Part shown: positions 1 to 64,000 of the stretch, one piece after another
Position numbering within the stretch: position 1 is the first letter of the stretch
Layout: the number at the start of each line of letters is the position of its first letter
DNA from: Armatimonadota bacterium
GTDB lineage: Bacteria; Armatimonadota; Fimbriimonadia; Fimbriimonadales; GBS-DC
Reading direction: 5' to 3'
Assembly (NCBI GenBank): GCA_013359125.1
Contig: JABWCR010000002.1
Coordinates: 1 to 64,000 of the forward strand
DNA: 64,000 nt
The notes under the pieces: generated by a model
What the model was told of the DNA's origin: nothing
What the model saw: only the letters and a program-made list of their open reading frames with translations
Database searches by the model: none
Translations under genes and position numbers: made by a program

Positions 1-64
1 GCTTGGGTTCTGTCCGTATAGCCCGAATCGGTCTCATGCGCAAGGTTTAGCCCCCCTTCTGTAT

Positions 65-97
65 CTTCCCCCCAAAATCTTCGATTTTAGGGGGAAG
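65..97. terminator. Long hairpin, possible bidirectional terminator or palindromic repeat
   Basis: Arms 65-79 and 83-97 pair over 15 positions with one mismatch around a 3-nt loop. The outer half is C/G-rich and the inner half A/T-rich, and neither side is followed by a clean T-run. It could end transcription from a gene left of the window, or be a REP-like palindrome. Only the fold is directly seen. Confidence 0.5.
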
Positions 98-149
98 AGC
101 GATCTAATCCTTCCGCATCTGCGGGCGCGGAGGGTCTACCATCATGCGC

Positions 150-194
150 GAACGGGAATCTTCGAAAATGTAGCACAAAATTGAGTACGAATCG
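150..194 (+). repeat. 45-bp dispersed repeat, copy 1
   Basis: This stretch matches 57164-57208 at 38 of 45 positions. Both ends (GAACGGGAAT and TTGAGTACGAATCG) are identical and all seven mismatches are internal. Both copies are intergenic and lie on the same strand. This copy is directly upstream of the minisatellite. No open frame or terminal inverted repeat accompanies it, so its nature is unknown; a non-autonomous mobile remnant or a conserved non-coding element are both possible. Confidence 0.7.
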
Positions 195-208
195 AACCCT
201 GTACAGGC

Positions 209-597
209 GAACGGGGCCGGCGTGGACGCCAGCGGTACTTGGGGAGGCCGGCGTGGACGCCGGCGGTACTTGGGGGGGCCGGCAAGCCGGCGGTACTTGG
301 GGGGGCCGGCGGGGACGCCGGCGGTACTTGGGGAGGCCGGCGGGGACGCCGGCGGTACTTTTCGAGACGGAGCCAGGCGGGGACGCCGGCGGTACTTGGG
401 GAGGCCGGCGGGGAGGCCAGGCGGGGACGCCGGCGGTACTTTTCGAGACGGGGCCGGCGGGGACGCCGGCGGTACTTTTCGAGACGGGGCTGGCGGGGAC
501 GCCGGCGGTACTTTTCGAGACGGGGCTGGCGGGGACGCCGGCGGTACTTGGGGAGGCCGGCGGGGACGCCGGCGGTACTTTTCGAGACGGGGCCAGG
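209..597 (+). repeat. Mosaic GC-rich minisatellite (about 11 units)
   Basis: Eleven units each end in GCGGTACTT. Two unit types alternate: a 31-bp type starting GGGGAGGCCGGCGG and a 36-37-bp type starting TTCGAGACGGGGC. Unit ends fall at about 240, 271, 298, 329, 360, 397, 441, 477, 513, 549 and 580, followed by a truncated second-type unit. Order is roughly A A A' A A B A+ B B B A. Most units contain two copies of palindromic GCCGGC, so each can form a small stem. There are no unique spacers, which excludes a CRISPR array. The following gene starts 80 bp downstream. Confidence 0.85.
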
Positions 598-678
598 CGG
601 GAGGTTCCAACGGTGCACTTTCGCGCAAAGGGCGCAAAGAGCATAGGACGACCGGCTAACAGGGCGAACGAAATAGCG

Positions 679-1755
679 ATGGATAAGGCGCGGTTGGGGA
701 TTGTCGGGTCGGGGTTTGTGGCGAGCATTCATGCAGAGAGCATCCGAAAGCACGCGCCAGAGATCGAGATCGTCGCGGTCGCCTCGCCGACCAAGGCCGA
801 GCGGTTTGCAAAAGAGCACAGCATCCCCCATGCCTTTACCGATTATCGCAGTCTGATCGAACTGCCGCAGGTCGAGATCGTGCTCTTGGCTGTGCCCAAC
901 GATCTGCATTGCCAGATGGCCGTCGATGCGTTCGCTGCGGGCAAGCACGTCGTATGCGAGAAGCCGCTGGCGCTGAACCTGTCGCAGGCCGATCAGATGA
1001 TCGAAGCCGGGAAGAATGCGAAGAAACACCTTTTCTATGCCGAGGAACTCCTGTTCGCGCCCAAGTACGTCCGTGCAAAGCAGCTGGCCGATTCGGGGGC
1101 GTTGGGGGACGTCTTTTTGGTCAAGCAGTGGGAGGAGCACGATGGCCCGCACGAGCCTTGGTTTTGGGACGTCTCGCGTTCGGGCGGAGGGGTTTTGATG
1201 GACATGGGCTGCCATTCGATCGAATATGGCCGGTGGGCGTTGGGGCGGCCAAGGGTCAAATCGGTCAGCGCAACGCTGGGTATTTATGTCCATCGAGAAA
1301 AGACTCGGGGCGACGACCATTCGATCGTGGTCATCGAGTATGAGAACGGCGCGGTGTCGGTGGCCGAAAACAGTTGGGCGAAACCGGGCGGCGTGGACGA
1401 CCGGGTCGAGATTTATGGCTCGAAAGGCAACTTGCGAGCCGATCTGTTGCGAGGCAGTTCGATCTTGACCTTTAGCGAGGTTGGGTACGACTATGCGGTC
1501 GAGAAGGCTGGACGGACGCAAGGCTGGACGTTCGCTATCTATGAGGAGGCCTGGAACTACGGTTTTCCTCAGGAGATGAGCCACTTTGCGAGGTGCGTCC
1601 GGGGTCTGGAAGAGCCGATCGTTACCGGCGAAGATGGCCGCGAGGTGTTGAAGATCATTGTGGCGGCGTATCAGTCGGCACGAGAGGGCCGACGAATCGA
1701 ATGGCCTTACGATCCGCCGGCCTTTGAACGGCCCATAGATCTGTGGCTTGGCTAA
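679..1755 (+). CDS. Gfo/Idh/MocA family NAD(P)-dependent oxidoreductase
   Basis: A 358-residue protein of the usual family size. The N-terminus reads MDKARLGIVGSGFVAS, a Rossmann dinucleotide-binding loop, and a CEKPLALN segment follows, carrying the lysine typical of the Gfo/Idh/MocA active site. The C-terminal half fits the alpha/beta substrate domain (GGGVLMDMGCHSIEYGRW). Members oxidise or epimerise sugars, inositols or related polyols, and the substrate cannot be told from sequence. The frame stays open upstream to 181, but that part is translated repeat; the ATG at 679 is where family homology starts. Its stop lies 3 bp from the convergent stop of the next gene. No clear Shine-Dalgarno site is seen. 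Confidence 0.88.
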   Translation: MDKARLGIVGSGFVASIHAESIRKHAPEIEIVAVASPTKAERFAKEHSIPHAFTDYRSLIELPQVEIVLLAVPNDLHCQMAVDAFAAGKHVVCEKPLALNLSQADQMIEAGKNAKKHLFYAEELLFAPKYVRAKQLADSGALGDVFLVKQWEEHDGPHEPWFWDVSRSGGGVLMDMGCHSIEYGRWALGRPRVKSVSATLGIYVHREKTRGDDHSIVVIEYENGAVSVAENSWAKPGGVDDRVEIYGSKGNLRADLLRGSSILTFSEVGYDYAVEKAGRTQGWTFAIYEEAWNYGFPQEMSHFARCVRGLEEPIVTGEDGREVLKIIVAAYQSAREGRRIEWPYDPPAFERPIDLWLG

Positions 1756-1757
1756 GG

Positions 1758-4700
1758 CTACTTGTTGATGCAGTAGCCGACTGCCAACGGACCGCCGACC
1801 AGGCTCACCGCGGGCGAGTTGAAGCCTTGCCAACTCCAGAAGTTATTTTGCCAACGCTTTTTGCGCTTTAGGAACCCGCATTTACTGCCGCTCTTGATGA
1901 AGCAGCAGGTTTCTGCGAAAACATAGAAGTGTCCGCCGAGGCTGCCCAAGTCTTGATAGGTCGTGTCCCAGGTCGCTCTGGCGCAGCAAGCGGCAAAGGT
2001 CGTGCAGCCGCAGGTCGCGCCGGGGACAATCTCTAAAGCCGCTGTGCTTTCGACGCGATTTTTGAGGATGTCTACGTTGCCGCCCGCGCCCGCGCTGATC
2101 GAACAGACGAAGGCGAAGGCCACCGCGACCGAGATGCTGGCCGAAACATGGCTATCGGCCCGCAACGTGGCCGAAACGCGCAGGTTCGGCGAACTCTGAT
2201 AAGCCAAGATCAGGCTTGGCGAGAGATTGGCGTTCAGGTTGATGATGACTTGGATCGGAACGATCCCCACCATGAATTTGTACTTGAACTGTTTTGCCCA
2301 GTTCAAGTTGCTGAAGGGAATGGTGTGGGATCCGGCGCCCGATGCTGAGTAGGTTACAGGGCTGAACAGGTTGAAGCCAAGCGCTTTGCCCGTTAACGTC
2401 GCATTGATGCCGCTTCCGTTCCATACGGCGTTGCCTTGGATGTCGAGCGCGCTGAACTGTTGGTTCAGCACATAGCCGTCAACCTTGACGGCCGCATTGA
2501 GGTTGATTTCGCTGCCGAACGGTCCGCATCTGAATATCCAGTTGAAGGCTCCCCTTGGATCGAAGGCCAAGAGGCTGGGAATTCCGAACATGCGGCTGGG
2601 CGTGGCAAACCCGCCTTGCAGACTGCGCGCGCCCGCCATGATGCCCGCGTCATCGTCCCACGGTGTTTCCCACAGGTTCGGGCCGGCGTATTCTCTCGGC
2701 TCGCCGCCCGCCAGTGGCAAGGCGCTCAGTTCGGCCTGTTGCTTTTCGAGAATCTCCTGTACAGTGGGCCCTTCAAATCGCTTGACGGGAGGCGCCATTT
2801 CGGGTTCGAACGCGCTGCAGATGTCGCCGAAGGCAGTCAGAACGATGGCGAGGTCCACATCGTCCACGATTCGGTCAAAGTTAATGTCGCCGAACAGCCA
2901 ACCGACGTCGAACTGGTTTTGTCCGAACTGTTCGAGCAAAAGAGCGAGATCGAGGTCGTCAACGATGTTATCGCCGTTTATGTTGCCAAATGGAGAGCAG
3001 CAGATCTTGGCGACGAAGATGTCGGTCGAATCGTTCCAGTCGCCTTCCACTAAGTTGACAGCATCGGACTGGAAGGCGACGAAGCCGCCGTTGCGAGAGA
3101 TGCTGGGCATATCGGACTGGCCTTCGCCCGTGTGGCCTTGGGCGTTTGCCGAGGCCAGGAAGATGTTGCCGGTGTTCCGATCTTTGACAAAGACCTGGAT
3201 AGAGCCTCCTGCAAAAAGACCGTGCACCCAGTTGTCGGCGTTGGCGGAGAAGGCGACATAGCGCCCGTTGTTGCTGATGGAGGGGTTGCCGCTCTCGCCG
3301 GTCGGTACCCTCGTGCCATCAATGTTGACCACAGGGCCGATAGAAGGCTTGGCTCCGAGCTGGTTAATGGAGATCAGCGTCGTTGTGTTAAGCGTTCGAT
3401 CGCGAACGAAGATATCCTGAATGTTGTCGTTATCGTTGACGGTCAAGTTCGAGGCTTCGCTCTCGAACGCCACATAGCGCCCGTCTCCGCTGATCGATGG
3501 GTTGTAACTGTGGAGGTTGGCAATTCCGCCGCCGTTCGTCCGAGAAGCGAGGGTAACGGTGCCGCCGCCGCCGTGCACGTAGACATAGATGTCCGTCATG
3601 TTGTTGTTGTCGTCGACCGCTATGGGCGCATCGGAGGCGAATGCAATGGTGTTGCCGTCGTTCGAGGCGCTGGGCGAGAAAGAATCGCCTACTCTGGGAG
3701 CAGCCCGAGAGCTGATCATCTCGATGACGTTTGCCGTTCGGTTGAATCGAAAGATGTCGGAGAAAGCGTTCGTATCGCCGGCGGTTAGGTTGCTGGCGGC
3801 GGATGCAAAGGCAACGAACTGTGAGTTTCCGCTCATCGACGGGTTGGAGGAGTCGCCGTTGCCTTGTACTCCGCCCGATGTGCGAGAGCACCATTGGACT
3901 TGGCCAGAGACGCGATCCTTTATGAAGACGTCAGTGGCATTGTTGGTGTCTCCGAAGGTGGTTAGATTGGTAGCGCTGGACGTAAAAGCGATGTATCGTC
4001 CTGCGTCGTCGATCGAAGGCTCGAAAGAGTGGCCGTTGCCGACGACCCCTGCCTGGCTTTTGGATACGAGTTCGAGGCCGAATGGACCACGGATGTAGAC
4101 ATCGGCAAATTGGTTGGTGTCCTCGGGCAGCAGTTGGTCGTAGCTGACAAAGGCCACGACGGCGCCGTCCAGGTTGGCCGATGGCTGGGTGGAACCGACA
4201 GTTCCTTGGTTGCGCGGGCGCACCGTAACGGAGAAGGTCTGCGGTCTGCGCTCGTTCGATTCGTCTCGAAGAAAAAGGTCGGCGACGTTATTGGTATCGC
4301 CTGCCACAAGGTTGTTGGCAAGGCTGGAGAAGGCCGTATATCGGCCGTCTTCAGAGATGCCAATGAGCTCCTGTCCAGGCATTTGAGAAGAGTCGTTGTT
4401 GGCTAGGGCGCCTGCGCTCGAGCGGCTGACGACGCGAGTTGCATCCGGATTCTCGTCGCCCATGAGGTCGGTACGGAAGATGTCGCGCTTGCCGTTGAGG
4501 TCGTTTGCGATGAGGTCGCTGGCGGTTGAGGCAAAGGAGACGAACCGACCGTCGCCGCTGATGGTTCCATATTGACTGACATTGTTGCCGGCGACGCCCG
4601 AAGTGTTGCCGGAAACAAGGCGAGTCATGTTGGCCAACCGGTCTCGCACGTAGACATCGCTATGGCCGTTGCCGTCGTTCTGACTCATTTGGGCGACGGT

Positions 4701-5645
4701 GTCAAAGACGATCATGCGGGCATCGCGCGACATGGCGCGCCGGAACATGCGGCAGGGTTGGACTGCATTGGTTCCGACCCACGATTTGGAAACATGGGTC
4801 GTCAGAAAGCCCGGAGAACTGAAGTTGCTATCTTCGTCGCTGTCTCGGTCGATGATAAAGACGTCTGCAGACCCGTCGGCCGCCGCAGGATCGAAGTTGT
4901 TCGCAAAGGAGACGAAGGCGATGTAGCGGCCGTCGGAGGAGATGCTGGGGTAGGCGCCCATCGTGCCGTCGCCGTTGGGCGCGTCGCCGGGCATTCCAAA
5001 GGTGCCCACAGAGACTTTGGAGACGGATACGATCGATCCGTTAGCGATCATCTGGGTGACGAAGACGTCTCGGAAGCCGTCGCCGTCTCCAGGGATCATA
5101 TTCTCTGCTTCGGTAACGAAAGAGACATAGATGAACTGGTCGGTTACCGCGATGTCGGGCATACGAGACAGACCGTTGGGAACGCCGCCGGTCATGGGTT
5201 TGGAGACGGTGAAGGTTTGTGCGGTTTGTCGGTCTCTTAGGAAGACGCCCTCAAACGGCCAGGTGCTGCTGTTGTTGATGTTCGCGGCTTTAGAGGTGAA
5301 TGCGACGAATCGCCCGTCGGGGCTGATGACGACGCCGCCCTCTCCCGAGGCATCTATGCCAGCGATGCCGCTTGTGCCGACAGAGATCAGTTCGTACTGG
5401 TCGGTCTGCCGATCGTAAACATAGACGTCCATGTGGGAGTTTGTGTCGTTCGGTAGGAGATTGTTGGCCATTGTCGCAAAGGCGACGTAACGACCGTCCT
5501 CGCTGACGCTTGGGAAGATGCTGTCCTGGTTGGCGATCGGTCGGTTGGCATAAGACAACAGATCGACCGTTCGGCATTGTGAGAAGAGGATTGTCGGAAG
5601 CAAGACGGCAAGTGCAACGGATAGCAATTTCATGCGCCCTCCCAT
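1758..5645 (-). CDS. Secreted double beta-propeller (PD40-type) protein with dockerin-like module and Cys-rich C-terminus
   Basis: A 1295-residue exported protein; the hydrophobic N-terminus (LLSVALAVLLPTILFSQC) is a signal peptide. Residues about 30-880 hold 14 repeats of the TolB/PD40 type, each with a GRYVAF-like strand, a DTN loop and DVFVRDR, which would make two seven-bladed propellers. Residues about 887-940 are two Asp-rich EF-hand loops (NGDNIVDDLDLA and FDRIVDDVDLAIVL), a dockerin-like pair that here is internal. The last 355 residues match nothing I recognise and end in a cysteine-rich stretch (CGCTTFAACC). Two starts are possible: ATG 5645 (AAGGA upstream) or ATG 5633 (GGAGGG upstream). 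Role unknown; a surface or extracellular binding function is inferred. Confidence 0.85.
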   Translation of the reverse strand: MGGRMKLLSVALAVLLPTILFSQCRTVDLLSYANRPIANQDSIFPSVSEDGRYVAFATMANNLLPNDTNSHMDVYVYDRQTDQYELISVGTSGIAGIDASGEGGVVISPDGRFVAFTSKAANINNSSTWPFEGVFLRDRQTAQTFTVSKPMTGGVPNGLSRMPDIAVTDQFIYVSFVTEAENMIPGDGDGFRDVFVTQMIANGSIVSVSKVSVGTFGMPGDAPNGDGTMGAYPSISSDGRYIAFVSFANNFDPAAADGSADVFIIDRDSDEDSNFSSPGFLTTHVSKSWVGTNAVQPCRMFRRAMSRDARMIVFDTVAQMSQNDGNGHSDVYVRDRLANMTRLVSGNTSGVAGNNVSQYGTISGDGRFVSFASTASDLIANDLNGKRDIFRTDLMGDENPDATRVVSRSSAGALANNDSSQMPGQELIGISEDGRYTAFSSLANNLVAGDTNNVADLFLRDESNERRPQTFSVTVRPRNQGTVGSTQPSANLDGAVVAFVSYDQLLPEDTNQFADVYIRGPFGLELVSKSQAGVVGNGHSFEPSIDDAGRYIAFTSSATNLTTFGDTNNATDVFIKDRVSGQVQWCSRTSGGVQGNGDSSNPSMSGNSQFVAFASAASNLTAGDTNAFSDIFRFNRTANVIEMISSRAAPRVGDSFSPSASNDGNTIAFASDAPIAVDDNNNMTDIYVYVHGGGGTVTLASRTNGGGIANLHSYNPSISGDGRYVAFESEASNLTVNDNDNIQDIFVRDRTLNTTTLISINQLGAKPSIGPVVNIDGTRVPTGESGNPSISNNGRYVAFSANADNWVHGLFAGGSIQVFVKDRNTGNIFLASANAQGHTGEGQSDMPSISRNGGFVAFQSDAVNLVEGDWNDSTDIFVAKICCSPFGNINGDNIVDDLDLALLLEQFGQNQFDVGWLFGDINFDRIVDDVDLAIVLTAFGDICSAFEPEMAPPVKRFEGPTVQEILEKQQAELSALPLAGGEPREYAGPNLWETPWDDDAGIMAGARSLQGGFATPSRMFGIPSLLAFDPRGAFNWIFRCGPFGSEINLNAAVKVDGYVLNQQFSALDIQGNAVWNGSGINATLTGKALGFNLFSPVTYSASGAGSHTIPFSNLNWAKQFKYKFMVGIVPIQVIINLNANLSPSLILAYQSSPNLRVSATLRADSHVSASISVAVAFAFVCSISAGAGGNVDILKNRVESTAALEIVPGATCGCTTFAACCARATWDTTYQDLGSLGGHFYVFAETCCFIKSGSKCGFLKRKKRWQNNFWSWQGFNSPAVSLVGGPLAVGYCINK

Positions 5646-5673
5646 GGGCTGTCCTTGTCAGTTTCTTAACTGA

Positions 5674-5679
5674 ATTATA
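5674..5679 (-). promoter_or_regulatory. -10 box for the double-propeller gene
   Basis: On the reverse strand a perfect TATAAT lies about 28 nt before the first ATG. The best -35 candidate is TTGATC (5695-5700) with a short 15-nt spacer. The resulting leader is short but long enough for a ribosome binding site. Confidence 0.55.
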
Positions 5680-5801
5680 ACCTGAAAAATGCTCGATCAA
5701 CGGATTTGTTCCACGGATTTGCGAATTGAAACGGAATCTGTACTTAAGCGTCGATTCAAGGCAAAGCGGGCGCATGCCGATAGTTGTAACAGGCGCGATG
5801 G

Positions 5802-5831
5802 TTTACGCCTAGCCGGTGCGTGTGCTATTCT
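5802..5831 (+). promoter_or_regulatory. Candidate promoter for the HAF lipoprotein gene
   Basis: TTTACG at 5802-5807 and TATTCT at 5826-5831 are separated by 18 nt. The start at 5882 follows after about 45 nt of leader that includes a GGCGGTGAG ribosome binding site. Confidence 0.4.
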
Positions 5832-5881
5832 TAAGGGGTTGGCGCAAGGAAAGCGCACAAATACTTTCAGGCGGTGAGACT

Positions 5882-7516
5882 GTGAGAAACTTTATCGGAT
5901 TGCTATCTTTGACGGCATTAGTCGGTTTGGTCGGATGCGGAGGCGGAGGCGGGACGACGCCGCCCGCTACTACGACGGTTAACTTCAGCATAACATGGCC
6001 AGAACGGAGCCGTGCGATAACGGGCTTGTCGTCGGCGCTGTCGGCTCGATTTGTGCTGGCAGGCGCCAAGCCGGACGGCACAGACCTTTCGTTCATCGTC
6101 AATCGAGATACGAGCAATTTGGCCGAACACACGGTCGCTTACACGACTCCCGATCAGGCACGAGTGGGCACGTGGAACATGACCGTTACGTTTTTCTCTC
6201 AGGCGACCGGCGGCGGCAACGAAGTCGGCACAGCGGCTGCGCAGGCGACGATTGCCTCTGACGGTTCGGGCGTGCCGAACGTCGCCGCGACCGGAAGGAT
6301 CGCTTCGGTAAGCGTCGTTGCCGACCAGATGATCGATGTGGGCCAGCAGATCAGCCCGCTGGTGTCTTGTCGGGATTCGGGCAACAACGTGGTGGCCGTT
6401 AGCGAAGGATCGATTTTTTACAGCGAGGCGGGCGGATTTGACAATGTGGATATCGTTCAAGGACAGGTGCGAGGCACGAACGCCGGCATGACGATGATCA
6501 ACGCGCGAGTGGACGGAATCACAAGTCCTAACGCGCCATTGCACGTGTTCAGGCCGTTGCCCAACGCCTACTCGCTGACCGATTTGGGCGCGTTCGAAAC
6601 CGTCTCAGCGGCGCACGATGTCAATTCGTCCGGAGTGGTCGTCGGCGAATCGAACGTCGGTCCGTTTCCGAAGGCCTTTCGTCACGATGGGACGATGACG
6701 GATTTGGGCACGCTGGGCGGCGACTTTAGCCGCGCGTTTGGCATCAATGACAATGGAGTTATCACAGGCACAGCAGCGGACGTTGGCATTGAGGCAAAGG
6801 CGTTTCGCTACCAGAACAACACGATGACCAATTTGGGCACGCTGGGCGGCACCAACTCGTCTGGGTTCGACATCAACGCCTCGGGGCAGATAGTCGGCGA
6901 TGCCGAGCGCGCGACCGGATTTCGATTCGCCGCAATGTGGATCAATGGCGCCATAACCGACTTAGACGCTTTGCCCGGCGACACGAAGAGCGAGGCGCGG
7001 GCGATCAATGATGGCGGGCAGGTGGTTGGAAGTTCTACGAATCCGGCCAACGTTCAACGCGCCTATTTATGGACTCCCAGCACGCCGAACGGGACGACGG
7101 GGACGATGACGAATCTAGGCGCGTTGGGCGGGATCGCCTCCTCTGCGCGCGGCATTAACAATGTCGGACAGGTGGTCGGTCAGGCGCAGAACGCGGACGG
7201 CCAGTTTCGCGCCTTTCTCTGGTCAAGCGGAACTATGCACAACCTTGGCGCTTTGGGAACCGGCACGTTTAGCGTCGCCAACAGTCTCAACAGCAAAGGC
7301 GAGATCGTCGGTTCTTCCACGACCGTCGGCCCCGATCAACTGCGGGCCTTTGTTGGCAATCGCAAGGTTGGCATTGTGAATCTGAACAATCTGGTCATCA
7401 ATCTGGGCGGCTGGACGCTTCAACAGGCGACGGCGATCAACGAGAACGGTCAGATTGTGGGCGTCGGCTCTGTGGGCGGCGTTACGAAGGCCTATCTGTT
7501 GACGCCAGTGCCGTAG
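5882..7516 (+). CDS. HAF-repeat extracellular lipoprotein
   Basis: The chosen start is GTG 5882, with GGCGGTGAG just upstream; it gives 544 residues beginning VRNFIGLLSLTALVGLVGCGGG, a lipoprotein signal with an LVGC lipobox. Residues about 30-220 resemble an Ig-like region. From about residue 230 to the end run repeats of the HAF type, seen as MTDLGTLGG.. SRAFGINDNGVITG followed by KAFRY. Such repeats are predicted to form a propeller on secreted proteins of unknown function. An upstream ATG at 5816 is in frame but would put 22 charged residues before the signal peptide. The gene ends in a strong hairpin terminator shared with arsM. Confidence 0.85.
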   Translation: MRNFIGLLSLTALVGLVGCGGGGGTTPPATTTVNFSITWPERSRAITGLSSALSARFVLAGAKPDGTDLSFIVNRDTSNLAEHTVAYTTPDQARVGTWNMTVTFFSQATGGGNEVGTAAAQATIASDGSGVPNVAATGRIASVSVVADQMIDVGQQISPLVSCRDSGNNVVAVSEGSIFYSEAGGFDNVDIVQGQVRGTNAGMTMINARVDGITSPNAPLHVFRPLPNAYSLTDLGAFETVSAAHDVNSSGVVVGESNVGPFPKAFRHDGTMTDLGTLGGDFSRAFGINDNGVITGTAADVGIEAKAFRYQNNTMTNLGTLGGTNSSGFDINASGQIVGDAERATGFRFAAMWINGAITDLDALPGDTKSEARAINDGGQVVGSSTNPANVQRAYLWTPSTPNGTTGTMTNLGALGGIASSARGINNVGQVVGQAQNADGQFRAFLWSSGTMHNLGALGTGTFSVANSLNSKGEIVGSSTTVGPDQLRAFVGNRKVGIVNLNNLVINLGGWTLQQATAINENGQIVGVGSVGGVTKAYLLTPVP

Positions 7517-7525
7517 GATTGGGAC

Positions 7526-7557
7526 GGGAGGCGCGTATAGCGCCTCCCATTGTTTTT
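7526..7557. terminator. Rho-independent terminator, convergent
   Basis: Arms GGGAGGCGC (7526-7534) and GCGCCTCCC (7540-7548) pair perfectly over 9 bp around GTATA, followed by ATTGTTTTT on the + strand. It ends the HAF lipoprotein transcript. The arsM stop codon lies in the T-tract, so the same stem can block transcription from the other side. Confidence 0.9.
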
Positions 7558-8365
7558 AGACAGGTTTGGTCGCCCGCACGAAGGCGCTAACGATCTTGCC
7601 GTCGATCTGGGCGGCTTCCTCTGGCGAGAGTTTGGACTGGATCAGCTCTTCCAAGCCGCACGACCCTGCATCTTCGATCGTGTACCGTTTGACAGGCACG
7701 ATCTCGACATTGGCAAAGCCGACTTTCTCAAGCAGCTGCTTGAAGGTTGGGATGGGGAGAGCCCCGGCAACGCAGCCGATGTAGGCCAATAGGTCTTGGC
7801 TGACTGCTTGGGGAAGTTCGCCGTCCAACACGATGTCGGACACGGCGAAGCGACCGCCGGGCTTGAGCACGCGGAAGGCCTCTCGAAGCGCCAGTTCCTT
7901 GTCGACCGACAGGTTGATCACGCAGTTAGAGATCACCACGTCGACTGTGTCGTCGCGCAGAGGAACTTCCTCGATGCGTCCCTTGAGGAACTTCACATTG
8001 TCAAGGCCGGCCTCTTGTCGATTTCGCTCGGCCAGTTCCAGCATCTCGTCGGTCATGTCGAGGCCGTAAGCATAGCCGGTCGGGCCGACTCGCTTGGCCG
8101 ATAGAAGCACGTCTATGCCGCCGCCACTGCCCAGGTCGAGCACGGTCTCGCCGGGCTTCAGTTCGGCCAGGGCGGTCGGGTTGCCACAACCCAGCGAGGC
8201 CAAGGCCGCGCCTACGGGCAGTTCGCCGCGCTGTGCTTCGTCATAGAGCGCGATGTCGGACACGGTCTCGCCCGTGCCGCAACAGGCGCGCCCGCCTTCG
8301 GCGGCGCGTTTTGCCTGGGCGCCGTACTCTTTTTGGATCGCTTCTACCAACTGGTCTGCATTCAC
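7556..8365 (-). CDS. arsM: Arsenite S-adenosylmethionine methyltransferase
   Basis: A 269-residue protein that methylates As(III) with SAM to volatile or less bound methylarsenicals. The SAM site reads [17 protein letters not shown] (residues 75-91). The three cysteines that bind arsenic in characterised ArsM enzymes are present as C60 (SLGCGNP), C148 (ISNCVINLS) and C198 (YIGCVAG). The start is GTG 8365, with AAGGAG 8 nt before it; it overlaps the arsR stop as GTGA, so the two are translationally coupled. A nearby ATG three codons earlier is too close to the ribosome site. Length and motifs are normal for the family. Confidence 0.93.
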
Positions 8366-8676
8366 TTGCATTCTCCTTCGTTGCATTCAACGAGTTTAAG
8401 GGCTGCCGACAGCTCGGCTATCGCGTCTCGGTTTAAGCAGTAGATTGATCGGCGTCCCTCTTTGCGGACGGTAACCAGGCCAGCGTTCTTCAGTTCCTTA
8501 AGGTGAAAGCTGACCTTGGACGGGATCTGCTCGGTTCCATACAGGAAGCAACAGATGTCGGTAACCGATGTCCCGTCCTCGATTTCAAGGTCGCAACATC
8601 CCAGGCAGCCAATGATCTTGAGGCGCGTCGGATCGCCTAAGGCTTTGAACCGTTCGGCCAGTCTGTTTTCGTCCAT
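8362..8676 (-). CDS. arsR: ArsR-family arsenic-responsive repressor
   Basis: A 104-residue winged-helix repressor. LAERFKALGDPTRLKIIGCL is the typical ArsR N-terminus, and SKVSFHLKELKNAGLVTVRKEG is the recognition helix and wing. Cysteines cluster in GCLGCC and DICCF. The classic CVCDLC metal motif is not exact, so the thiol ligand set differs somewhat. ATG 8676 is chosen because a TATAAT box ends 7 nt before it, leaving no room for a leader; the longer reading from 8694 would start upstream of the -10 box. It should repress itself and arsM, releasing with arsenite. Confidence 0.92.
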   Translation of the reverse strand: MDENRLAERFKALGDPTRLKIIGCLGCCDLEIEDGTSVTDICCFLYGTEQIPSKVSFHLKELKNAGLVTVRKEGRRSIYCLNRDAIAELSAALKLVECNEGECK

Positions 8677-8682
8677 GGGGCT

Positions 8683-8711
8683 ATTATACCACACAATTCG
8701 AGAATTGTCGA
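8683..8711 (-). promoter_or_regulatory. arsR-arsM promoter with embedded operator
   Basis: Reverse strand: -35 TCGACA (8706-8711), 17-nt spacer, -10 TATAAT (8683-8688), then 6 nt to the arsR ATG. The spacer and inner edge of the -35 carry a perfect 7-bp inverted repeat, ACAATTC-GA-GAATTGT (8693-8708). This is where an ArsR dimer would block polymerase. The transcript should be leaderless. Confidence 0.85.
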
Positions 8712-8762
8712 AATGTCAAGCCTCCGACAGGATTGGAGGATGTGTAGGTCGAAATTGGCGAA

Positions 8763-9899
8763 ATGATTGTCAAGCGTCAACCGGGCAGCGCCGAGCCCAG
8801 ACAAGTCCGAATTGCTTTTGGAGACGATCCAAAGACAAAGATGAGCATTGTCTGGCAGACCGTAGACGATACGGAAACGCATCTCGTGCTGTATGGGACG
8901 ACGCGGCGCTTGGGCAATCGGGCGTTTGGTCGCCGGGTGCGGTACGCGCAGGAGACGGGCGTTATCCATGAAGTTCGGCTGATCGGCTTGAAGCCCGGAA
9001 CGACCTACTACTATCAGGTTGGCGATCGGATCGGCGGAATGAGCCAGACGTTCTCTTTTCGCACAGCGCCGGATCGGACGGATCGGTTTACTTTTACGGC
9101 GTTTGGCGACCATGGAATCAAGGCGGAATCTCGACGCAATGTAGAGAACGTGATTCGAGAGGCGCCTGCGTTTCATCTGATGTTGGGCGATCTATCGTAT
9201 GCGAACGGCAATCAGCCGATATGGGATCGCTATTACGAGATGCTTGAGCCGATGGCGGCCAACATCCCAGTGATGGTCGCTTTGGGCAATCATGAGAACG
9301 AGCGCATCGGCGAGGAGCGGATCGGCTATGTCGCCAGTTTGGCGCGTTTGGCCATGCCGGGAGACGAGACGCGGTATGCGTTCGACTATGGGACGGCGCG
9401 ATTTGTGGCGTTCAATTCGGACGATTATCGCAACGAGGAGCAGCTAAAGTGGTTGGACGAGACGTTGGATAGGGCAAAGCGCGATCGGAGAGTCCGTTGG
9501 ATCATTGTGTTCGATCATCATCCGCCGTATGGATCGACAGAGCGGCGAGGCAACAACGCCGGTTTGATCGAGCGGGTCGTGCCGTTGATCGACAAGCATC
9601 GAGTCGACCTGTTCTTAAGCGGGCACGATCATGTTTACGAACGAATGTACCCGCTAAGAGGGGGCGAGATAACGCAGAAGGGTCCGGAGCGGTTTCGGTC
9701 CGGGAATGGCACGGTCTACGTTATTCAGGGCGGCGGCGGACAATCGCTTTACAACTTTGTGCCCGAACAGCCGGCCGTTTCCGCAGTTCGCCACAGGGGA
9801 TACGGCTATCTAAGGTGCGAGGTAACGCCGAGCCGGATCAGTGTGGAAGCGAAAGGACTGGCGGGCGAGCCGATCGACCGGTTCTTCATCGATCGTTAG
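8763..9899 (+). CDS. Purple-acid-phosphatase-like metallophosphoesterase
   Basis: A 378-residue protein. Residues about 15-105 form a fibronectin-like N-domain (VRLIGLKPGTTYYYQVGD). The rest is a calcineurin-like phosphoesterase with FGDHG, MLGDLSYANG, ALGNHENE, VFDHHPPYGS and SGHDHVYERMYP, which supply the two-metal ligands. The order and spacing fit purple acid phosphatases. The substrate is unknown; phosphomonoesters are likely. No signal peptide is visible from ATG 8763, unlike many relatives, so it may be cytoplasmic. It is divergent from the arsenic operon and followed by msrA after 18 bp. Confidence 0.85.
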   Translation: MIVKRQPGSAEPRQVRIAFGDDPKTKMSIVWQTVDDTETHLVLYGTTRRLGNRAFGRRVRYAQETGVIHEVRLIGLKPGTTYYYQVGDRIGGMSQTFSFRTAPDRTDRFTFTAFGDHGIKAESRRNVENVIREAPAFHLMLGDLSYANGNQPIWDRYYEMLEPMAANIPVMVALGNHENERIGEERIGYVASLARLAMPGDETRYAFDYGTARFVAFNSDDYRNEEQLKWLDETLDRAKRDRRVRWIIVFDHHPPYGSTERRGNNAGLIERVVPLIDKHRVDLFLSGHDHVYERMYPLRGGEITQKGPERFRSGNGTVYVIQGGGGQSLYNFVPEQPAVSAVRHRGYGYLRCEVTPSRISVEAKGLAGEPIDRFFIDR

Positions 9900-9904
9900 C
9901 GGGG

Positions 9905-9910
9905 TATTCT
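9905..9910 (+). promoter_or_regulatory. -10 box placing msrA on a leaderless transcript
   Basis: TATTCT ends 7 nt before the msrA ATG. A start point 6-7 nt downstream would coincide with the start codon, and no Shine-Dalgarno site is present. No strong -35 is seen. Confidence 0.5.
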
Positions 9911-9917
9911 ACATTCT

Positions 9918-10394
9918 ATGGCACGAGAGATTGCAACGTTTGCGGCGGGTTGTTTTTGGGGAGTCGAGCACGCTTTCCGACAGATCGAGGGCGTGGTCGA
10001 TGCGGCGTGCGGCTATACGGGCGGGCATACGGACAATCCAAGCTACAGAGAGGTTTGTAGCGGCGCCACCGGACATGCCGAGGCTGTAAAAGTCGAGTTT
10101 GATCCAGAAGTTGTGAGCTATGACGATCTTCTGAACGCTTTTTGGCAGATTCACGATCCGACGCAAGTCAACAGGCAAGGCGCAGACGTCGGCACGCAGT
10201 ATCGAAGCGCGATTTTCTATCACAGCGATCAGCAGAGAGGATTGGCGGAAGCGTCGAAAGAACGCTGGGCAGAGAAGTTCTCTCGCCCGATCGTTACGCA
10301 AATTGTGGAAGCGAGCGAGTTTTGGCCCGCCGAAGAGTATCACCAGCGCTATTTTGAGAAAAACGGCGTTACGGGCTGCCACGTTCAACTGTGA
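9918..10394 (+). CDS. msrA: Peptide methionine (S)-S-oxide reductase
   Basis: A 158-residue enzyme that repairs oxidised methionine in proteins. The GCFWG active-site motif places the catalytic cysteine at C12, and family segments [17 protein letters not shown] and [23 protein letters not shown] follow. Size is normal for single-domain MsrA and no MsrB domain is fused. A cysteine near the C-terminus (TGCHVQL) could serve as the recycling thiol. Its TGA stop overlaps the GTG of the next gene (GTGA). Confidence 0.95.
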
Positions 10395-10948
10395 ATTCCG
10401 AGATCGAGCAACGGATCGCCTCGCTACAGGCGATTGCGGACGATGTTAAGATGGAGTTTGGCGACTTGTCGGACCAGCAGCTGAATTGGAAGCGCGACCC
10501 AGAGGCCTGGTCGATCAATCAATGTTTCAATCACTTGAACAAGGTCTCGGCGCTGGTTTGTCCCATGTTAAGCGAAGCGGCGGAGACGGGGCGTCGAGAG
10601 GGCAAGCTGAGCGACAAGCCAACGAAACTGGGCTTCAGCGACTGGCTATTCGCTCGCATTACCAGCCCCAAGCCAATCTTCAAGGTCTCCGTGCCCAAAC
10701 TCTATATACCGGACGAAGGCGAACTGCCCAATCAGGTTGAGAGGTTCCTACAGCTTCAGACATTGATCGTCGAGACGGCGAAAGGAGCGGACGGCGTTGA
10801 TTTGAACAGGATCAACTGTCCATCGCCTGTGTCCAAACTTGTCAAGATTAAATTGGGCGCCTGGTTTCTTTCGATCATTGGGCACGAGCAGTATCACATC
10901 CAGCAGGCCAGGGAGATTCTCAAGTTGTCCGACTTCCCGAGCGCTTAG
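10391..10948 (+). CDS. DinB-like four-helix-bundle protein
   Basis: A 185-residue protein starting at GTG 10391, overlapping the msrA stop by 4 nt. A histidine in CFNHLNK and two in GHEQYHIQQ match the spacing of the metal-binding triad in the DinB/YfiT superfamily. Such proteins include thiol-dependent transferases (for example bacillithiol transferases), but most are uncharacterised and the activity here is not known. Coupling to MsrA hints at a role in oxidative or thiol stress. Its 3' end overlaps the convergent methyltransferase gene by 4 bp. Confidence 0.75.
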
Positions 10949-11697
10949 GGCTTTCGTGCAACGTAGAAGACTCGGTCCGATCGTTTGTTCGGTCGTCTGA
11001 GCGAGTAGGCGTCGTAACTGGCGATCTCGTGGAAACCAGCGTCGTTTAGGAATCGGTTGATTTCATCGTCAGAGTAGGCGCGCTGGATGTGGGTTTCCTC
11101 AAAGTCGACGTCCTCGTTTCGCTCGTTCTTCACGGTGAATTTCATCTGAATACGGCAAAGGCGCGTTTTACGGTCGTAGGCGCTTCTCCAGTCGTATCGG
11201 ACCTTGGCCTCCTTGCGGCGATATCGCTGGTCGAACATCTTTCGCGCAAAGGCCAGTTCTGTGTTCAGGTCAAAGATAAAGAGACCGTTGCTCGAGAGGT
11301 GTTGGGCGACTCTTGCAAAGCATTGTGCCATGCGGTCCGGCTCAGTGATGTTGTTCAGGCTATCGAACACGCTGAATACCAGGTCGAACTTAGCGTCGAG
11401 GCACAGTTCGGCAGCGTCTTGAGCATAGTAGTCGATCGCCAGCCCGCCGGCTCTGGCTTTGTTCTTGGCGATCTCGATCATCTCAGAGGAGATGTCCACG
11501 CCCGTAACATCGTATTCGTTAAGGCAGAAATACTCGGTCAGATTCCCGGTGCCACAACCAAGCTCCAGCACTCGTTCGGGCGCTGCGTCGTGGCAATCGA
11601 GCAGGGTAACCAGGTAGGTATACCACCACAGGTAGGGAATGCCGTCCATCAGTTGGTCGTAGTAGGGCGCGATGGCTTTAAAGGGCGCGTCGTCCAT
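10945..11697 (-). CDS. Class I SAM-dependent methyltransferase
   Basis: A 250-residue protein with the SAM-binding motif VLELGCGTGNLT (residues 43-54), an acidic VTGVDIS strand and FDLVFSVFDSLNNI as motif IV, all in the order of the Methyltransf_25/11 group. The region after the core (FIFDLNTELAFARKMF and the long beta stretch) resembles small-molecule methyltransferases of unknown target. ATG 11697 overlaps the upstream gene's stop as TAATG, so the two are coupled. Confidence 0.85.
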   Translation of the reverse strand: MDDAPFKAIAPYYDQLMDGIPYLWWYTYLVTLLDCHDAAPERVLELGCGTGNLTEYFCLNEYDVTGVDISSEMIEIAKNKARAGGLAIDYYAQDAAELCLDAKFDLVFSVFDSLNNITEPDRMAQCFARVAQHLSSNGLFIFDLNTELAFARKMFDQRYRRKEAKVRYDWRSAYDRKTRLCRIQMKFTVKNERNEDVDFEETHIQRAYSDDEINRFLNDAGFHEIASYDAYSLRRPNKRSDRVFYVARKP

Positions 11698-12542
11698 TAT
11701 TCTGACGTTTCGAGGGTTTTCAGTTCTGCGATCAGGTCTGGGAGCTGGTCGGCGTTCTCTTCTTGACAGATGAGAGAGATCGGGCCGGCGTAGCCGCGTT
11801 CGCGCAGTCGCCGCGCCGTTTCGATAGTATCGCGAGATTCAAGGCCAAGGCGCACGTGGAACAGGCGTTCGAAGCTTCGGTCCCAGTCGATCGCATCGGC
11901 AAAGGCGATGCCGAGGAGCTGGGGGTTGGCCGGATCGATAAGGCTCAGGAGTTCGTCGCAGTTGGACGGATCGACCTCTATGGCGATTCTTACGCCAGTC
12001 GCTTTGGACGCGGCATAGAGCGATCGCAGGCACTCTTTGTAATCAACAAGCGAAATCTGGCTCCCAGGACCTACGATGCGCGCTACAGAGAAGGGCGCCA
12101 GGCTGTAAATCTCAATTCTTCGAGCAGCGTCGTTTGCGCGCTGGGTGCGAATGGCTTCGTCGGCGATGTCGAAATCCTGAGTTACTTCCATCGCGCTCAT
12201 GTGCAGTTCGTTGCGGAAGAGCGCCATGCGAAGCGCCTCGATTTCATCGTGAGACGATGTTCGGAGGTAGGCGTCGCTCATTTCGAGGCCTTGCGCGCCG
12301 ATCTCTCGCAAATGTTCGACGAGGCGATCAAGGTTGAATTCTCCTCGGTGGATGCGATTGCCAAAGCAGTGGGCGGAGGTCAGGATTTCGCTGCGCAGTA
12401 TTCTCGGCGTCGCGGGCTCGGTTACCGACTTAAAGGCGTTTTCGAGCCGTTCGGCGAAGCCTCCAAAGCCTGCCCGCGCGAGAGAACGGAAGCCTTGGGT
12501 CAGGAACTGGCGCCTGCTGGTCGGATCGTGCTTAGAACTCAT
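11697..12542 (-). CDS. Secreted TIM-barrel sugar isomerase/epimerase-like protein
   Basis: A 281-residue protein with an N-terminal SRRQFLTQGF motif. That is a Tat-like twin-arginine signal, although the hydrophobic stretch after it is weak. The rest resembles the xylose isomerase-like TIM-barrel family: a GEFNLDRLVEHLREIGAQGLEMSD strand-helix unit, EVDPSNCDELLSL with an acidic metal-ligand candidate, and IAFADAIDWDR. The family includes sugar phosphate isomerases, epimerases and endonuclease IV relatives, and the substrate is unknown. It is followed directly by the coupled methyltransferase. Confidence 0.7.
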   Translation of the reverse strand: MSSKHDPTSRRQFLTQGFRSLARAGFGGFAERLENAFKSVTEPATPRILRSEILTSAHCFGNRIHRGEFNLDRLVEHLREIGAQGLEMSDAYLRTSSHDEIEALRMALFRNELHMSAMEVTQDFDIADEAIRTQRANDAARRIEIYSLAPFSVARIVGPGSQISLVDYKECLRSLYAASKATGVRIAIEVDPSNCDELLSLIDPANPQLLGIAFADAIDWDRSFERLFHVRLGLESRDTIETARRLRERGYAGPISLICQEENADQLPDLIAELKTLETSE

Positions 12543-12547
12543 TCAGG

Positions 12548-13891
12548 TCAGTCGATAGATTCTTGATAGGATTTCCAGTAGGTTAGCACACGCGCGCCTT
12601 GGCCCGGTTCGGTCTCGATGTCTAGAACGCCGCCGGACTGAAGCAGGATGCCTTCGCAGGTGGAGAGACCCAGCCCTGTGCCAATGCCCGGTTCTTTGGT
12701 GGTGAAAAACGGCTCGGTCGCGCGGCGCAGGTTGTCTTGCGACATGCCAGGGCCATTGTCGCTAAAGGTCAAGAGCGCATACGAGCCGGGCCTCAGTTCG
12801 TGAAACCCTATCAGCGTGGTCGATGCTACTTCGAACGGCTTGGTCTCAATGGTTACTCGTCCGCCATTGGGCATAGCGTCGCGGGAATTAGAGGCGAGGT
12901 TGAGCAGCACCTGTTGAATTTGCGATTCGTCGGCTCGGATGTTCTGTAAGGACGGGTGCAGGTTGGTATCCAGTTCGATATTCTTTCCCAGCGCGCCTCG
13001 AAGGAGCGGCTCGGCTCGTCGAATAGTCTCGTTGAGGTCGATCGATTCGTAGCGAATGGGTTGACGCCTAGCATAGGCGAGCATCTGCTTGATCAAGGCT
13101 GTCGCACGGTCGGAAGCGGTGAGAACGTTTTCGAGATAGGCGCGCGCGTCGGCCTCCTTGGGCAGTTTTTCGAGCGCCATTTCGACATATCCGATCACTG
13201 CGGTGAGGAGGTTGTTGAAGTCGTGTGCGACTCCGCCCGCCAATCGACCCAGGCTTTCCAATCGCTGAATGTCGGCGGTGCGGGATTGCAATAGAGTCTG
13301 TTCGGTTACATCCTCGGCAATGCCCGCCCGCCGGTATTGTTTTCCGTCGGCGTCAAATACAGGCGCGCTTCGGGCCGAAATCCAGCGGATATCGCCGTCC
13401 GGTCTCCGAATGCGGTACCGAGCCGAAGTGGGCACGCCCTCTCCGTGTTTCTTTCTGACTTGATCCAGGTAGCGGCGATCTTCAGGCAGGATTGCATCGA
13501 TGAACGAGTCGGGTTCTTTATACAGGCTTTCTCTCGATCGGCCCCAAATCTTCTCGTAGGCCCGGTTGATGAAGAGCACCTCGTTCGTCTCAAAGTCTCG
13601 CAGCCACACCATGATAGGGAGGTTCTCGGCGATTTCAAGCATGATCTCTGCGGCTATTCGGCCAGGGTCTTTGGGCAGGAAGACTCGCGCGACCTTGATC
13701 TCGTCGTTCTCAAAGACGATTGAACGCTGCTGATCGTGCGGGACGTTTATGCTTCGATAGGCGGCGTTGGCATAGAGTTCCTCGCCGTTGGAAGCAAGAA
13801 TGAGTATTGGGCTATCGTTGGCGTCGGCCAAGGCTACAAGCGGGGCATACCGGTCTAACATAGAGGAGAAGGGCGAGTCGGCTGTCGCCAT
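12548..13891 (-). CDS. PAS-domain hybrid-less sensor histidine kinase
   Basis: A 447-residue cytoplasmic sensor kinase. A PAS domain lies at about residues 87-200 (NLPIMVWLRDFETNEVLFINRAY through the PAC segment RRAGIAEDVTEQ). HisKA carries the phosphorylated H223 in GGVAHDFNNLLT. HATPase_c shows NLASNSRDAMPNGG, FSDNGPGM and GIGTGLGLS. No receiver domain or adjacent response regulator is present, so its partner is elsewhere. Start: ATG 13891 (or 13894) sits just after a TATAAT box; a longer reading from 13924 would begin upstream of the -10. Confidence 0.9.
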   Translation of the reverse strand: MATADSPFSSMLDRYAPLVALADANDSPILILASNGEELYANAAYRSINVPHDQQRSIVFENDEIKVARVFLPKDPGRIAAEIMLEIAENLPIMVWLRDFETNEVLFINRAYEKIWGRSRESLYKEPDSFIDAILPEDRRYLDQVRKKHGEGVPTSARYRIRRPDGDIRWISARSAPVFDADGKQYRRAGIAEDVTEQTLLQSRTADIQRLESLGRLAGGVAHDFNNLLTAVIGYVEMALEKLPKEADARAYLENVLTASDRATALIKQMLAYARRQPIRYESIDLNETIRRAEPLLRGALGKNIELDTNLHPSLQNIRADESQIQQVLLNLASNSRDAMPNGGRVTIETKPFEVASTTLIGFHELRPGSYALLTFSDNGPGMSQDNLRRATEPFFTTKEPGIGTGLGLSTCEGILLQSGGVLDIETEPGQGARVLTYWKSYQESID

Positions 13892-13898
13892 CATAGCC

Positions 13899-13904
13899 AT
13901 TATA
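13899..13904 (-). promoter_or_regulatory. -10 box for the sensor kinase, leaderless
   Basis: A perfect TATAAT on the reverse strand is followed by GGCTATG and the ATG at 13891. No Shine-Dalgarno site lies between them. A -35 is not convincing. Confidence 0.6.
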
Positions 13905-13922
13905 CCTATGCAAGGAGCGACC

Positions 13923-13946
13923 ATGCGAGCGTCGAAATTGAACTGA
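13923..13946 (+). CDS. Possible 7-codon leader peptide upstream of surE
   Basis: ATG 13923 is preceded by AAGGAG with a 5-nt gap, the only good Shine-Dalgarno site in front of surE. It reads MRASKLN and stops at TGA 13946, one base before the surE ATG. The surE start itself has no Shine-Dalgarno site. The arrangement would let terminating ribosomes restart on surE. It could also be chance, since the frame is very short. Confidence 0.4.
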   Translation: MRASKLN

Positions 13947-13947
13947 G

Positions 13948-14715
13948 ATGCGGATTCTGATCACCAACGACGACGGCATTCAATCGCCGGGTATTTTTTG
14001 CTTGCAGCAGGCTCTTCGGCAGGTCGGCGAGGTTACGGTCGTGGCTCCAGACAGACCCCGGAGCGCTAGCGGTCATTCGATAACGCTTCACAAACCGTTG
14101 AGGGCGACTCGATACCAGTTTAGCGACGGCAGCTGGGGCTATGCGACCAATGGCACGCCGACCGATTGCGTTACGCTCGGATTGGACGTTCTGTGTCGCG
14201 AAGGCGTGGATTTAGTCGTGTCGGGCATCAACGATGGGGCGAACTTGGGGTGGGACTTGACTTATTCGGGAACGGTGTCGGCAGCGATCGAAGGCGCCGT
14301 TCATGGCAAGCGGTCGTTTGCGATTTCGCTGGCGTACGAGGAGGAGGGGGAGGAGCTTCGGTACGAGACAGCGGCCGCCGCCGCCGTTCGCGTCGCCGAG
14401 CTCTTGAGAGAGCATCCGTTGCCGCCGCATTCCTTCTTGAACGTCAACGCGCCGAATCTGCCGCTTAGCGAGGTGCGCGGGTATAGCGTTGTCGCACAGG
14501 GTCGGCGTCAATACTCGGATCGTATCGAGGAGCGCACAGATCCGCGCGGCAGTCCTTACTATTGGATGCAGGGGAACGTGATCGAAGACTACGACCAGCC
14601 GGGCACGGATGTTCATGCGGTCAGGCATGGGTATGTGGCGATCACCCCGGCGCATCTCGATCTGACGTTCTACGAACTGATCGAGCCGATCTCTGAGCGA
14701 TTGAAGCAGCCATAA
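13948..14715 (+). CDS. surE: 5'/3'-nucleotidase SurE
   Basis: A 255-residue nucleoside-monophosphate phosphatase. The N-terminus MRILITNDDGIQSPGI carries the metal-binding NDD (residues 7-9). Further family blocks are VVAPDRPRSASGHSIT, NGTPTDCVTLGLD and LVVSGINDGANLG, with GTVSAAIEG. It removes phosphate from nucleotides during stationary phase or stress in characterised bacteria. Size is normal. It is divergent from the sensor kinase with 56 bp between starts, and translation may depend on the 7-codon leader in front. Confidence 0.94.
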   Translation: MRILITNDDGIQSPGIFCLQQALRQVGEVTVVAPDRPRSASGHSITLHKPLRATRYQFSDGSWGYATNGTPTDCVTLGLDVLCREGVDLVVSGINDGANLGWDLTYSGTVSAAIEGAVHGKRSFAISLAYEEEGEELRYETAAAAAVRVAELLREHPLPPHSFLNVNAPNLPLSEVRGYSVVAQGRRQYSDRIEERTDPRGSPYYWMQGNVIEDYDQPGTDVHAVRHGYVAITPAHLDLTFYELIEPISERLKQP

Positions 14716-14723
14716 CGTGGCCA

Positions 14724-14751
14724 TTGGAAGCACAAAAGCCGACAATAGACT
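14724..14751 (+). promoter_or_regulatory. Leaderless promoter for the 564-residue gene
   Basis: TTGGAA (14724-14729), a 16-nt spacer and TAGACT (14746-14751), then 6 nt to ATG 14758. No Shine-Dalgarno site is present. Confidence 0.5.
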
Positions 14752-14757
14752 ATAGCC

Positions 14758-16452
14758 ATGTCGGAAAGTCAGATCAAGTGGCAGCGGTTGGGCGTCTGCG
14801 CGTTCAACGACAAGTCGATCTATTTGGCCGAGATCGTTGAATCTTGGGGCGTTCCCGCTCATGTCTTTATACCGGAGCAGTTGACCGCTCAGCTGAGGAA
14901 TCTGGACTTGCTGATTACGGCGGGTTATAGGGCATTGGCCGATTTCGAGCGCGCGGCGATTGCGGAGTTTATGAGGCGAGGGGGTTACTGGATTTCGGTC
15001 GGGTCGGCATGCGGCTGCGAGGGCCTGTTCGGAGTGGAGGGCAGCGGTTCTGGGTTGGGGGACGGCTATGTCTCGGCGGGCGCCTTTGGCGACTCCGCGT
15101 TGAAGTTCTTTGGCGGCGAGGCGGTGCGTGCGACCGATGCAACCGAATTAGCGACCGTGCTGGATCGTCATCAGTCGGCGACGGGCGTCTCTGGGATTAC
15201 GTTTCGAGAATGGGACAAGGGCGGGGCGGTTCTCTTTGCAGTCGATGTGTGCCGGAGCGTTCAGCGCATTCAGCAAGGCGCCTGGACGATCGAGGACGGG
15301 ACAAATCCTGGCGATGGCTCGGCGAATGTCGAGGACGGCGTGGTGCGAATGGACGATGGCATCGTGCTCGATTGGGTTTTTGATCGGGATGGCGGCGATC
15401 CCCCTATGTTCGGCTTGCCAGTAGCGGATTTGTGGAAGGACGCGCTTCTAAAGGCTGTGCTCCATGTGGTTGACAAGCGCGGCGGCGCGTTGCCTATGAT
15501 ATGGCGGTATCCAAGGAATCTGGATGCTGTCGGATCGCTCTCGCTGGATTGCCAGGGCGAAGGGCCAGAGGCGGTTTTGCTTTGTCTGCATCTATTAAGT
15601 TTGGTGGGGGCACGGGCTTCGTGGTGCATTGCTCCGCCGGGGATGTCGCTAAACATCTACCGCGATCTGATTCGGCGCGATCACGACGTATCTTTGCTGT
15701 ACGATTTAGACCATCCGGGAGGCATCGGCGAGCCCGGGCTGCACGTGCAGCGCGAGCACTTGCGGCGGTCGGCGGGGCAGCCCGAACTGTTGGGAGCGCG
15801 CACGGTCGGCCTGCGCTCTCTCGGTCATCTGGATCAGACGGCGCTGTTCGATAAGATGCGATTTAGATTGGATTTGGGAAGGGGCGGCTACTATGGAGGG
15901 ACTTCGGGCTTCGCTTTCGGGTCATGTCGGCTGTCGCGGTCGACAACTCGCAACGGTCGAATGACGAAGGTTTATGCTTTGCCCTTGACCGCCTCTAACA
16001 TTGGCGATAGCGTGCCGTTCTCCATCGCATACAGGACGATCGATGCTTGTTTGGAGCACGAAGGCATTGCGCACATTTCGGCGCGTCCCTCCATCTGCGC
16101 TCATTCGAAGAGCGCCGAAGAGATTCGCCGAATTGTCAATCACGGGCGATTGAAGGGGATGGAGTGGATGACTCCGGCGGATTTGTTGCGTTGGGAAGAG
16201 GCACGGAGAGGGATCGAGTTCGGGTTAGAAAAGTCGGAACTGACGGTCGGCTCAGAAGTCGAGGCGGACGATGTTGCGGTCATGATCTTTGCGCCAACGC
16301 CGGTGCAGGGGCAAATGGGACACCGAACGCTAACGGCCCAGCAACAGAAACGGTTTGGACGAGAATTTTCGGTCTTTCAGTTCGATCTAAAGGCGGGTCA
16401 ACCGTTGCGGATATCGCTGCAATCCGTTGCGGCGAGTCAGTCTGCGGCCTGA
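14758..16452 (+). CDS. Uncharacterised protein with ThuA/GATase-like N-part and deacetylase-like middle
   Basis: A 564-residue protein I cannot assign. Residues about 10-85 (GVCAFNDKSIYLAEIVESWG.. LDLLITAGYRAL.. AIAEFMRRGGYWISVGSACGC) look like the flavodoxin-like fold of ThuA or class-I glutamine amidotransferases. Residues about 255-440 (SLDCQGEG, LLSLVGARASWCI, HDVSLLYDLDHPG) faintly follow the strand order of NodB polysaccharide deacetylases, but the metal-binding Asp-Asp/His set is not conserved. A Cys-Cys-rich start of the linker is notable. No signal peptide or membrane helix. Its 3' end overlaps the convergent gene by 16 bp. Transcribed from a likely leaderless promoter. Confidence 0.65.
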   Translation: MSESQIKWQRLGVCAFNDKSIYLAEIVESWGVPAHVFIPEQLTAQLRNLDLLITAGYRALADFERAAIAEFMRRGGYWISVGSACGCEGLFGVEGSGSGLGDGYVSAGAFGDSALKFFGGEAVRATDATELATVLDRHQSATGVSGITFREWDKGGAVLFAVDVCRSVQRIQQGAWTIEDGTNPGDGSANVEDGVVRMDDGIVLDWVFDRDGGDPPMFGLPVADLWKDALLKAVLHVVDKRGGALPMIWRYPRNLDAVGSLSLDCQGEGPEAVLLCLHLLSLVGARASWCIAPPGMSLNIYRDLIRRDHDVSLLYDLDHPGGIGEPGLHVQREHLRRSAGQPELLGARTVGLRSLGHLDQTALFDKMRFRLDLGRGGYYGGTSGFAFGSCRLSRSTTRNGRMTKVYALPLTASNIGDSVPFSIAYRTIDACLEHEGIAHISARPSICAHSKSAEEIRRIVNHGRLKGMEWMTPADLLRWEEARRGIEFGLEKSELTVGSEVEADDVAVMIFAPTPVQGQMGHRTLTAQQQKRFGREFSVFQFDLKAGQPLRISLQSVAASQSAA

Positions 16453-18485
16453 TTTTGAAGCTCGAGGACGCGCTTGAGACGCTCGTCTTTGCGTTCAGGC
16501 TCTACGGTCGCGAGTCTCTGTAACGTCTCGATGTGGGCTGCCAAGATCTCTCGATCTCTCTCTGGGCTGTTGCCGGGCACAACCTGCCGAATGGGGTGCG
16601 TGGTCGTTCGGTATCGCTCGAAAGTAGCCAAGGCTTTTTCAAGTCGAGCCTTGGCTTGGTCAGGGTCGGCTTTGGCCAATTCCAAATTGGCGAAGGCGTA
16701 GGCGGTTTCGACAATCTCGGGCGTGGCGAGGATTTGAGCGTAGGGAGAGTTCTCGATCTCGGCGATGCGCCGATAGTAGGTCGGGTCGCTCTTTGCGAGT
16801 TTAAGCATCGCTGGCAGGTTGCGGGGATCGTATTCGAGCGCTTTCTTCCAAGCCTCTTCGGCGGGCTTTCCCATGCGTTCATAGAGGTTGCCCAGACGGT
16901 ACCACGCTTTGGTGGAGGGTTCGATTTGGATGGCGGACTTCAGCGCTCGTTCGGCGTCTTCGTAGCGGCCTATTGCGCCGAGGGCAGTGGCGTACAGCAG
17001 AAGGCTCGAAGGCGAGGATTCGGTCGCGTTGAAACTCCCTTCGAGCGCGTTAACGGATGCGTAGGGATCGACTCGCATCCAGCGTTCGGCCTCGCGAGTC
17101 ATGCGTTCGGCGTAAGAGGCCTGCAGGAGCCAGACGGCCGAGCCTAGGAGCAACAAAGTTGGGGCCGCTATGCGCGGCAACAACGGGGCGGGCACAGGCA
17201 CAACGCCATCGATCGCAATGGATAGGCCCAGACCCAAGAGTGCGGCCAAAGTGATCAGGTTGGCGGGCGCGGCGATATCGGAATCGATAAAATTGCGCAT
17301 AAACGCAGCAAGGACGGCGCAGAAGACCGCAATACGGAGCGGTCTGAGATCGTTATCGGCTGTGGGCGAGGTCTCCGATCTGGCAACTCTCGCGAGCCAA
17401 ACAAGGGCTGCGATCAGAAGCAGCGCCAAAGCCGGAACTCCAGATTCGGTCGCGATGTCGAGGTAGCTATTGTGAGCTAGTTTGGTGAATCCGGTCTCGG
17501 CATATCGCGGGTAAACATGTTCGAACGAAGCCAGGCCGAAGCCCGTGAGGGGCGCGGCTTGCGCCATGCGGATCGCGCCCTTCCACGTAGAGAGTCGAAA
17601 AGCGCCGGAGTGAGATTCTTGAGCGATCGTTTGTCCGGTGGCTCGTTGAACGGCCTGTCCAGAAGTGAGCACAATCGGTACCGCCAGCATAACTGTAAAC
17701 GCGAAGGTGAGAACAGCGCGGCGGTTGAGGAACTTGAAGCTCCACGCCAGCAGAACCAGCAGCGCAAGGGAAGCGATCCAGAGACCTAGGCGCGATTGGG
17801 TATAGAGCAGGGACGCGAATTGCAGCGCCAAGGCGACCGCCAGGCCTCCCAACGCCACAGGATGGATGGTCTTTCGAGACCAGTGGAGGATTAGGCCGGC
17901 GGTCAGAGGAATAGTCATGCAGAGATACCCGGCCAGGAAGTCGGGGTTGAAGAAACTCCCGAACGAGCGCCAGTCCGGTTGGCCCGTCGCTTTGCGGACG
18001 ATCTGGTCGGAGACGACATAGAGCGATTCGTACGTGCCTGCGCCTACAATGGCCAAGGCGACCATGATCGCCATCCTTCCACGGCCAGAGATCATGGTTA
18101 CGGTCATCAGCGCTATGGTCGCAACGACCCAGACGGCAAATCGCAGCGAGCCGGACGCAAAGTAACTTGAAAAGAGAGACGTTGCTCCGAGCCAAAAGAG
18201 AGCGGCGGCCCACGTCAGGATGAAGCCTTTAATCGGGAGCCGGGCGACCGGCGCGCTCGCCCATGCAACTAGCCAGGCGCCCAGCGCGAGCATTGCGAGA
18301 ATCGCGAGTCCGAGAATCGGCAGATCGCCCGACCAGAGCAACGTCAAAAGGCTTGAATCCTCGCTGAACGGTCGGCTGATATTGAAGAGCTGTCCGCCTA
18401 GTTTGGGCGCGAAAAAGATCGCGACGCAAAGAAGGACAGCGGCGAGAAGGGGGCCTTGCTTAGAGATGCGATCGTTCGAAGGCAT
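16437..18485 (-). CDS. O-antigen-ligase-like membrane protein with TPR tail
   Basis: A 682-residue protein. Residues about 10-470 hold about 12 hydrophobic helices with the Wzy_C/O-antigen-ligase loop region (FGLASFEHVYPRYAETGFTKLAHNSYLDIATESG), the short HN(S/D)-containing segment typical of ligases and bacterial O-oligosaccharyltransferases. Residues about 500-650 hold tetratricopeptide-like repeats (RYEDAERALKSAIQIEPSTKAWYRLGNLYERMGKPAEEAWKKAL in part). Such proteins join glycans to lipid A or protein at the periplasmic face. The ATG at 18485 lies inside the end of the NUDIX gene (26-bp overlap); no Shine-Dalgarno site is clear. Confidence 0.82.
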   Translation of the reverse strand: MPSNDRISKQGPLLAAVLLCVAIFFAPKLGGQLFNISRPFSEDSSLLTLLWSGDLPILGLAILAMLALGAWLVAWASAPVARLPIKGFILTWAAALFWLGATSLFSSYFASGSLRFAVWVVATIALMTVTMISGRGRMAIMVALAIVGAGTYESLYVVSDQIVRKATGQPDWRSFGSFFNPDFLAGYLCMTIPLTAGLILHWSRKTIHPVALGGLAVALALQFASLLYTQSRLGLWIASLALLVLLAWSFKFLNRRAVLTFAFTVMLAVPIVLTSGQAVQRATGQTIAQESHSGAFRLSTWKGAIRMAQAAPLTGFGLASFEHVYPRYAETGFTKLAHNSYLDIATESGVPALALLLIAALVWLARVARSETSPTADNDLRPLRIAVFCAVLAAFMRNFIDSDIAAPANLITLAALLGLGLSIAIDGVVPVPAPLLPRIAAPTLLLLGSAVWLLQASYAERMTREAERWMRVDPYASVNALEGSFNATESSPSSLLLYATALGAIGRYEDAERALKSAIQIEPSTKAWYRLGNLYERMGKPAEEAWKKALEYDPRNLPAMLKLAKSDPTYYRRIAEIENSPYAQILATPEIVETAYAFANLELAKADPDQAKARLEKALATFERYRTTTHPIRQVVPGNSPERDREILAAHIETLQRLATVEPERKDERLKRVLELQNQAAD

Positions 18486-18891
18486 AGTCAAAGAAGCGTT
18501 GGAACAGGGGATTCCAGTCGCAGTAGACGGTTGGGAGGTCAGAGCGGTCGATCCACTTTCGGTCGGTCGATTCAGACGACGGAGGAAGATCGACAAGCGT
18601 CAGACAGCGAGCGAGAAACGTCGGCATCGCGACGTTGGGCAATGCGAACGCGCCGAGGCGGCGAACTATCTCAATGATCGCGCCGGTTTCTTCGTATGCC
18701 TCTCGCTTTGCGGTCTGTTCGGGCGTCTCGCCGGGTTCTATCTTGCCGCTCGGGCAGCACCAGCCCCTGTTTGGGATGTTGGCCAGCAATAGCCTGTCTT
18801 GATCGATGATCGCCGCCAAAGCGTGCGTAGGGGTTGATGAGAGCTCGAATTCGAATCGGAGCGGCTGGCCTTCCCAAGTCGCTTCGTTCAT
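18460..18891 (-). CDS. NUDIX hydrolase
   Basis: A 143-residue protein with a perfect NUDIX box spanning residues 49-71 (GKIEPGE, then REAYEETGA), which binds the divalent metals for pyrophosphate hydrolysis. SGK before the box and the beta strands around it are typical. The substrate (nucleotide sugar, dNTP or other) is not indicated. Its ATG overlaps the signal peptidase stop by 4 nt and its 3' end overlaps the following membrane protein gene, so the three form one operon. Confidence 0.9.
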   Translation of the reverse strand: MNEATWEGQPLRFEFELSSTPTHALAAIIDQDRLLLANIPNRGWCCPSGKIEPGETPEQTAKREAYEETGAIIEIVRRLGAFALPNVAMPTFLARCLTLVDLPPSSESTDRKWIDRSDLPTVYCDWNPLFQRFFDYAFERSHL

Positions 18892-19340
18892 TGTTGGGGG
18901 CGCGGCCTTGGATAGGGCGTTTTGCCGAGAATCTCTCGAAGCGGGAGAGCGCCGAAACTACGGCTGTCCTCCGAGTTGAAACGATTGTCGCCCGTAACCC
19001 AGACATGGCCTTGCGGCACCTCGAAGCCGTGCGCCATATAGTGCGGCAATGCTTCTATAGGCACGATCTCGCCTGGGAGCGCGGCAATGCGCTTCAGCAA
19101 GAGTTCGCCGTCGTGCTTGATCATCACCACGTCGTCTCTGCGCAAGGGGCCATACATCCAGTAGGCGTGGGTGATGATGAGCATCTCCTTGTTCCGATAG
19201 GTCGGCTCCATTGAGTGCCCATTGACGACGACGATCCGATAGTTGATGGAGAAGAAGACCGCCAGCGTCAGAAAGAGCAGAAACAACAGCGCAGCGCGTC
19301 GTGGAAAGGGCTTGGCGGCCATCATCGCGTCGGCTTCCAT
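18888..19340 (-). CDS. lepB: Signal peptidase I
   Basis: A 150-residue type I signal peptidase, which cleaves signal peptides outside the inner membrane. One N-terminal helix (residues 16-33) is followed by NGHSMEPT with the nucleophile S43 and LLLKRIAALPGE with the general base K83. GDNRFNSEDSR is the conserved last box. It is short, close to Gram-positive SipS size. The start is ATG 19340, which lies 7 nt after a TAGAAT box; a 7-codon longer reading would begin at the far side of the -10. First gene of the lepB-NUDIX-ligase operon. Confidence 0.93.
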   Translation of the reverse strand: MEADAMMAAKPFPRRAALLFLLFLTLAVFFSINYRIVVVNGHSMEPTYRNKEMLIITHAYWMYGPLRRDDVVMIKHDGELLLKRIAALPGEIVPIEALPHYMAHGFEVPQGHVWVTGDNRFNSEDSRSFGALPLREILGKTPYPRPRPQQ

Positions 19341-19347
19341 CAATTTT

Positions 19348-19353
19348 ATTCTA
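19348..19353 (-). promoter_or_regulatory. -10 box for lepB, leaderless
   Basis: TAGAAT on the reverse strand is followed by AAAATTG and the lepB ATG. No Shine-Dalgarno site is present. Confidence 0.55.
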
Positions 19354-19371
19354 CCTTTCATAGGCGGCTGG

Positions 19372-19377
19372 TAGACT
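19372..19377 (+). promoter_or_regulatory. -10 box for trxB-pyrF
   Basis: TAGACT lies about 28 nt before the trxB start, leaving a leader of about 20 nt that carries GGAGG (19393-19397). This is divergent from the lepB promoter, with the -10 boxes 18 bp apart. Confidence 0.45.
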
Positions 19378-19405
19378 CAGGAAAACAGCATCGGAGGTCG
19401 ACTCG

Positions 19406-20338
19406 TTGAGCGAGATACATGAGGTTCTGATCATAGGGTCTGGTCCGGCGGGCTATACAGCGGCGCTATACGCAGGGCGCGCCGGGTTGAAGCCGGTCGT
19501 ATTGGCCGGACATCAGCCGGGCGGGCAGTTGATGATAACGACAGACGTTGAAAACTATCCGGGCTATCCAGACGGGGTGATGGGACCGGCGATGATGGAC
19601 GACTTTAGAAAACAGGCCGAGCGGTTTGGAGCGATCGTATTGCAACAGCACGTCAACGAGGTCGATTTCTCTGACGCGCCGTATACAGTTAAGACCGTCT
19701 CCGGCGAGACGCATCGTTCGCGCACAGTGATCGTCGCAACCGGAGCATCGGCCAAGTGGATCGGCCTGAAGGCTGAAGAGCTGTTGGGCGGCCGCGGGGT
19801 TTCGGCGTGCGCCACTTGCGATGGGTTTTTCTTTCGGGGCAAGAACGTGATCGTGGTGGGCGGCGGCGATACCGCGATGGAGGAGGCGACCTACCTGACT
19901 CGCCATGCAGAGAAGGTCTATGTGGTGCATCGACGGGATACGCTGCGCGCTTCCAAGATCATGCAGGAGCGGGCTTTCAAGAATCCCAAGATCGAGTTTA
20001 TATGGAACACGGCGCTGAGCGACATCAAGGATGTAGAGGCGGGCAAGGTAACCGGGGTTGTTCTGAGAGATGTGAACACGGGCGCGGAGCGCGAGATGGC
20101 GATCGACGGCGTCTTTGTCGCTATCGGGCACGAGCCGAACACACAGGTCTTTGCGGACTGGCTCGATCGGGACGATTTGGGCTACATCGTCGTGCACGAT
20201 GGGACGAAGACGAAGATACCGGGCATATTCGCCTGCGGCGATGCGACCGATCGGATCTATCGACAGGCGGTAACCGCGGCGGGAACCGGCTGCATGGCGG
20301 CGATCGATGCGGAGCGGTGGCTGGAGGCCCAAGAGTGA
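19406..20338 (+). CDS. trxB: Thioredoxin reductase
   Basis: A 310-residue FAD/NADPH flavoenzyme that reduces thioredoxin. GSGPAG (residues 11-16) binds FAD, ACATCDG gives the redox pair C135/C138, VVGGGDTAMEEA binds NADPH and GIFACGD binds FAD. The start is an unusual TTG codon at 19406, but GGAGG lies 8 nt before it and the family N-terminus begins here. It overlaps the next gene as GTGA, so pyrF is translated with it. Function is well supported. Confidence 0.95.
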   Translation: MSEIHEVLIIGSGPAGYTAALYAGRAGLKPVVLAGHQPGGQLMITTDVENYPGYPDGVMGPAMMDDFRKQAERFGAIVLQQHVNEVDFSDAPYTVKTVSGETHRSRTVIVATGASAKWIGLKAEELLGGRGVSACATCDGFFFRGKNVIVVGGGDTAMEEATYLTRHAEKVYVVHRRDTLRASKIMQERAFKNPKIEFIWNTALSDIKDVEAGKVTGVVLRDVNTGAEREMAIDGVFVAIGHEPNTQVFADWLDRDDLGYIVVHDGTKTKIPGIFACGDATDRIYRQAVTAAGTGCMAAIDAERWLEAQE

Positions 20339-20973
20339 ATTTGGATTGGAGACGGGTGATTGCCGCTATCGATACAGAGAGCATAGACGAAGCAAAGGGG
20401 ATTGTCGGTCGCTATTCGGACAAAGGATGCGGCTTTAAGATCGGCGGCGGGATTGTGCTGACACACGGGTTGGAGGCGATCGCCGCGCTGGGAGCCGGGC
20501 GCGTGTTTGTGGACATGAAACTGCACGACATCCCGAACTCGGTAGCCATTGCGGCTCGGGCTATCGATCGTCGCGGCGCTTGGATGACCACGCTTCACGC
20601 TTCGGGCGGAAGCGAGATGATGAAAGCGGCCAGAGATGCGGTCGAGAAGGTGTTGCTGGTCGCTGTTACGGTCTTAACCAGCCTTGACGATGCGATGCTC
20701 TCGCGCGTCGGCGCAGGGGCTTCGGCGATGGATCAGGCGCTGCGGCTGGCGGAGTTGGCGATCGAGTGCGGGATGGACGGGATTGTAGCCTCTCCCCACG
20801 AAGCTAAGGCAATACGGCGGATAGCGCCGGACGGCTTCTTGATCGTAACGCCTGGCATTCGTCCAGCCGGAGCCGCCCGCCACGATCAGCAACGGGCGGC
20901 GACGCCGGAAGAAGCGCTCGAGGCTGGCGCGGACTACCTAGTGATAGGCCGCGCATTGGCCTCGTTCGATTAG
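20335..20973 (+). CDS. pyrF: Orotidine-5'-phosphate decarboxylase
   Basis: A 212-residue enzyme that makes UMP from OMP. FVDMKLHDIPNS carries the charged Asp-Lys-Asp network of the active site, and VTPGIRPAGAARHDQQR is the phosphate-binding loop. GTG 20335 overlaps the trxB stop. The C-terminus (GADYLVIGRAL) is typical of the family. Its 3' end overlaps a convergent gene by 4 bp. The pairing with trxB is not a classical pyrimidine operon; other pyr genes are not in the window. Confidence 0.94.
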   Translation: MNLDWRRVIAAIDTESIDEAKGIVGRYSDKGCGFKIGGGIVLTHGLEAIAALGAGRVFVDMKLHDIPNSVAIAARAIDRRGAWMTTLHASGGSEMMKAARDAVEKVLLVAVTVLTSLDDAMLSRVGAGASAMDQALRLAELAIECGMDGIVASPHEAKAIRRIAPDGFLIVTPGIRPAGAARHDQQRAATPEEALEAGADYLVIGRALASFD

Positions 20974-21815
20974 TCGATCACAAAGATCACTCGGCAAGCT
21001 TGCAGGAAGCCCGACGACTGGTCTGCCGCCATCAACAGTCTCGCATCGGTGTTGGAGAGCACGGCGCTGCCTCGGCTCTTGCCGACTGTGCCGACCGCCC
21101 TTAGGACGAGCGGGTTTGCGCCTGCCCGAGAGAGAGCCTTGGCTTCAGCCATCGAACGTGCATAGGCGGCGATCCCGTGCGCAATGACGAACTCGGGATC
21201 GACGTTCATTGTGCCCCATATCTCATCGCCGTTCGAAGCGAAGATTTTCGGGCTCATCATCGGCTGCAATCCTTGTCCGCGGCAATCGATAATGACCGAC
21301 GTGTAGCCATTGGGGACCGACTGGCGCGGCGGTTCGGGCGCTTTGACCGCTGCGGGCGAAGACGCGCTTCTGGCTCCGAGGACGATCTCGACGGCGGGCG
21401 AGCCCGCAAGGGTAACAACCCGTTCGGAGATCATGGTAACGTTGTCAAGGCGCCCATTGGTCGCGATGGTGGTCGATTTGGACGGGGACCCATAGTCGTT
21501 GACGCTCAACTGATGGGAAACCTCGACGCCTTGCACCGAGATGGTTAAGTTGGCGAGCGCCTGAGCGTAAGCCGAGTCGCGGGCCTTTGCGTAAGCGACG
21601 GCTCGATCGGCCTCGCGCATGGAGATAGGCCCATAGCCCGCGCCGGTGGTCAGTCCATCGGTCTGAACAGGCATAGCCGGCACGGCCACAAACTGGATCG
21701 GAAGCCAGAGCATCGCAGGCTGATAACCGCGAGAAACCTGGGCAATACCGACGGAAACGACAGCGATCGCGAGCAAGCTCAGCGCCCCGCGCGAGAAAAC
21801 GGCTGATGCACACAT
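20970..21815 (-). CDS. Secreted protein of unknown function (LPP20-like)
   Basis: A 281-residue protein with an N-terminal signal helix (LSLLAIAVVSVGIAQ). Residues about 70-140 (AYAKARDSAYAQALANL, then RVVTLAGSPAVEIVL) follow the pattern of LPP20/LPP-type flagellar-associated secreted proteins. The C-terminal half contains a motif I associate with uncharacterised secreted proteins: YTSVIIDCRGQGLQPMMSPK and GANPLVLRAVG. GGGGTGG lies ahead of ATG 21815. The role is unknown. It is divergent from rpoB across a 278-bp spacer. Confidence 0.65.
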   Translation of the reverse strand: MCASAVFSRGALSLLAIAVVSVGIAQVSRGYQPAMLWLPIQFVAVPAMPVQTDGLTTGAGYGPISMREADRAVAYAKARDSAYAQALANLTISVQGVEVSHQLSVNDYGSPSKSTTIATNGRLDNVTMISERVVTLAGSPAVEIVLGARSASSPAAVKAPEPPRQSVPNGYTSVIIDCRGQGLQPMMSPKIFASNGDEIWGTMNVDPEFVIAHGIAAYARSMAEAKALSRAGANPLVLRAVGTVGKSRGSAVLSNTDARLLMAADQSSGFLQACRVIFVID

Positions 21816-22035
21816 CTTGATGCCACCCCTTTATAGAGAATGGCGACCGGTCGCTGAAGGAAAGACGGATCAAACCTGGTAAAGTTACGGCCCTTCGAGC
21901 CCCGAAGAAGGAATCTTGAAGGTCGAGGTCGAATATATCGCTCATTGGACATAGGAGGAACGTGAAGAGGACGAGGACAGCGCACACGAACTAAACCGTT
22001 GTATCAGCGGCGCCGAAAAGTTTTGGCGTCCCCCC

Positions 22036-22065
22036 TTGACTTGCATGCCCTTGGCGGGGTATAGT
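22036..22065 (+). promoter_or_regulatory. rpoB-rpoC promoter
   Basis: TTGACT (22036-22041), an 18-nt spacer and TATAGT (22060-22065) form a strong sigma-70-type promoter about 28 nt ahead of rpoB. The rest of the 278-bp spacer to the divergent gene shows no other gene. The leader carries GGAGGG (22084-22089). Confidence 0.85.
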
Positions 22066-22093
22066 AATCGACTCATACCGCCCGGAGGGAACT

Positions 22094-25000
22094 ATGCGAA
22101 TTATCCGGCACAGCAAGAAGCGTGTCGAAACCATTCTCGCACCGCCGCATCTGATTGAGATTCAGCTCAACTCCTATCGTTGGTTTCTCGAAGAGGGCCT
22201 CAAAGAACTTTTCGTTAACTACTCGCCGATCTACGACATGACTCGCAACTACTCGATCGAGTTTGGCGAGTTCACCCTGGGCGAACCCAAATATTCTGTG
22301 GCCGAGTGTCGCGAGCGCGACATGACTTTCGAGGCGCCCATGCGCGCCAAGGTGCGGCTATACGCGAAGGATCGCGACGTCATGGAGACCGAGATTTATC
22401 TGGGCGAATTGCCCCTGATGACCGACGGCGGCACTTTCATCATCAACGGTCGAGAGCGCGTGATCGTCAGCCAGATTACTCGCTCGCCGGGCGTTTATTT
22501 CTCCACCGATGTCGACTTTACGATGCAGATTTTGGTTTCCTCGCGCATTATTCCGGCAGAGGGTCCGTGGTTGGAGATCGAGAGCGACCAGCACAATGTG
22601 ATTCGCGGACAGATCCATCAGTCCAAGAAGATTCCGATCACTCAGTTGATCAAGGCGTTTGCCGGATTCGACGAGGCGCGCGTGCCCGTCAAACTCCCTC
22701 TGAACCGTGCCGCGAGCCGCATTGCGGTTGAAGACATAGTCGATCCGGACACCGGCGAGCTCTTGCTCAAGGCCGGCACGACCATCGCCCCCGACTTTTT
22801 GGCAGGGCTCAGCGAGCAGCAGCGATCGATCAGGGCGCTGGTCGATCTGCCTTACGCCATGGACAATCAGGGGCGCCCGACCATCAACAACGACGTTCTG
22901 GTCGATCTGCTTGGCGAGAAAGTCACGCTGATGAGCCCTACCCGCGACGATCTGATCGGCAGGCGGGCCGTCGCCGACATTGTTGATCCGAACAAACCGG
23001 ACAAACCGATCGTCAAACGCCACCAAAAGATCGAGAAAAAGGCCGCGGACGACATTCTGAAGCTGAGTCTCGAACAGGTCGAAGTGCTTTCGTTGCCCAA
23101 GTTTGTCGAATCGACGCTGGAGGCCGACCCGACGCCCAGCACGCGAGAAGCGATCATGGACTTTTATCGTCGCGTGCGCCCGGGCGATCCGGCGGTCGAG
23201 GAGAATGCTCGAAACGTCTTTTTCTCTCTGCTCTTGGACCCTCGCCGCTACTCGTTGGCCAAAGTCGGTCGTTATCAGTTGAATCGCAAGTTGGACTTAG
23301 AGGCGCCGGCTAACACCAAATGCATAACCGTGTCCGATTTGATCGCCACCTTCCTGTACATGATCGAACTTCACGAAAGCCAGAAGCAGGCCGAGGACGA
23401 CACTCAGCAGAAGAAAGAGGACGATATCGACCATCTAGCCAACAAGCGCGTGCGCTCGGTCGGCGAGTTGCTTCAGAGCCACCTTCGTACCGGATTCGGC
23501 CGCATGGAAAAGGTCGCTCGCGAGCGAATGACCACGGCGCCCGACCCGGAGCAAGTTCTGCCGAGCGTGATTTTGAGCGTCAAGCCGATCAGCGCGGCGA
23601 TCAAATCCTTCTTTACCACCAGCCAACTTTCGACCTTTATGGACCAGACCAATCCGTTGGCAGAGCTTTCGAACAAGCGCAAGTTGTCGGCGCTGGGCCC
23701 TGGAGGATTGACCCGCCAGTCGGCCAAACTGGAAGTGCGCGACGTGCACCGCTCGCACTATGGTCGGATTTGTCCCATCGAAACGCCGGAAGGGCCAAAC
23801 ATTGGACTGATCAACCAATTGACCCTGTATGGCACGGTTGACGAGTATGGTTTCGTTCGCTCTCCTTATAGGAGGATCGTTAACGGCAAGGTTACCGACC
23901 AGATCGACTATCTTTCGGCGGCGGACGACGATCTGTTGCACGTGGCTCCGGCCGATGCGCCGGTCGATGCGGACGGCAAGTTCTCCGAAGAGTTTGTGCA
24001 AGTGCGACACGCGGGCACCTACCCCACCGTGCATCGGGACAAGGTGCAATACATGGATGTCGCGCCCGCTCAGATTTTCTCAGTATCGACCTGCATGATT
24101 CCGTTTGTCGAGAACGACGACGCTAACCGAGCGCTGATGGGCGCCAACATGCAGCGGCAAGGATTGCCTCTGATCGTTTCGGATGCGCCCCTGGTGCATA
24201 CGGGCGTAGAGCGCAAGGCCGCGCTGGATGCTCCGAGCGTGATCGTAGCGCGAGAGGCGGGCGTCGTTTCCTATGTCTCGGCGACCGAGATTCGCATGAC
24301 GAACCAAGAGGGCGGCGAGACTGTCTACGCGCTGCCGCACATGCACCAGTCGAACAAAGGCACCTGCTTTACATTCGTGCCCACCGTCGAGCTTGGTCAG
24401 CGCGTCTTGGCAGGCCAGCCGATCGCCGATGGTCCGACCACCGAGCGCGGGGAGCTGGCGCTGGGCAAGAACGTGCTGGTGGCGTTCGTGCCTTGGGGCG
24501 GATACAACTACGAGGATGCGATTCTCGTCTCCGAGCGATTGTTGCACGAAGACGTCTATACATCGATTCACTTGGAGCGCTATCAAACAGAAGCGACCGA
24601 TACGCAATTGGGGCCCGAAGAAATCACGTCGGACATCCCCAACATTGCGGAAGAGGCGCGGCGCAATCTGGACGAAGGCGGGATCATCCGCATCGGCGCC
24701 GAGGTGAATCCAGACGACATTCTGGTCGGCAAAATAGCGCCAAAGGGCCAGACGGAGAGCTCTGCCGAGCAGCGCTTGATCGTCGCGATCTTTGGAAAGA
24801 AGGCCGAAGAGATGCGCGACGTCTCGCTGCGCTTGCCGCACGGCGAGCACGGATACGTCATCCGAGTCGTGCAATTTGCGCGATTTAAGTACGAGTGCAA
24901 GCGTTGCGGCGGCATTCACTTTGCCAGCAAGAAACCCGACATAATGGAATGTCCGCGCTGTCGCGGCGATTTGGAACAGTTGCAACCCGATGAACTGACG

Positions 25001-26107
25001 GCCGGAGTCAACCATCTGGTTCGCGCGCACGTGGCTACTAGGCGGCCGCTGACCGAAGGCGATAAGATGGCCGGACGCCACGGCAACAAGGGCGTCATCT
25101 CGAAGATCATGCCCCAAGCCGACATGCCCTTTATGATGGACGGCACGCCGATCGATATTGTGTTGAATCCGTTGGGCGTGCCATCCCGCATGAACATCGG
25201 ACAGGTGTTGGAGCTGCATTTAGGGCTGGTGGCGAAGAAACTGGGCGTCCGGTTCCAGACTCAGCCGTTCCAGGGCTCGACCGAAGAAGAGATTTTAGAC
25301 GAGCTTCGCCTGATGGCGGACCGGCTCCAGCGCGACAACTTCATCCAACTGTTTTCGCAAGAGTTGGGAGCCGACGCCGAGGAGAGCGTCGACGAGCGGT
25401 TTAGAATAGCCTCTCGCTATCGGTCTACTTACAGCGACGTTTGCGATGCGGCACTCGAAATCTTGAAGAAACTGGGACCTGGCGATCTGAATCGAATTGG
25501 CGACAAAATCGTTGCCGAACGAGACAAGAAGGGCAATTGCAGCGCGGACACGGTGTTGGAGAGACTGAGAGCGATGGTCGAGCATCGCACCGGAATCGAT
25601 CCCAAGACGGGCAAAGTAACCTTGCGCGACGGGAAGACCGGCGATGAGTTCGACAATCCGATCTCGGCCGGCTATCTCTATGTTCTGAAATTAGAGCACC
25701 TGGCCGAAGAGAAGATTCACGCTCGTTCGATCGGGCCCTACTCGCTCGTGACTCAACAACCGTTGGGCGGCAAGGCTCAGTTCGGTGGTCAGCGATTTGG
25801 AGAGATGGAAGTCTGGGCGCTGGAAGCCTACGGCGCGGCGCACACGCTTCAAGAGATGCTGACGATCAAATCGGACGATGTAACCGGCCGAATCAAGACC
25901 TACGAGGCGATCATCAAGGGTCATCCGGTCATCCAGCCTTCCGTGCCCGAGTCGTTCAAGATTCTGGTGAACGAGCTTCGCGCGCTGGCGCTCAAAGTCG
26001 GCGTTGTGGACGAACGCGGTCGAGACGTCGAACTGAAGACCTTGGAAGACTTGGACGACGATGGCGATTTTCGCCCAAAGATGAGCGGACTGTTGGGGTC
26101 CAACTAG
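22094..26107 (+). CDS. rpoB: RNA polymerase beta subunit
   Basis: A full-length 1337-residue beta subunit. The fork loop/rifampicin region runs from [13 protein letters not shown] to SALGPGGL (residues about 510-540), and [15 protein letters not shown] follows. At the position of E. coli His526 it has Asn (N527), and the flanking residues read SNKRK. At residues 935-956 a four-cysteine zinc-ribbon-like insert (CKRC and CPRC) sits between [10 protein letters not shown] and the [12 protein letters not shown] active-site region, where E. coli has a different insertion. Start ATG 22094 follows GGAGGG by 4 nt. It is 25 bp ahead of rpoC and co-transcribed. Confidence 0.97.
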
Positions 26108-26132
26108 CCTTTATCGTTCCTGGAGGGATAGA

Positions 26133-29100
26133 GTGGCAGATATAACTGCGATCAAAGCGCTTCGTATCGGCATCGCGTCGCCCATAGACATCAAGTCGTG
26201 GTCGCACGGCGAGGTCAAGAAGCCGGAGACGATCAACTATCGAACGTTCAAGCCCGAGCGCGACGGTCTGTTCTGCGAGCGCATCTTTGGGCCGACGAAG
26301 GATTGGGAATGCTCTTGCGGGCGCTACAAGAAGGTGAAGTTTAAGGGCGTCAAGTGCGAGCGGTGCGGCGTTGAGGTTACGCGAGCCCGCGTGCGGCGCG
26401 AGCGGATGGGGCACATCGAACTGGCCGCGCCCGTCTGCCACCTTTGGTACCTAAAGGGCGTTCCGACTCCATTGGGATTGCTGCTGGATATTTCTCCAAG
26501 ACTGCTCGAAAAGGTCATCTACTTTACATCTTACATCGTCATCGATGTGGATCGCGAGGCGATACAGCAGGATTTGGAAGCGATTCGTGGGGCGATCGAG
26601 GAAGAGGCCAACGCGATTCGAGAAGAAATCGAAGAAACGTACCGCCGACTGGATCAGGAGCTTCAGGCAACGCTCGAGGAGAATAAAGAGGAGTTTACCG
26701 AGCAGGCGATCGCCGAGCAGGTCAAAAGGACGGAAGATCGTAAAGAACTGGAGCGCAAAGAGCGATTCGGACATATAGAGGAACTCGAAAAGGCGTTCGA
26801 GACGCTTTCTGGAATCTCGCGCCACCAACTGTTGGACGAAACGACCTTCCGAGGCGTGGACAGCCTGCTGAACGTTGCCAGCCGACGGCTTAACAAAGAT
26901 TTGCGCCAAACATTAAAGGCCGGCCTCGGCGCTGCGGCCATTCGCGAACTGTTGGCCAACATCGATCTGGAGAAATTGAGCCGCCAATTGAAAGAGGAGA
27001 TTCAGTCGACCCAGGGCACTCGACGAGCAAGGGCGATCAAGCGGCTGGAGATCACCGACGCGTTTCTGCTGAGCAAAACGACGCCCGACTGGATGATCGT
27101 CGATGTTCTGCCTGTACTGCCGCCCGAACTGCGGCCGATGGTGCAGTTGGACGGCGGGCGCTTTGCAACCAGCGATCTGAATGATCTTTATCGTCGAATC
27201 ATTAACCGCAACAACCGACTAAAGCGGATTGTAGAAATCCGCGCGCCCGAGAGCATCGTCAACCACGAAAAGCGATTGCTTCAAGAGTCGGTCGACGCGC
27301 TGATCGACAACAACCGGAAGGCCAAGCCGGTGCCGGGCAGCCACAATCGGCCATTGAAATCGCTGTCAGACATGCTCAAAGGCAAGGAAGGCCGATTCCG
27401 CAAAAACCTGCTAGGAAAGCGAGTCGACTATTCCGGGCGTTCCGTGATCGTGGTCGGTCCGCACCTAAAACTGCATCAGTGCGGATTGCCCAAAGAGATC
27501 GCGCTCGAACTGTTCAAGCCTTTCGTCATGCATCAATTGGTGAAAACCGAGCAAGCGACGAACATCAAGACGGCCAAGCGCTTGATCGACAAACAGGATA
27601 AGGAAGTTTGGTCGGCGCTGGAGACCGTGATCAAGGAGCATCCTGTACTGCTCAATCGCGCGCCGACGCTGCACCGGCTCGGAATTCAAGCATTCGAACC
27701 CATCCTGGTGGAAGGCAAGGCGATCCAGGTGCACCCGTTGGTGTGCCACGCCTACAATGCGGACTTTGACGGCGACCAAATGGCGGTGCACGTGCCGCTG
27801 TCGTATGCCGCACAGGCCGAAGCGCGAGTGCTGATGCTGAGCACGCACAACCTCTTTTCGCCGGCCGACGGACGACCGATCGTGGCGCCCGTGCAGGACA
27901 TCGTGCTCGGCAACTACTATCTGACCATGGAGGTGCCGGTCGAGCGCGAGAACCAGCCGATGTTCGCTAGCTTCGAGGAAGCCTACCAGGCTTTCGAAGC
28001 CAATGCGATAACCCTTCACGAAAGGATTTCCGTTCGCGTCGCAGACGAGCCAGAGGAAGCGGGCGAAGAAACGGAGCCGAAGATCATTGAAACGACGCTT
28101 GGGCGGTTGTTCTTGAACAATATTCTGCCGAAACCGTTGAAGAACGATCCAAAGCACCTGGTTACCTTGAACAAGAAGTCGATCTCGAACTTGGTCAAGG
28201 ATGTCTATCACGCCGTGGGCCATGCGCGGACGGTTCAGTTCTTGGACGATCTGAAGAACCTTGGCTTCACGTGGGCGTCTCGCGGCGGCATCTCGATCAG
28301 CGTTACCGACATGGAGCCGAACAAAGAGCGCGACGAGATCATTCATCGCACCGAGCTCCAGGTTCGCGGCTTGAACGATTCTTGGGAGAAGGGCGTCCTG
28401 CGCACGGACGAGCGCAAAGAGAAAGTACTAAGGCTTTGGCGCGATGCGGCAGAGGATGTCGCCAAGTCGATCTTAAAGGGCATCGGGCACGAAAACCCGT
28501 TGTTCGTAATCACCGATTCGGGCGCAAGAGGCTCTACGAAGCAGTTGACGCAATTGGCGGGCATGCGGGGCTTGATGTCCGACCCGTTTGGCAACCTGAT
28601 CGAGGACTTGCCGATTCGGAGCAACTTTCACGAAGGGCTGTCGGTCTTTGAGTACTTCGTATCGACGCACGGCGCGCGGAAAGGCCTGGCCGACACAGCT
28701 CTAAGAACAGCCGACGCGGGCTATTTGACCCGACGGTTGGTGGACGTTGCACAAGACGTTATCGTTCGCACCGAAGATTGCGAGGCGACCGAAGGCATTG
28801 TGGTGTGCCGAATCGACCGCGAAGGCATGAATCTGGAATCGTTGTCGGATCGAATCCGAGGCCGCTATGTTCCGGCGCCGATGTTCGATCCCTATTCGGG
28901 CGATCAGATTATCGCCGAGCGCGAGATTCTGACGGACGAGGTTTGCGCCCGGATCGAGAAGCTGATTCTGCCAATGGAGGCGCTGACCCAGACGATCCGT
29001 CAACTGCCCGACCGCATTGGAGAGATTACGGACGAGGACTTGAAAGATCCGGAAACGGGGGAAGTCTTGGCCGAAGCTTTTTCGGAGATTACCGAAAAAC

Positions 29101-30983
29101 TCATCCAAACGCTTCGCGCGCGACGAGACGCGTTGAAGCCAAAGTGGGAGGCCGCCGGCTTCCACTGGGTCGAGCACGACCTGGTCGGCGTGCACGTACT
29201 GTCGCCCCTGACCTGCACGGAGCGGCGCGGCATTTGCGCTCGATGCTACGGAATGGACATGTCGACGCGAAAACCTGTCGAGATAGGCACCGCGGTCGGC
29301 ATCATCGCAGCGCAGTCGATCGGCGAGCCGGGCACTCAGCTGACCATGCGGACGTTCCATACGGGCGGCATCGCTAGCGACGACATTGTGGCGGTCAAAG
29401 ATGTCAAGCGTCAGCGAAGCGCTGCGCTTCGCGAAATCATGTCGGACGAATCGACCGGCGCGCTCTCGTTTACCGGCGAAGAGATGAAAGACCTTCGTTC
29501 CGAACAGCAGAGCATCTTGCGCCGGTACATCAAGGAGTTGAAAGGCGATTTGGACGATACCGCGGTAGAGGTTGCACCGGAGCCTGTCAAGAAAAAGCGC
29601 GTTTCGAAGAAAAAACTTGCCGAGGAAGCCGCGGCGCTCGAAGCGGGCGAAGTTCCTGCCGACGACGCAGAGGCCGAGACGAAAGAGACGGACGAAAAAC
29701 TGAGAAAGATCGTCAAGAACTGGACGCAAAAACTGGTCAAACTTCTAGAGACCGAGATCGGCGGCATTCTGCGCGTCGAAGAACTCTTCGAATCGCGAAA
29801 GCCTAAGGGCGAGGCGATCATTGCGGAGTTTGAAGGCGAGGTGTTGAGCATCGAGCAACAGCAGCGCGGTCGATGGATCGTGTTGCGCGGCAACTTGCCA
29901 GTGGGCGAGCAGCTTTCTGGCCGCATGGCGATGCACGATATCGTGCATCCCCAGACTGGCGACGTGCTTGTCAAGGAAGGCGACGAGATTACCGACAAGA
30001 TGGTTACTAAGTTGCGCGATGCTGGCGTGGATCGAGCAGACGCTATCGATCTGGTCCTAGTCCCCTTGCGCGGAGAACTAGAGGTTCGGGCTGGCGATCA
30101 GGTTCGACCGGGAGACCGGTTGACGCCTGGACCGCTCGATCCGCACAAATTGCTCCAATTGCGCGGCGTTCGGGGCGTACAGGACTATCTGGTGCGCGAG
30201 ATTCAGGCGGTCTATAAGGCCCAAGGCGTTGACATCAACGACCGGCACATCGAGTGCATTGTGCGCCAGATGTTGAAGAAGCGCAAGATCAAAGAGTCGG
30301 GCAGCACTTACTTCTTGCCCGGCCAAAACGTGGATCGCTTCATATTCGAGGATGAGAACTTGCGCGCGATGACCGGCGAAGAGCCTGGAAAGCCCGCGAC
30401 CGCCGACTGGGTGCTGCTGGGCATCAGCGAGGCGTCGCTTCAGACCGAGTCGTTCCTTTCGGCCGCTTCGTTCCAAAAGACCACGCGCATCCTGACCGAA
30501 GCCGCCGTCCGCGGAAAGCAGGACGAACTGATCGGCCTGAAAGAGAACGTGATCATCGGCCGTCTGATTCCTGCAGGTACAGGATTCCCAACGCGCCGTC
30601 ATGTGGAAGTTGAGCGGGAGAAACGCTATATCCCCACTCTGGAAGAGCAACTAGGCTATGAAGACGCAGGCTCAGAGAAAGACAATACCGACGGCAAGGC
30701 GACCGTTGCCGCATTAGTCAATGGCGAATCGGCAGCCGTCGAAGAGGAAAAGACGAAGCCGAAGAAGCGCGCCGCTAAGAAGGCCGAGATCGAAGAGGGC
30801 GCAGATGTGCCTGTCACGGCTCTAGTCAGCGGGGAGGCCGTCGCCGTCGAAGAGGAAACGGCAAAACCGAAGAAGCGCGCTTCCAAAAAGGCCGACGACA
30901 ACGAGATTGTGGCCGAAGAGCCCAAACCCAAAAAGCGCTCAGGCAAGAAGGCTGACGAGGCTCAAGAGCCTCTGGCCGAGTAA
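26133..30983 (+). CDS. rpoC: RNA polymerase beta' subunit
   Basis: A 1616-residue beta' subunit starting at GTG 26133 (GGAGGG upstream). The N-terminal zinc site is C60, C62, C75, C78. The catalytic loop is NADFDGDQM, with D544, D546 and D548 binding magnesium. The second zinc site is formed around [11 protein letters not shown]. Two parts are unusual. A Lys/Ala/Glu-rich insert lies at about residues 1140-1195 (KKKRVSKKK). The tail after about residue 1510 is made of repeated units of the type [10 protein letters not shown] separated by acidic spans. Both are expected to be disordered. Otherwise complete. Confidence 0.97.
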
Positions 30984-30989
30984 GGCCTC

Positions 30990-31355
30990 CTATCGGTCGC
31001 CCAGCTTGGCTTGACAGAGCTCGATTCGGCCAATCATGCCGACCAGGCGCCCGTCCATTGTAACGGGCGCCCGCTTTAACCGATGTTGCGCAAAGGCTCG
31101 TTCGGCTTCTTCAATCTCGGCGTCGGCATCGACCGAGATGGCTGGCGCCGTCATGCACTCGGATATCGGCGCGTTGGGCGATTCGCACCGCTTCGCGACA
31201 TCGGCCTCAGTCACTATGCCTAGAACCCTAAGGTCTTCGTCGACGACCGGCAACGCGGTCAATTGGTAGAGGTCCATCTTGTCGATCGCATCGCGCAACG
31301 GCGCGTCGGGGCGAACTGTGGCAATGTGCGCGCTCATATATTCCATCACCTTCAT
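30990..31355 (-). CDS. Two-CBS-domain protein
   Basis: A 121-residue protein made of a tandem CBS pair (Bateman module). VMEYMSAHIATVRPDAPLRDAI starts the first, and VVDEDLRVLGIVTEADVAKR and TAPAISVDADAEIEEAERAF mark the second. Such stand-alone modules bind adenine nucleotides or similar ligands and regulate a partner, which is unknown here. ATG 31355 is chosen; TAGAAT (31366-31371) lies 10 nt ahead. Longer readings upstream translate the divergent gene's leader. It is convergent with rpoC, with 6 bp between stops. Confidence 0.82.
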   Translation of the reverse strand: MKVMEYMSAHIATVRPDAPLRDAIDKMDLYQLTALPVVDEDLRVLGIVTEADVAKRCESPNAPISECMTAPAISVDADAEIEEAERAFAQHRLKRAPVTMDGRLVGMIGRIELCQAKLGDR

Positions 31356-31416
31356 TGGTGGGGCAATTCTACCTAAGAAGGTAAAATAAGCGGCTGTTTC
31401 TATAGGAGGGTAACCC

Positions 31417-33123
31417 ATGATCGCATCGTGCCGAAAAGGAGGCGCGTTTCTAATATCCGACTCTAAACCCGAGGAGTGCTTTGCGCCTGAGGATTTTGAC
31501 GCCGAAGCACGGATGATCGGCCAAGCGGCGGAGGATTTTGTTCGCGAGGAACTTCTGACCCAAATCGACCGGATCGAGAAGGCCGAAGAGGGCCTCATGA
31601 AGTCGCTCGACCGAAAGATGGGGGAGTTGGGATTCACGGCTGCCGAGGTGCCTGCAGTCTATAACGGGTTGGACCTGCCTAAGCCGACCATTGCACTGAT
31701 CGTCGAGAAGCTAGGGCCAGAGCCGGCCACCTGTTTGACCTTGCAGGCCCATGCGGGTCTTGCAATTCTCCCGCTGGTGATGGAAGGCAACGATGCTCAG
31801 AAGCGCAACTACTTGCCTAAATTGGCCAGCGGCGAGTGGTGCGGGTCGTTTTGTCTGAGCGAGCCGGGCAGCGGGTCGGACGCGCTGGGCATGAAGACTC
31901 GCGCCGTGCCCGCGCCCGATGGAAAGGGCTACATCGTCAAAGGCGAAAAAATGTGGGTTACCAACGCCGGTTTTGCGGACCTTTTCACTGTCTTTGCTCG
32001 GATGGACGATCGAATATCGGCTTTCCTAATCGAGCGGAGTTTTCCTGGAGTAACGCTGGGCCGGGAGGAAGAGAAGATCGGCCTGCACGGTTCCAGCACG
32101 CGGCGCGTTGCGTTTGAGGATGTGCATGTGCCGGCAGAGAATCTATTGGGCGAGGCTGGCAAGGCGCACTACGCGGCGCTCAACACGCTCAATTTGGGTC
32201 GTTACAAGATGGCTGCGAGCGGATTGGGCACGGGCAAGTACGCGCTGGAGTTGGGCGTTCAGTATGCGTTGCAGCGGCATCAGTTTGGGAAGCCGATCGC
32301 AGACTTTGGCCTAGTCAAACAGAAGGTCGCTCAGATGACCGCGAGGCTATTTGCTCTAGAGTCGATGCTCTATCGGATAGGCGGCGACATGAACGCGGCG
32401 TTTCACGAAGTTCACCATTCCGACGTAACCCAGCCAAGCGCGACATTGCTCTACCGAAAAGCGGCGAGCGAGTTTGCTGCGGAAAATGCTCTGGTCAAGT
32501 TCTTTGGCACCGAGGTTCAGCACTTTTGCGCAGACGAGTCGATGCAGATTCATGGCGGCTATGGCTATACGGAGGATTTTCCCATCGCCAAGATCTTTAG
32601 GGAGTCCCGCGTGCCGAGGATCTATGAAGGCACAAACGAGATCAACCGGATCAATGTTACACAGGGATTGATCCGTCGGATGAGCGAACTGGGCTTGGAC
32701 GCGGCGATCAGCGTTTCGCAGGCCTCTTGGCCGACCGGTGTCATGGAGATGGCCTTGGATGCCGCGAGCAGGCTAAAGGCGGTCTGTTTGAGCGTCTTAA
32801 AAGAAGCTTGGCGCGAATACGGCGAGGATCTGAAGGAGCAGCGACAAGAGGTCGCGGCCGCAATTGCGGATTTGGCGTGTTATGCGCTGGCGCTAGAGAG
32901 TGTTGCGTTGCGATTGCCCAAACTACAGGAGAAGGACGCTGGCGAGATGGCAGCGCTCATCTTTGCGCGCGAGGCGATCTTTGCGGCGCATGAGCGAACC
33001 GACTTTGCCTGTCAAGCTATGGGGCTGCGTCCAGCGTTTTTCGACCCGCCGAACATAGACTCGATCGCAATTGGTCGGGCGTTGGCCGACAAGAGCCTGG
33101 CGCGAGGCGGATATCCGTTTTAG
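31417..33123 (+). CDS. Acyl-CoA dehydrogenase
   Basis: A 568-residue flavoenzyme for the first step of fatty acid beta-oxidation. The FAD and substrate domains show WCGSFCLSEPGSGSD, KMWVTNAGFADLFTVFAR and GLHGSSTRR. HGGYGYTEDFPIAKIFRESRV precedes the catalytic Glu in IYEGTNE (E404). A C-terminal extension of about 160 residues follows the canonical core, as in long FadE-type enzymes of Bacillus and others. Shine-Dalgarno GGAGGG and a TAAAAT -10 box (31382-31387) precede ATG 31417. Its 3' end overlaps the convergent WD40 gene by 4 bp. No other beta-oxidation genes are adjacent. Confidence 0.92.
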   Translation: MIASCRKGGAFLISDSKPEECFAPEDFDAEARMIGQAAEDFVREELLTQIDRIEKAEEGLMKSLDRKMGELGFTAAEVPAVYNGLDLPKPTIALIVEKLGPEPATCLTLQAHAGLAILPLVMEGNDAQKRNYLPKLASGEWCGSFCLSEPGSGSDALGMKTRAVPAPDGKGYIVKGEKMWVTNAGFADLFTVFARMDDRISAFLIERSFPGVTLGREEEKIGLHGSSTRRVAFEDVHVPAENLLGEAGKAHYAALNTLNLGRYKMAASGLGTGKYALELGVQYALQRHQFGKPIADFGLVKQKVAQMTARLFALESMLYRIGGDMNAAFHEVHHSDVTQPSATLLYRKAASEFAAENALVKFFGTEVQHFCADESMQIHGGYGYTEDFPIAKIFRESRVPRIYEGTNEINRINVTQGLIRRMSELGLDAAISVSQASWPTGVMEMALDAASRLKAVCLSVLKEAWREYGEDLKEQRQEVAAAIADLACYALALESVALRLPKLQEKDAGEMAALIFAREAIFAAHERTDFACQAMGLRPAFFDPPNIDSIAIGRALADKSLARGGYPF

Positions 33124-35183
33124 CAGCCCTGGCCGAAATTGCCCAGGATGATTGCTAAGTCCGAATCGTTGACGCTTCCATCGCCGTTCAGGTCGGCTGG
33201 ATGCCCTGTCTCTACGACGCCGAAATGGCTGAGCACAAAACTCAGGTCGCGGTCGTCCACGCACCCAGAGCAATCGGTGTCGCCTGCGATGCGGTCGCAC
33301 GGGTTGTCCGCCACGACGAGCGTGTTATCGCCACGCGAATAGAGGAAGCGAGAACCGTTGGGCGCCCATCGGACGCTGGTTACTCCGCCGCCGACTTCCT
33401 TAGTGTAGGCCTGAGAGGCTTGGCCGTCGAACACTCTCCAAATGCGCACAGAGCCGTTAAAGCCGTGGGATTGGGGATAGCGATCGGATGAAAGAAGCCA
33501 ACGATTGTTGGGAGAAAAGGCAAGGGAAGTAACGCCGCCAAGGTGGCCAAAGAGCGTCCGAACGGGCGAACCGTCCGATGCGTTCCAGATCTTTATCACC
33601 CCGTCGGCCGATCCCGAGGCCAGAAATCTTCCGTCATGGCTATAGGCGATCGCTTGCACCGGTTCGTCGTGGCCGGTGATCAGATAAGCGAGTTCGCCAT
33701 TGCTAACTCTCCAAACACGGACGATTGCGTCGTTGCTGCCAGCGGCGATAAAAGCCGAGTCAGGCGAGAAAGCGACCGATCGAACGGACCCAAAGGGGCC
33801 GGAAAGAGTTCGGATAACGGAGTAGTTGCTCGTACGGAAGAGCTTTACGGTGAAGTCGGCGCTGCCTGTGGCAAAAGTCTGGCCGTCGTTGGAGAACGCG
33901 ACGGAGTTGGTAGGACTAAAGTGGGGTTGCATCGATCGGGCGAGCGTGCCGTTGGAGGTGCGATAAAACCGGAGCAAAGTGTCCTCGGTCGAGGCGACCG
34001 CGAGTTGACCGTCGCTTGAAACCTCGACTGTCAATATCCGGCCTCCGCCGGGTGCGATTGAGCGGACTTCGCTAGCAGTAGCCGCGTTCCATTGGCGCAT
34101 CGTGGCGTCTCGAGCGCCGGACACGATTTGCGCGCTGTCCGGCGTCCAGCGAGCGGCATCGATCACCCCGTTGTGTGCCGTTAAGAAGCGCTGCACATTG
34201 AACGCGATGACAGACCAGTGTCGAACGTGCTGGTCGTATCCTCCGGTAGCGAACCAGGCGGCGTCGCGGGTTGCGGCGATGCAGAGCACGGCGCCGTTGT
34301 GGTTTCGCAACGAGTTGAGGGGAGCGCCGTCGGGCAGCCTCAACATTCTTGCATAGCCGTCGCCTCCGGCAGTCAAAACGCGGTGGCCGCCGCCAAAGTT
34401 AGGCACGGTGGTTAACTGGGCGACCGCGAATCCAGGCGCTGGGGTGAAAGAGCCGGCCAAGACGCCATCCGTTAAGATATAGGCGCGGACGAGGGTCCCG
34501 CCAGCCCCAACAATGTATTTGTTGTCGCTGGTTACGGAAATCGAAAGGACGGGTCCGTCGAAGCCGCTAAACAGGAATCTTTGGGTGCCATTGCTGACGC
34601 GCCAGACCCGGATCGTGCCGTCCTCGCCACCGGCGCATACTAGTTCGCCATCCGTGGAGAAGACGACCGAATTGACCCAGTCGCCAAAGCCGGACAGCGT
34701 ACGGACGATCGCTCCCGTGTGCGGATTCCAGAGGATGACCGAATTGTCCCAACTCGCCGAGGCGAGGAGCTGACCGTTGGGCGAGAAGGCGACCGCGCTG
34801 ACGACGGAGATGTGCCCCAGAAGCTCTTGGGTCATCTCGCCGTCGGACATTCGGAAGACCTTGACGGCGCCCGAATAGTCAAAGCCGTCAAAGTTGGCGT
34901 CGCTAACGGCCAACAGGCTGCCATCGGGCGAGAAAGAGAGGCCCGTGATCCAACCAAAATCGGCGCTGAGCGTGCGGTGCACGCCGCCGTCCGACGTGCG
35001 CCAGATTCTGACCGTGCGGTCGTCGCCGCCCGATGCTAAGTATTGACCGTTGTGGCTATAGGCGACGGCATAGACGCCTTCGTTGTGGCCAGTCCGCATC
35101 CAACGGATAGGGGCTTCGAGCTGTGAGCATGCGATGCTGATGAGACAAACGACAAGGCCGACAACCGCGCTAAAGTGTTTCAT
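33120..35183 (-). CDS. Secreted WD40 double propeller with C-terminal dockerin-like module
   Basis: A 687-residue protein with signal peptide MKHFSAVVGLVVCLISIACSQ. Residues about 25-630 hold 14 WD40 repeats, enough for two seven-bladed propellers; typical units read VRSVAFSPDSAFIAAGS..IVRVWRVSNG. The last 55 residues are a dockerin-like pair of Ca-binding loops (DTDCSGCVDDRDLSFVL and DLNGDGSVNDSDLAIIL). ATG 35183 is chosen because the signal peptide starts there. Bacterial WD40 proteins scaffold other proteins; here the location is extracellular. Function unknown. Confidence 0.88.
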   Translation of the reverse strand: MKHFSAVVGLVVCLISIACSQLEAPIRWMRTGHNEGVYAVAYSHNGQYLASGGDDRTVRIWRTSDGGVHRTLSADFGWITGLSFSPDGSLLAVSDANFDGFDYSGAVKVFRMSDGEMTQELLGHISVVSAVAFSPNGQLLASASWDNSVILWNPHTGAIVRTLSGFGDWVNSVVFSTDGELVCAGGEDGTIRVWRVSNGTQRFLFSGFDGPVLSISVTSDNKYIVGAGGTLVRAYILTDGVLAGSFTPAPGFAVAQLTTVPNFGGGHRVLTAGGDGYARMLRLPDGAPLNSLRNHNGAVLCIAATRDAAWFATGGYDQHVRHWSVIAFNVQRFLTAHNGVIDAARWTPDSAQIVSGARDATMRQWNAATASEVRSIAPGGGRILTVEVSSDGQLAVASTEDTLLRFYRTSNGTLARSMQPHFSPTNSVAFSNDGQTFATGSADFTVKLFRTSNYSVIRTLSGPFGSVRSVAFSPDSAFIAAGSNDAIVRVWRVSNGELAYLITGHDEPVQAIAYSHDGRFLASGSADGVIKIWNASDGSPVRTLFGHLGGVTSLAFSPNNRWLLSSDRYPQSHGFNGSVRIWRVFDGQASQAYTKEVGGGVTSVRWAPNGSRFLYSRGDNTLVVADNPCDRIAGDTDCSGCVDDRDLSFVLSHFGVVETGHPADLNGDGSVNDSDLAIILGNFGQGC

Positions 35184-35241
35184 ATCTAACCTGACCTTTC
35201 CCTTCAATACAAATTCGAAAGCAACGGCTTCCTCTTGGCAA

Positions 35242-35247
35242 ATTATA
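35242..35247 (-). promoter_or_regulatory. -10 box for the WD40 double-propeller gene
   Basis: Perfect TATAAT on the reverse strand, about 58 nt ahead of the ATG. No good -35 is seen. Confidence 0.5.
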
Positions 35248-35312
35248 CCGCGGGTTTGGGTTCGATTGTAGGATGCGGGAACTTTTCGGCAAGAGAGAGC
35301 GTCAAACAGTGA

Positions 35313-35318
35313 TATACT
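35313..35318 (+). promoter_or_regulatory. -10 box for the poly-G repeat protein gene
   Basis: TATACT lies 33 nt ahead of ATG 35352, with GGGAGG between them. It shows that translation most likely begins at 35352, not at the open ATG further upstream (35273). Confidence 0.5.
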
Positions 35319-35351
35319 TTTGGTCGAGCGCGCGCTTAGGGAGGCAGTTCG

Positions 35352-37000
35352 ATGAACGCTTCAGCGCTGTTTGCAGTAAACAGGGGGGGGCTCTTAAGCC
35401 ATTGCTCCTAGTTTTTGCCGTTGTAGGGTTTGTAGTCTCTTCGTTTTCCCAGAATTGCGAGCTGCCTAATGTGGGCTCCATGCCGCATAAGGGGGCGCAA
35501 TACTTTGATGCGGCTCAGACAGGCGTCGAGCAGGCTCGTGCTATCGCAAGGGACTCGGCTGGCAACATCTATGTAACCGGCACCTCGCCGGGGTCGTCAA
35601 ATAGCGACATCGTAACGATCAAGTACGACAAGAATCTGAGTCAGCTTTGGTCTCATCGTTGGGACGGCGGTCATGGGAACGATGTTGGGACAGGAATCGC
35701 CGTCGATGGCGGGCACAACGTCTATGTCTGCGGTCGCTCGGTCGGGTCTGGCAGCAATGGCGACGACGCTATCGTGCTTCGGTACGAGTACAACGTTCAG
35801 ACCCAGGACTACTCGCTCAGTCACACCCGCCGTTACCACCACGGACATGGCGCAGACGGATTGAACGCGATCGCGCTGGACGGTCTGAACTCTCTGTACG
35901 CCGTGGGGTTTGTAACCGAGGACGATAGCACGAAAGATGCTTTGCTAATGAAACTTGATCGTAGTGACTTGGAGTTCTCGGAAGACTGGCCGCTTTCGGG
36001 CACCAATCCCGATGGAATGCGCATCGTTTCTGGACCTGCGAGCGGGCATGACGAGTTGACCGCCTTGGCGGTGGACAACGAACGAAACGTCGCTGCGGTC
36101 GGGTATGCCCATGTCTCAGGAGGGTCCAGCGGCCATCGCGACTATTTGACGGTTAGGTACGAGTTGGACGGCGATGAGGGATTTGTCGAGTTTTGGGGCA
36201 GTCAGAGCAGCGTGGACGATATCGGGTATGCCGTTACGACGGACAGTTCGAGAAACGTCTATGCCACAGGACACCGCGAAGCGCAGACGATAGCGGGCAA
36301 GGTCGGCACGATCAAGTATGAACCGGACGGCGACGTTGTCTGGTCCCATGAGTTGACCCATCAAGACTGGGACGGCGCAGCCGGGCTCAGCATGACGCTC
36401 GACCCTGCCGGATACGTCAACATTTCCGGGTGGGTCAAGCAGGAGGGTCGGGAGAAAGAGGACTTGTTAACGGTTCAGTACTGCCTCGCGCCCAATCCGG
36501 TGCAAGAACAGTGGTGGCGCATCTACGAGGTCGACTCAGGCGATGGGAGTCTCAAGTCGATTGGGACTCAGATCACAGTAGATTCAGATGGTCACATCTA
36601 TGTGGCCGGGCATGGTTCCATAGGCAGTTCGTCCGATCGTTCGCTGATCGTCCTCAAGTACTCGCGATGCGGCGACTTTCGCTGGGGTTCGGTCTATAGC
36701 GACGAGTCGGAATTGGAGTTTTCTACCGCGACCGTTATGGTGGCTACATCCGATCCTTTTCAGTTCTACGTTGCTGGATACCCCCAGGATGGTTCGAACG
36801 AAAAGTATCTTGTTGTGCAGTACTGCCTATGGAAAGGCGACATCGATGCGAGCGGCGAGGTAGACGACACAGACTTATCTACTGTGCTTGGGTGCTTCGG
36901 CGAGGATTATGCTTACGCCTGTAGAGGGGAGAACGGTACCCCGGCCAACTGCCACATTGCCGATGTGAACCAAGACGGCGTAGTCGATGACGATGCATAG
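35352..37000 (+). CDS. Secreted SBBP-type repeat protein, frame broken at a poly-G tract
   Basis: ATG 35352 follows GGGAGG by 7 nt but runs out of frame after an 8-G tract (35383-35390). With one more G the start joins the rest as MNASALFAVNRGGA plus KPLLLVFAVVGFVVSSFSQNC, a normal signal peptide. As written, only the other frame encodes the main body, about 535 residues. That body holds SBBP/delta-60-like beta-propeller repeats (GNIYVTGTS, DGHIYVAG and similar). It ends in a dockerin-like module whose second loop is cut off (NQDGVVDDDA then stop). This is either a phase-variable gene in its off state or a sequencing error. It overlaps the next gene by 14 bp. Confidence 0.8.
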
Positions 37001-38510
37001 AATCTTTCTGTCCTGTTTGTGGGCAATAGCGATGGGTTTGGCCTTTGGCCAAGGCGAACCGCGCATCGATTGGATATACACCTATGGCGGCGCCGGCGAT
37101 CAGATCCCGCAGGCATTGAGCCGCACTCCCGATGGCGCATTGGTGATGGCAGGATCGGTCATTCATCCGACGCCAAGCGGCTCGGCCACGGTGAAGGTCG
37201 GGATGGACGGTCGAGTCTGGTTTGAGCGGGTCGATCGGCCCAACGATCGCAATTATCTGAAGGCGAGCAACCAGTGCGTCGACGCGGAGGGATACATTTA
37301 CGTTGTCGCGGAAACGGGCGGGATCGGCCAGCCGACGTATTCAACCACCTTGAAGATCGCGCCCGACGGTAGCCTGGTCTGGGCGCATCAAATGCATCCT
37401 GTGAACGTTGAACACCTGACTCCTCGGTCTGTGGCAGTAGGGTCTGATGGACGCGTTTTTGTCTGCGGGGCGGAGATTCGGGATCGGGACGGCGCCAACT
37501 CGTTTGCGCTGTACTGCCTTGACAGTTCGGGCAGACTGCTTTGGCAAGATTTCTTAAACGAGTTTGCTCCCAGCACGGATGCAAGAAGCGTCTTTGTCAA
37601 CAGAGATGGAACCGCTATCGTAGTTCGTGGATCAATTTCCAACGGGGTCTCCTCGAACTTGGAACCCCTTGGGCGCGACTCGTATATTAGGAAATACTCG
37701 TCTACAGGCTCACATGTGTGGACAAGGAGATTTAGTGCGATTCGTCAGGATGGGGAAAGATACCTCTCCTTGTATAGAGGGGAATGGCTTGGGACCGGGA
37801 CTTTGCTGTTGGTCGGCGCTAATACTGTTCGAGGCGGTGATGGTTGGATGGAGAGCCTTGCTTATGTCCTTGGTCTCGACCACCAAGGTGATATCGCAAT
37901 GTCTCACTTGCTTGAGCACGAAACGAACGTCAGCCACTATCGGGATATCGCTGTGAGCGATGGATCGGTGTTCTGCGGCGGCGCGACCGGCCGCCGGAGT
38001 TCGTATCATCAAGGCTTGATGGTCAAGTTTGATTCCGAATTGCGCCCAATCTGGCAGGCATTGTCGAACCCGAATGCAACGCGGTCTGCCGGGTTTACCA
38101 ATGTAGCGGTCGATCCTTTCGGGAGTTCTTATGCCGCAGGAATTGTCGACCAGAACTGGGGAGATATTTTCTGTTCAAGATTCAGCTCTGCAGGATCAGT
38201 GCAGTGGACTTTCGTGTACGACGGACCGGGAAGCAACTCGGATGGGACAAAGGGCCTAGTGGTCGATGAAGAGGGCGGCGTATACATCGGCGGCCATGCG
38301 GCCAATCGCACCAATGCCGACTTTGTGCTGATCAAGCTTCGTCAATGCATGGCGGACGCGAACGGAGACGGCCGAACCGATTCGCTCGACTTAGAGATCG
38401 TCCTAGAACGCTTTGGGTTGGAAGGTCCGACAGGCGACTTAAACGGCGACGGGATAGTGGACGATGCGGACCTTGCCTTGGCGCTCTATTTTTACGGCGC
38501 CGAGTGCTGA
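36987..38510 (+). CDS. Secreted SBBP-type repeat protein with dockerin-like C-terminus
   Basis: A 507-residue protein; the N-terminus MHRIFLSCLWAIAMGLAFGQ is a signal peptide. Residues about 25-450 carry repeats such as GYIYVVAETGG, GRVFVCGAEI and GGVYIGGHA, which predict a propeller-like fold. The last 55 residues are the dockerin-like pair (DANGDGRTDSLDLEIVL and DLNGDGIVDDADLALAL). Starts at 36987 or 36993 both overlap the previous stop, so it is coupled to it and may be affected by the frame state upstream. Its 3' end overlaps hflX by 19 bp. Function unknown. Confidence 0.8.
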   Translation: MTMHRIFLSCLWAIAMGLAFGQGEPRIDWIYTYGGAGDQIPQALSRTPDGALVMAGSVIHPTPSGSATVKVGMDGRVWFERVDRPNDRNYLKASNQCVDAEGYIYVVAETGGIGQPTYSTTLKIAPDGSLVWAHQMHPVNVEHLTPRSVAVGSDGRVFVCGAEIRDRDGANSFALYCLDSSGRLLWQDFLNEFAPSTDARSVFVNRDGTAIVVRGSISNGVSSNLEPLGRDSYIRKYSSTGSHVWTRRFSAIRQDGERYLSLYRGEWLGTGTLLLVGANTVRGGDGWMESLAYVLGLDHQGDIAMSHLLEHETNVSHYRDIAVSDGSVFCGGATGRRSSYHQGLMVKFDSELRPIWQALSNPNATRSAGFTNVAVDPFGSSYAAGIVDQNWGDIFCSRFSSAGSVQWTFVYDGPGSNSDGTKGLVVDEEGGVYIGGHAANRTNADFVLIKLRQCMADANGDGRTDSLDLEIVLERFGLEGPTGDLNGDGIVDDADLALALYFYGAEC

Positions 38511-39766
38511 GAGGCTCGCTTGAGCCTTTCGGCCATCTCTGGCAGGACGCGGGCAGTGAGGGCGATGCCGGTCTCGTCGTAATCGGCCTTCTTGACATAG
38601 CCATAGGCGTAGCATTCGTCAACAAGCGAACTGTCGGCATAAGTCAGACGGGCATGGACATCGACGAGCATGGCGTCGACCGTATTCATAATGCGATCGA
38701 GGAGGTCGTCGAGACCAAGTCCTGTGCGGGCGGAGATGGCGACGGCATTCTCCTGCTCGGCCACCAATTGGCGAAGCGCGAAACTATCTTTGACCTTATC
38801 GGCCTTGTTAAAGACGGTGATCGTTGGAGCGTCGTGCACGCCCAATTCTCCCAGCGTCTCCATGACGGCGTCTCGCTGGAGCTCCCAATTGGGGTTGCTG
38901 GCGTCGATCACGTGGATGAGGAAGTCGGCTTCTGAAGCCTCTTGGAGGGTCGATTTGAAGGCTTCGATGAGGGTATGGGGCAGGTTGTCGAGGAAGCCGA
39001 CAGTATCGCTCAGCAGCGCCGACCAGCCGCCGGGCAGGGCGACTTTGCGCGTGGTGGGTTGGAGCGTGGCAAAGAGACGGTCGTCGGCGTAGACTTCGGC
39101 CTTGGTTAAAGCGTTGAGGAGGGTCGATTTGCCCGCGTTGGTATAACCGACGATGGCTCCGAACGGGAACGGGAGTTCTCGCCTGGATTTGCGCTGTCTA
39201 TCGCGCTGATGGGCGGCTTCTTGGATGTCTTCTTCTAATCGGGCGATGCGCGCGCGGATGCGACGGCGATCCGATTCGAGTTTGGTCTCGCCGGGGCCGC
39301 GGGTGCCGATTCCTGCGCCAAGACGCGAGAGCGCCGTGCCTTTGCCCATGAGACGGGGAAGAAGGTATTTGAGCTGAGCGAGCTCGACCTGGAGGGCGGC
39401 CTCCCGAGTGTGCGCGCGCTGGGCGAAGATGTCGAGGATCAGTTGCGTTCGGTCGATGATCTTGACGTCCAGCGCCTCTTCAAGGTTCTTGGCTTGGACG
39501 GCGTTTAGTTCGCCATCGACAATGAGCGCGTCCGGTTGGATTTCTGCGATGTGTCCAGCCAACTCTTCGACCTTGCCTTTGCCGATGAAGGTCGAGACAT
39601 CGGGCGAGCGGCGGCGCTGTCGAAAGACAGCGGCCGTATCCAATCCGGCCGAATCGACCAAGGCGCGGAGCTCTTCCTCGACGTAGTCGTCCGATTCGGC
39701 GTCGGGGTTGATCAGCGCCAGCACGACGCGCTCTTTAGATTGCGTTTCAATTTCGTACTTTGGCAT
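38492..39766 (-). CDS. hflX: GTPase HflX, ribosome rescue factor
   Basis: A 424-residue translational GTPase that splits stalled or hibernating ribosomes. The N-terminal nucleotide-binding part shows FIGKGKVEEL. The family signature RGPGETKLE lies near residues 157-165. The G domain has GYTNAGKST (207-215, G1), DTVGF (G3) and FNKADKV (G4). A GAGGTGGG ribosome site lies before the ATG, and the upstream membrane-protein stop is 1 bp away, so they share a transcript. The pairing with a membrane protein is not the classical hfq-hflX context. Confidence 0.95.
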   Translation of the reverse strand: MPKYEIETQSKERVVLALINPDAESDDYVEEELRALVDSAGLDTAAVFRQRRRSPDVSTFIGKGKVEELAGHIAEIQPDALIVDGELNAVQAKNLEEALDVKIIDRTQLILDIFAQRAHTREAALQVELAQLKYLLPRLMGKGTALSRLGAGIGTRGPGETKLESDRRRIRARIARLEEDIQEAAHQRDRQRKSRRELPFPFGAIVGYTNAGKSTLLNALTKAEVYADDRLFATLQPTTRKVALPGGWSALLSDTVGFLDNLPHTLIEAFKSTLQEASEADFLIHVIDASNPNWELQRDAVMETLGELGVHDAPTITVFNKADKVKDSFALRQLVAEQENAVAISARTGLGLDDLLDRIMNTVDAMLVDVHARLTYADSSLVDECYAYGYVKKADYDETGIALTARVLPEMAERLKRASQHSAP

Positions 39767-39767
39767 T

Positions 39768-41699
39768 CTATTCGTCCCACCTCAAGTGGCCGTTGATCGA
39801 TATGGTATAGCAGGCTTTGCCCGTGATGATGTGATACCAGGCGAGCGGCAGTTCGACCGCGAATTCGCCCAAAATCACGCCGAGGGCAATTGCCCGGAGC
39901 TTCTCGTAGCCTGCTAAGCCCTGATAGCGATTGACAAACAGCTTGATCATCAGCACGATCAGCGAGCCAAACCATATATAGTCTATGCCGAAGTTCATCG
40001 ATAGGGCGTATCCAGCGGGATGAATGGGGAATCCGGGGAACCGCAGACGTATGAAGTCGAGCAGAAGCACAAACGAGAAGGCGCCGGCGAAGAAGGCCAT
40101 GCCCGTCAAATTGGGCGGGTATCGCTGCTGTGTGAGTTGCGTTACCACCGACGCCATGCTGCCTCCCAGATCGCCCGCGCCATACCGATAGCCGCGATTG
40201 ACGTAGGCGAACTCGCCGCACAGGGAGCCGACGATCATGGCAAGGGCCAGCAGGATAAAGAGCCATCGCTGGCTGACTCGCGCGATTTCGCCCAGTTTCA
40301 TGGCTTCGAGTTGGAAGGGAGACGGCAAAGTACGGTGGATGCGGTTCATGTAGTGAAACGTCGTCATCAGCCGGACGATGTTGCCTTCGGACAGATTCTG
40401 CGTGCCTGCAAACGAGACCATCAGTTGGTGCGGACCCATGAAAGCCATTTCGTGTATAGGGGCGCCCAGTTGTGCTCGCAATCGGGTTACCACAACGACA
40501 AAGGCAAAGTAGAGCGAGGTGTAAACGGTTACAAGCCACCAAGGCAGCCCGACCGCTGTGCCAAACGCGATGACGCCGACGAGGCTGGCGACGAAGCCGA
40601 AGAAGGCCCATCGAGATGAAATTGCGCTCGGCTCCGGATTCTGCCCAGATTTAATTTCGCGCCAGATTTCGGCCAAATAGCCTCGGCTGGCATAGACCAT
40701 CGTTACGAAGAGGCCGATGAAAGCGCCCCAGCTCTGTTCGCTAAAATACGGCGCTGAAGGAACCAGGCCGCCGCCGCCGAAGACGCCCTGTTCGTAACCC
40801 ATTGCAGCCGCGCCGACCTGCATGAACTTGCGGACAAAGTAAAAGAGAATGCAGGAGAAAAGCAGGTCGTTCGGCACGAAGACGGCGATCGCGCTGAGAA
40901 ACGGAAAGATGCCGATCGGTATCCATCCAACCTGATTCCAAGGCGGCGATGTTAGATACTCCTCGCCTCGGGCTAGGAACCGTACGTTAAGCGCTGGAAT
41001 CGAGGGGTAAAAGTAGCTGACGGCGTTATTGACATCGATGAAGACCATAACGCCAAAAGCGATCCAAAGATACTTGCTCTTCCAGAGCGGTGACTTTGGC
41101 TGGCAAAGAAGGAGCGGCGCTTGGAGGATTGGGAACGCGAGCCGTTCGCGCTGGGTCCATAGTCGGCGCATAAGCGAGTTCGCGCAGAGCATTCCAAACG
41201 CAGTCGTGCAGAGCAGGGCGGTCCAGGCCAGCATGATGGGCAGCCATTTGCCCATCTGCGAGAGAGCGAAAAGCAGGTCGTAACCGCCAACGGTGTAGCT
41301 TTCGAGGCCGCTTGGCGTCTTGAAGTAAAGGCGCTCTGAGACGTACGGGAGAATCTTAAGCCGATAGACTTCGTTTCGATCTTGAAAGAAGCCAAAAGAG
41401 TGCCAGAGGGGCGCTATCGCGTACTGCCATTCGCAAGCGAGACTGTTGCCCACAAAGATTATAGAGAAGTAGATGGCGAGATCGGCGGATGTGTAGAAGC
41501 CTTGTCCCCTCAGCCGCGACCAGATCGCGTTGAGGAATGCGACGACCATTAGAAGAGCGACCGGCGGGATGGTGAGCGAGAACATGATATCGACCACCGA
41601 GTCGGCCGACCAATAGGCGCAGACGGGAATTGTGAAAAACGCGGGCAGCACGGCGCGAATGCGGACCGGGTTTGGCTGGGATTCGGCGCCTTCGCGCAT
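39768..41699 (-). CDS. Polytopic membrane protein, DUF6785-like
   Basis: A 643-residue protein with about 13-14 hydrophobic helices spread along its length. Polar segments such as QRERLAFPILQAPLLL and GYEQGVFGGGG recall the DUF6785 membrane family and, distantly, oligopeptide transporters. I base this on memory of the family, not on a search. Substrate and function are unknown. No signal peptide is separate from the first helix. It is in line with hflX (1-bp gap downstream) and lies 42 bp downstream of the 5'-nucleotidase-like gene. Confidence 0.7.
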   Translation of the reverse strand: MREGAESQPNPVRIRAVLPAFFTIPVCAYWSADSVVDIMFSLTIPPVALLMVVAFLNAIWSRLRGQGFYTSADLAIYFSIIFVGNSLACEWQYAIAPLWHSFGFFQDRNEVYRLKILPYVSERLYFKTPSGLESYTVGGYDLLFALSQMGKWLPIMLAWTALLCTTAFGMLCANSLMRRLWTQRERLAFPILQAPLLLCQPKSPLWKSKYLWIAFGVMVFIDVNNAVSYFYPSIPALNVRFLARGEEYLTSPPWNQVGWIPIGIFPFLSAIAVFVPNDLLFSCILFYFVRKFMQVGAAAMGYEQGVFGGGGLVPSAPYFSEQSWGAFIGLFVTMVYASRGYLAEIWREIKSGQNPEPSAISSRWAFFGFVASLVGVIAFGTAVGLPWWLVTVYTSLYFAFVVVVTRLRAQLGAPIHEMAFMGPHQLMVSFAGTQNLSEGNIVRLMTTFHYMNRIHRTLPSPFQLEAMKLGEIARVSQRWLFILLALAMIVGSLCGEFAYVNRGYRYGAGDLGGSMASVVTQLTQQRYPPNLTGMAFFAGAFSFVLLLDFIRLRFPGFPIHPAGYALSMNFGIDYIWFGSLIVLMIKLFVNRYQGLAGYEKLRAIALGVILGEFAVELPLAWYHIITGKACYTISINGHLRWDE

Positions 41700-41741
41700 A
41701 GGCCCTAAAGTTCGGCGAAGCGCTGGGTGTTCCTGGCCTGC

Positions 41742-42368
41742 TTAGTTCTTGATATAGGCGGGTTCGGCCATCCAGCGGGGATTGTCGCTGAGATAGAGCT
41801 TCAGCGCTTCAAGACAATTTTCGTTCAGGGTCTTGGTGATTTGGTTCTTGTCCCAGATTCGAAAGTAGCCCAGCGCGCCGCGCGCCAATGGGGCAGAGGT
41901 TGCTACGACGTAAGTCTTTTCGTCCAGTAGCAGATCGCGTCCGACCTTAATGGAGGATATCTTGGCTTTGTCGCCTTCCATCGCGAAGGAGACGGTAGCG
42001 CCCGATAGCTGAAGGAAAGAGTTCCACTTTTGCGGATAGAGTTCGAGCGAACGCTCGATCGCTTGTCGAATCTGCGCGCCTGTAAGATTAAGGGTCGCAA
42101 TTTCGTCCTCGGCAAACGAGAAGCCCTTTGCCAAGTCGTCCAAAGAAGCGCGTCCTGGCTGGATCGTCTCGCTAGAAAAGAAAGCGGCTCCCAGAAAGGC
42201 GATGTCGGCCTTTGCGGCGCGGCGGATGGCTTCGACAAGCGTCTGCGCCCATGGGTTAGGCTCTGCGCCCGCATCGTCCAGCACAGTGCGGCGCGGCACA
42301 TCCAGACTTTGGGACCAGATGGGGACGCACAGGACGACCACCGACAGCAATAGAGCAAGTTTCTTCAT
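41742..42368 (-). CDS. Secreted stand-alone 5'-nucleotidase C-terminal domain
   Basis: A 208-residue protein with a signal peptide (KKLALLLSVVVLCVPIWSQS). The mature part matches the substrate-binding C-terminal domain of UshA/5'-nucleotidases: ADIAFLGAAFFSS, LAKGFSFAEDEIATLNLTGAQIRQAIERSLE and LQLSGATVSFAME. The N-terminal metallophosphatase domain is missing, and no such gene is next to it, so it is not an intact nucleotidase. It may bind nucleotides or pair with a separate catalytic protein. Located between the Omp85-like and membrane-protein genes. Confidence 0.8.
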   Translation of the reverse strand: MKKLALLLSVVVLCVPIWSQSLDVPRRTVLDDAGAEPNPWAQTLVEAIRRAAKADIAFLGAAFFSSETIQPGRASLDDLAKGFSFAEDEIATLNLTGAQIRQAIERSLELYPQKWNSFLQLSGATVSFAMEGDKAKISSIKVGRDLLLDEKTYVVATSAPLARGALGYFRIWDKNQITKTLNENCLEALKLYLSDNPRWMAEPAYIKN

Positions 42369-42423
42369 CGCGAACCTATATTATAGACGCTTACAACCTT
42401 ATTATCGTTCCTGCGGATCGATT

Positions 42424-43902
42424 TCAGTAGGAAGCGCCGAGGCTCAGATAGGTGTGCCCCTTTCGCCCGACGGCAAACTCAAGCTTGATAGGGCCAATAG
42501 GGCTGGCAAAGTGGAGCCCAACGCCGACGCCCGTTTTAAGGTTGCTAAAGGTCGGACGGGAGCCTGGATTCCATGCCAAACCTTGGTCGATGAAGAACGA
42601 AGCCTGGATATCCTCCCAGACAGGGAACCGAAACTCGGCCGAAACAACGGCCATGCGCTGACCGAAAAACTCATCTTGGGCGTAGCCCCTGAGGGAATCG
42701 TATCCCCCAATCCAGAACTGCTCGCTAAGGGGCGCGTTGGCGCCCGCGACTCCGGCCATTGCCCTAAAGGCAAGGGAGGAATTGTCTTTGACCGGCATAA
42801 AGTATCGGAAGTCTGCGACAAAGCGATTAAAACGAAAGTCGGACGGGGCGACCGCATTCTCCGCAGTGAACGAAAAGTAGAAGCCTGTGCGTGGAAAGTT
42901 TAACTTTTCGCGAGTGTCCCAAATGAGCTCGCCACCGATGGTCTGCACTTTGCCTCGGTTAGCGGCTTTGCCAGACGGACCGATGAGATGGTTCGGGGCG
43001 TCGTCAAAATCAACCTGATCGGATCGGAAGAGAGCGCGCAGACCCATCGACTCGGTGAACTCGTAGCCTAGCCAAAAGCCGGCGCCGGATCGATGTTCAA
43101 AGCGCCGCAAGTTCGTTTCGATCGTAGAGAAAGTGGGATAGAACTGGCCGGTCCGGTCGTAGCCCTGCACGCCGATGCCGAACGGACTGCCCATAACGCG
43201 GTCGGCTTGGTAGGAGGCGAAGTAGGACGAACGGCCTTCAAAGACCTGGCCGGTGGTGATGTCGCGGAAACTGTCTCGTTGCCACGCCAGGCGGGCACGG
43301 TGGCCGAGCCCCGCAAAGTTGAGGTCTTGAGCGCTGACGAATCCAACAAGACCCGCTTCTTGAGTGTAGCCAAGGGCGAGCCCGACTTGTTGAGAGCGAC
43401 CCTCTTCGACTTCGATCCGCGCCGTTACGCTACCCAGTTTCGACTCGTCGTCCGTTACCGGACCGATCTTCACGTCGTTCAAGTATCCCAGGCGTCCCAG
43501 ACGGCGTCGAGCGGCCTCGACCTTGGGCGCATAATAGACCTCGCCCGGGGTAAGGCCCGCAAGATAGTAGAGCGTGTCTGATCGCGTCCTGCGGTTGCCG
43601 ACCACTTCTACGAAGTTGATCCGGCCCTCTGCGATTTTCGCTCTTAAGACGCCGTCCTCGCTAAGGTCGTAGTCGGTTACGCGCATGAGGGGATAGCCCA
43701 GCCCGTGGAGATGAGCTTCGAAGGCTTGTATGCCTTTGACAATGTCGCCCGCCTTGTTCACCTCGGCCATCAGCCGCTCGTTAGCGGTCTTGGCGCTGAT
43801 GACGGTCAGCCCCTCAACTTCAGTCCGGGTTATCGGTTGGGCCATCGCGGCAAGGAAAAGTATGAGGCCGGTTGCAACGAATGCGGTTCGCAGGACGTTC
43901 AT
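42424..43902 (-). CDS. Omp85/TpsB-like outer membrane barrel with two POTRA domains
   Basis: A 492-residue outer-membrane protein with a signal peptide (residues about 1-21). Two POTRA-like segments follow, about 25-95 (IQAFEAHLHGLGYPL) and 96-165 (INFVEVVGNRRTRSD). The rest is a barrel ending in strands with alternating hydrophobic residues and a C-terminal aromatic residue (GASY). GGYDSLRGY carries the L6 (V/L)RG(F/Y) motif that is the hallmark of the Omp85 family. Two POTRAs suggest a TpsB/FhaC-type secretion or assembly pore rather than five-POTRA BamA. GGGGAG precedes the ATG. Confidence 0.88.
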   Translation of the reverse strand: MNVLRTAFVATGLILFLAAMAQPITRTEVEGLTVISAKTANERLMAEVNKAGDIVKGIQAFEAHLHGLGYPLMRVTDYDLSEDGVLRAKIAEGRINFVEVVGNRRTRSDTLYYLAGLTPGEVYYAPKVEAARRRLGRLGYLNDVKIGPVTDDESKLGSVTARIEVEEGRSQQVGLALGYTQEAGLVGFVSAQDLNFAGLGHRARLAWQRDSFRDITTGQVFEGRSSYFASYQADRVMGSPFGIGVQGYDRTGQFYPTFSTIETNLRRFEHRSGAGFWLGYEFTESMGLRALFRSDQVDFDDAPNHLIGPSGKAANRGKVQTIGGELIWDTREKLNFPRTGFYFSFTAENAVAPSDFRFNRFVADFRYFMPVKDNSSLAFRAMAGVAGANAPLSEQFWIGGYDSLRGYAQDEFFGQRMAVVSAEFRFPVWEDIQASFFIDQGLAWNPGSRPTFSNLKTGVGVGLHFASPIGPIKLEFAVGRKGHTYLSLGASY

Positions 43903-43918
43903 CGGTATTCTCCCCTTT

Positions 43919-43940
43919 CTTGATCTCTTTGACGATCAAG
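43919..43940 (-). other. Small hairpin between the J-protein and Omp85-like genes
   Basis: CTTGATC and GATCAAG (7 bp, perfect) flank an 8-nt loop and lie directly ahead of the AAAGGGG ribosome site of the Omp85-like gene. With no T-run after it, it is more likely a leader structure or partial attenuator than a terminator. Confidence 0.45.
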
Positions 43941-43943
43941 GTA

Positions 43944-44597
43944 TCACGGTTGGCGCCAATCGGCTCGTTTTTCAACCGGTTTTTGGGTCTCGCTTTTTCC
44001 AACGACATAGAGAAGAGCGGCGATCAGTCCGCCGATTCCCCCGACGACCATTCCAGGATAGCCGCCCAGTTCATAGCCGAGCCATGCGAGAAGTATGGCC
44101 GGAACGGTGTAGGCAACCAAAAAGAGCAGCGCCAACCCCGCAATGGCGCCGGCAAGTCCGCCGATCACGGTCCCTAACAGGCAACCGGGGATGCCGAAAG
44201 GAAGGCCCACAAAGAAGCCGATGAGCATTCCAAGCGGCGCGCCGAAAGCCATAGCCAACCGGGCAGGGTCAGTCTTAACCGTTGTCCGCTTGGTCATATT
44301 GCGATACCGAATTAGATAAGCGGCGCGGAGCGCTAAGTAGGGGTCGCGCTCTTGTCGGCGAGTCGGTCTGCCGGGCGGAGGAGCCTTTTGAACCGGTTTC
44401 TTCTGCGGCGGAGGCACATTGGCCAAGGCTTCATAGGCGGCATTGATCCGTTTCATTCGTTCTTCGTAGGCCGATTCGGAACCGGCAGGGGCTTGGTCGG
44501 GATGAAATCGCCTGGCTAGTTTAAGGTACGCCTGCCGGATATCGACCGGGCTCGAGCCAGGCTCGATTTCTAATTCGCGGTACGGATCGTGGCCCAT
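43944..44597 (-). CDS. Membrane-anchored J-domain protein
   Basis: A 217-residue protein. Residues 4-60 are a J domain with the HPD motif (residues 32-34) that stimulates a DnaK ATPase. Residues about 110-205 are four glycine-rich hydrophobic segments (FGAPLGMLIGFFVGLPFGIPG, GLAGAIAGLALL and others) that anchor it in the membrane or form a small pore-like bundle. No Cys-rich zinc domain of canonical DnaJ is present. ATG 44597 lies 7 nt after TAGACT, hence leaderless. Next to an outer-membrane protein gene, it may help export or insertion; this is inference. Confidence 0.82.
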   Translation of the reverse strand: MGHDPYRELEIEPGSSPVDIRQAYLKLARRFHPDQAPAGSESAYEERMKRINAAYEALANVPPPQKKPVQKAPPPGRPTRRQERDPYLALRAAYLIRYRNMTKRTTVKTDPARLAMAFGAPLGMLIGFFVGLPFGIPGCLLGTVIGGLAGAIAGLALLFLVAYTVPAILLAWLGYELGGYPGMVVGGIGGLIAALLYVVGKSETQKPVEKRADWRQP

Positions 44598-44604
44598 ACA
44601 GTGG

Positions 44605-44610
44605 AGTCTA
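44605..44610 (-). promoter_or_regulatory. -10 box for the J-domain gene, leaderless
   Basis: TAGACT on the reverse strand, then CCACTGT and the start codon at 44597. No Shine-Dalgarno site precedes the start. Confidence 0.5.
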
Positions 44611-44742
44611 CCTTGGTAGGTAATCGGGGAAGTTTGCCAGTTTTTGCTTATCGGAACAGGAATCGGCACAACCTGCGTCGAACTTAACGCGGGCGAGGCT
44701 AGCGCTTCGTCCGAAACCGAAATCCAAGGAGCGGTTTTTCTC

Positions 44743-46107
44743 ATGAGAAAGTGGTTTACCTTTGTTTTGTGCGGCGTCGTCGTGGCGGCCGCATTTGCCG
44801 ATACGGGCACGGTCCAGCCATTTGTGGCGGATCGCGTATTAGTTAAGTTTCACGACCAGTTCTTGCCGGAAGGTTGGCGCGCGGGCGATTTGACCAAGGT
44901 TCATCCTGCAATTGCCAAGTTGCGACCTGTAGGTGCAAGCTACATCGTTGGCATCGATGTACTGGTGATCGACCTGAAGCCAGGGTCCGACGCGCCGGCG
45001 GCCGTTCGGGCATTGGCTAAGCATCCAGATGTTGAGTTTGCCGAATTAGACTTGATTTACGAAGCGCTCTGGACTCCGAACGATCCGCTAAGGCCTAACC
45101 AATATGGACTGGGCAAGATCTTTGCCTATGACGCCTGGAATATTTGGCGCGGCGATGCGAACTTCTTCACTTGCGTGGCCGACACAGGGATCGATCATGC
45201 TCATCAGGACCTTTCGGGCAAGTATGCGGGCGGTCACGACTACGTGAACAACGATACAAACCCGATGGACGATCATGGGCACGGCACGCACTGTTCCGGC
45301 ATTGCGGCCGCAATGACGAATAACGGCATCGGCATTGCCGGCGTGGACCCATTGGGCCGGTTGAAGGCCACAAAGGTGCTCAGTTCCGGCGGAAGCGGAT
45401 CGACGACGAACATCTCCAACGGCATTACATGGGCGGCTAACAACGGATGCCACACGGTCAGTTTGAGCCTTGGCGGCGGCGGATTCTCGAATACCATGAA
45501 CAACGCCGTGAACTACGCTTGGAACGCGGGATGCGTCGTGGTGGCGGCGGCGGGCAATAACGGCAATACCACGGTCGTTTATCCAGCTGGTTATGCAAAC
45601 GCGCTGGCCGTTGCGTCTACTACCTCTACCGATGCGCGGTCTTCTTTCAGCAGCTATGGTTCGTGGGTTCAGGTCGCTGCCCCCGGTTCGAGCATTCGTT
45701 CGACGCTGCGCAACAACACCTATGGCGACCTGAGCGGCACGTCGATGGCTTGCCCGCACGTTGCCGGCATGGCGACATGGCTCTACAGCAAACTGATCGT
45801 CAATCCGGCTCAGCGGAATGTCGTTCATGCGGCTCAGATTAGACAGATCATCGAGGATACGGCCGATCCGGTGGGCACCTTTGTTACTAAGGGCCGCGTC
45901 AACATGAATCGCGCTATTCGCGCTATTGTCATCAATGGCGATGTCAATGGCGATGGATGCGTGGACGACCGTGACTTGGCGATGGTATTGGACGCATATG
46001 GAGACTCTGGGCCGAACCGAGCCGATCTGAACAATACGGGCATTGTGGACGACGCCGACTTGGCCATTGTGCTGAACTATTTTGGCGTTGGTTGCACGTC
46101 GAACTGA
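44743..46107 (+). CDS. Secreted subtilisin-like (S8) protease with dockerin-like tail
   Basis: A 454-residue secreted serine protease. MRKWFTFVLCGVVVAAAFAD is the signal peptide. Residues about 26-105 resemble an I9-type inhibitory propeptide (ADRVLVKFHD). The catalytic triad is D147 (VADTGID), H180 (GHGTHCSG) and S334 (LSGTSMACPHVAG), closest to thermitase/fervidolysin types. The last 55 residues are a dockerin-like pair (DVNGDGCVDDRDLAMVL and DLNNTGIVDDADLAIVL). ATG 44743 is chosen because the signal peptide begins there; AAGGAG lies 11 nt upstream. A strong hairpin terminator follows. Confidence 0.94.
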   Translation: MRKWFTFVLCGVVVAAAFADTGTVQPFVADRVLVKFHDQFLPEGWRAGDLTKVHPAIAKLRPVGASYIVGIDVLVIDLKPGSDAPAAVRALAKHPDVEFAELDLIYEALWTPNDPLRPNQYGLGKIFAYDAWNIWRGDANFFTCVADTGIDHAHQDLSGKYAGGHDYVNNDTNPMDDHGHGTHCSGIAAAMTNNGIGIAGVDPLGRLKATKVLSSGGSGSTTNISNGITWAANNGCHTVSLSLGGGGFSNTMNNAVNYAWNAGCVVVAAAGNNGNTTVVYPAGYANALAVASTTSTDARSSFSSYGSWVQVAAPGSSIRSTLRNNTYGDLSGTSMACPHVAGMATWLYSKLIVNPAQRNVVHAAQIRQIIEDTADPVGTFVTKGRVNMNRAIRAIVINGDVNGDGCVDDRDLAMVLDAYGDSGPNRADLNNTGIVDDADLAIVLNYFGVGCTSN

Positions 46108-46135
46108 CGGGTCTGGTTGCGCCCTAAGATAGGCC

Positions 46136-46165
46136 AAAGGGAGGGGACGCAAGACCCCTCCCTTT
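46136..46165. terminator. Perfect 11-bp hairpin terminator
   Basis: AAAGGGAGGGG (46136-46146) pairs fully with CCCCTCCCTTT (46155-46165) around an 8-nt loop, followed by AATTT on the + strand. It lies between the protease and the convergent tRNA-Glu and can serve both. Confidence 0.9.
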
Positions 46166-46171
46166 AATTTA

Positions 46172-46248
46172 TGGTAGCCCCAGCGGGATTCGAACCCGCG
46201 GTCTCCTGGCTGAGAACCAGGCGTCCTAGGCCGCTAGACCATGGGGCC
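46172..46248 (-). tRNA. tRNA-Glu (anticodon CTC)
   Basis: Read on the reverse strand, 77 nt from GGCCCCA to a genome-encoded CCA end. The acceptor stem GGCCCCA/TGGGGCT, the anticodon arm CCTGG-TTCTCAG-CCAGG and the TTCGAAT T-loop all fold. The loop gives anticodon CTC, reading GAG (Glu). Confidence 0.96.
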
Positions 46249-46258
46249 TTACACTTTG

Positions 46259-46288
46259 ATTTTACCTTTGACGGTAGCAAGTTGTCAA
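46259..46288 (-). promoter_or_regulatory. tRNA-Glu promoter
   Basis: Reverse strand: TTGACA (46283-46288), an 18-nt spacer and TAAAAT (46259-46264), about 10 nt before the tRNA. The -35 overlaps the stop end of the SulP gene. Confidence 0.85.
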
Positions 46289-47943
46289 GTTTCCAGTACC
46301 TCTCGGGCGCGGGCGACGGCGTCTTTCAAGGTTGGTACGATGTTCTGATGCCCTATGTGGCGGTCGAACTCTGCCTGGCGCATCAGCTGCGAAGGCTGCT
46401 CTCGCGCTCCGCATAGGATGAGGGTCCGGCCGGTTACTTTGAGCTTATCGGCAAGCAGTTCCAGCGCATGCAGTCCAGTGGCGTCGATTGCGTTCATGTT
46501 TCGGAGTCGAAGCACAACCACTTTCGGCAGGTTGTGAAGTTCTTTCTCGACAATTTCAAGCTTATCGGTCGCGCCGAAAAGGAACGGTCCATGGATCCGA
46601 TAAACGACCGCGCCGTCAGGGATTTCGTTAGCCTGCAGCGAATGGGCAAAACCAGCCTGGACGTAGTCTTTGGTAACGCGGGTTACCGAAGTGGTGAGCG
46701 TTACCTTTCGGATATAAAGCAGGGCCGCCAGGATCATTCCGGCTTCGACGGCCACGGTCAGGTCTGCAAACACAGTTAGGGCGAAGGTGATGATCCATAC
46801 GGTAATGTCGGCGCGGCTGAGCTTCAGAATCTCTGGGATCTCTCGCCACTCGCCCATGTTATAGGCGACAACAAAGAGAATGGCGGACAAAACGCACAAC
46901 GGCGCGTGCTTCACTAGCGGAGCCGCAAAGACGACGACACAGAGGAGAACAACCGCATGGATCATGCCTGCCATAGGGGTTTTTGCGCCTGAACGAACGT
47001 TTGTCGCCGTACGAGCGATGGCTCCGGTTGCGGGCAATCCGCCAAATAGCGGCGTGGCAAGGTTTGCTAAGCCTTGCGCTGTCAGCTCGACGTTCGGATT
47101 GTGCTTTTCGCCTGTCATTCGATCGGCAACGACGGCAGATAGCAGAGATTCGATGGCGCCCAACATTGCGATGGTGAGCGCGGGCGAAAGGAGCGCAAGG
47201 GCGAGATCGGGCCTTAGCGTTGGCAGTTCAAACTTGGGCAATCCGCTTGGGATTCCGCCAAAACGAGTCTCGATAGTCTCGACAGGCAGGCCGACCCCCC
47301 ATGCAATCGCCGTGCCGGCCACCATGGCGACAATTGCGCCCGGCACAACCTTTGCAAACTTTGCAAGGAGAACGATTCCCGCCAAAGATGAGACGCTCAA
47401 CACTGTAGCAGTTAGCGATAGAGAATCCCAATGTTTTGCATAGTCGGCGACCCGATGGAGGAACTCGCCCGGCACGGAGTCCATTTGCAGGCCGAAGAAG
47501 TCTCGGATCTGTGTGCTTGCGATCAGGACGGCAATGCCGTTGGTAAACCCAATCACAACGGGTCGGGGCACGTATTTGATAGCCGCTCCCATGCCCGTTA
47601 CGCCCAAAGCAACAAGGATGGCGCCTGCCAGGATCGTGCAGGTGAAGAGCCCATCCATGCCGTGCTTTTCTATGATCCCGGAGACGACCACGACGAAGGC
47701 TCCCGTAGGGCCTCCGATCTGCACCGTTGATCCACCGAGCGCTGAGATGATAAAGCCAGCTATGATAGCGCAGTAGATTCCGGACTGGGGAACGGTACCC
47801 GAGGCGATCGCGAACGCCATGGCCAAGGGCAGGGCGACCAATCCGACTGTGATTCCGGCGATGAGGTCCGACGCGAATGCCTTTAAGTTGTAGTTTCGTA
47901 GTCGATAGAAGGAAGCAGGTAGGAAATCGCCCTGGTTGAGCAT
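46285..47943 (-). CDS. SulP-family anion transporter with STAS domain
   Basis: A 552-residue membrane transporter of the SLC26/SulP family, which carries sulfate, bicarbonate or similar anions. About 12-14 helices span residues 20-420. The signature region reads SDLIAGITVGLVALPLAMAFAIASG and GGSTVQIGGPTGAFVV. The last 110 residues form a cytoplasmic STAS domain, beginning near PDGAVVYRIHGPFLFG and containing VLRLRNMNAIDATGLHALE. The substrate is not fixed by sequence. ATG 47943 follows TAGAAT by 8 nt and lacks a Shine-Dalgarno site. Confidence 0.93.
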   Translation of the reverse strand: MLNQGDFLPASFYRLRNYNLKAFASDLIAGITVGLVALPLAMAFAIASGTVPQSGIYCAIIAGFIISALGGSTVQIGGPTGAFVVVVSGIIEKHGMDGLFTCTILAGAILVALGVTGMGAAIKYVPRPVVIGFTNGIAVLIASTQIRDFFGLQMDSVPGEFLHRVADYAKHWDSLSLTATVLSVSSLAGIVLLAKFAKVVPGAIVAMVAGTAIAWGVGLPVETIETRFGGIPSGLPKFELPTLRPDLALALLSPALTIAMLGAIESLLSAVVADRMTGEKHNPNVELTAQGLANLATPLFGGLPATGAIARTATNVRSGAKTPMAGMIHAVVLLCVVVFAAPLVKHAPLCVLSAILFVVAYNMGEWREIPEILKLSRADITVWIITFALTVFADLTVAVEAGMILAALLYIRKVTLTTSVTRVTKDYVQAGFAHSLQANEIPDGAVVYRIHGPFLFGATDKLEIVEKELHNLPKVVVLRLRNMNAIDATGLHALELLADKLKVTGRTLILCGAREQPSQLMRQAEFDRHIGHQNIVPTLKDAVARAREVLET

Positions 47944-47951
47944 AGGATTCT

Positions 47952-47957
47952 ATTCTA
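47952..47957 (-). promoter_or_regulatory. -10 box for the SulP gene
   Basis: TAGAAT, 8 nt before the start codon; a second overlapping TAGAAT (47947-47952) is too close to serve. The transcript would be leaderless or nearly so. Confidence 0.5.
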
Positions 47958-48034
47958 CCCAGGCGGGATTCGGACAATGGCCGGCGAAATAAGGCTGTGC
48001 ATTTGTTCGTCATACCGTGAGAGGTGCGGAGTCT

Positions 48035-49387
48035 ATGAGGCTATTAGGATTCTTGGCGGTCTTGGTCGTTCTGTGCTCGGGATGCAACAACGCGAAGAAG
48101 TTGGGGTTTATTTCCGGCAGCGTTACGGACGTGAACGGCAATCCGTTTGTCGGCGCTCAGGTGCGAGCGCAAGGGGGCGGCACAATAGCGGCGACGACCA
48201 CCCAGACGGGCGCCTATGTTCTGACGGACGTGCCAGAGGGCTTCACCCGGATCATCGCCGAGGCGATAGTGGGCGGCGTGCGGTTCTTTGGTCAGCAAGT
48301 GGCGCAGGTTTTTCAGAACGAGCAGACAAAGAGCGTGAATATCATGATGGCGCCGGAAAATCAGTTGGGCGACATTGAAGGTCGGGTTTTAGCGCCGAAC
48401 GGGTCGCCGATCAGGGGCGCGAGGGTCTTTGTCGGCGGGGCTTTAGCATCAGCAATGGACGTTACAGACAACGACGGACGGTTTTCCATTCGCGATTTGC
48501 CGGCAGGGTTTAGTTACCCAGTGGTGGCCTCGGCGCCCGATTTTGAAAACGACCGGCGCGACGACGTTCTGGTTACCGCCAATCAAGTTTCTACGCTTTC
48601 CTTCTTGCTGAACTTCTCGAGCAATCGCCCCGTATTCATGCCGGAGGGCCTTTTCGCCACCGCCTACACGCTTCCTCAAATTCCAGAAGCAAGGAGCAAC
48701 CGGCACGTTCGCGCCTATGATGCGATCAAAGGCTGGTTAGACCCGGATCGACCCAAGGCAACGCTGAAGGGTCGAGCCGTTGGCGGCCACTTTGTAGAGG
48801 TCGATCTGGGTTGGGACTTTGAGGACAATCGGAGTATGCTGGGTTTTGGGGTATTTCGGGGCACAAACGCCACGGGACCGTTGAACAACGCGATTGCCTT
48901 CTTGCGAGATCCGTTGGCAAGCTACTATGCCGATCTAGACGGAGCGCTTCAGCCGGAGACGTCGTACTTCTACGAGATTGTCGCCTTGAACACGGACTAT
49001 CTAGACGAGCCGACGCCGGACGGCAGCGAATCGCCCCGGAGCGACCGAGTCTCGGCAAGGCCGTTTCTATCGATCGACATTCTGTCGCCGCAACCGAACG
49101 CAATCACGTCTACAACGCCGGTCATCAGCTGGCAGTCGGTACCGCGCGCCGACGCCTATCAGATCATCGTCTACAATCGCTTTCCCGATTACGACGTTGA
49201 TCCCTACTATCCCATCGATCCCGACAGTCCGGGCGAATCGCGGGTGCCGGCGCCACTGACCAGTTTCGTCTATCCGGGCAATCCGCCTTTAATTCCGGGC
49301 CGAACCTACTTCGCCGTAGTGATCGCGCTGACGAACGATGGATCGACCCGTTCGTTCAGTCAGATCGTTCCGTTCGAGGTTCGTTAG
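48035..49387 (+). CDS. Lipoprotein with carboxypeptidase-regulatory-like domains
   Basis: A 450-residue protein. MRLLGFLAVLVVLCSGCNN is a lipoprotein signal, with a slightly atypical lipobox (Cys at -3). Two carboxypeptidase-regulatory-like (CarboxypepD_reg) beta domains lie at about residues 28-110 (GSVTDVNGNPFVGAQVRAQG) and 112-195 (GRVLAPNGSPIRGARVFVGG). The C-terminal half has fibronectin-like strands. ATG 48035 has GAGGTGCGGAG upstream; a GTG 6 codons earlier is less likely. Function unknown, probably binding or adhesion. The next gene begins directly at its stop. Confidence 0.8.
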   Translation: MRLLGFLAVLVVLCSGCNNAKKLGFISGSVTDVNGNPFVGAQVRAQGGGTIAATTTQTGAYVLTDVPEGFTRIIAEAIVGGVRFFGQQVAQVFQNEQTKSVNIMMAPENQLGDIEGRVLAPNGSPIRGARVFVGGALASAMDVTDNDGRFSIRDLPAGFSYPVVASAPDFENDRRDDVLVTANQVSTLSFLLNFSSNRPVFMPEGLFATAYTLPQIPEARSNRHVRAYDAIKGWLDPDRPKATLKGRAVGGHFVEVDLGWDFEDNRSMLGFGVFRGTNATGPLNNAIAFLRDPLASYYADLDGALQPETSYFYEIVALNTDYLDEPTPDGSESPRSDRVSARPFLSIDILSPQPNAITSTTPVISWQSVPRADAYQIIVYNRFPDYDVDPYYPIDPDSPGESRVPAPLTSFVYPGNPPLIPGRTYFAVVIALTNDGSTRSFSQIVPFEVR

Positions 49388-51202
49388 GTGGGGCCGGTCG
49401 ACACAAGCAATAGCCCATTTGCTCGCTTAAGGCCGGGCCCGGCGTTGTCGCTGGGCGCCGGTTCGTTCTGGCAGCCCCGCCGCGAAAAAAACGCAACAGC
49501 GTCTCTTCCCCAACTGTTAGGCGCAATGGAGCATGCAGGCACCGTTGATAATTTCAGGCGCTTGATCGGCGAGTCGGATGCGCCTCGCCGCGGTCCGCGG
49601 TATACCGATTCCGACCTCTTCAAGTGGATGGAAGCGTGCGCGTGGGGCAATCGGGAGTGGCCGATCACCCAGTTTGGGCCAATTGAGGACATCGTTGTGC
49701 GGGCTCAGGGCGCCGACGGTTACCTGAACACCTACTTTGTCGACGAATTGGCCGACAAGCGATTTTCGAACATGATCCACGATCACGAGGTTTACTGCGC
49801 GGGGCATCTGTTTCAAGCCGCGATTGCGGCGCGCAGGTCGATCGGCGAGACGAAGCTCTTTGATGCCGCGATACGGTATGCCGACTACCTGTGCGAGGAG
49901 TTTGGCCCCGGCAAGCGCGAGGAAGCGGACGGTCATCCCGAAGCCGAGATGGCCTTGATCGAACTGTATCGCGAGACGGGCGAGGAGAAGTACCTGAAGT
50001 TGGCCAAGTTCTATCTGGATCAGGTCGATTGGCGCGGCGCGAGCGAGCTAGAAGGCCATGCGGTGCGGGCGCTCTACTTCTGTTGCGGGCTGGCCGACTG
50101 CGCGATGGAAACGGGCGATTCCGAGGCGATGGGGGCCCTGCAGCGGTATTGGCAGTCGCTGATGGAGACGCGGCTCTATGTTACGGGCGGCGCAGGCGGG
50201 CGACATGTCGGCGAATCGTTTGGCCGACCCTACGAACTTCCGAACGAACGCGCCTATGCGGAAACGTGCGCAGCGATCGCGGTGGCGATGTGGGCGCATC
50301 GGATGTTGCTGTTGACCGGCGACGGCCAATATGGCGATGCGATGGAACTGGCGCTGTACAACGGCTTCTTGGCGGGGGTCTCTTTGTCGGGCACGGAGTA
50401 TTTCTATGTCAATCCGCTACGGTCGAACGGCAAAGCCGAAGGCGACCCTTGGTATCCCTGGGCCAGAAAGGGACCGCCTAAACGCATTGGCTATTACGAG
50501 TGCGCCTGTTGTCCGCCAAATATCCAAAGGACCTTCGCGTCGTTGCCGCACTGGTTTGTCAGCCGGACGACGAACGGCGTCTGGGCGCACTTGTTCGATA
50601 ACGGCGTCATCGAATTGGGGGATGGGGGTCGCATTGTATCCGAAACGGACTACCCTTGGAACGGCGAAGTCTTATATCGATTTGAGACCGATAACCCGTT
50701 TGAGTTTCGGGTGCGACAGCCGGAATGGTCGGACGCCCGTTATTGGCTAAATGGGGAAGAATGCCCATGCGATGTTGAGAAAGGCTATGCGAAGATGGCC
50801 AGACATTGGCGCAAAGGCGACGAGTTGAAAATCGATTTAGGCTTGAGGGCGGAATGGGTCGAGTGCAATCCGCGGGTTGCCGAGAACAGGGGAAGCGTCG
50901 CACTAAAGCGAGGGCCATTGGTCTATTGTCTGGAGGCGGCGGACAACGAGAACGTGCTGGATGCAGTCGTCCGCGCAGGCGCGGAAACAAGGCTCGAACG
51001 GTTGGAAAATTTGGACGGCGTGCAATCTTTTCGGTTTAGCGGATTTGTGGACGATGCTGAGTGGCCGACTCTTTATCGTCGCGAAGGAAGCGCCCGTTTG
51101 AAGCCGATGGAGTTTGTTGCGGTACCCTACTATGCATGGAACAATCGCGGAGCAGGCGCAATGACGGTTTGGATGAGGCGGGTCGATGAGCGCAAGGGTT
51201 AG
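49388..51202 (+). CDS. GH127 beta-L-arabinofuranosidase-like glycoside hydrolase
   Basis: A 604-residue protein of the GH127 (DUF1680) family. Against the characterised HypBA1 enzyme the key residues line up: E276 (GESFG, acid/base), the zinc ligands E292 and C294 (AETCA), and the Cys pair C374/C375 in CACCPPN, with C374 the likely nucleophile. The six-hairpin fold is supported by GHPEAEMALIELYRETGEEKY and GYYE. No signal peptide, so it probably cuts imported arabinosides inside the cell. GTG 49388 starts right after the lipoprotein stop, and its end overlaps ppa by 17 bp. Confidence 0.88.
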   Translation: MGPVDTSNSPFARLRPGPALSLGAGSFWQPRREKNATASLPQLLGAMEHAGTVDNFRRLIGESDAPRRGPRYTDSDLFKWMEACAWGNREWPITQFGPIEDIVVRAQGADGYLNTYFVDELADKRFSNMIHDHEVYCAGHLFQAAIAARRSIGETKLFDAAIRYADYLCEEFGPGKREEADGHPEAEMALIELYRETGEEKYLKLAKFYLDQVDWRGASELEGHAVRALYFCCGLADCAMETGDSEAMGALQRYWQSLMETRLYVTGGAGGRHVGESFGRPYELPNERAYAETCAAIAVAMWAHRMLLLTGDGQYGDAMELALYNGFLAGVSLSGTEYFYVNPLRSNGKAEGDPWYPWARKGPPKRIGYYECACCPPNIQRTFASLPHWFVSRTTNGVWAHLFDNGVIELGDGGRIVSETDYPWNGEVLYRFETDNPFEFRVRQPEWSDARYWLNGEECPCDVEKGYAKMARHWRKGDELKIDLGLRAEWVECNPRVAENRGSVALKRGPLVYCLEAADNENVLDAVVRAGAETRLERLENLDGVQSFRFSGFVDDAEWPTLYRREGSARLKPMEFVAVPYYAWNNRGAGAMTVWMRRVDERKG

Positions 51203-51695
51203 CATCGGCGCTCGCGCGCCGGAGATTGTAAACGCGATCATCGAGATACCCAAGGGATCGACGAACAAGTACGAGATCGATCCTGAGACAGGGCTGGTAA
51301 AGTTGGATCGGGTTCTGTATTCGCCGTTGTTCTATCCATGCGATTATGGGTTTGTGCCTCAGACGCACTATTTGGACGGAGACCCAATCGATGTACTGGT
51401 GCTGATTACGCATCCGACCGTGCCTGGATGTGTGGTGGAATCGAAACCGATTGCCGTTCTGGAGATGAGGGACGACAAAGGGCCGGACGAGAAGATCTTG
51501 TGCGTGGCGACCAAAGACCCACGATTTTCGGATTGGAACAGCCTGGCTGACTTGCACGAACACACTCAGCGAGAGATTTTCCACTTTTTTGAGGTGTACA
51601 AGAACTTGGAAGAAAAGTCGGTCGAGGTCGTGGGTTGGTCGGACGTAGACCTCGCCCGCGACCTGATTCAGCGGTATCGGACCGATTTGAGTTGA
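51186..51695 (+). CDS. ppa: Inorganic pyrophosphatase (family I)
   Basis: A 169-residue soluble enzyme that splits pyrophosphate and so drives biosynthesis. YPCDYGFVPQT and DGDPIDVLVL (residues 51-73) carry the metal-binding acids D64, D66 and D69, and EMRDDKGPDEKIL supplies further Asp ligands. Size and spacing match E. coli Ppa. It starts inside the end of the GH127 gene, which ties its translation to that gene; this pairing is not a known functional link. Confidence 0.95.
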   Translation: MSARVSIGARAPEIVNAIIEIPKGSTNKYEIDPETGLVKLDRVLYSPLFYPCDYGFVPQTHYLDGDPIDVLVLITHPTVPGCVVESKPIAVLEMRDDKGPDEKILCVATKDPRFSDWNSLADLHEHTQREIFHFFEVYKNLEEKSVEVVGWSDVDLARDLIQRYRTDLS

Positions 51696-51748
51696 GCCGC
51701 GTTTCCCGCTTCATCACCAGCCCGCTCTGCAGCAATTTGGGTTATCAT

Positions 51749-52891
51749 ATGAGCGCTATGAAGGCGATTTGGCTTGCGGTACTGTGCGCGGCATGCGCGC
51801 TCGGCTGGTCCCAGTGCAATCCATCTGTGGTTTGGACGCAAGCACAGGGCGGGTTGGTTACGTCGGTGGCGCACTCGCCCGACGGTCAGTGGGTCGCTTC
51901 GGGCTCGCTCGGCTGGCGGTTAACCATTTGGCGAGCGAGCGACGGAGCGCTTTTGCGGTCGATGCTCGCGCCCAACGGCATCTATGCGGTCGCGATTTCG
52001 CCGGACGGGGCATTGGTGGCGGCCGGCAGCAACAACAACGTCGATAGCGTCTATCAAATCACAATCTGGAATCCTGCGACCGGCGCTCTCGTGCGAACGA
52101 TCGAGGAGACGCACAACATAACCGCTCTAGCGTTTTCGCCCGATGGGCAGTTTTTGGCATCCTCGACGGGCGGTTTTGTAGGACGCGAGATCAAGATCTA
52201 TCGAGCAATCGACGGCGCGCTGTTGAGGACGATAGAAGGGCACAACGGACCCATCTCCAAGATGGTCTACAGTCCTGACGGTCAGCACGTGATTTCTGGC
52301 TCCATCGATCAGACGGTACGGATTTGGCGAGTTTCAGACGGCGCCCCGGTTCGGACCATCTCGGACAACGACTATGTCGAGACAGTGGCCGTGTCCAGAG
52401 ACGGCCAGTACGTCGCCGCTGGCGGCTACTTTGATAATCGAGTGAAAGTTTGGCGAATTTCGACAGGCGAACTGGTGCATACGTTTATCGGACACGGGAA
52501 TCCGATCCACTCGATTGCTTTTGCGCCAGACGGGTTCTCCCTATCGTCCAGCAGCAGCGATTTGTCGATCAAGATTTGGAGCATGATTACGGGCCAACTT
52601 CTCCGAACGCTGGAGTGCGGTTCGGGCAGGCGCATCTGGTCGGTCGCTTACTCGCCATCGGGCAACGCCATCATACATGGTCTGGAGCAGAATGTCCGAA
52701 AGAGCCTGAATCCCTACTGGGCGCCGGGCGACTTAAACGGCGACCGGTGCGTAGACGACATCGATTTGGCTCTCATGCTGGAGCTTTTTGGAGCATTGTG
52801 CCTGGGCTGTCCGGCCGATGTTGATGGTAACGGCCTGGTAGACGACGGCGACTTGGCGACGCTACTGACGAACTTCGGCTTAGGCTGCTAG
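51749..52891 (+). CDS. Secreted WD40 single propeller with dockerin-like tail
   Basis: A 380-residue protein (378 if it starts at the ATG at 51758, 9 bases later). MKAIWLAVLCAACALGWSQC is the signal peptide. Seven WD40 repeats (for example ITALAFSPDGQFLASS, and HNGPISKMVYSPDGQHVISGS) make one propeller over residues about 25-320. The last 55 residues are a dockerin-like pair (DLNGDRCVDDIDLALML and DVDGNGLVDDGDLATLL). TATCAT (51743-51748) lies just ahead of the first ATG. It is a small relative of the 687-residue WD40 protein at 33120. Its 3' end overlaps atpC by 4 bp. Confidence 0.85.
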   Translation: MSAMKAIWLAVLCAACALGWSQCNPSVVWTQAQGGLVTSVAHSPDGQWVASGSLGWRLTIWRASDGALLRSMLAPNGIYAVAISPDGALVAAGSNNNVDSVYQITIWNPATGALVRTIEETHNITALAFSPDGQFLASSTGGFVGREIKIYRAIDGALLRTIEGHNGPISKMVYSPDGQHVISGSIDQTVRIWRVSDGAPVRTISDNDYVETVAVSRDGQYVAAGGYFDNRVKVWRISTGELVHTFIGHGNPIHSIAFAPDGFSLSSSSSDLSIKIWSMITGQLLRTLECGSGRRIWSVAYSPSGNAIIHGLEQNVRKSLNPYWAPGDLNGDRCVDDIDLALMLELFGALCLGCPADVDGNGLVDDGDLATLLTNFGLGC

Positions 52892-53297
52892 TGTTCGCTC
52901 TTCTCGATCGCTTTGATCCTGGCGCGGGCGCGCTCTAGGCTCAATCGAAGTTCGGCGCGCTCCTCTTCGTTGGGCGCTTTATCGAGCATCTCTTGAACCC
53001 GTTGCATGGCTGTACGGGCACGGTCCAAGTCGAGCTCAGCGCCTAATTCCGCCGTATCGGCCAATACTACGACGCGGTCCGGCAACACTTCTGCAAAGCC
53101 GCCAGAGATCGAGAGGACGCCTTCCTTTTGATCGGCAGTGCGGTATTCGATAGTGCCGATGGCCAACTCGGTAACCATCGGCACATGGCCGCCGTAGACG
53201 CCGTACGAGCCAACCGCCCCAGGCAGCGTTACCGAAATCGCGCGCGTCTCCAGTACCGTGCGCTCGGCGCTAACGACTGAGAACAGAAACTCTCTCA

Positions 53298-53298
<1 letters not shown>
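52888..53298 (-). CDS. atpC: ATP synthase F1 epsilon subunit
   Basis: A 136-residue epsilon subunit, the rotor part that regulates ATP hydrolysis. REFLFSVVSAERTVLETRAISVTLPGAVGSYGVYGGHVPMVTEL is in the style of the N-terminal beta sandwich, and the C-terminal helices (DRARTAMQRVQEML, EERAELRLSLERARARIK) are intact. ATG 53298 overlaps the atpD stop. No other F-type ATP synthase genes are beyond this pair. Confidence 0.94.
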
Positions 53299-54749
<1,451 letters not shown>

Positions 54750-55676
54750 TTACCCCATGACTTGCCGGTTCGTCTCGCTCAGCGCCTGGCTAGACTTGGC
54801 CAAAAGCGAACGTTCGTTATCGTCCACGCTCGGTTCGTGAATGGCGACGACGCCTTTGCGTCCGACGGTGGTCGGTAAGGAAAGGCAGACGTCGCGAATG
54901 CCAAGAGCGCCATTCTGCAGCGCAGAGACAGGCAGGATTGCTTGCGAATCGCTCTCGATCGCTCTGACGACCTGTTGGATGGAGATCCCGACCGCATAGC
55001 CCGCGCCGCCTTTCAATCGGATGACCTCGGCGCCGCCCTTCTTAGTGTAGTCGAAGATCGCGTTCAGGTCGTCCATCGATGCGCCCTGAAAACTCTTGAT
55101 GCTGGCGCCCCCGATGGTGGCGCTGCTCCAGATGGGCACCATGCTGTCGCCGTGCTCGCCCAATATTAGCGCCTCCACATCGGTCGCGCCAACGGCGAAC
55201 TTCTCCGCCAAGAGGGACCGAAATCGGCAGGTGTCGAGCACAGTGCCCAGCCCGATGACGCGCTGAGAGGGCAAGCCCGACTCTTTGACTGCCAGATAGG
55301 TCAGCACGTCCACTGGATTGGAGACGACCAGAATAACGCAGTCGTCGGCCAAGCGGACCGGTTTAAGACTCGCGAGCACGCTTCGAAACAGATCGACGTT
55401 GCGGTTGATCAGTTCTAATCGGCTCTCGTCGGGTTTGCGTCTAAGACCAGCGGTAATCACGACGCACTCGGCGCCCTCCAAGTCCGCGTAGTCGCCCGAG
55501 CGGATGCGTTGCGACGAGGACATGGCCGAACCATGCCTCAAATCCAACGCTTCTCCGTCCGCCGCCTCTCGGTTGGCATCGAGCAGTACGATCTCGCTGC
55601 CGGTGCCCGTGGTCTGCAAGGCGTATGCGGCGTTCGATCCAACTCGGCCGCCCCCGCCTATAATGCCTATCTTCAT
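54750..55676 (-). CDS. mdh: Malate dehydrogenase, LDH-like family
   Basis: A 308-residue NAD-dependent 2-hydroxyacid dehydrogenase of the tetrameric LDH/MDH family. GIIGGGGRVG binds NAD, D33 selects NAD over NADP, and LGEHGDS holds the catalytic His. The specificity residue (Q102 in lactate dehydrogenases, R in malate dehydrogenases) is R80 in AGLRRKPDESR. This favours oxaloacetate/malate, although ESRLEL is LDH-like. Position after icd also favours malate. AAGGAGGAG precedes the ATG, 18 bp after the icd stop. Confidence 0.82.
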   Translation of the reverse strand: MKIGIIGGGGRVGSNAAYALQTTGTGSEIVLLDANREAADGEALDLRHGSAMSSSQRIRSGDYADLEGAECVVITAGLRRKPDESRLELINRNVDLFRSVLASLKPVRLADDCVILVVSNPVDVLTYLAVKESGLPSQRVIGLGTVLDTCRFRSLLAEKFAVGATDVEALILGEHGDSMVPIWSSATIGGASIKSFQGASMDDLNAIFDYTKKGGAEVIRLKGGAGYAVGISIQQVVRAIESDSQAILPVSALQNGALGIRDVCLSLPTTVGRKGVVAIHEPSVDDNERSLLAKSSQALSETNRQVMG

Positions 55677-55694
55677 TGATCTCCTCCTTGATTT

Positions 55695-56708
55695 CTAAGC
55701 AACGACTCGCATTTCATGGATAATCGCGTCGGTCAGTTCGGTCGTGGTCGCCTTGCCGCCAAGATCGCCTGTCAGTGTTTCGCCTCTCTCCAAAACGCTC
55801 AAGACCGCACGCTCAATTCTGTCAGCGGCCTCGATCTCGCCCATGTCCACCAGCATCATCGCGCCGCTCAGGATCAGCGCGATCGGGTTGGCCAAATTGC
55901 GACCCGCAATGTCGGGCGCCGAGCCATGGACAGCCTCGTAGAGATGAACATTCTCCCCCACGTTTACGCTCGGAGCCAATCCCAGCCCGCCCACCAAACC
56001 AGCGCACAGGTCGGAGAGAATATCGCCATACAGGTTTGGCATCACCATCACGTCGAACTGGTGGGGTTTCGTAACCAGCTGCATACAGGCGTTATCAACG
56101 ATAATCTCCGAGTACTCAAAGTTCGGAAAGTCTCGGGCGACCTTTTGGCAACACTCCAAAAAGAGACCGTCCGACTTCTTCATGATGTTAGCCTTGTGCA
56201 CCGCAGTCACTTTCTTCCGATTGTGCCGCTGAGCAAACTCGAACGCATACCGAGCAATCCGAAGGCTGGCGGTTTCGGTGATAATCTTAAGGCTCTCGAC
56301 AACGCCCGGCACGACCACGTGCTCAAGCCCCGAATAAAGGTCCTCGCTGTTCTCGCGCACCACCACAATATCGACGTTCTTGAACGGCGTCGAGATGCCG
56401 GGAGAACTCTTTGCGGGACGGACATTGGCGTACAAGTTCAGCGTCTTGCGCATCAAGACGTTGACGCTGGCATAGCCTGCGCCGATGGGCGTGGTGATAG
56501 GACCTTTGATCGCCCAGCGATTGCGAACGATCGACTGAAAAACCTCGTTTGGCACTGGTGTGCCGTATTTGTTGAAGACTTCAGTGCCTGCTTCGTACGT
56601 CTCCCACTGGATCGGAACAGCTGTCGCCTCGATCACTTTGACGGTGGCTGCGGCGACTTCGGGGCCGATGCCGTCTCCGGGGATCAGGGTAACGGTGCGA
56701 TTGGACAT
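55695..56708 (-). CDS. icd: NAD-dependent isocitrate dehydrogenase
   Basis: A 337-residue member of the isocitrate/isopropylmalate dehydrogenase family. The isocitrate-specific motif is VRENSEDLYSGLEH (residues 118-130), with Ser at the phosphate-binding position, in place of the RELTGG-type loop of isopropylmalate dehydrogenases. ASVNVLMRKTLNLYANVRP provides the substrate arginines, and HGSAPDIAGRNLANP is the NAD-type cofactor loop (no NADP-binding Lys-Tyr pair). It heads the icd-mdh-atpD-atpC run. A weak TAAACT lies 11 nt before the ATG. Confidence 0.87.
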   Translation of the reverse strand: MSNRTVTLIPGDGIGPEVAAATVKVIEATAVPIQWETYEAGTEVFNKYGTPVPNEVFQSIVRNRWAIKGPITTPIGAGYASVNVLMRKTLNLYANVRPAKSSPGISTPFKNVDIVVVRENSEDLYSGLEHVVVPGVVESLKIITETASLRIARYAFEFAQRHNRKKVTAVHKANIMKKSDGLFLECCQKVARDFPNFEYSEIIVDNACMQLVTKPHQFDVMVMPNLYGDILSDLCAGLVGGLGLAPSVNVGENVHLYEAVHGSAPDIAGRNLANPIALILSGAMMLVDMGEIEAADRIERAVLSVLERGETLTGDLGGKATTTELTDAIIHEMRVVA

Positions 56709-56774
56709 TGGTCGGCGTAAGTTTACCCGAGCGGTTCGATAGGAGGCCGAGCAGAATCTGCGAAGTTAGAGAGC

Positions 56775-57155
56775 ATGGACGATGAAGGCTTAATCGAGGC
56801 GGCCAAAGCGGCTCGACTGCAGGCTTATGCCCCTTATTCGAATTATCTGGTCGGCGCCGCCATCGTGTGCGAGGACGGCTCGATCCATACAGGCGCTAAC
56901 GTGGAGAACTCTATCTACGGACTTTCGGTCTGCGCAGAGCGAGTCGCTATTTGGAGCGCGGTCGCCGAAGGGCGCCGCCGGATAACTAAACTGGCGCTGG
57001 TTACAGCGGACGGCGGGTTTCCGTGCGGCGCGTGCCGGCAGGTGCTGTTCGAATTTGCCGACCCTGCCGGTTGCCCCGTGCTGATAGCCGACCTTCAGGG
57101 CAATGTGCGTCGGACCGATGTCAACGCCCTACTGCCGGAAGGCTTTAGACTGTGA
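56775..57155 (+). CDS. cdd: Cytidine deaminase
   Basis: A 126-residue homotetrameric-type cytidine deaminase for pyrimidine salvage. C53 and E55 in VCAERVA bind zinc and act as the proton shuttle. C84 and C87 in PCGACRQ complete the zinc site. APYSNYLVGAA and ANVENSIYG are the substrate loops. Size is typical. It is divergent from icd, and its stop lies 9 bp before a dispersed repeat. Confidence 0.95.
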   Translation: MDDEGLIEAAKAARLQAYAPYSNYLVGAAIVCEDGSIHTGANVENSIYGLSVCAERVAIWSAVAEGRRRITKLALVTADGGFPCGACRQVLFEFADPAGCPVLIADLQGNVRRTDVNALLPEGFRL

Positions 57156-57163
57156 CTTCTGTT

Positions 57164-57208
57164 GAACGGGAATTTTTAGGAATGTAGCACAATTTTGAGT
57201 ACGAATCG
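57164..57208 (+). repeat. 45-bp dispersed repeat, copy 2
   Basis: Matches 150-194 at 38 of 45 positions, same strand, with identical 10-bp left and 14-bp right ends. It fills most of the 73-bp spacer between the convergent stops of cdd and mrp, where no other function is evident. See copy 1. Confidence 0.7.
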
Positions 57209-57228
57209 TGCCTAAGATTTCGCGCTTC

Positions 57229-58284
57229 TTAAGAGTTTTGGGCCGTCCGAATGCTGATCTGAGCGGCCACCTGCTGGGCAATGCTTTTGAGCGCTTGGGC
57301 GTGATCGGACAAAGGCATTGCCACTACTGCGGGCTTGCCCGCATCGCTGCTTCGGGATACGTCGGGGTCGAGCGGGATCGAGCCCAAAAAGGGAACTTCC
57401 AACCGTTCGGCAATTGCCTGGGCGCCGCGCCCAGGGAAAATCTCGCTGATCTCGCCGCAGCACGGGCATTTGAACGACGCCATGTTCTCCACAACGCCCA
57501 AGATCGGCGCCTCTAACCGTTGGAATAGAATGGCCGATTTAGCGGCGATCGAGGCGGCCACATCCTGCGGCGTCATCACCACGACCACTCCGGATAAGGG
57601 TACGCCTTGCGCTACGGTGAGGGGCGCGTCGCCCGTGCCTGGCGGCAGATCGACGAGCAGGTAGTCCAGTTCGCCCCATTCGACGTCTTGGAACAGCTGC
57701 CGCACCGTGCCTGCGACGATCGGCCCGCGCCACATGGCGGCTTGACCCTCTTCTAACAAAAAGCCGAGCGACATAAGCGAAACGCCATATCGGCGGATGG
57801 GCTGCATCTTATCGTTGGCGATGTGCGGCTTTTGGTTCTCGGCCCCCATCATCATGGGGATGCTGGGACCATAGATGTCGGCGTCCAACAGGCCGGTTTT
57901 GGCGCCGCTCTCCGCCAGCGCGACGGCCAAATTGACCGAGATAGTCGATTTGCCGACGCCGCCCTTGCCGCTGGCTATGGCGACGATATGCTTCACGCCC
58001 GGCAATGCGGAGCCGTCCATGCCGGCCTTCTCCCGCACCCTTGCGGTCATCTGGACTTTGACCTGACCGACCCCCGGGATGGCCGCTAATAACCGTTCGG
58101 CTTCGGCCTGCATCTCTTCCTTCACTGGGCAGGCGGGCGTCGTGAGTTCTATGACGGCAGAGGCGATGCCCGATTCGATCTTCGCGCTCTTGACAAAGCC
58201 GAGCGAGACGATGTCGCGTCCCAAGTCGGGATCGACGATCTGCGAAAGGCTCGCTAAAATTAGGGGATCGAGGTCTTGGCTCAT
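57229..58284 (-). CDS. mrp: Mrp/ApbC-type iron-sulfur cluster carrier ATPase
   Basis: A 351-residue P-loop ATPase that carries Fe-S clusters to target proteins. Residues about 8-80 are an N-terminal MIP18 (DUF59) domain. SGKGGVGKST (105-114) is the deviant Walker A. The cluster-bridging cysteines are in FKCPCCGE (C273 and C276; C275 lies between them). VDLPPGTGD is Walker B. Start ATG 58284 lies 8 nt after TAGAAT (58293-58298). Size and order match bacterial Mrp. Confidence 0.95.
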   Translation of the reverse strand: MSQDLDPLILASLSQIVDPDLGRDIVSLGFVKSAKIESGIASAVIELTTPACPVKEEMQAEAERLLAAIPGVGQVKVQMTARVREKAGMDGSALPGVKHIVAIASGKGGVGKSTISVNLAVALAESGAKTGLLDADIYGPSIPMMMGAENQKPHIANDKMQPIRRYGVSLMSLGFLLEEGQAAMWRGPIVAGTVRQLFQDVEWGELDYLLVDLPPGTGDAPLTVAQGVPLSGVVVVMTPQDVAASIAAKSAILFQRLEAPILGVVENMASFKCPCCGEISEIFPGRGAQAIAERLEVPFLGSIPLDPDVSRSSDAGKPAVVAMPLSDHAQALKSIAQQVAAQISIRTAQNS

Positions 58285-58292
58285 GCCGCCTC

Positions 58293-58313
58293 ATTCTACC
58301 TAACGGGTATCAT
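58293..58313. promoter_or_regulatory. Divergent -10 boxes for mrp and gcvPB
   Basis: TAGAAT on the reverse strand (58293-58298) precedes mrp by 8 nt, and TATCAT on the + strand (58308-58313) precedes gcvPB by 9 nt. Both starts lack Shine-Dalgarno sites. The two starts are only 38 bp apart, so the promoters back on to each other. Confidence 0.5.
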
Positions 58314-58322
58314 TTTGTCCGT

Positions 58323-59816
58323 ATGGTCAACACCCCTCTCATCTTTGAACGAAGCGTACCGAACCGTGTTGGAATCGAGCCCCCTGCCTGCGATGTGCCC
58401 AAGAAAAGTCTGAGCGAACTGCTCGGCGAGAGCAATTTGCGAACCGATGCGCTGATGTTGCCCGAAGTGAGCGAAATGGACGCCGTGCGGCACTATACGC
58501 GGCTTTCGCAGAAGAACTATGGCATCGACACAGGGTTCTATCCGCTGGGGTCGTGCACGATGAAGTACAACCCGCGCATCAACGAAAAGGTGGCCGCGCT
58601 GCCCGGGTTTGGCGCGATCCATCCTCTGCAGCCGGCTTCGACGGTGCAGGGCGCCCTTAAGATGCTTTTCGAGCTTCAAAGCGATCTGGCGGCGATCACC
58701 GGCTTTCCACAGGTTTGCGTGCAGACTGCCGCCGGGGCGCATGGCGAACTGCTTTGCCTGATGCTGATCAAGCGGTACCACGAATCAAAAGGAGAAGGCG
58801 GCGCCCGCCGTTACATTCTGATACCCGACTCGGCGCACGGCACTAATCCGGCATCGGCGGCGCTCTGTGGTTACGAAGTTAAATCGATTCCGACCAACGC
58901 AGAAGGCGATACCGATTTGGAAGCGCTCTCAGCGGCGTTGGACAGCTCGGTTGCCGGCATGATGATGACCAACCCGAGCACGCTGGGGCTGTTTGACCGT
59001 AATGCCAAGGAGGCGTGTCGGCTGTTGCACGAGGCCGGAGCGCTGGCTTTCTGCGACGGCGCGAACATGAACGCCCTGGTTGGTATTGTAAGGCCAGCGG
59101 ACGTTGGCTTCGACTGCATGCATCTAAACCTGCACAAGACGTTTTCGACGCCCCACGGCGGAGGCGGGCCGGGCGCCGGGGCGATCGGCGTCTCAGCCGC
59201 GTTAGAGCCGTTTTTGCCAACGCCGCTGATCGTCAAGTCGGGCGACGGGTACGGCCTTGAGCACGATCGGCCTCAGGCCGTTGGGCGGATCCACTCTTTC
59301 TATGGCAACTTTGGCAATCTGCTTCGAGCCTATGTTTACATTCGATCGTATGGCGGCGACGGATTGCGCGCAATAGGGGAGCATTCCGTGCTGAACGCAA
59401 ACTACATGCTTTCGCAGATTAGGGAGGAGTTCCCGCCTCATGTGGATCGATACTGTATGCACGAGTGCGTCGTAACGGCGGAGCGATTTAGGCAACACGA
59501 CGTACGAGCCTTCGACATTGCCAAGCGGCTGTTGGACTACGGTTTTCATCCGCCCACCATGTACTTTCCGCTCATCGTGCCAGAGTGCTTGATGATCGAG
59601 CCGACCGAGACAGAAAGCAAACAGACCATCGACTCCTTTGCAGGCGCATTGAAAACCATCGCGCAAGAAGCCCGCGAAAATCCCGACTTGTTGCACGACG
59701 CGCCGCTGACGACGCCCGTGCGTCGTTTGGACGAGACGGCGGCCGCGCGCAACCTGCGCCTAAGGTGGCAAGGCGAGACGGTCTATCCCGAGGACGTTCC
59801 GGCTTGCGCGTGCTGA
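58323..59816 (+). CDS. gcvPB: Glycine dehydrogenase (decarboxylating) subunit 2
   Basis: A 497-residue P-protein C-half of the glycine cleavage system, which decarboxylates glycine on to lipoylated GcvH. YPLGSCTMKYNPRINE is the family start. The pyridoxal phosphate lysine is K272 in LNLHKTFSTPHGGGGPG. It is the split form, which needs a separate GcvPA subunit, and gcvPA, gcvT and gcvH are not in the window. Its last 7 bp overlap the lipoate enzyme gene. Confidence 0.95.
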   Translation: MVNTPLIFERSVPNRVGIEPPACDVPKKSLSELLGESNLRTDALMLPEVSEMDAVRHYTRLSQKNYGIDTGFYPLGSCTMKYNPRINEKVAALPGFGAIHPLQPASTVQGALKMLFELQSDLAAITGFPQVCVQTAAGAHGELLCLMLIKRYHESKGEGGARRYILIPDSAHGTNPASAALCGYEVKSIPTNAEGDTDLEALSAALDSSVAGMMMTNPSTLGLFDRNAKEACRLLHEAGALAFCDGANMNALVGIVRPADVGFDCMHLNLHKTFSTPHGGGGPGAGAIGVSAALEPFLPTPLIVKSGDGYGLEHDRPQAVGRIHSFYGNFGNLLRAYVYIRSYGGDGLRAIGEHSVLNANYMLSQIREEFPPHVDRYCMHECVVTAERFRQHDVRAFDIAKRLLDYGFHPPTMYFPLIVPECLMIEPTETESKQTIDSFAGALKTIAQEARENPDLLHDAPLTTPVRRLDETAAARNLRLRWQGETVYPEDVPACAC

Positions 59817-60436
59817 TCGAGTGGAGCGGAGCTGCCGAGCGCCAAATGGCTCGGGACGCCGAACTGTTCGAAACCCTCAAGGCAGGGGAGACCGCGCTCC
59901 GGATTTACGATTGGGATCGACCAGCGCTGACCATCGGTTCTAACAGGCCGCTCGATCCTTCCATCGGCAAAGCGGCGAGAGAGCACGGCATTTGCGTCTA
60001 TAGGCGTCCTACCAGCGGCGATGCAGTGCTGCACGGGCACGACGTTACGATTGCGCTGACCGTTCGTTCCCCTCAACCAGGCAAGCGAATCAGTCCTCGT
60101 TGGCTGATAAGATCCGTCGGCGAAAGGATGATCGGCGCTTTCGGGATGCTCGGGATTAGAGCCGTTCAAGGTTCAAATGCTGTAGGAAGGTCTTCGTCTC
60201 AATTCGATTGCTTTAACAACTCTGCGCCTGCGGACATAGCGGAGGCCGAGACCAGCGTCAAACTGATCGGGTGCGCCTACCGAGTGGCCGAGCATGGCGC
60301 GCTGTTGCAGGCGTCGATACCGGTTCGCCGTCCGATCCACGATCGGCCGCTCTTTGGGCACGAGATCAAGGTGTTTAAGCTTCTCGAACGCGATGCGGTG
60401 GCCGAGGCGCTGGCAGCCAGTTTTTCAGACTTCTAG
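59810..60436 (+). CDS. Lipoate-protein ligase A / octanoyltransferase-like protein
   Basis: A 208-residue member of the BPL/LplA/LipM fold. YRRPTSGDAVLH (residues 64-75) corresponds to the family's RRxTGGGAVxH loop, with Ser-Gly-Asp in place of the Gly run. C134 in FDCFNNSAP matches the acyl-binding Cys of LipM octanoyltransferases. K151 in VKLIGCAYR is the conserved lysine. GTG 59810 overlaps the gcvPB stop, so the two are co-translated, which fits lipoylation of GcvH. The altered glycine loop makes the exact reaction uncertain. Its end overlaps a convergent gene by 12 bp. Confidence 0.78.
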   Translation: MLIEWSGAAERQMARDAELFETLKAGETALRIYDWDRPALTIGSNRPLDPSIGKAAREHGICVYRRPTSGDAVLHGHDVTIALTVRSPQPGKRISPRWLIRSVGERMIGAFGMLGIRAVQGSNAVGRSSSQFDCFNNSAPADIAEAETSVKLIGCAYRVAEHGALLQASIPVRRPIHDRPLFGHEIKVFKLLERDAVAEALAASFSDF

Positions 60437-61381
60437 GCCGTCGTCCGGCACATATTGGCGGAGATATTCCGCCGATTCTTGCAAGTCCGCCAAAATCTGC
60501 GCTTCGGTTACGGTCGAACCGGGGATGTATTCTAAGACGAGGCAGATCTCTTCTGGCGGCGCAATGCCGGGGAAAGGCTTGCTCTCCGCAATGGCGTCGA
60601 TCGCGGCATCCATCCGCACGAAGCCCTTTTCGTTGTGTCTCGCAGTGAACGGCCAATGATGGCTGGCATCCGGGGTGGTCTGTTGAAGGTGGATAACGCG
60701 GCACGCTTGGGCATAGCGTCGGAGCCATTCTCGATAGTCGGTGTCCGGCGCGTCCAATCCATAGTGCATCCCGCAGGCGTGTCCAGTATCGACCGTAAGG
60801 AACACTGGAACCCCGGCCTTCTTGTCGTTGGCTTCTCGCAGAAAGCGGCCCGCTTCATCCAGGGTCCATGGCTTTTCGCTCGGGATGTACATCTGTTCCT
60901 GAAAGATCGCGGTTAGTCCGCGTTCCTCTACCAAGACGGATAGTCCTTGGAATGTTTCTATCAGGCGGTTCCAGAGTCGCTCGGTTTCGTCGGAATCGGC
61001 CAGGGTTTCGACCGAGAAGGCGTCCCAGTGCCCTCCGATTGCAGGAGCGCCAATGGCGCAGGCAAGCTGGGCGGCCTGTTCGATCCATTGCATCATTCGC
61101 GCTCGAACCGTCCCGCTATAATGGCTCAATCCGTGAAAGCGATGCGTGGCCACGCCCGTGTAAAGATCAACAATCTGGAGCCCTTTATGTCGAGCGATGT
61201 TGCCGAACTCGGAGGCTGCATCGCTCTGATAGGACTCATCGCCGCTGAAAAAGGGATCGAGCACATCGGCGCAAAAACTAAGGCGGCGAAAACCACAGGA
61301 CAACGTTACATCGACCCAGTTTTCCGGCTTTTCCCAACGGCGCGTTAGGAAAGCGCCGTTGACGCCGATCGTCAGCTTCAT
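60425..61381 (-). CDS. TIM-barrel sugar isomerase/epimerase-like protein
   Basis: A 318-residue protein of the xylose-isomerase-like TIM-barrel superfamily. Candidate metal ligands are E/Q in IFQEQMYIPSE, D/H in TVDTGHACG, H in VIHLQQT and E in LVLEYIPGS. Members epimerise or isomerise sugars and sugar phosphates; the substrate is not known. It is the last gene of the usp-trkA operon, overlapping the preceding trkA stop by 4 nt. Its 3' end meets the convergent lipoate gene. Confidence 0.75.
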   Translation of the reverse strand: MKLTIGVNGAFLTRRWEKPENWVDVTLSCGFRRLSFCADVLDPFFSGDESYQSDAASEFGNIARHKGLQIVDLYTGVATHRFHGLSHYSGTVRARMMQWIEQAAQLACAIGAPAIGGHWDAFSVETLADSDETERLWNRLIETFQGLSVLVEERGLTAIFQEQMYIPSEKPWTLDEAGRFLREANDKKAGVPVFLTVDTGHACGMHYGLDAPDTDYREWLRRYAQACRVIHLQQTTPDASHHWPFTARHNEKGFVRMDAAIDAIAESKPFPGIAPPEEICLVLEYIPGSTVTEAQILADLQESAEYLRQYVPDDGLEV

Positions 61382-62031
61382 GCCGCGAAGAGTTTTATCA
61401 GAGCCTTGCGATGCTCCTCGGTAGCGACCAAGATAACGGTGTCCCCGGGCGACATCACCATCTGGGAGCAGGGCAATGGCTGACCGTCCCGCACAAGGGC
61501 GGCGATCAGGCTTCCTTCGGGCAGCTTCACCTCTTCGACAGCCTTGCCGACAACGGGGGAGTCGGGCGTGATTTCGGCCTCGATAATCTCTATTTGACCT
61601 CGCTGAAGAGCGCCGATCGGCAAGACTTCGCCCACCTCGACTTCTTGCTCCAAAAGGTTGATGATGTATCGCGTGCTACAGATCGTCTCCAGAATGCCCA
61701 GTCGCTTGAAAAGGCGCTCGTGGCGAGGGTCTCGCACTCGCGCCAAAATGCGCTTGACCTTAAAATAGTCCTTTGCCAATTGCGAGATGATCAGATTGTC
61801 CTCGTCATCGCCCGTAGCCGCCACAACAACGTCTGCACGCTTGGCTCCGGCGCTGTTCAGCACGCGCACTTCACAGGCATCGCCATGGATCACGATATCG
61901 CTCAGTTCGTGTCCAAGATGCGCCGCGCGCCGACGATCCTTCTCAAGCAGCGCCACTTCATAGCCTTGTTGGGCCAGAGCCTTTGTAAGGTAGTAACCGA
62001 CATCTCCGCCGCCCGCAACGATCACAAACAT
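61378..62031 (-). CDS. trkA: TrkA/KtrA-type potassium channel regulator (RCK)
   Basis: A 217-residue regulator with a TrkA-N Rossmann domain (FVIVAGGGDVGYYL, then RDPRHERLF) and a TrkA-C ligand domain from about residue 135 (LEQEVEVGEVLP through DTVILVATEEH). It senses ATP/ADP or NADH and gates a potassium-uptake membrane subunit, which is not in the window. It is 9 bp downstream of a second, shorter TrkA-N gene. Confidence 0.9.
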   Translation of the reverse strand: MFVIVAGGGDVGYYLTKALAQQGYEVALLEKDRRRAAHLGHELSDIVIHGDACEVRVLNSAGAKRADVVVAATGDDEDNLIISQLAKDYFKVKRILARVRDPRHERLFKRLGILETICSTRYIINLLEQEVEVGEVLPIGALQRGQIEIIEAEITPDSPVVGKAVEEVKLPEGSLIAALVRDGQPLPCSQMVMSPGDTVILVATEEHRKALIKLFAA

Positions 62032-62040
62032 TTCGATCTC

Positions 62041-62505
62041 CTATTCGCTCATCAGCTGCTGTAGTTCTGGCAAAAAAGCGTTGTATTGGTCGATTGGGCC
62101 GGACGGCTGCTCGGTCAACCAATCGCGCCAGAGACCCGCGACCATGGCCCCTGGCGTAATGGTAAAAATGCCTTGATTCCGATAGGCGTCGGCGCGAACG
62201 GGGTCGTTGACTTTCGCCCCGACTCGTTTGACGCCATAAAGTTCGCGCGCCATCTGAGCGACCATCAGATTCGTGTTGTCGCCCTTTGTGCATGATACGA
62301 AGGCCTCGGCGCCTTGTAGGCTCGCCTTCTGCAGGGTGTCTTCGTCCAGACCGTCGCCAACCACCACTTGGCACTTGTGCCGCTTGCCCAGACGGGTAAA
62401 CGAGGTCGAATCGACATCGATCACGGTAACTTGGTGTCCCTTCTCGCTCATGATCAGAGCCAATGCCGATCCGCTCCGTCCGCATCCCAAGATGACTAAA
62501 TGCAT
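62041..62505 (-). CDS. TrkA-N domain protein lacking TrkA-C
   Basis: A 154-residue protein with one TrkA-N Rossmann domain: VILGCGRSGSALA, VIDVDSTSF, and KGDNTNLMVAQMAREL. A short unmatched C-tail (WLTEQPSGPIDQYNAFL) replaces the TrkA-C domain. With the full regulator 9 bp downstream, it looks like the N-half of a duplicated TrkA split into two genes and missing the first C-domain. The stop of usp is 3 bp upstream. Confidence 0.85.
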   Translation of the reverse strand: MHLVILGCGRSGSALALIMSEKGHQVTVIDVDSTSFTRLGKRHKCQVVVGDGLDEDTLQKASLQGAEAFVSCTKGDNTNLMVAQMARELYGVKRVGAKVNDPVRADAYRNQGIFTITPGAMVAGLWRDWLTEQPSGPIDQYNAFLPELQQLMSE

Positions 62506-62508
62506 GCC

Positions 62509-62973
62509 TTATCCCTCCTCAGGAAATCGCACAGCCCATACGCCGCACTGAGCGTTTCGCAGCACAATGTCCAGGTTGTCTCCCATTAGAGCCACACCAA
62601 TCCCTTTTCGGCGCCCGGCTTCCATTACGATCACGTCTACCTTTGTGTCTTCCGCCCTTTGCAGGAGCGCTTTGGCAACTTGGTGCGAACGAATGACTTG
62701 AGCGGCGCCTTCTATGCCAGCGTCGGTCATGATGGTTTTTGCGTTAGCGATCGCCGCTTCTGCTTGCGCCATGCCGGGCGGATTCGGATCGTCCGTCGAG
62801 ACGGAACGGGGCAGTTCTAGGACGTGCACCGCCTCGATTTCAGCCCCTACTGCCATAGCGACCTCGCAAGCCAGTTCTAAGGTGCGGCGGTCGTTGGCAC
62901 GGCCAGGCACTGCGACCAACAGCTTCTGGGGAAGGCTTTCTTCACCGGCGTCGCCAAAGCCAAGCAAACGCAT
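62509..62973 (-). CDS. Universal stress protein (UspA fold)
   Basis: A 154-residue protein of the Usp family. QKLLVAVPGRANDRRTLELACEVAMAVGAEIEAVHVLELP is in the style of the first beta-alpha units, and VDVIVMEAGRRKGIGVALMGDNLDIVLRNAQCGVWAVRFP is the last, with the G-x-G-x9-G-type nucleotide loop only partly recognisable. ATG 62973 follows TAAGAT by 8 nt; upstream in-frame residues belong to the divergent gene's region. First gene of a four-gene operon. Confidence 0.82.
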   Translation of the reverse strand: MRLLGFGDAGEESLPQKLLVAVPGRANDRRTLELACEVAMAVGAEIEAVHVLELPRSVSTDDPNPPGMAQAEAAIANAKTIMTDAGIEGAAQVIRSHQVAKALLQRAEDTKVDVIVMEAGRRKGIGVALMGDNLDIVLRNAQCGVWAVRFPEEG

Positions 62974-62981
62974 ACCTTTCA

Positions 62982-62987
62982 ATCTTA
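62982..62987 (-). promoter_or_regulatory. -10 box for the usp-trkA operon
   Basis: TAAGAT on the reverse strand, 8 nt ahead of the usp ATG. GAAAGGT follows it and is too close to the start to be a good ribosome site. Confidence 0.4.
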
Positions 62988-63030
62988 CCCCAAGCCAGGA
63001 AGCGGGGTCTCTTTGGCGAAGAATCGAGCA

Positions 63031-64000
63031 ATGCAACTTGAGTTCGAAGCCTTCTCCGTAACGAAGAAAGTACCTCTCACCATCAGCCGCGGCACGACCG
63101 CACAGACTCATAATGTTTGGGTGCGAATCAGCGGCGAAAGCACTGAAGGTTGGGGCGAGGCTTCGCCGTTCGGCGTGGGCGACACGGCTCAATCGACCGA
63201 TCTCATCTTGTCCGAACTTGCGAGGTCGAGGCCGTTGGTCGGTTCGATCGAACCGTGGGAGATTTCAAGAACTGAAGGCCTACTGATCGGCGAGAAGGTG
63301 TGCTCTGCCGCTCGCACGGCTATCAATCTGGCGCAATGGGATTGGGTAGGGAAGAAGGCCGGATTGCCGGTCTGGAAAATGCTGGGCTTGGGCCGTAACA
63401 ATCTCGTCCCAACTAGCGTAACAATTGGCATAGGATCGCCCCAAGAGGCGATTGAGCGACTGGACAAGTGGCGTCAAGAAACATCTGCGGCGTCTCTGAA
63501 GATTAAATTAGGAAGCCCTGAAGGCACAAGCGCGGACAAGGCGATGATGGAGGCTCTGATCAAGGAAGCCGGAGACGGCATGGCGCTGCGAGTAGACGCG
63601 AACGGCGGTTGGTCTCTATCGGACGCGATCGAGATGTGCAACTGGCTGAAAGGGCGCGGGGTCGATTATGTCGAGCAGCCCCTCAAGCGCGGAAACGAGG
63701 AGGAACTGATCGATCTTAAGCGCTCCACATCGATGCCCATATACATCGACGAGAGCTGTTGGACCAAGGCCGACATCCTCGCCTATGCCGATCGGGTCGA
63801 TGGCATCAACATCAAACTCATGAAGTGCGGCGGAATCAGCGAGGCTTTGCGGATGGTCGCAGTGGCCAATGCGCTGGGCATCAAGGTGATGTACGGCTGC
63901 TATTCCGACACGTCGCTAGCCATATCGGGCGCGTCCCAAATCTCGTCGCTGGCAGATCATCTCGATCTGGACAGCCACTTGAACTTGGCCGACGACCCGT
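63031..64000 (+). CDS. Dipeptide epimerase of the enolase superfamily, cut by the window end
   Basis: At least 323 residues; the frame runs off the right edge. The muconate-lactonizing subgroup motifs are present: K157-I-K159 in SLKIKLG, D189 in RVDANGGW, E215 in VEQPL, D240 in IDESC as metal ligands, and K262 in NIKLMKCGG as the opposite acid/base. The KLMKCGG form and the DLDSHL ending are typical of L-Ala-D/L-Glu epimerases, which recycle cell-wall peptides. ATG 63031 has no clear ribosome site. Divergent from usp, with 57 bp between starts. Confidence 0.88.
   Translation, partial: MQLEFEAFSVTKKVPLTISRGTTAQTHNVWVRISGESTEGWGEASPFGVGDTAQSTDLILSELARSRPLVGSIEPWEISRTEGLLIGEKVCSAARTAINLAQWDWVGKKAGLPVWKMLGLGRNNLVPTSVTIGIGSPQEAIERLDKWRQETSAASLKIKLGSPEGTSADKAMMEALIKEAGDGMALRVDANGGWSLSDAIEMCNWLKGRGVDYVEQPLKRGNEEELIDLKRSTSMPIYIDESCWTKADILAYADRVDGINIKLMKCGGISEALRMVAVANALGIKVMYGCYSDTSLAISGASQISSLADHLDLDSHLNLADDP

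Follow-up and report, generated by a model that had tools for sequence, protein, structure and literature searches.

The question raised by this locus is where an ArsR repressor would bind in its own promoter, and whether the mRNA that it would control begins directly at the start codon. The window, i.e. the whole stretch of 64,000 nucleotides that was analysed, carries on its minus strand the gene pair arsR (8362..8676) and arsM (7556..8365). The product of arsR, a protein of 104 aa with eight cysteines, is an ArsR/SmtB winged-helix repressor according to NF033788 (63.3 bits, cut-off 55), PF01022 (28.1, cut-off 22) and PF12840 (29.9, cut-off 27), and arsM encodes an arsenite S-adenosylmethionine methyltransferase (NF008823, 325.6 bits, cut-off 263) with 5evj, 4kw7, 4fr0 and others as PDB relatives. 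An AlphaFold2 model of ArsR based on a 14-row alignment reached a mean pLDDT of 83.3 and a pTM of 0.76, and its top Foldseek match, 6j05_A (E 2.6e-07), indicates an ArsR fold. The same fold is found in the top PDB sequence matches, 6j05 and 6j0e, which we take to be AfArsR and CgArsR; 6j05 is also the top structure match. The two genes of the window overlap in GTGA, as an earlier note on this DNA had described, with the arsR stop codon TGA at 8364-8362 and the arsM start codon GTG at 8365-8363. A Shine-Dalgarno sequence for arsM, AAGGAG, can be read at 8373..8378 on the minus strand, inside the 3' end of arsR and 7 nt ahead of the GTG.

On the minus strand, the region upstream of arsR reads TTGACATTTCGACAATTCTCGAATTGTGTGGTATAATAGCCCCATGG. 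All elements named in the earlier note were found in it: TCGACA (8711-8706), a spacing of 17 nt, the -10 TATAAT (8688-8683), six nucleotides (AGCCCC) and the ATG (8674..8676), as well as a perfect 7-bp inverted repeat, ACAATTC-GA-GAATTGT (8693-8708), between TCGACA and TATAAT. This exact sequence occurs once in the window. Inverted repeats of this form in general (7-bp arms without a mismatch, 2-nt spacer) number 13, against a uniform expectation of 3.9. Since such repeats are common in the window, the repeat alone is weak evidence, and the case for an operator is carried by position and conservation.

Conservation was assessed with ArsR homologues, which were detected at an E-value of 1e-8 in 60 of 101 genomes, including the genome of the window itself (G000; 2.82 Mb, 47 contigs). 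The gene set comprised 83 distinct genes from the same order (30 + 53 loci; 79 of the 83 loci once repeats were removed). A contig scan gave 19 loci, 18 of which lack the ICC/VCC motif, look like another ArsR type and were discarded; the one of the right type, L031, corresponds to the L016 contig. An unsupervised, gapless EM motif search on the 83 upstream regions, which was blind to start codons and promoters, returned a single 24-bp element with the consensus ACATTTCG-ATATTTAT-CGAAATGT, in which the middle columns are weak (ACATTTCG-N8-CGAAATGT) and which is followed on its 3' side by a G-rich step and then a weak T/A-rich stretch. All eight positions of the outer arms match in 9 of the 83 genes, seven in 26, six in 23, five in 17 and fewer in 8. 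In the window, the predicted operator ACATTTCG-ACAATTCT-CGAATTGT spans 8693..8716 on the minus strand and matches at seven of the eight arm positions (ACATTTCG-N8-CGAATTGT); the perfect 7-bp repeat is nested in it as inner half-site plus right arm. A strict composite pattern had matches in 11 of 81 genomes and none for its reversed control, but it misses the site of the window and is therefore too strict for counting the family. A divergent purple acid phosphatase-like gene (8763-9899, plus strand) begins 47 nt past the operator.

The earlier note had placed the operator on a 16-bp site formed by the 7-bp arms and the 2-nt spacer, which would make the upstream half-site incidental. This repeat is perfect here (7/7), and its half-sites recur, with six or seven of seven matches in 27 of the 83 genes and some co-variation (259 of 476 pairs compared with 238.7 in shuffled data, sd 5.8, maximum 259, z 3.5). 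Nevertheless, the outer pairing is better kept, with six to eight matches of eight in 58 of the 83 genes, and it co-varies more strongly: among 68 non-redundant sites, 417 of 544 pairs were found compared with 363.7 in shuffled data (sd 7.0, z 7.6), and none of 2,000 shuffles was as high, their maximum being 393, with shuffles that ignore the relatedness of the sites for both pairings. Well-kept outer arms (six to eight of eight) combined with poor inner ones (zero to two of seven) occur in 16 of the 83 genes, while the converse (inner six or seven, outer at most four) occurs in 3. Moreover, in the available excerpts of the study on ArArsR, the repressor of the Arsenicibacter rosenii ArarsRMC operon, the protected sequence TTTTATCGTAATATTGCGATCACAATC contains ATCG-N8-CGAT, which has the spacing of the 24-bp site (PMC11868830). 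An operator of 16 bp is thus unlikely. The conserved site is 24 bp long, two arms of 8 bp around a spacer of 8 nt, and the 7-bp pairing had joined this spacer with the right arm; as judged from the alignment of the homologous sites, the operator is larger than the 7-bp inverted repeat and paired otherwise.

The revised boundaries also affect the reading of the promoter. The assignment of TCGACA as a -35 is doubtful because the hexamer falls within the operator and its alignment columns show the operator consensus; it is probably operator sequence and not an independent element. An exact TTGACA is also present at 8719-8714, but with 25 bp between it and the -10, and with little conservation of its first three columns across the homologues. 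For these reasons, the promoter was read as an extended -10, TGGTATAAT (8683..8691, minus strand), with the operator apparently replacing the -35. A promoter scan of 8300-9100 returned the arsR promoter as its single promoter-like site, with 11 of 12 matches and a TG preceding the -10 (shuffle control: mean 0.4 sites, sd 0.6). For the comparison of promoters, 75 of the 83 genes were kept that have at least five arm matches and a GA in the right arm, and 8 without a symmetric site at the place of the motif were dropped. TGn stands immediately 5' of the -10 in 39 of these 75 promoters. The distance from the end of the -10 to the next in-frame ATG, GTG or TTG is 6 nt in 39, 7 nt in 20 and 8 nt in 4 promoters, i.e. 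6 or 7 nt in 59 and 6-8 nt in 63 of the 75. The remaining 12 show another or no -10 distance, and in four of these the motif search had landed on a site at the start codon, which is described below.

In the window, the -10 of arsR likewise falls in this range of about 6-8 nt, ending 6 nt ahead of the ATG, and no Shine-Dalgarno sequence was seen upstream of this ATG, so that a leaderless mRNA with its transcription start at the ATG is predicted. The folding of the first 117 nt was unremarkable (z -0.71). If the mRNA were instead leadered and started from a promoter farther upstream, e.g. at the TTGACA, the site near the ATG would be a roadblock or a second element. The existence of this hexamer and the leadered-looking promoters in other classes of the phylum speak for such an arrangement. 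Its position and poor conservation, the missing Shine-Dalgarno sequence, the scan that found no other promoter-like site in 8300-9100 and the nearly fixed distance between -10 and start codon across the order all speak against it, and we regard it as very improbable. The earlier reading of an ArsR operator inside a leaderless promoter is retained in so far as an operator-like site lies in a leaderless-type promoter and this layout recurs in most homologues of the order, while the boundaries and the pairing of the operator had to be redrawn.

Bacterial leaderless genes with TANNNT ahead of the start codon are well described in the excerpts of two published studies (PMC3160421; PMC12340547). Over 464 kb of the genome that holds the window, TANNNT has its peak 7 nt 5' of candidate ATG and GTG starts: 21 of 574 have it there, compared with an average of 5.9 (sd 2.0) for distances of 12-40 nt, counted over 322 ORFs of at least 150 aa with uncurated starts. 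A strict -10 was found 6 and 12 times at 6 and 7 nt, respectively, among 851 in-frame candidates and not once among 1,122 out-of-frame ones. On the basis of these peaks, predicted leaderless genes are frequent in this genome.

Outside the order, 19 loci from other classes of the phylum (among L143-L170) all encode the same ArsR type. The EM motif scored at least 16 bits in 17 of them, with L159 and L166 below, while no shuffled version of the 83 upstream regions exceeded 7.2. On visual inspection, several of their promoters look leadered, some with a Shine-Dalgarno sequence; L169, for example, has TTGACA-TATAAT and GAGGAG before the ATG. This indicates that leaderlessness is no requirement of this ArsR type. 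At L165, the right arm of the operator runs into GAGGA. In the same family as the window, arsM of L182 (G005:C21:1-3500) follows a gene for another kind of ArsR, which contains VCVCDLQ; the palindrome there, ATATTGACAATCATCAATAT, also differs, and a -10, TGGTATACT, again precedes the ATG, here by eight nt. A similar palindrome occurs again just 5' of arsM at this locus, and arsM there has GGAGG.

The inducing signal has to be judged from the cysteines of the repressor. As noted earlier, ArsR lacks CVCDLC, the motif of the R773-type (type 1) site with Cys32, Cys34 and Cys37: it reads TDICC there, and its eight cysteines are at residues 24, 27, 28, 42, 43, 80, 98 and 103. Two further described As(III) sites are equally absent from it: Cys95, Cys96 and Cys102 of the type 2 repressor AfArsR, since C98 and C103 are present without an adjacent pair, and Cys15, Cys16 and Cys55 of the type 3 repressor CgArsR, since its first cysteine is residue 24 (sites as given in excerpts of PMC11868830). 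In the same excerpts, ArArsR likewise has an atypical set, Cys41 with Cys80 and Cys82 in the wing (PMC11868830). Compared by position, ArsR of the window has C42/C43 and one wing cysteine, C80, which lies in strand 76-81 of the model, and the set of ArArsR appears nearest in logic. Among the 83 homologues, C42 is kept in 79, C43 in 77, C27 in 54 and the last cysteine in 70, and the wing column adjoining C80 holds a cysteine in 78. C80 itself is one residue off this family position, the C-terminal CC of many relatives is lacking, and the protein is divergent, with at most 52% identity to the matches listed.

A main signal other than arsenite, such as methylarsenite, antimonite or a soft metal (Cd, Pb), has to be considered. 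The cysteine set does not correspond to any of the described sites of types 1, 2 and 3, matches to CmtR and other named sensor profiles exist, albeit below their cut-offs, and ArArsR is described, in the excerpts, as answering both arsenite and methylarsenite (PMC11868830). On the other hand, the operon partner is ArsM, and many of the homologous repressors have arsenic genes downstream. A different main signal is a possibility of minor weight, and it is compatible with the favoured explanation given below, which needs just a trivalent arsenical.

Among the homologues, the next ORF after arsR is ArsM-like in 33 of the 83 genes, including that of the window, and no ORF was found downstream of 10. 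Profiles applied to 10 downstream proteins identified ArsD, ArsI/CadI, ACR3 and ArsM above NCBIfam cut-offs, whereas arsenate reductase, aquaporin (2) and ArsO remained below the cut-off and 2 proteins matched nothing. In the own genome, the operator pattern has one site with 0-1 mismatches on both strands, which is the site of the window, and this fits pure autoregulation. With up to two mismatches, there were 69 matches compared with 23 for the reversed-pattern control. Four other sites (one mismatch on one strand, two on the other) were considered for a wider regulon and rejected, all of them lying in open frames of at least 200 codons. A search for the arsenite efflux proteins ACR3 and ArsB gave no match in the own genome, and methylation may therefore be its main arsenic defence. 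Since no ArsR homologue was detected at an E-value of 1e-8 in the 17 other genomes of the family, and ArsM occurs in 2 of its 18 genomes, the own one included, the arsRM operon appears to be patchy in the family, having been either gained or widely lost.

Several published systems resemble parts of this arrangement. In the excerpts of its description, ArArsR is autorepressed, as is predicted here, and shares the arsR-arsM operon and the equal half-site spacing (N8) with the window, but it belongs to other bacteria, its cysteines are at other positions, and its site covers positions -46 to -19 relative to the start codon; in the window, it is the -10 that abuts the ATG (PMC11868830). According to the excerpts on nreAXY of Mesorhizobium, a metal repressor gene is also first in the operon, a dyad operator lies between -35 and -10, and the mRNA was found to be leaderless by 5'-RACE in a heterologous host; NreA belongs to the CsoR/RcnR family and responds to nickel, and no ArsR is involved there (PMC12724321). 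In the excerpts on acuR-acuI-dddL of Rhodobacter sphaeroides, the repressor gene is leaderless, in that case by 5'-RACE, and an inverted-repeat operator (8-bp arms, n6) overlaps the promoter, but AcuR is a TetR-family protein responding to acrylate (PMC3017554). The same excerpts name lambda cI and Tn1721 tetR as repressors made from leaderless mRNA, which belong to other families and respond to other signals (PMC3017554). The design of an operator in a leaderless promoter is thus not new, as it has been published for nickel and acrylate. Its combination with this ArsR in Armatimonadota was not found in print in the open-licence literature, which is a weak negative.

Taken together, we consider it highly probable that arsR and arsM are transcribed as a leaderless arsRM mRNA under arsenical-released autorepression through the predicted 24-bp operator. 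Without an arsenical, an ArsR dimer would sit on 8693-8716, just 5' of the extended -10, and the bound repressor would occupy the place of RNA polymerase and block transcription. Binding of a trivalent arsenical to the cysteines of ArsR would release the repressor. Transcription would then start at or beside the A of the arsR ATG (8676), ArsR would be made from the resulting leaderless mRNA without a ribosome-binding site, and ArsM, translated from the AAGGAG/GTG site of its own gene at the overlap with the arsR stop codon, would methylate arsenite. This explanation is favoured by the autoregulation suggested by the single genomic site, the recurrence of the element in 83 genes, the co-variation of its arms, which supports a symmetric operator in the promoter of ArsR itself, and the arsenic genes nearby. 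Against it stand the 8 of 83 genes without a symmetric site and the 12 of 75 without the 6-8 nt spacing, the divergence of ArsR with its offset C80 and lacking C-terminal CC, the leadered-looking promoters of other classes and the four one-mismatch sites elsewhere in the genome.

In one clade of relatives, though not in the window, the arsR start codon falls within a second operator-like palindrome (TCATTTCG-ATG-N5-CGAAATGA). A site overlapping some in-frame start-like codon was flagged in 31 of the 83 genes, and 20 of these were picked by eye (L003, L021, L025, L057, L058, L062, L063, L065, L068, L071, L076, L077, L081, L086, L089, L090, L092, L093, L096 and L099); the remaining flagged genes, in which the overlap concerns start-like codons inside the upstream operator (operator 1) or elsewhere, were rejected. 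The ATG is at a fixed place in the palindrome in 19 of the 20 loci, with L068 out of register. Five to eight of eight arm positions match around the ATG in 19 of the 20 picked loci compared with zero to four in 56 of 58 control genes, a contrast that is descriptive because the 20 were picked by that very feature; the controls exclude 5 genes that have no start in range. The distance to operator 1 is 33 or 34 bp in 13 of the 20, and L021, L076 and L077 have no clear operator 1. Co-variation of the arms is modest (118 of 144 pairs, shuffled mean 111.7, 134 of 5,000 shuffles as high) because the sites are nearly alike, and at L058 both arms are altered in step (ATAATTCG / CGAATTAT). On a tree that leaves out the N-terminus and resolves 40 of its 80 inner branches, the trait requires 2 changes compared with a shuffled mean of 18.2, none of 500 shuffles being as low, and the palindrome is nearly confined to one clade. 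L071 (G039:C11:177753-181019) has two divergent arsR genes with a common intergenic region and several operator copies, and aquaporin-like and ArsO-like genes as neighbours.

We lean slightly towards the view that this palindrome is a second ArsR operator that contains the start codon of a leaderless arsR, so that a single DNA site would serve as operator, as start of both transcription and translation, and as coding sequence. In this case, the mRNA would not include the left arm. The right arm would encode amino acids 4 and 5 of ArsR and reach into the adjoining codons 3 and 6. A leaderless mRNA would also mean that the palindrome cannot act as a hairpin in the RNA.

For arsenic control in this little-studied phylum, the analysis provides a precise grammar of operator and promoter with corrected operator boundaries, and it suggests that a leaderless promoter controlled by a metalloid has been kept across an order. 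Should the interpretation of the start-codon palindrome be true, one ArsR operator would occur in the phylum in three promoter designs: with a leader, without one, and without one and with the start codon enclosed in an operator. The last of these would show how a regulatory site can fuse with coding sequence once the leader is lost.
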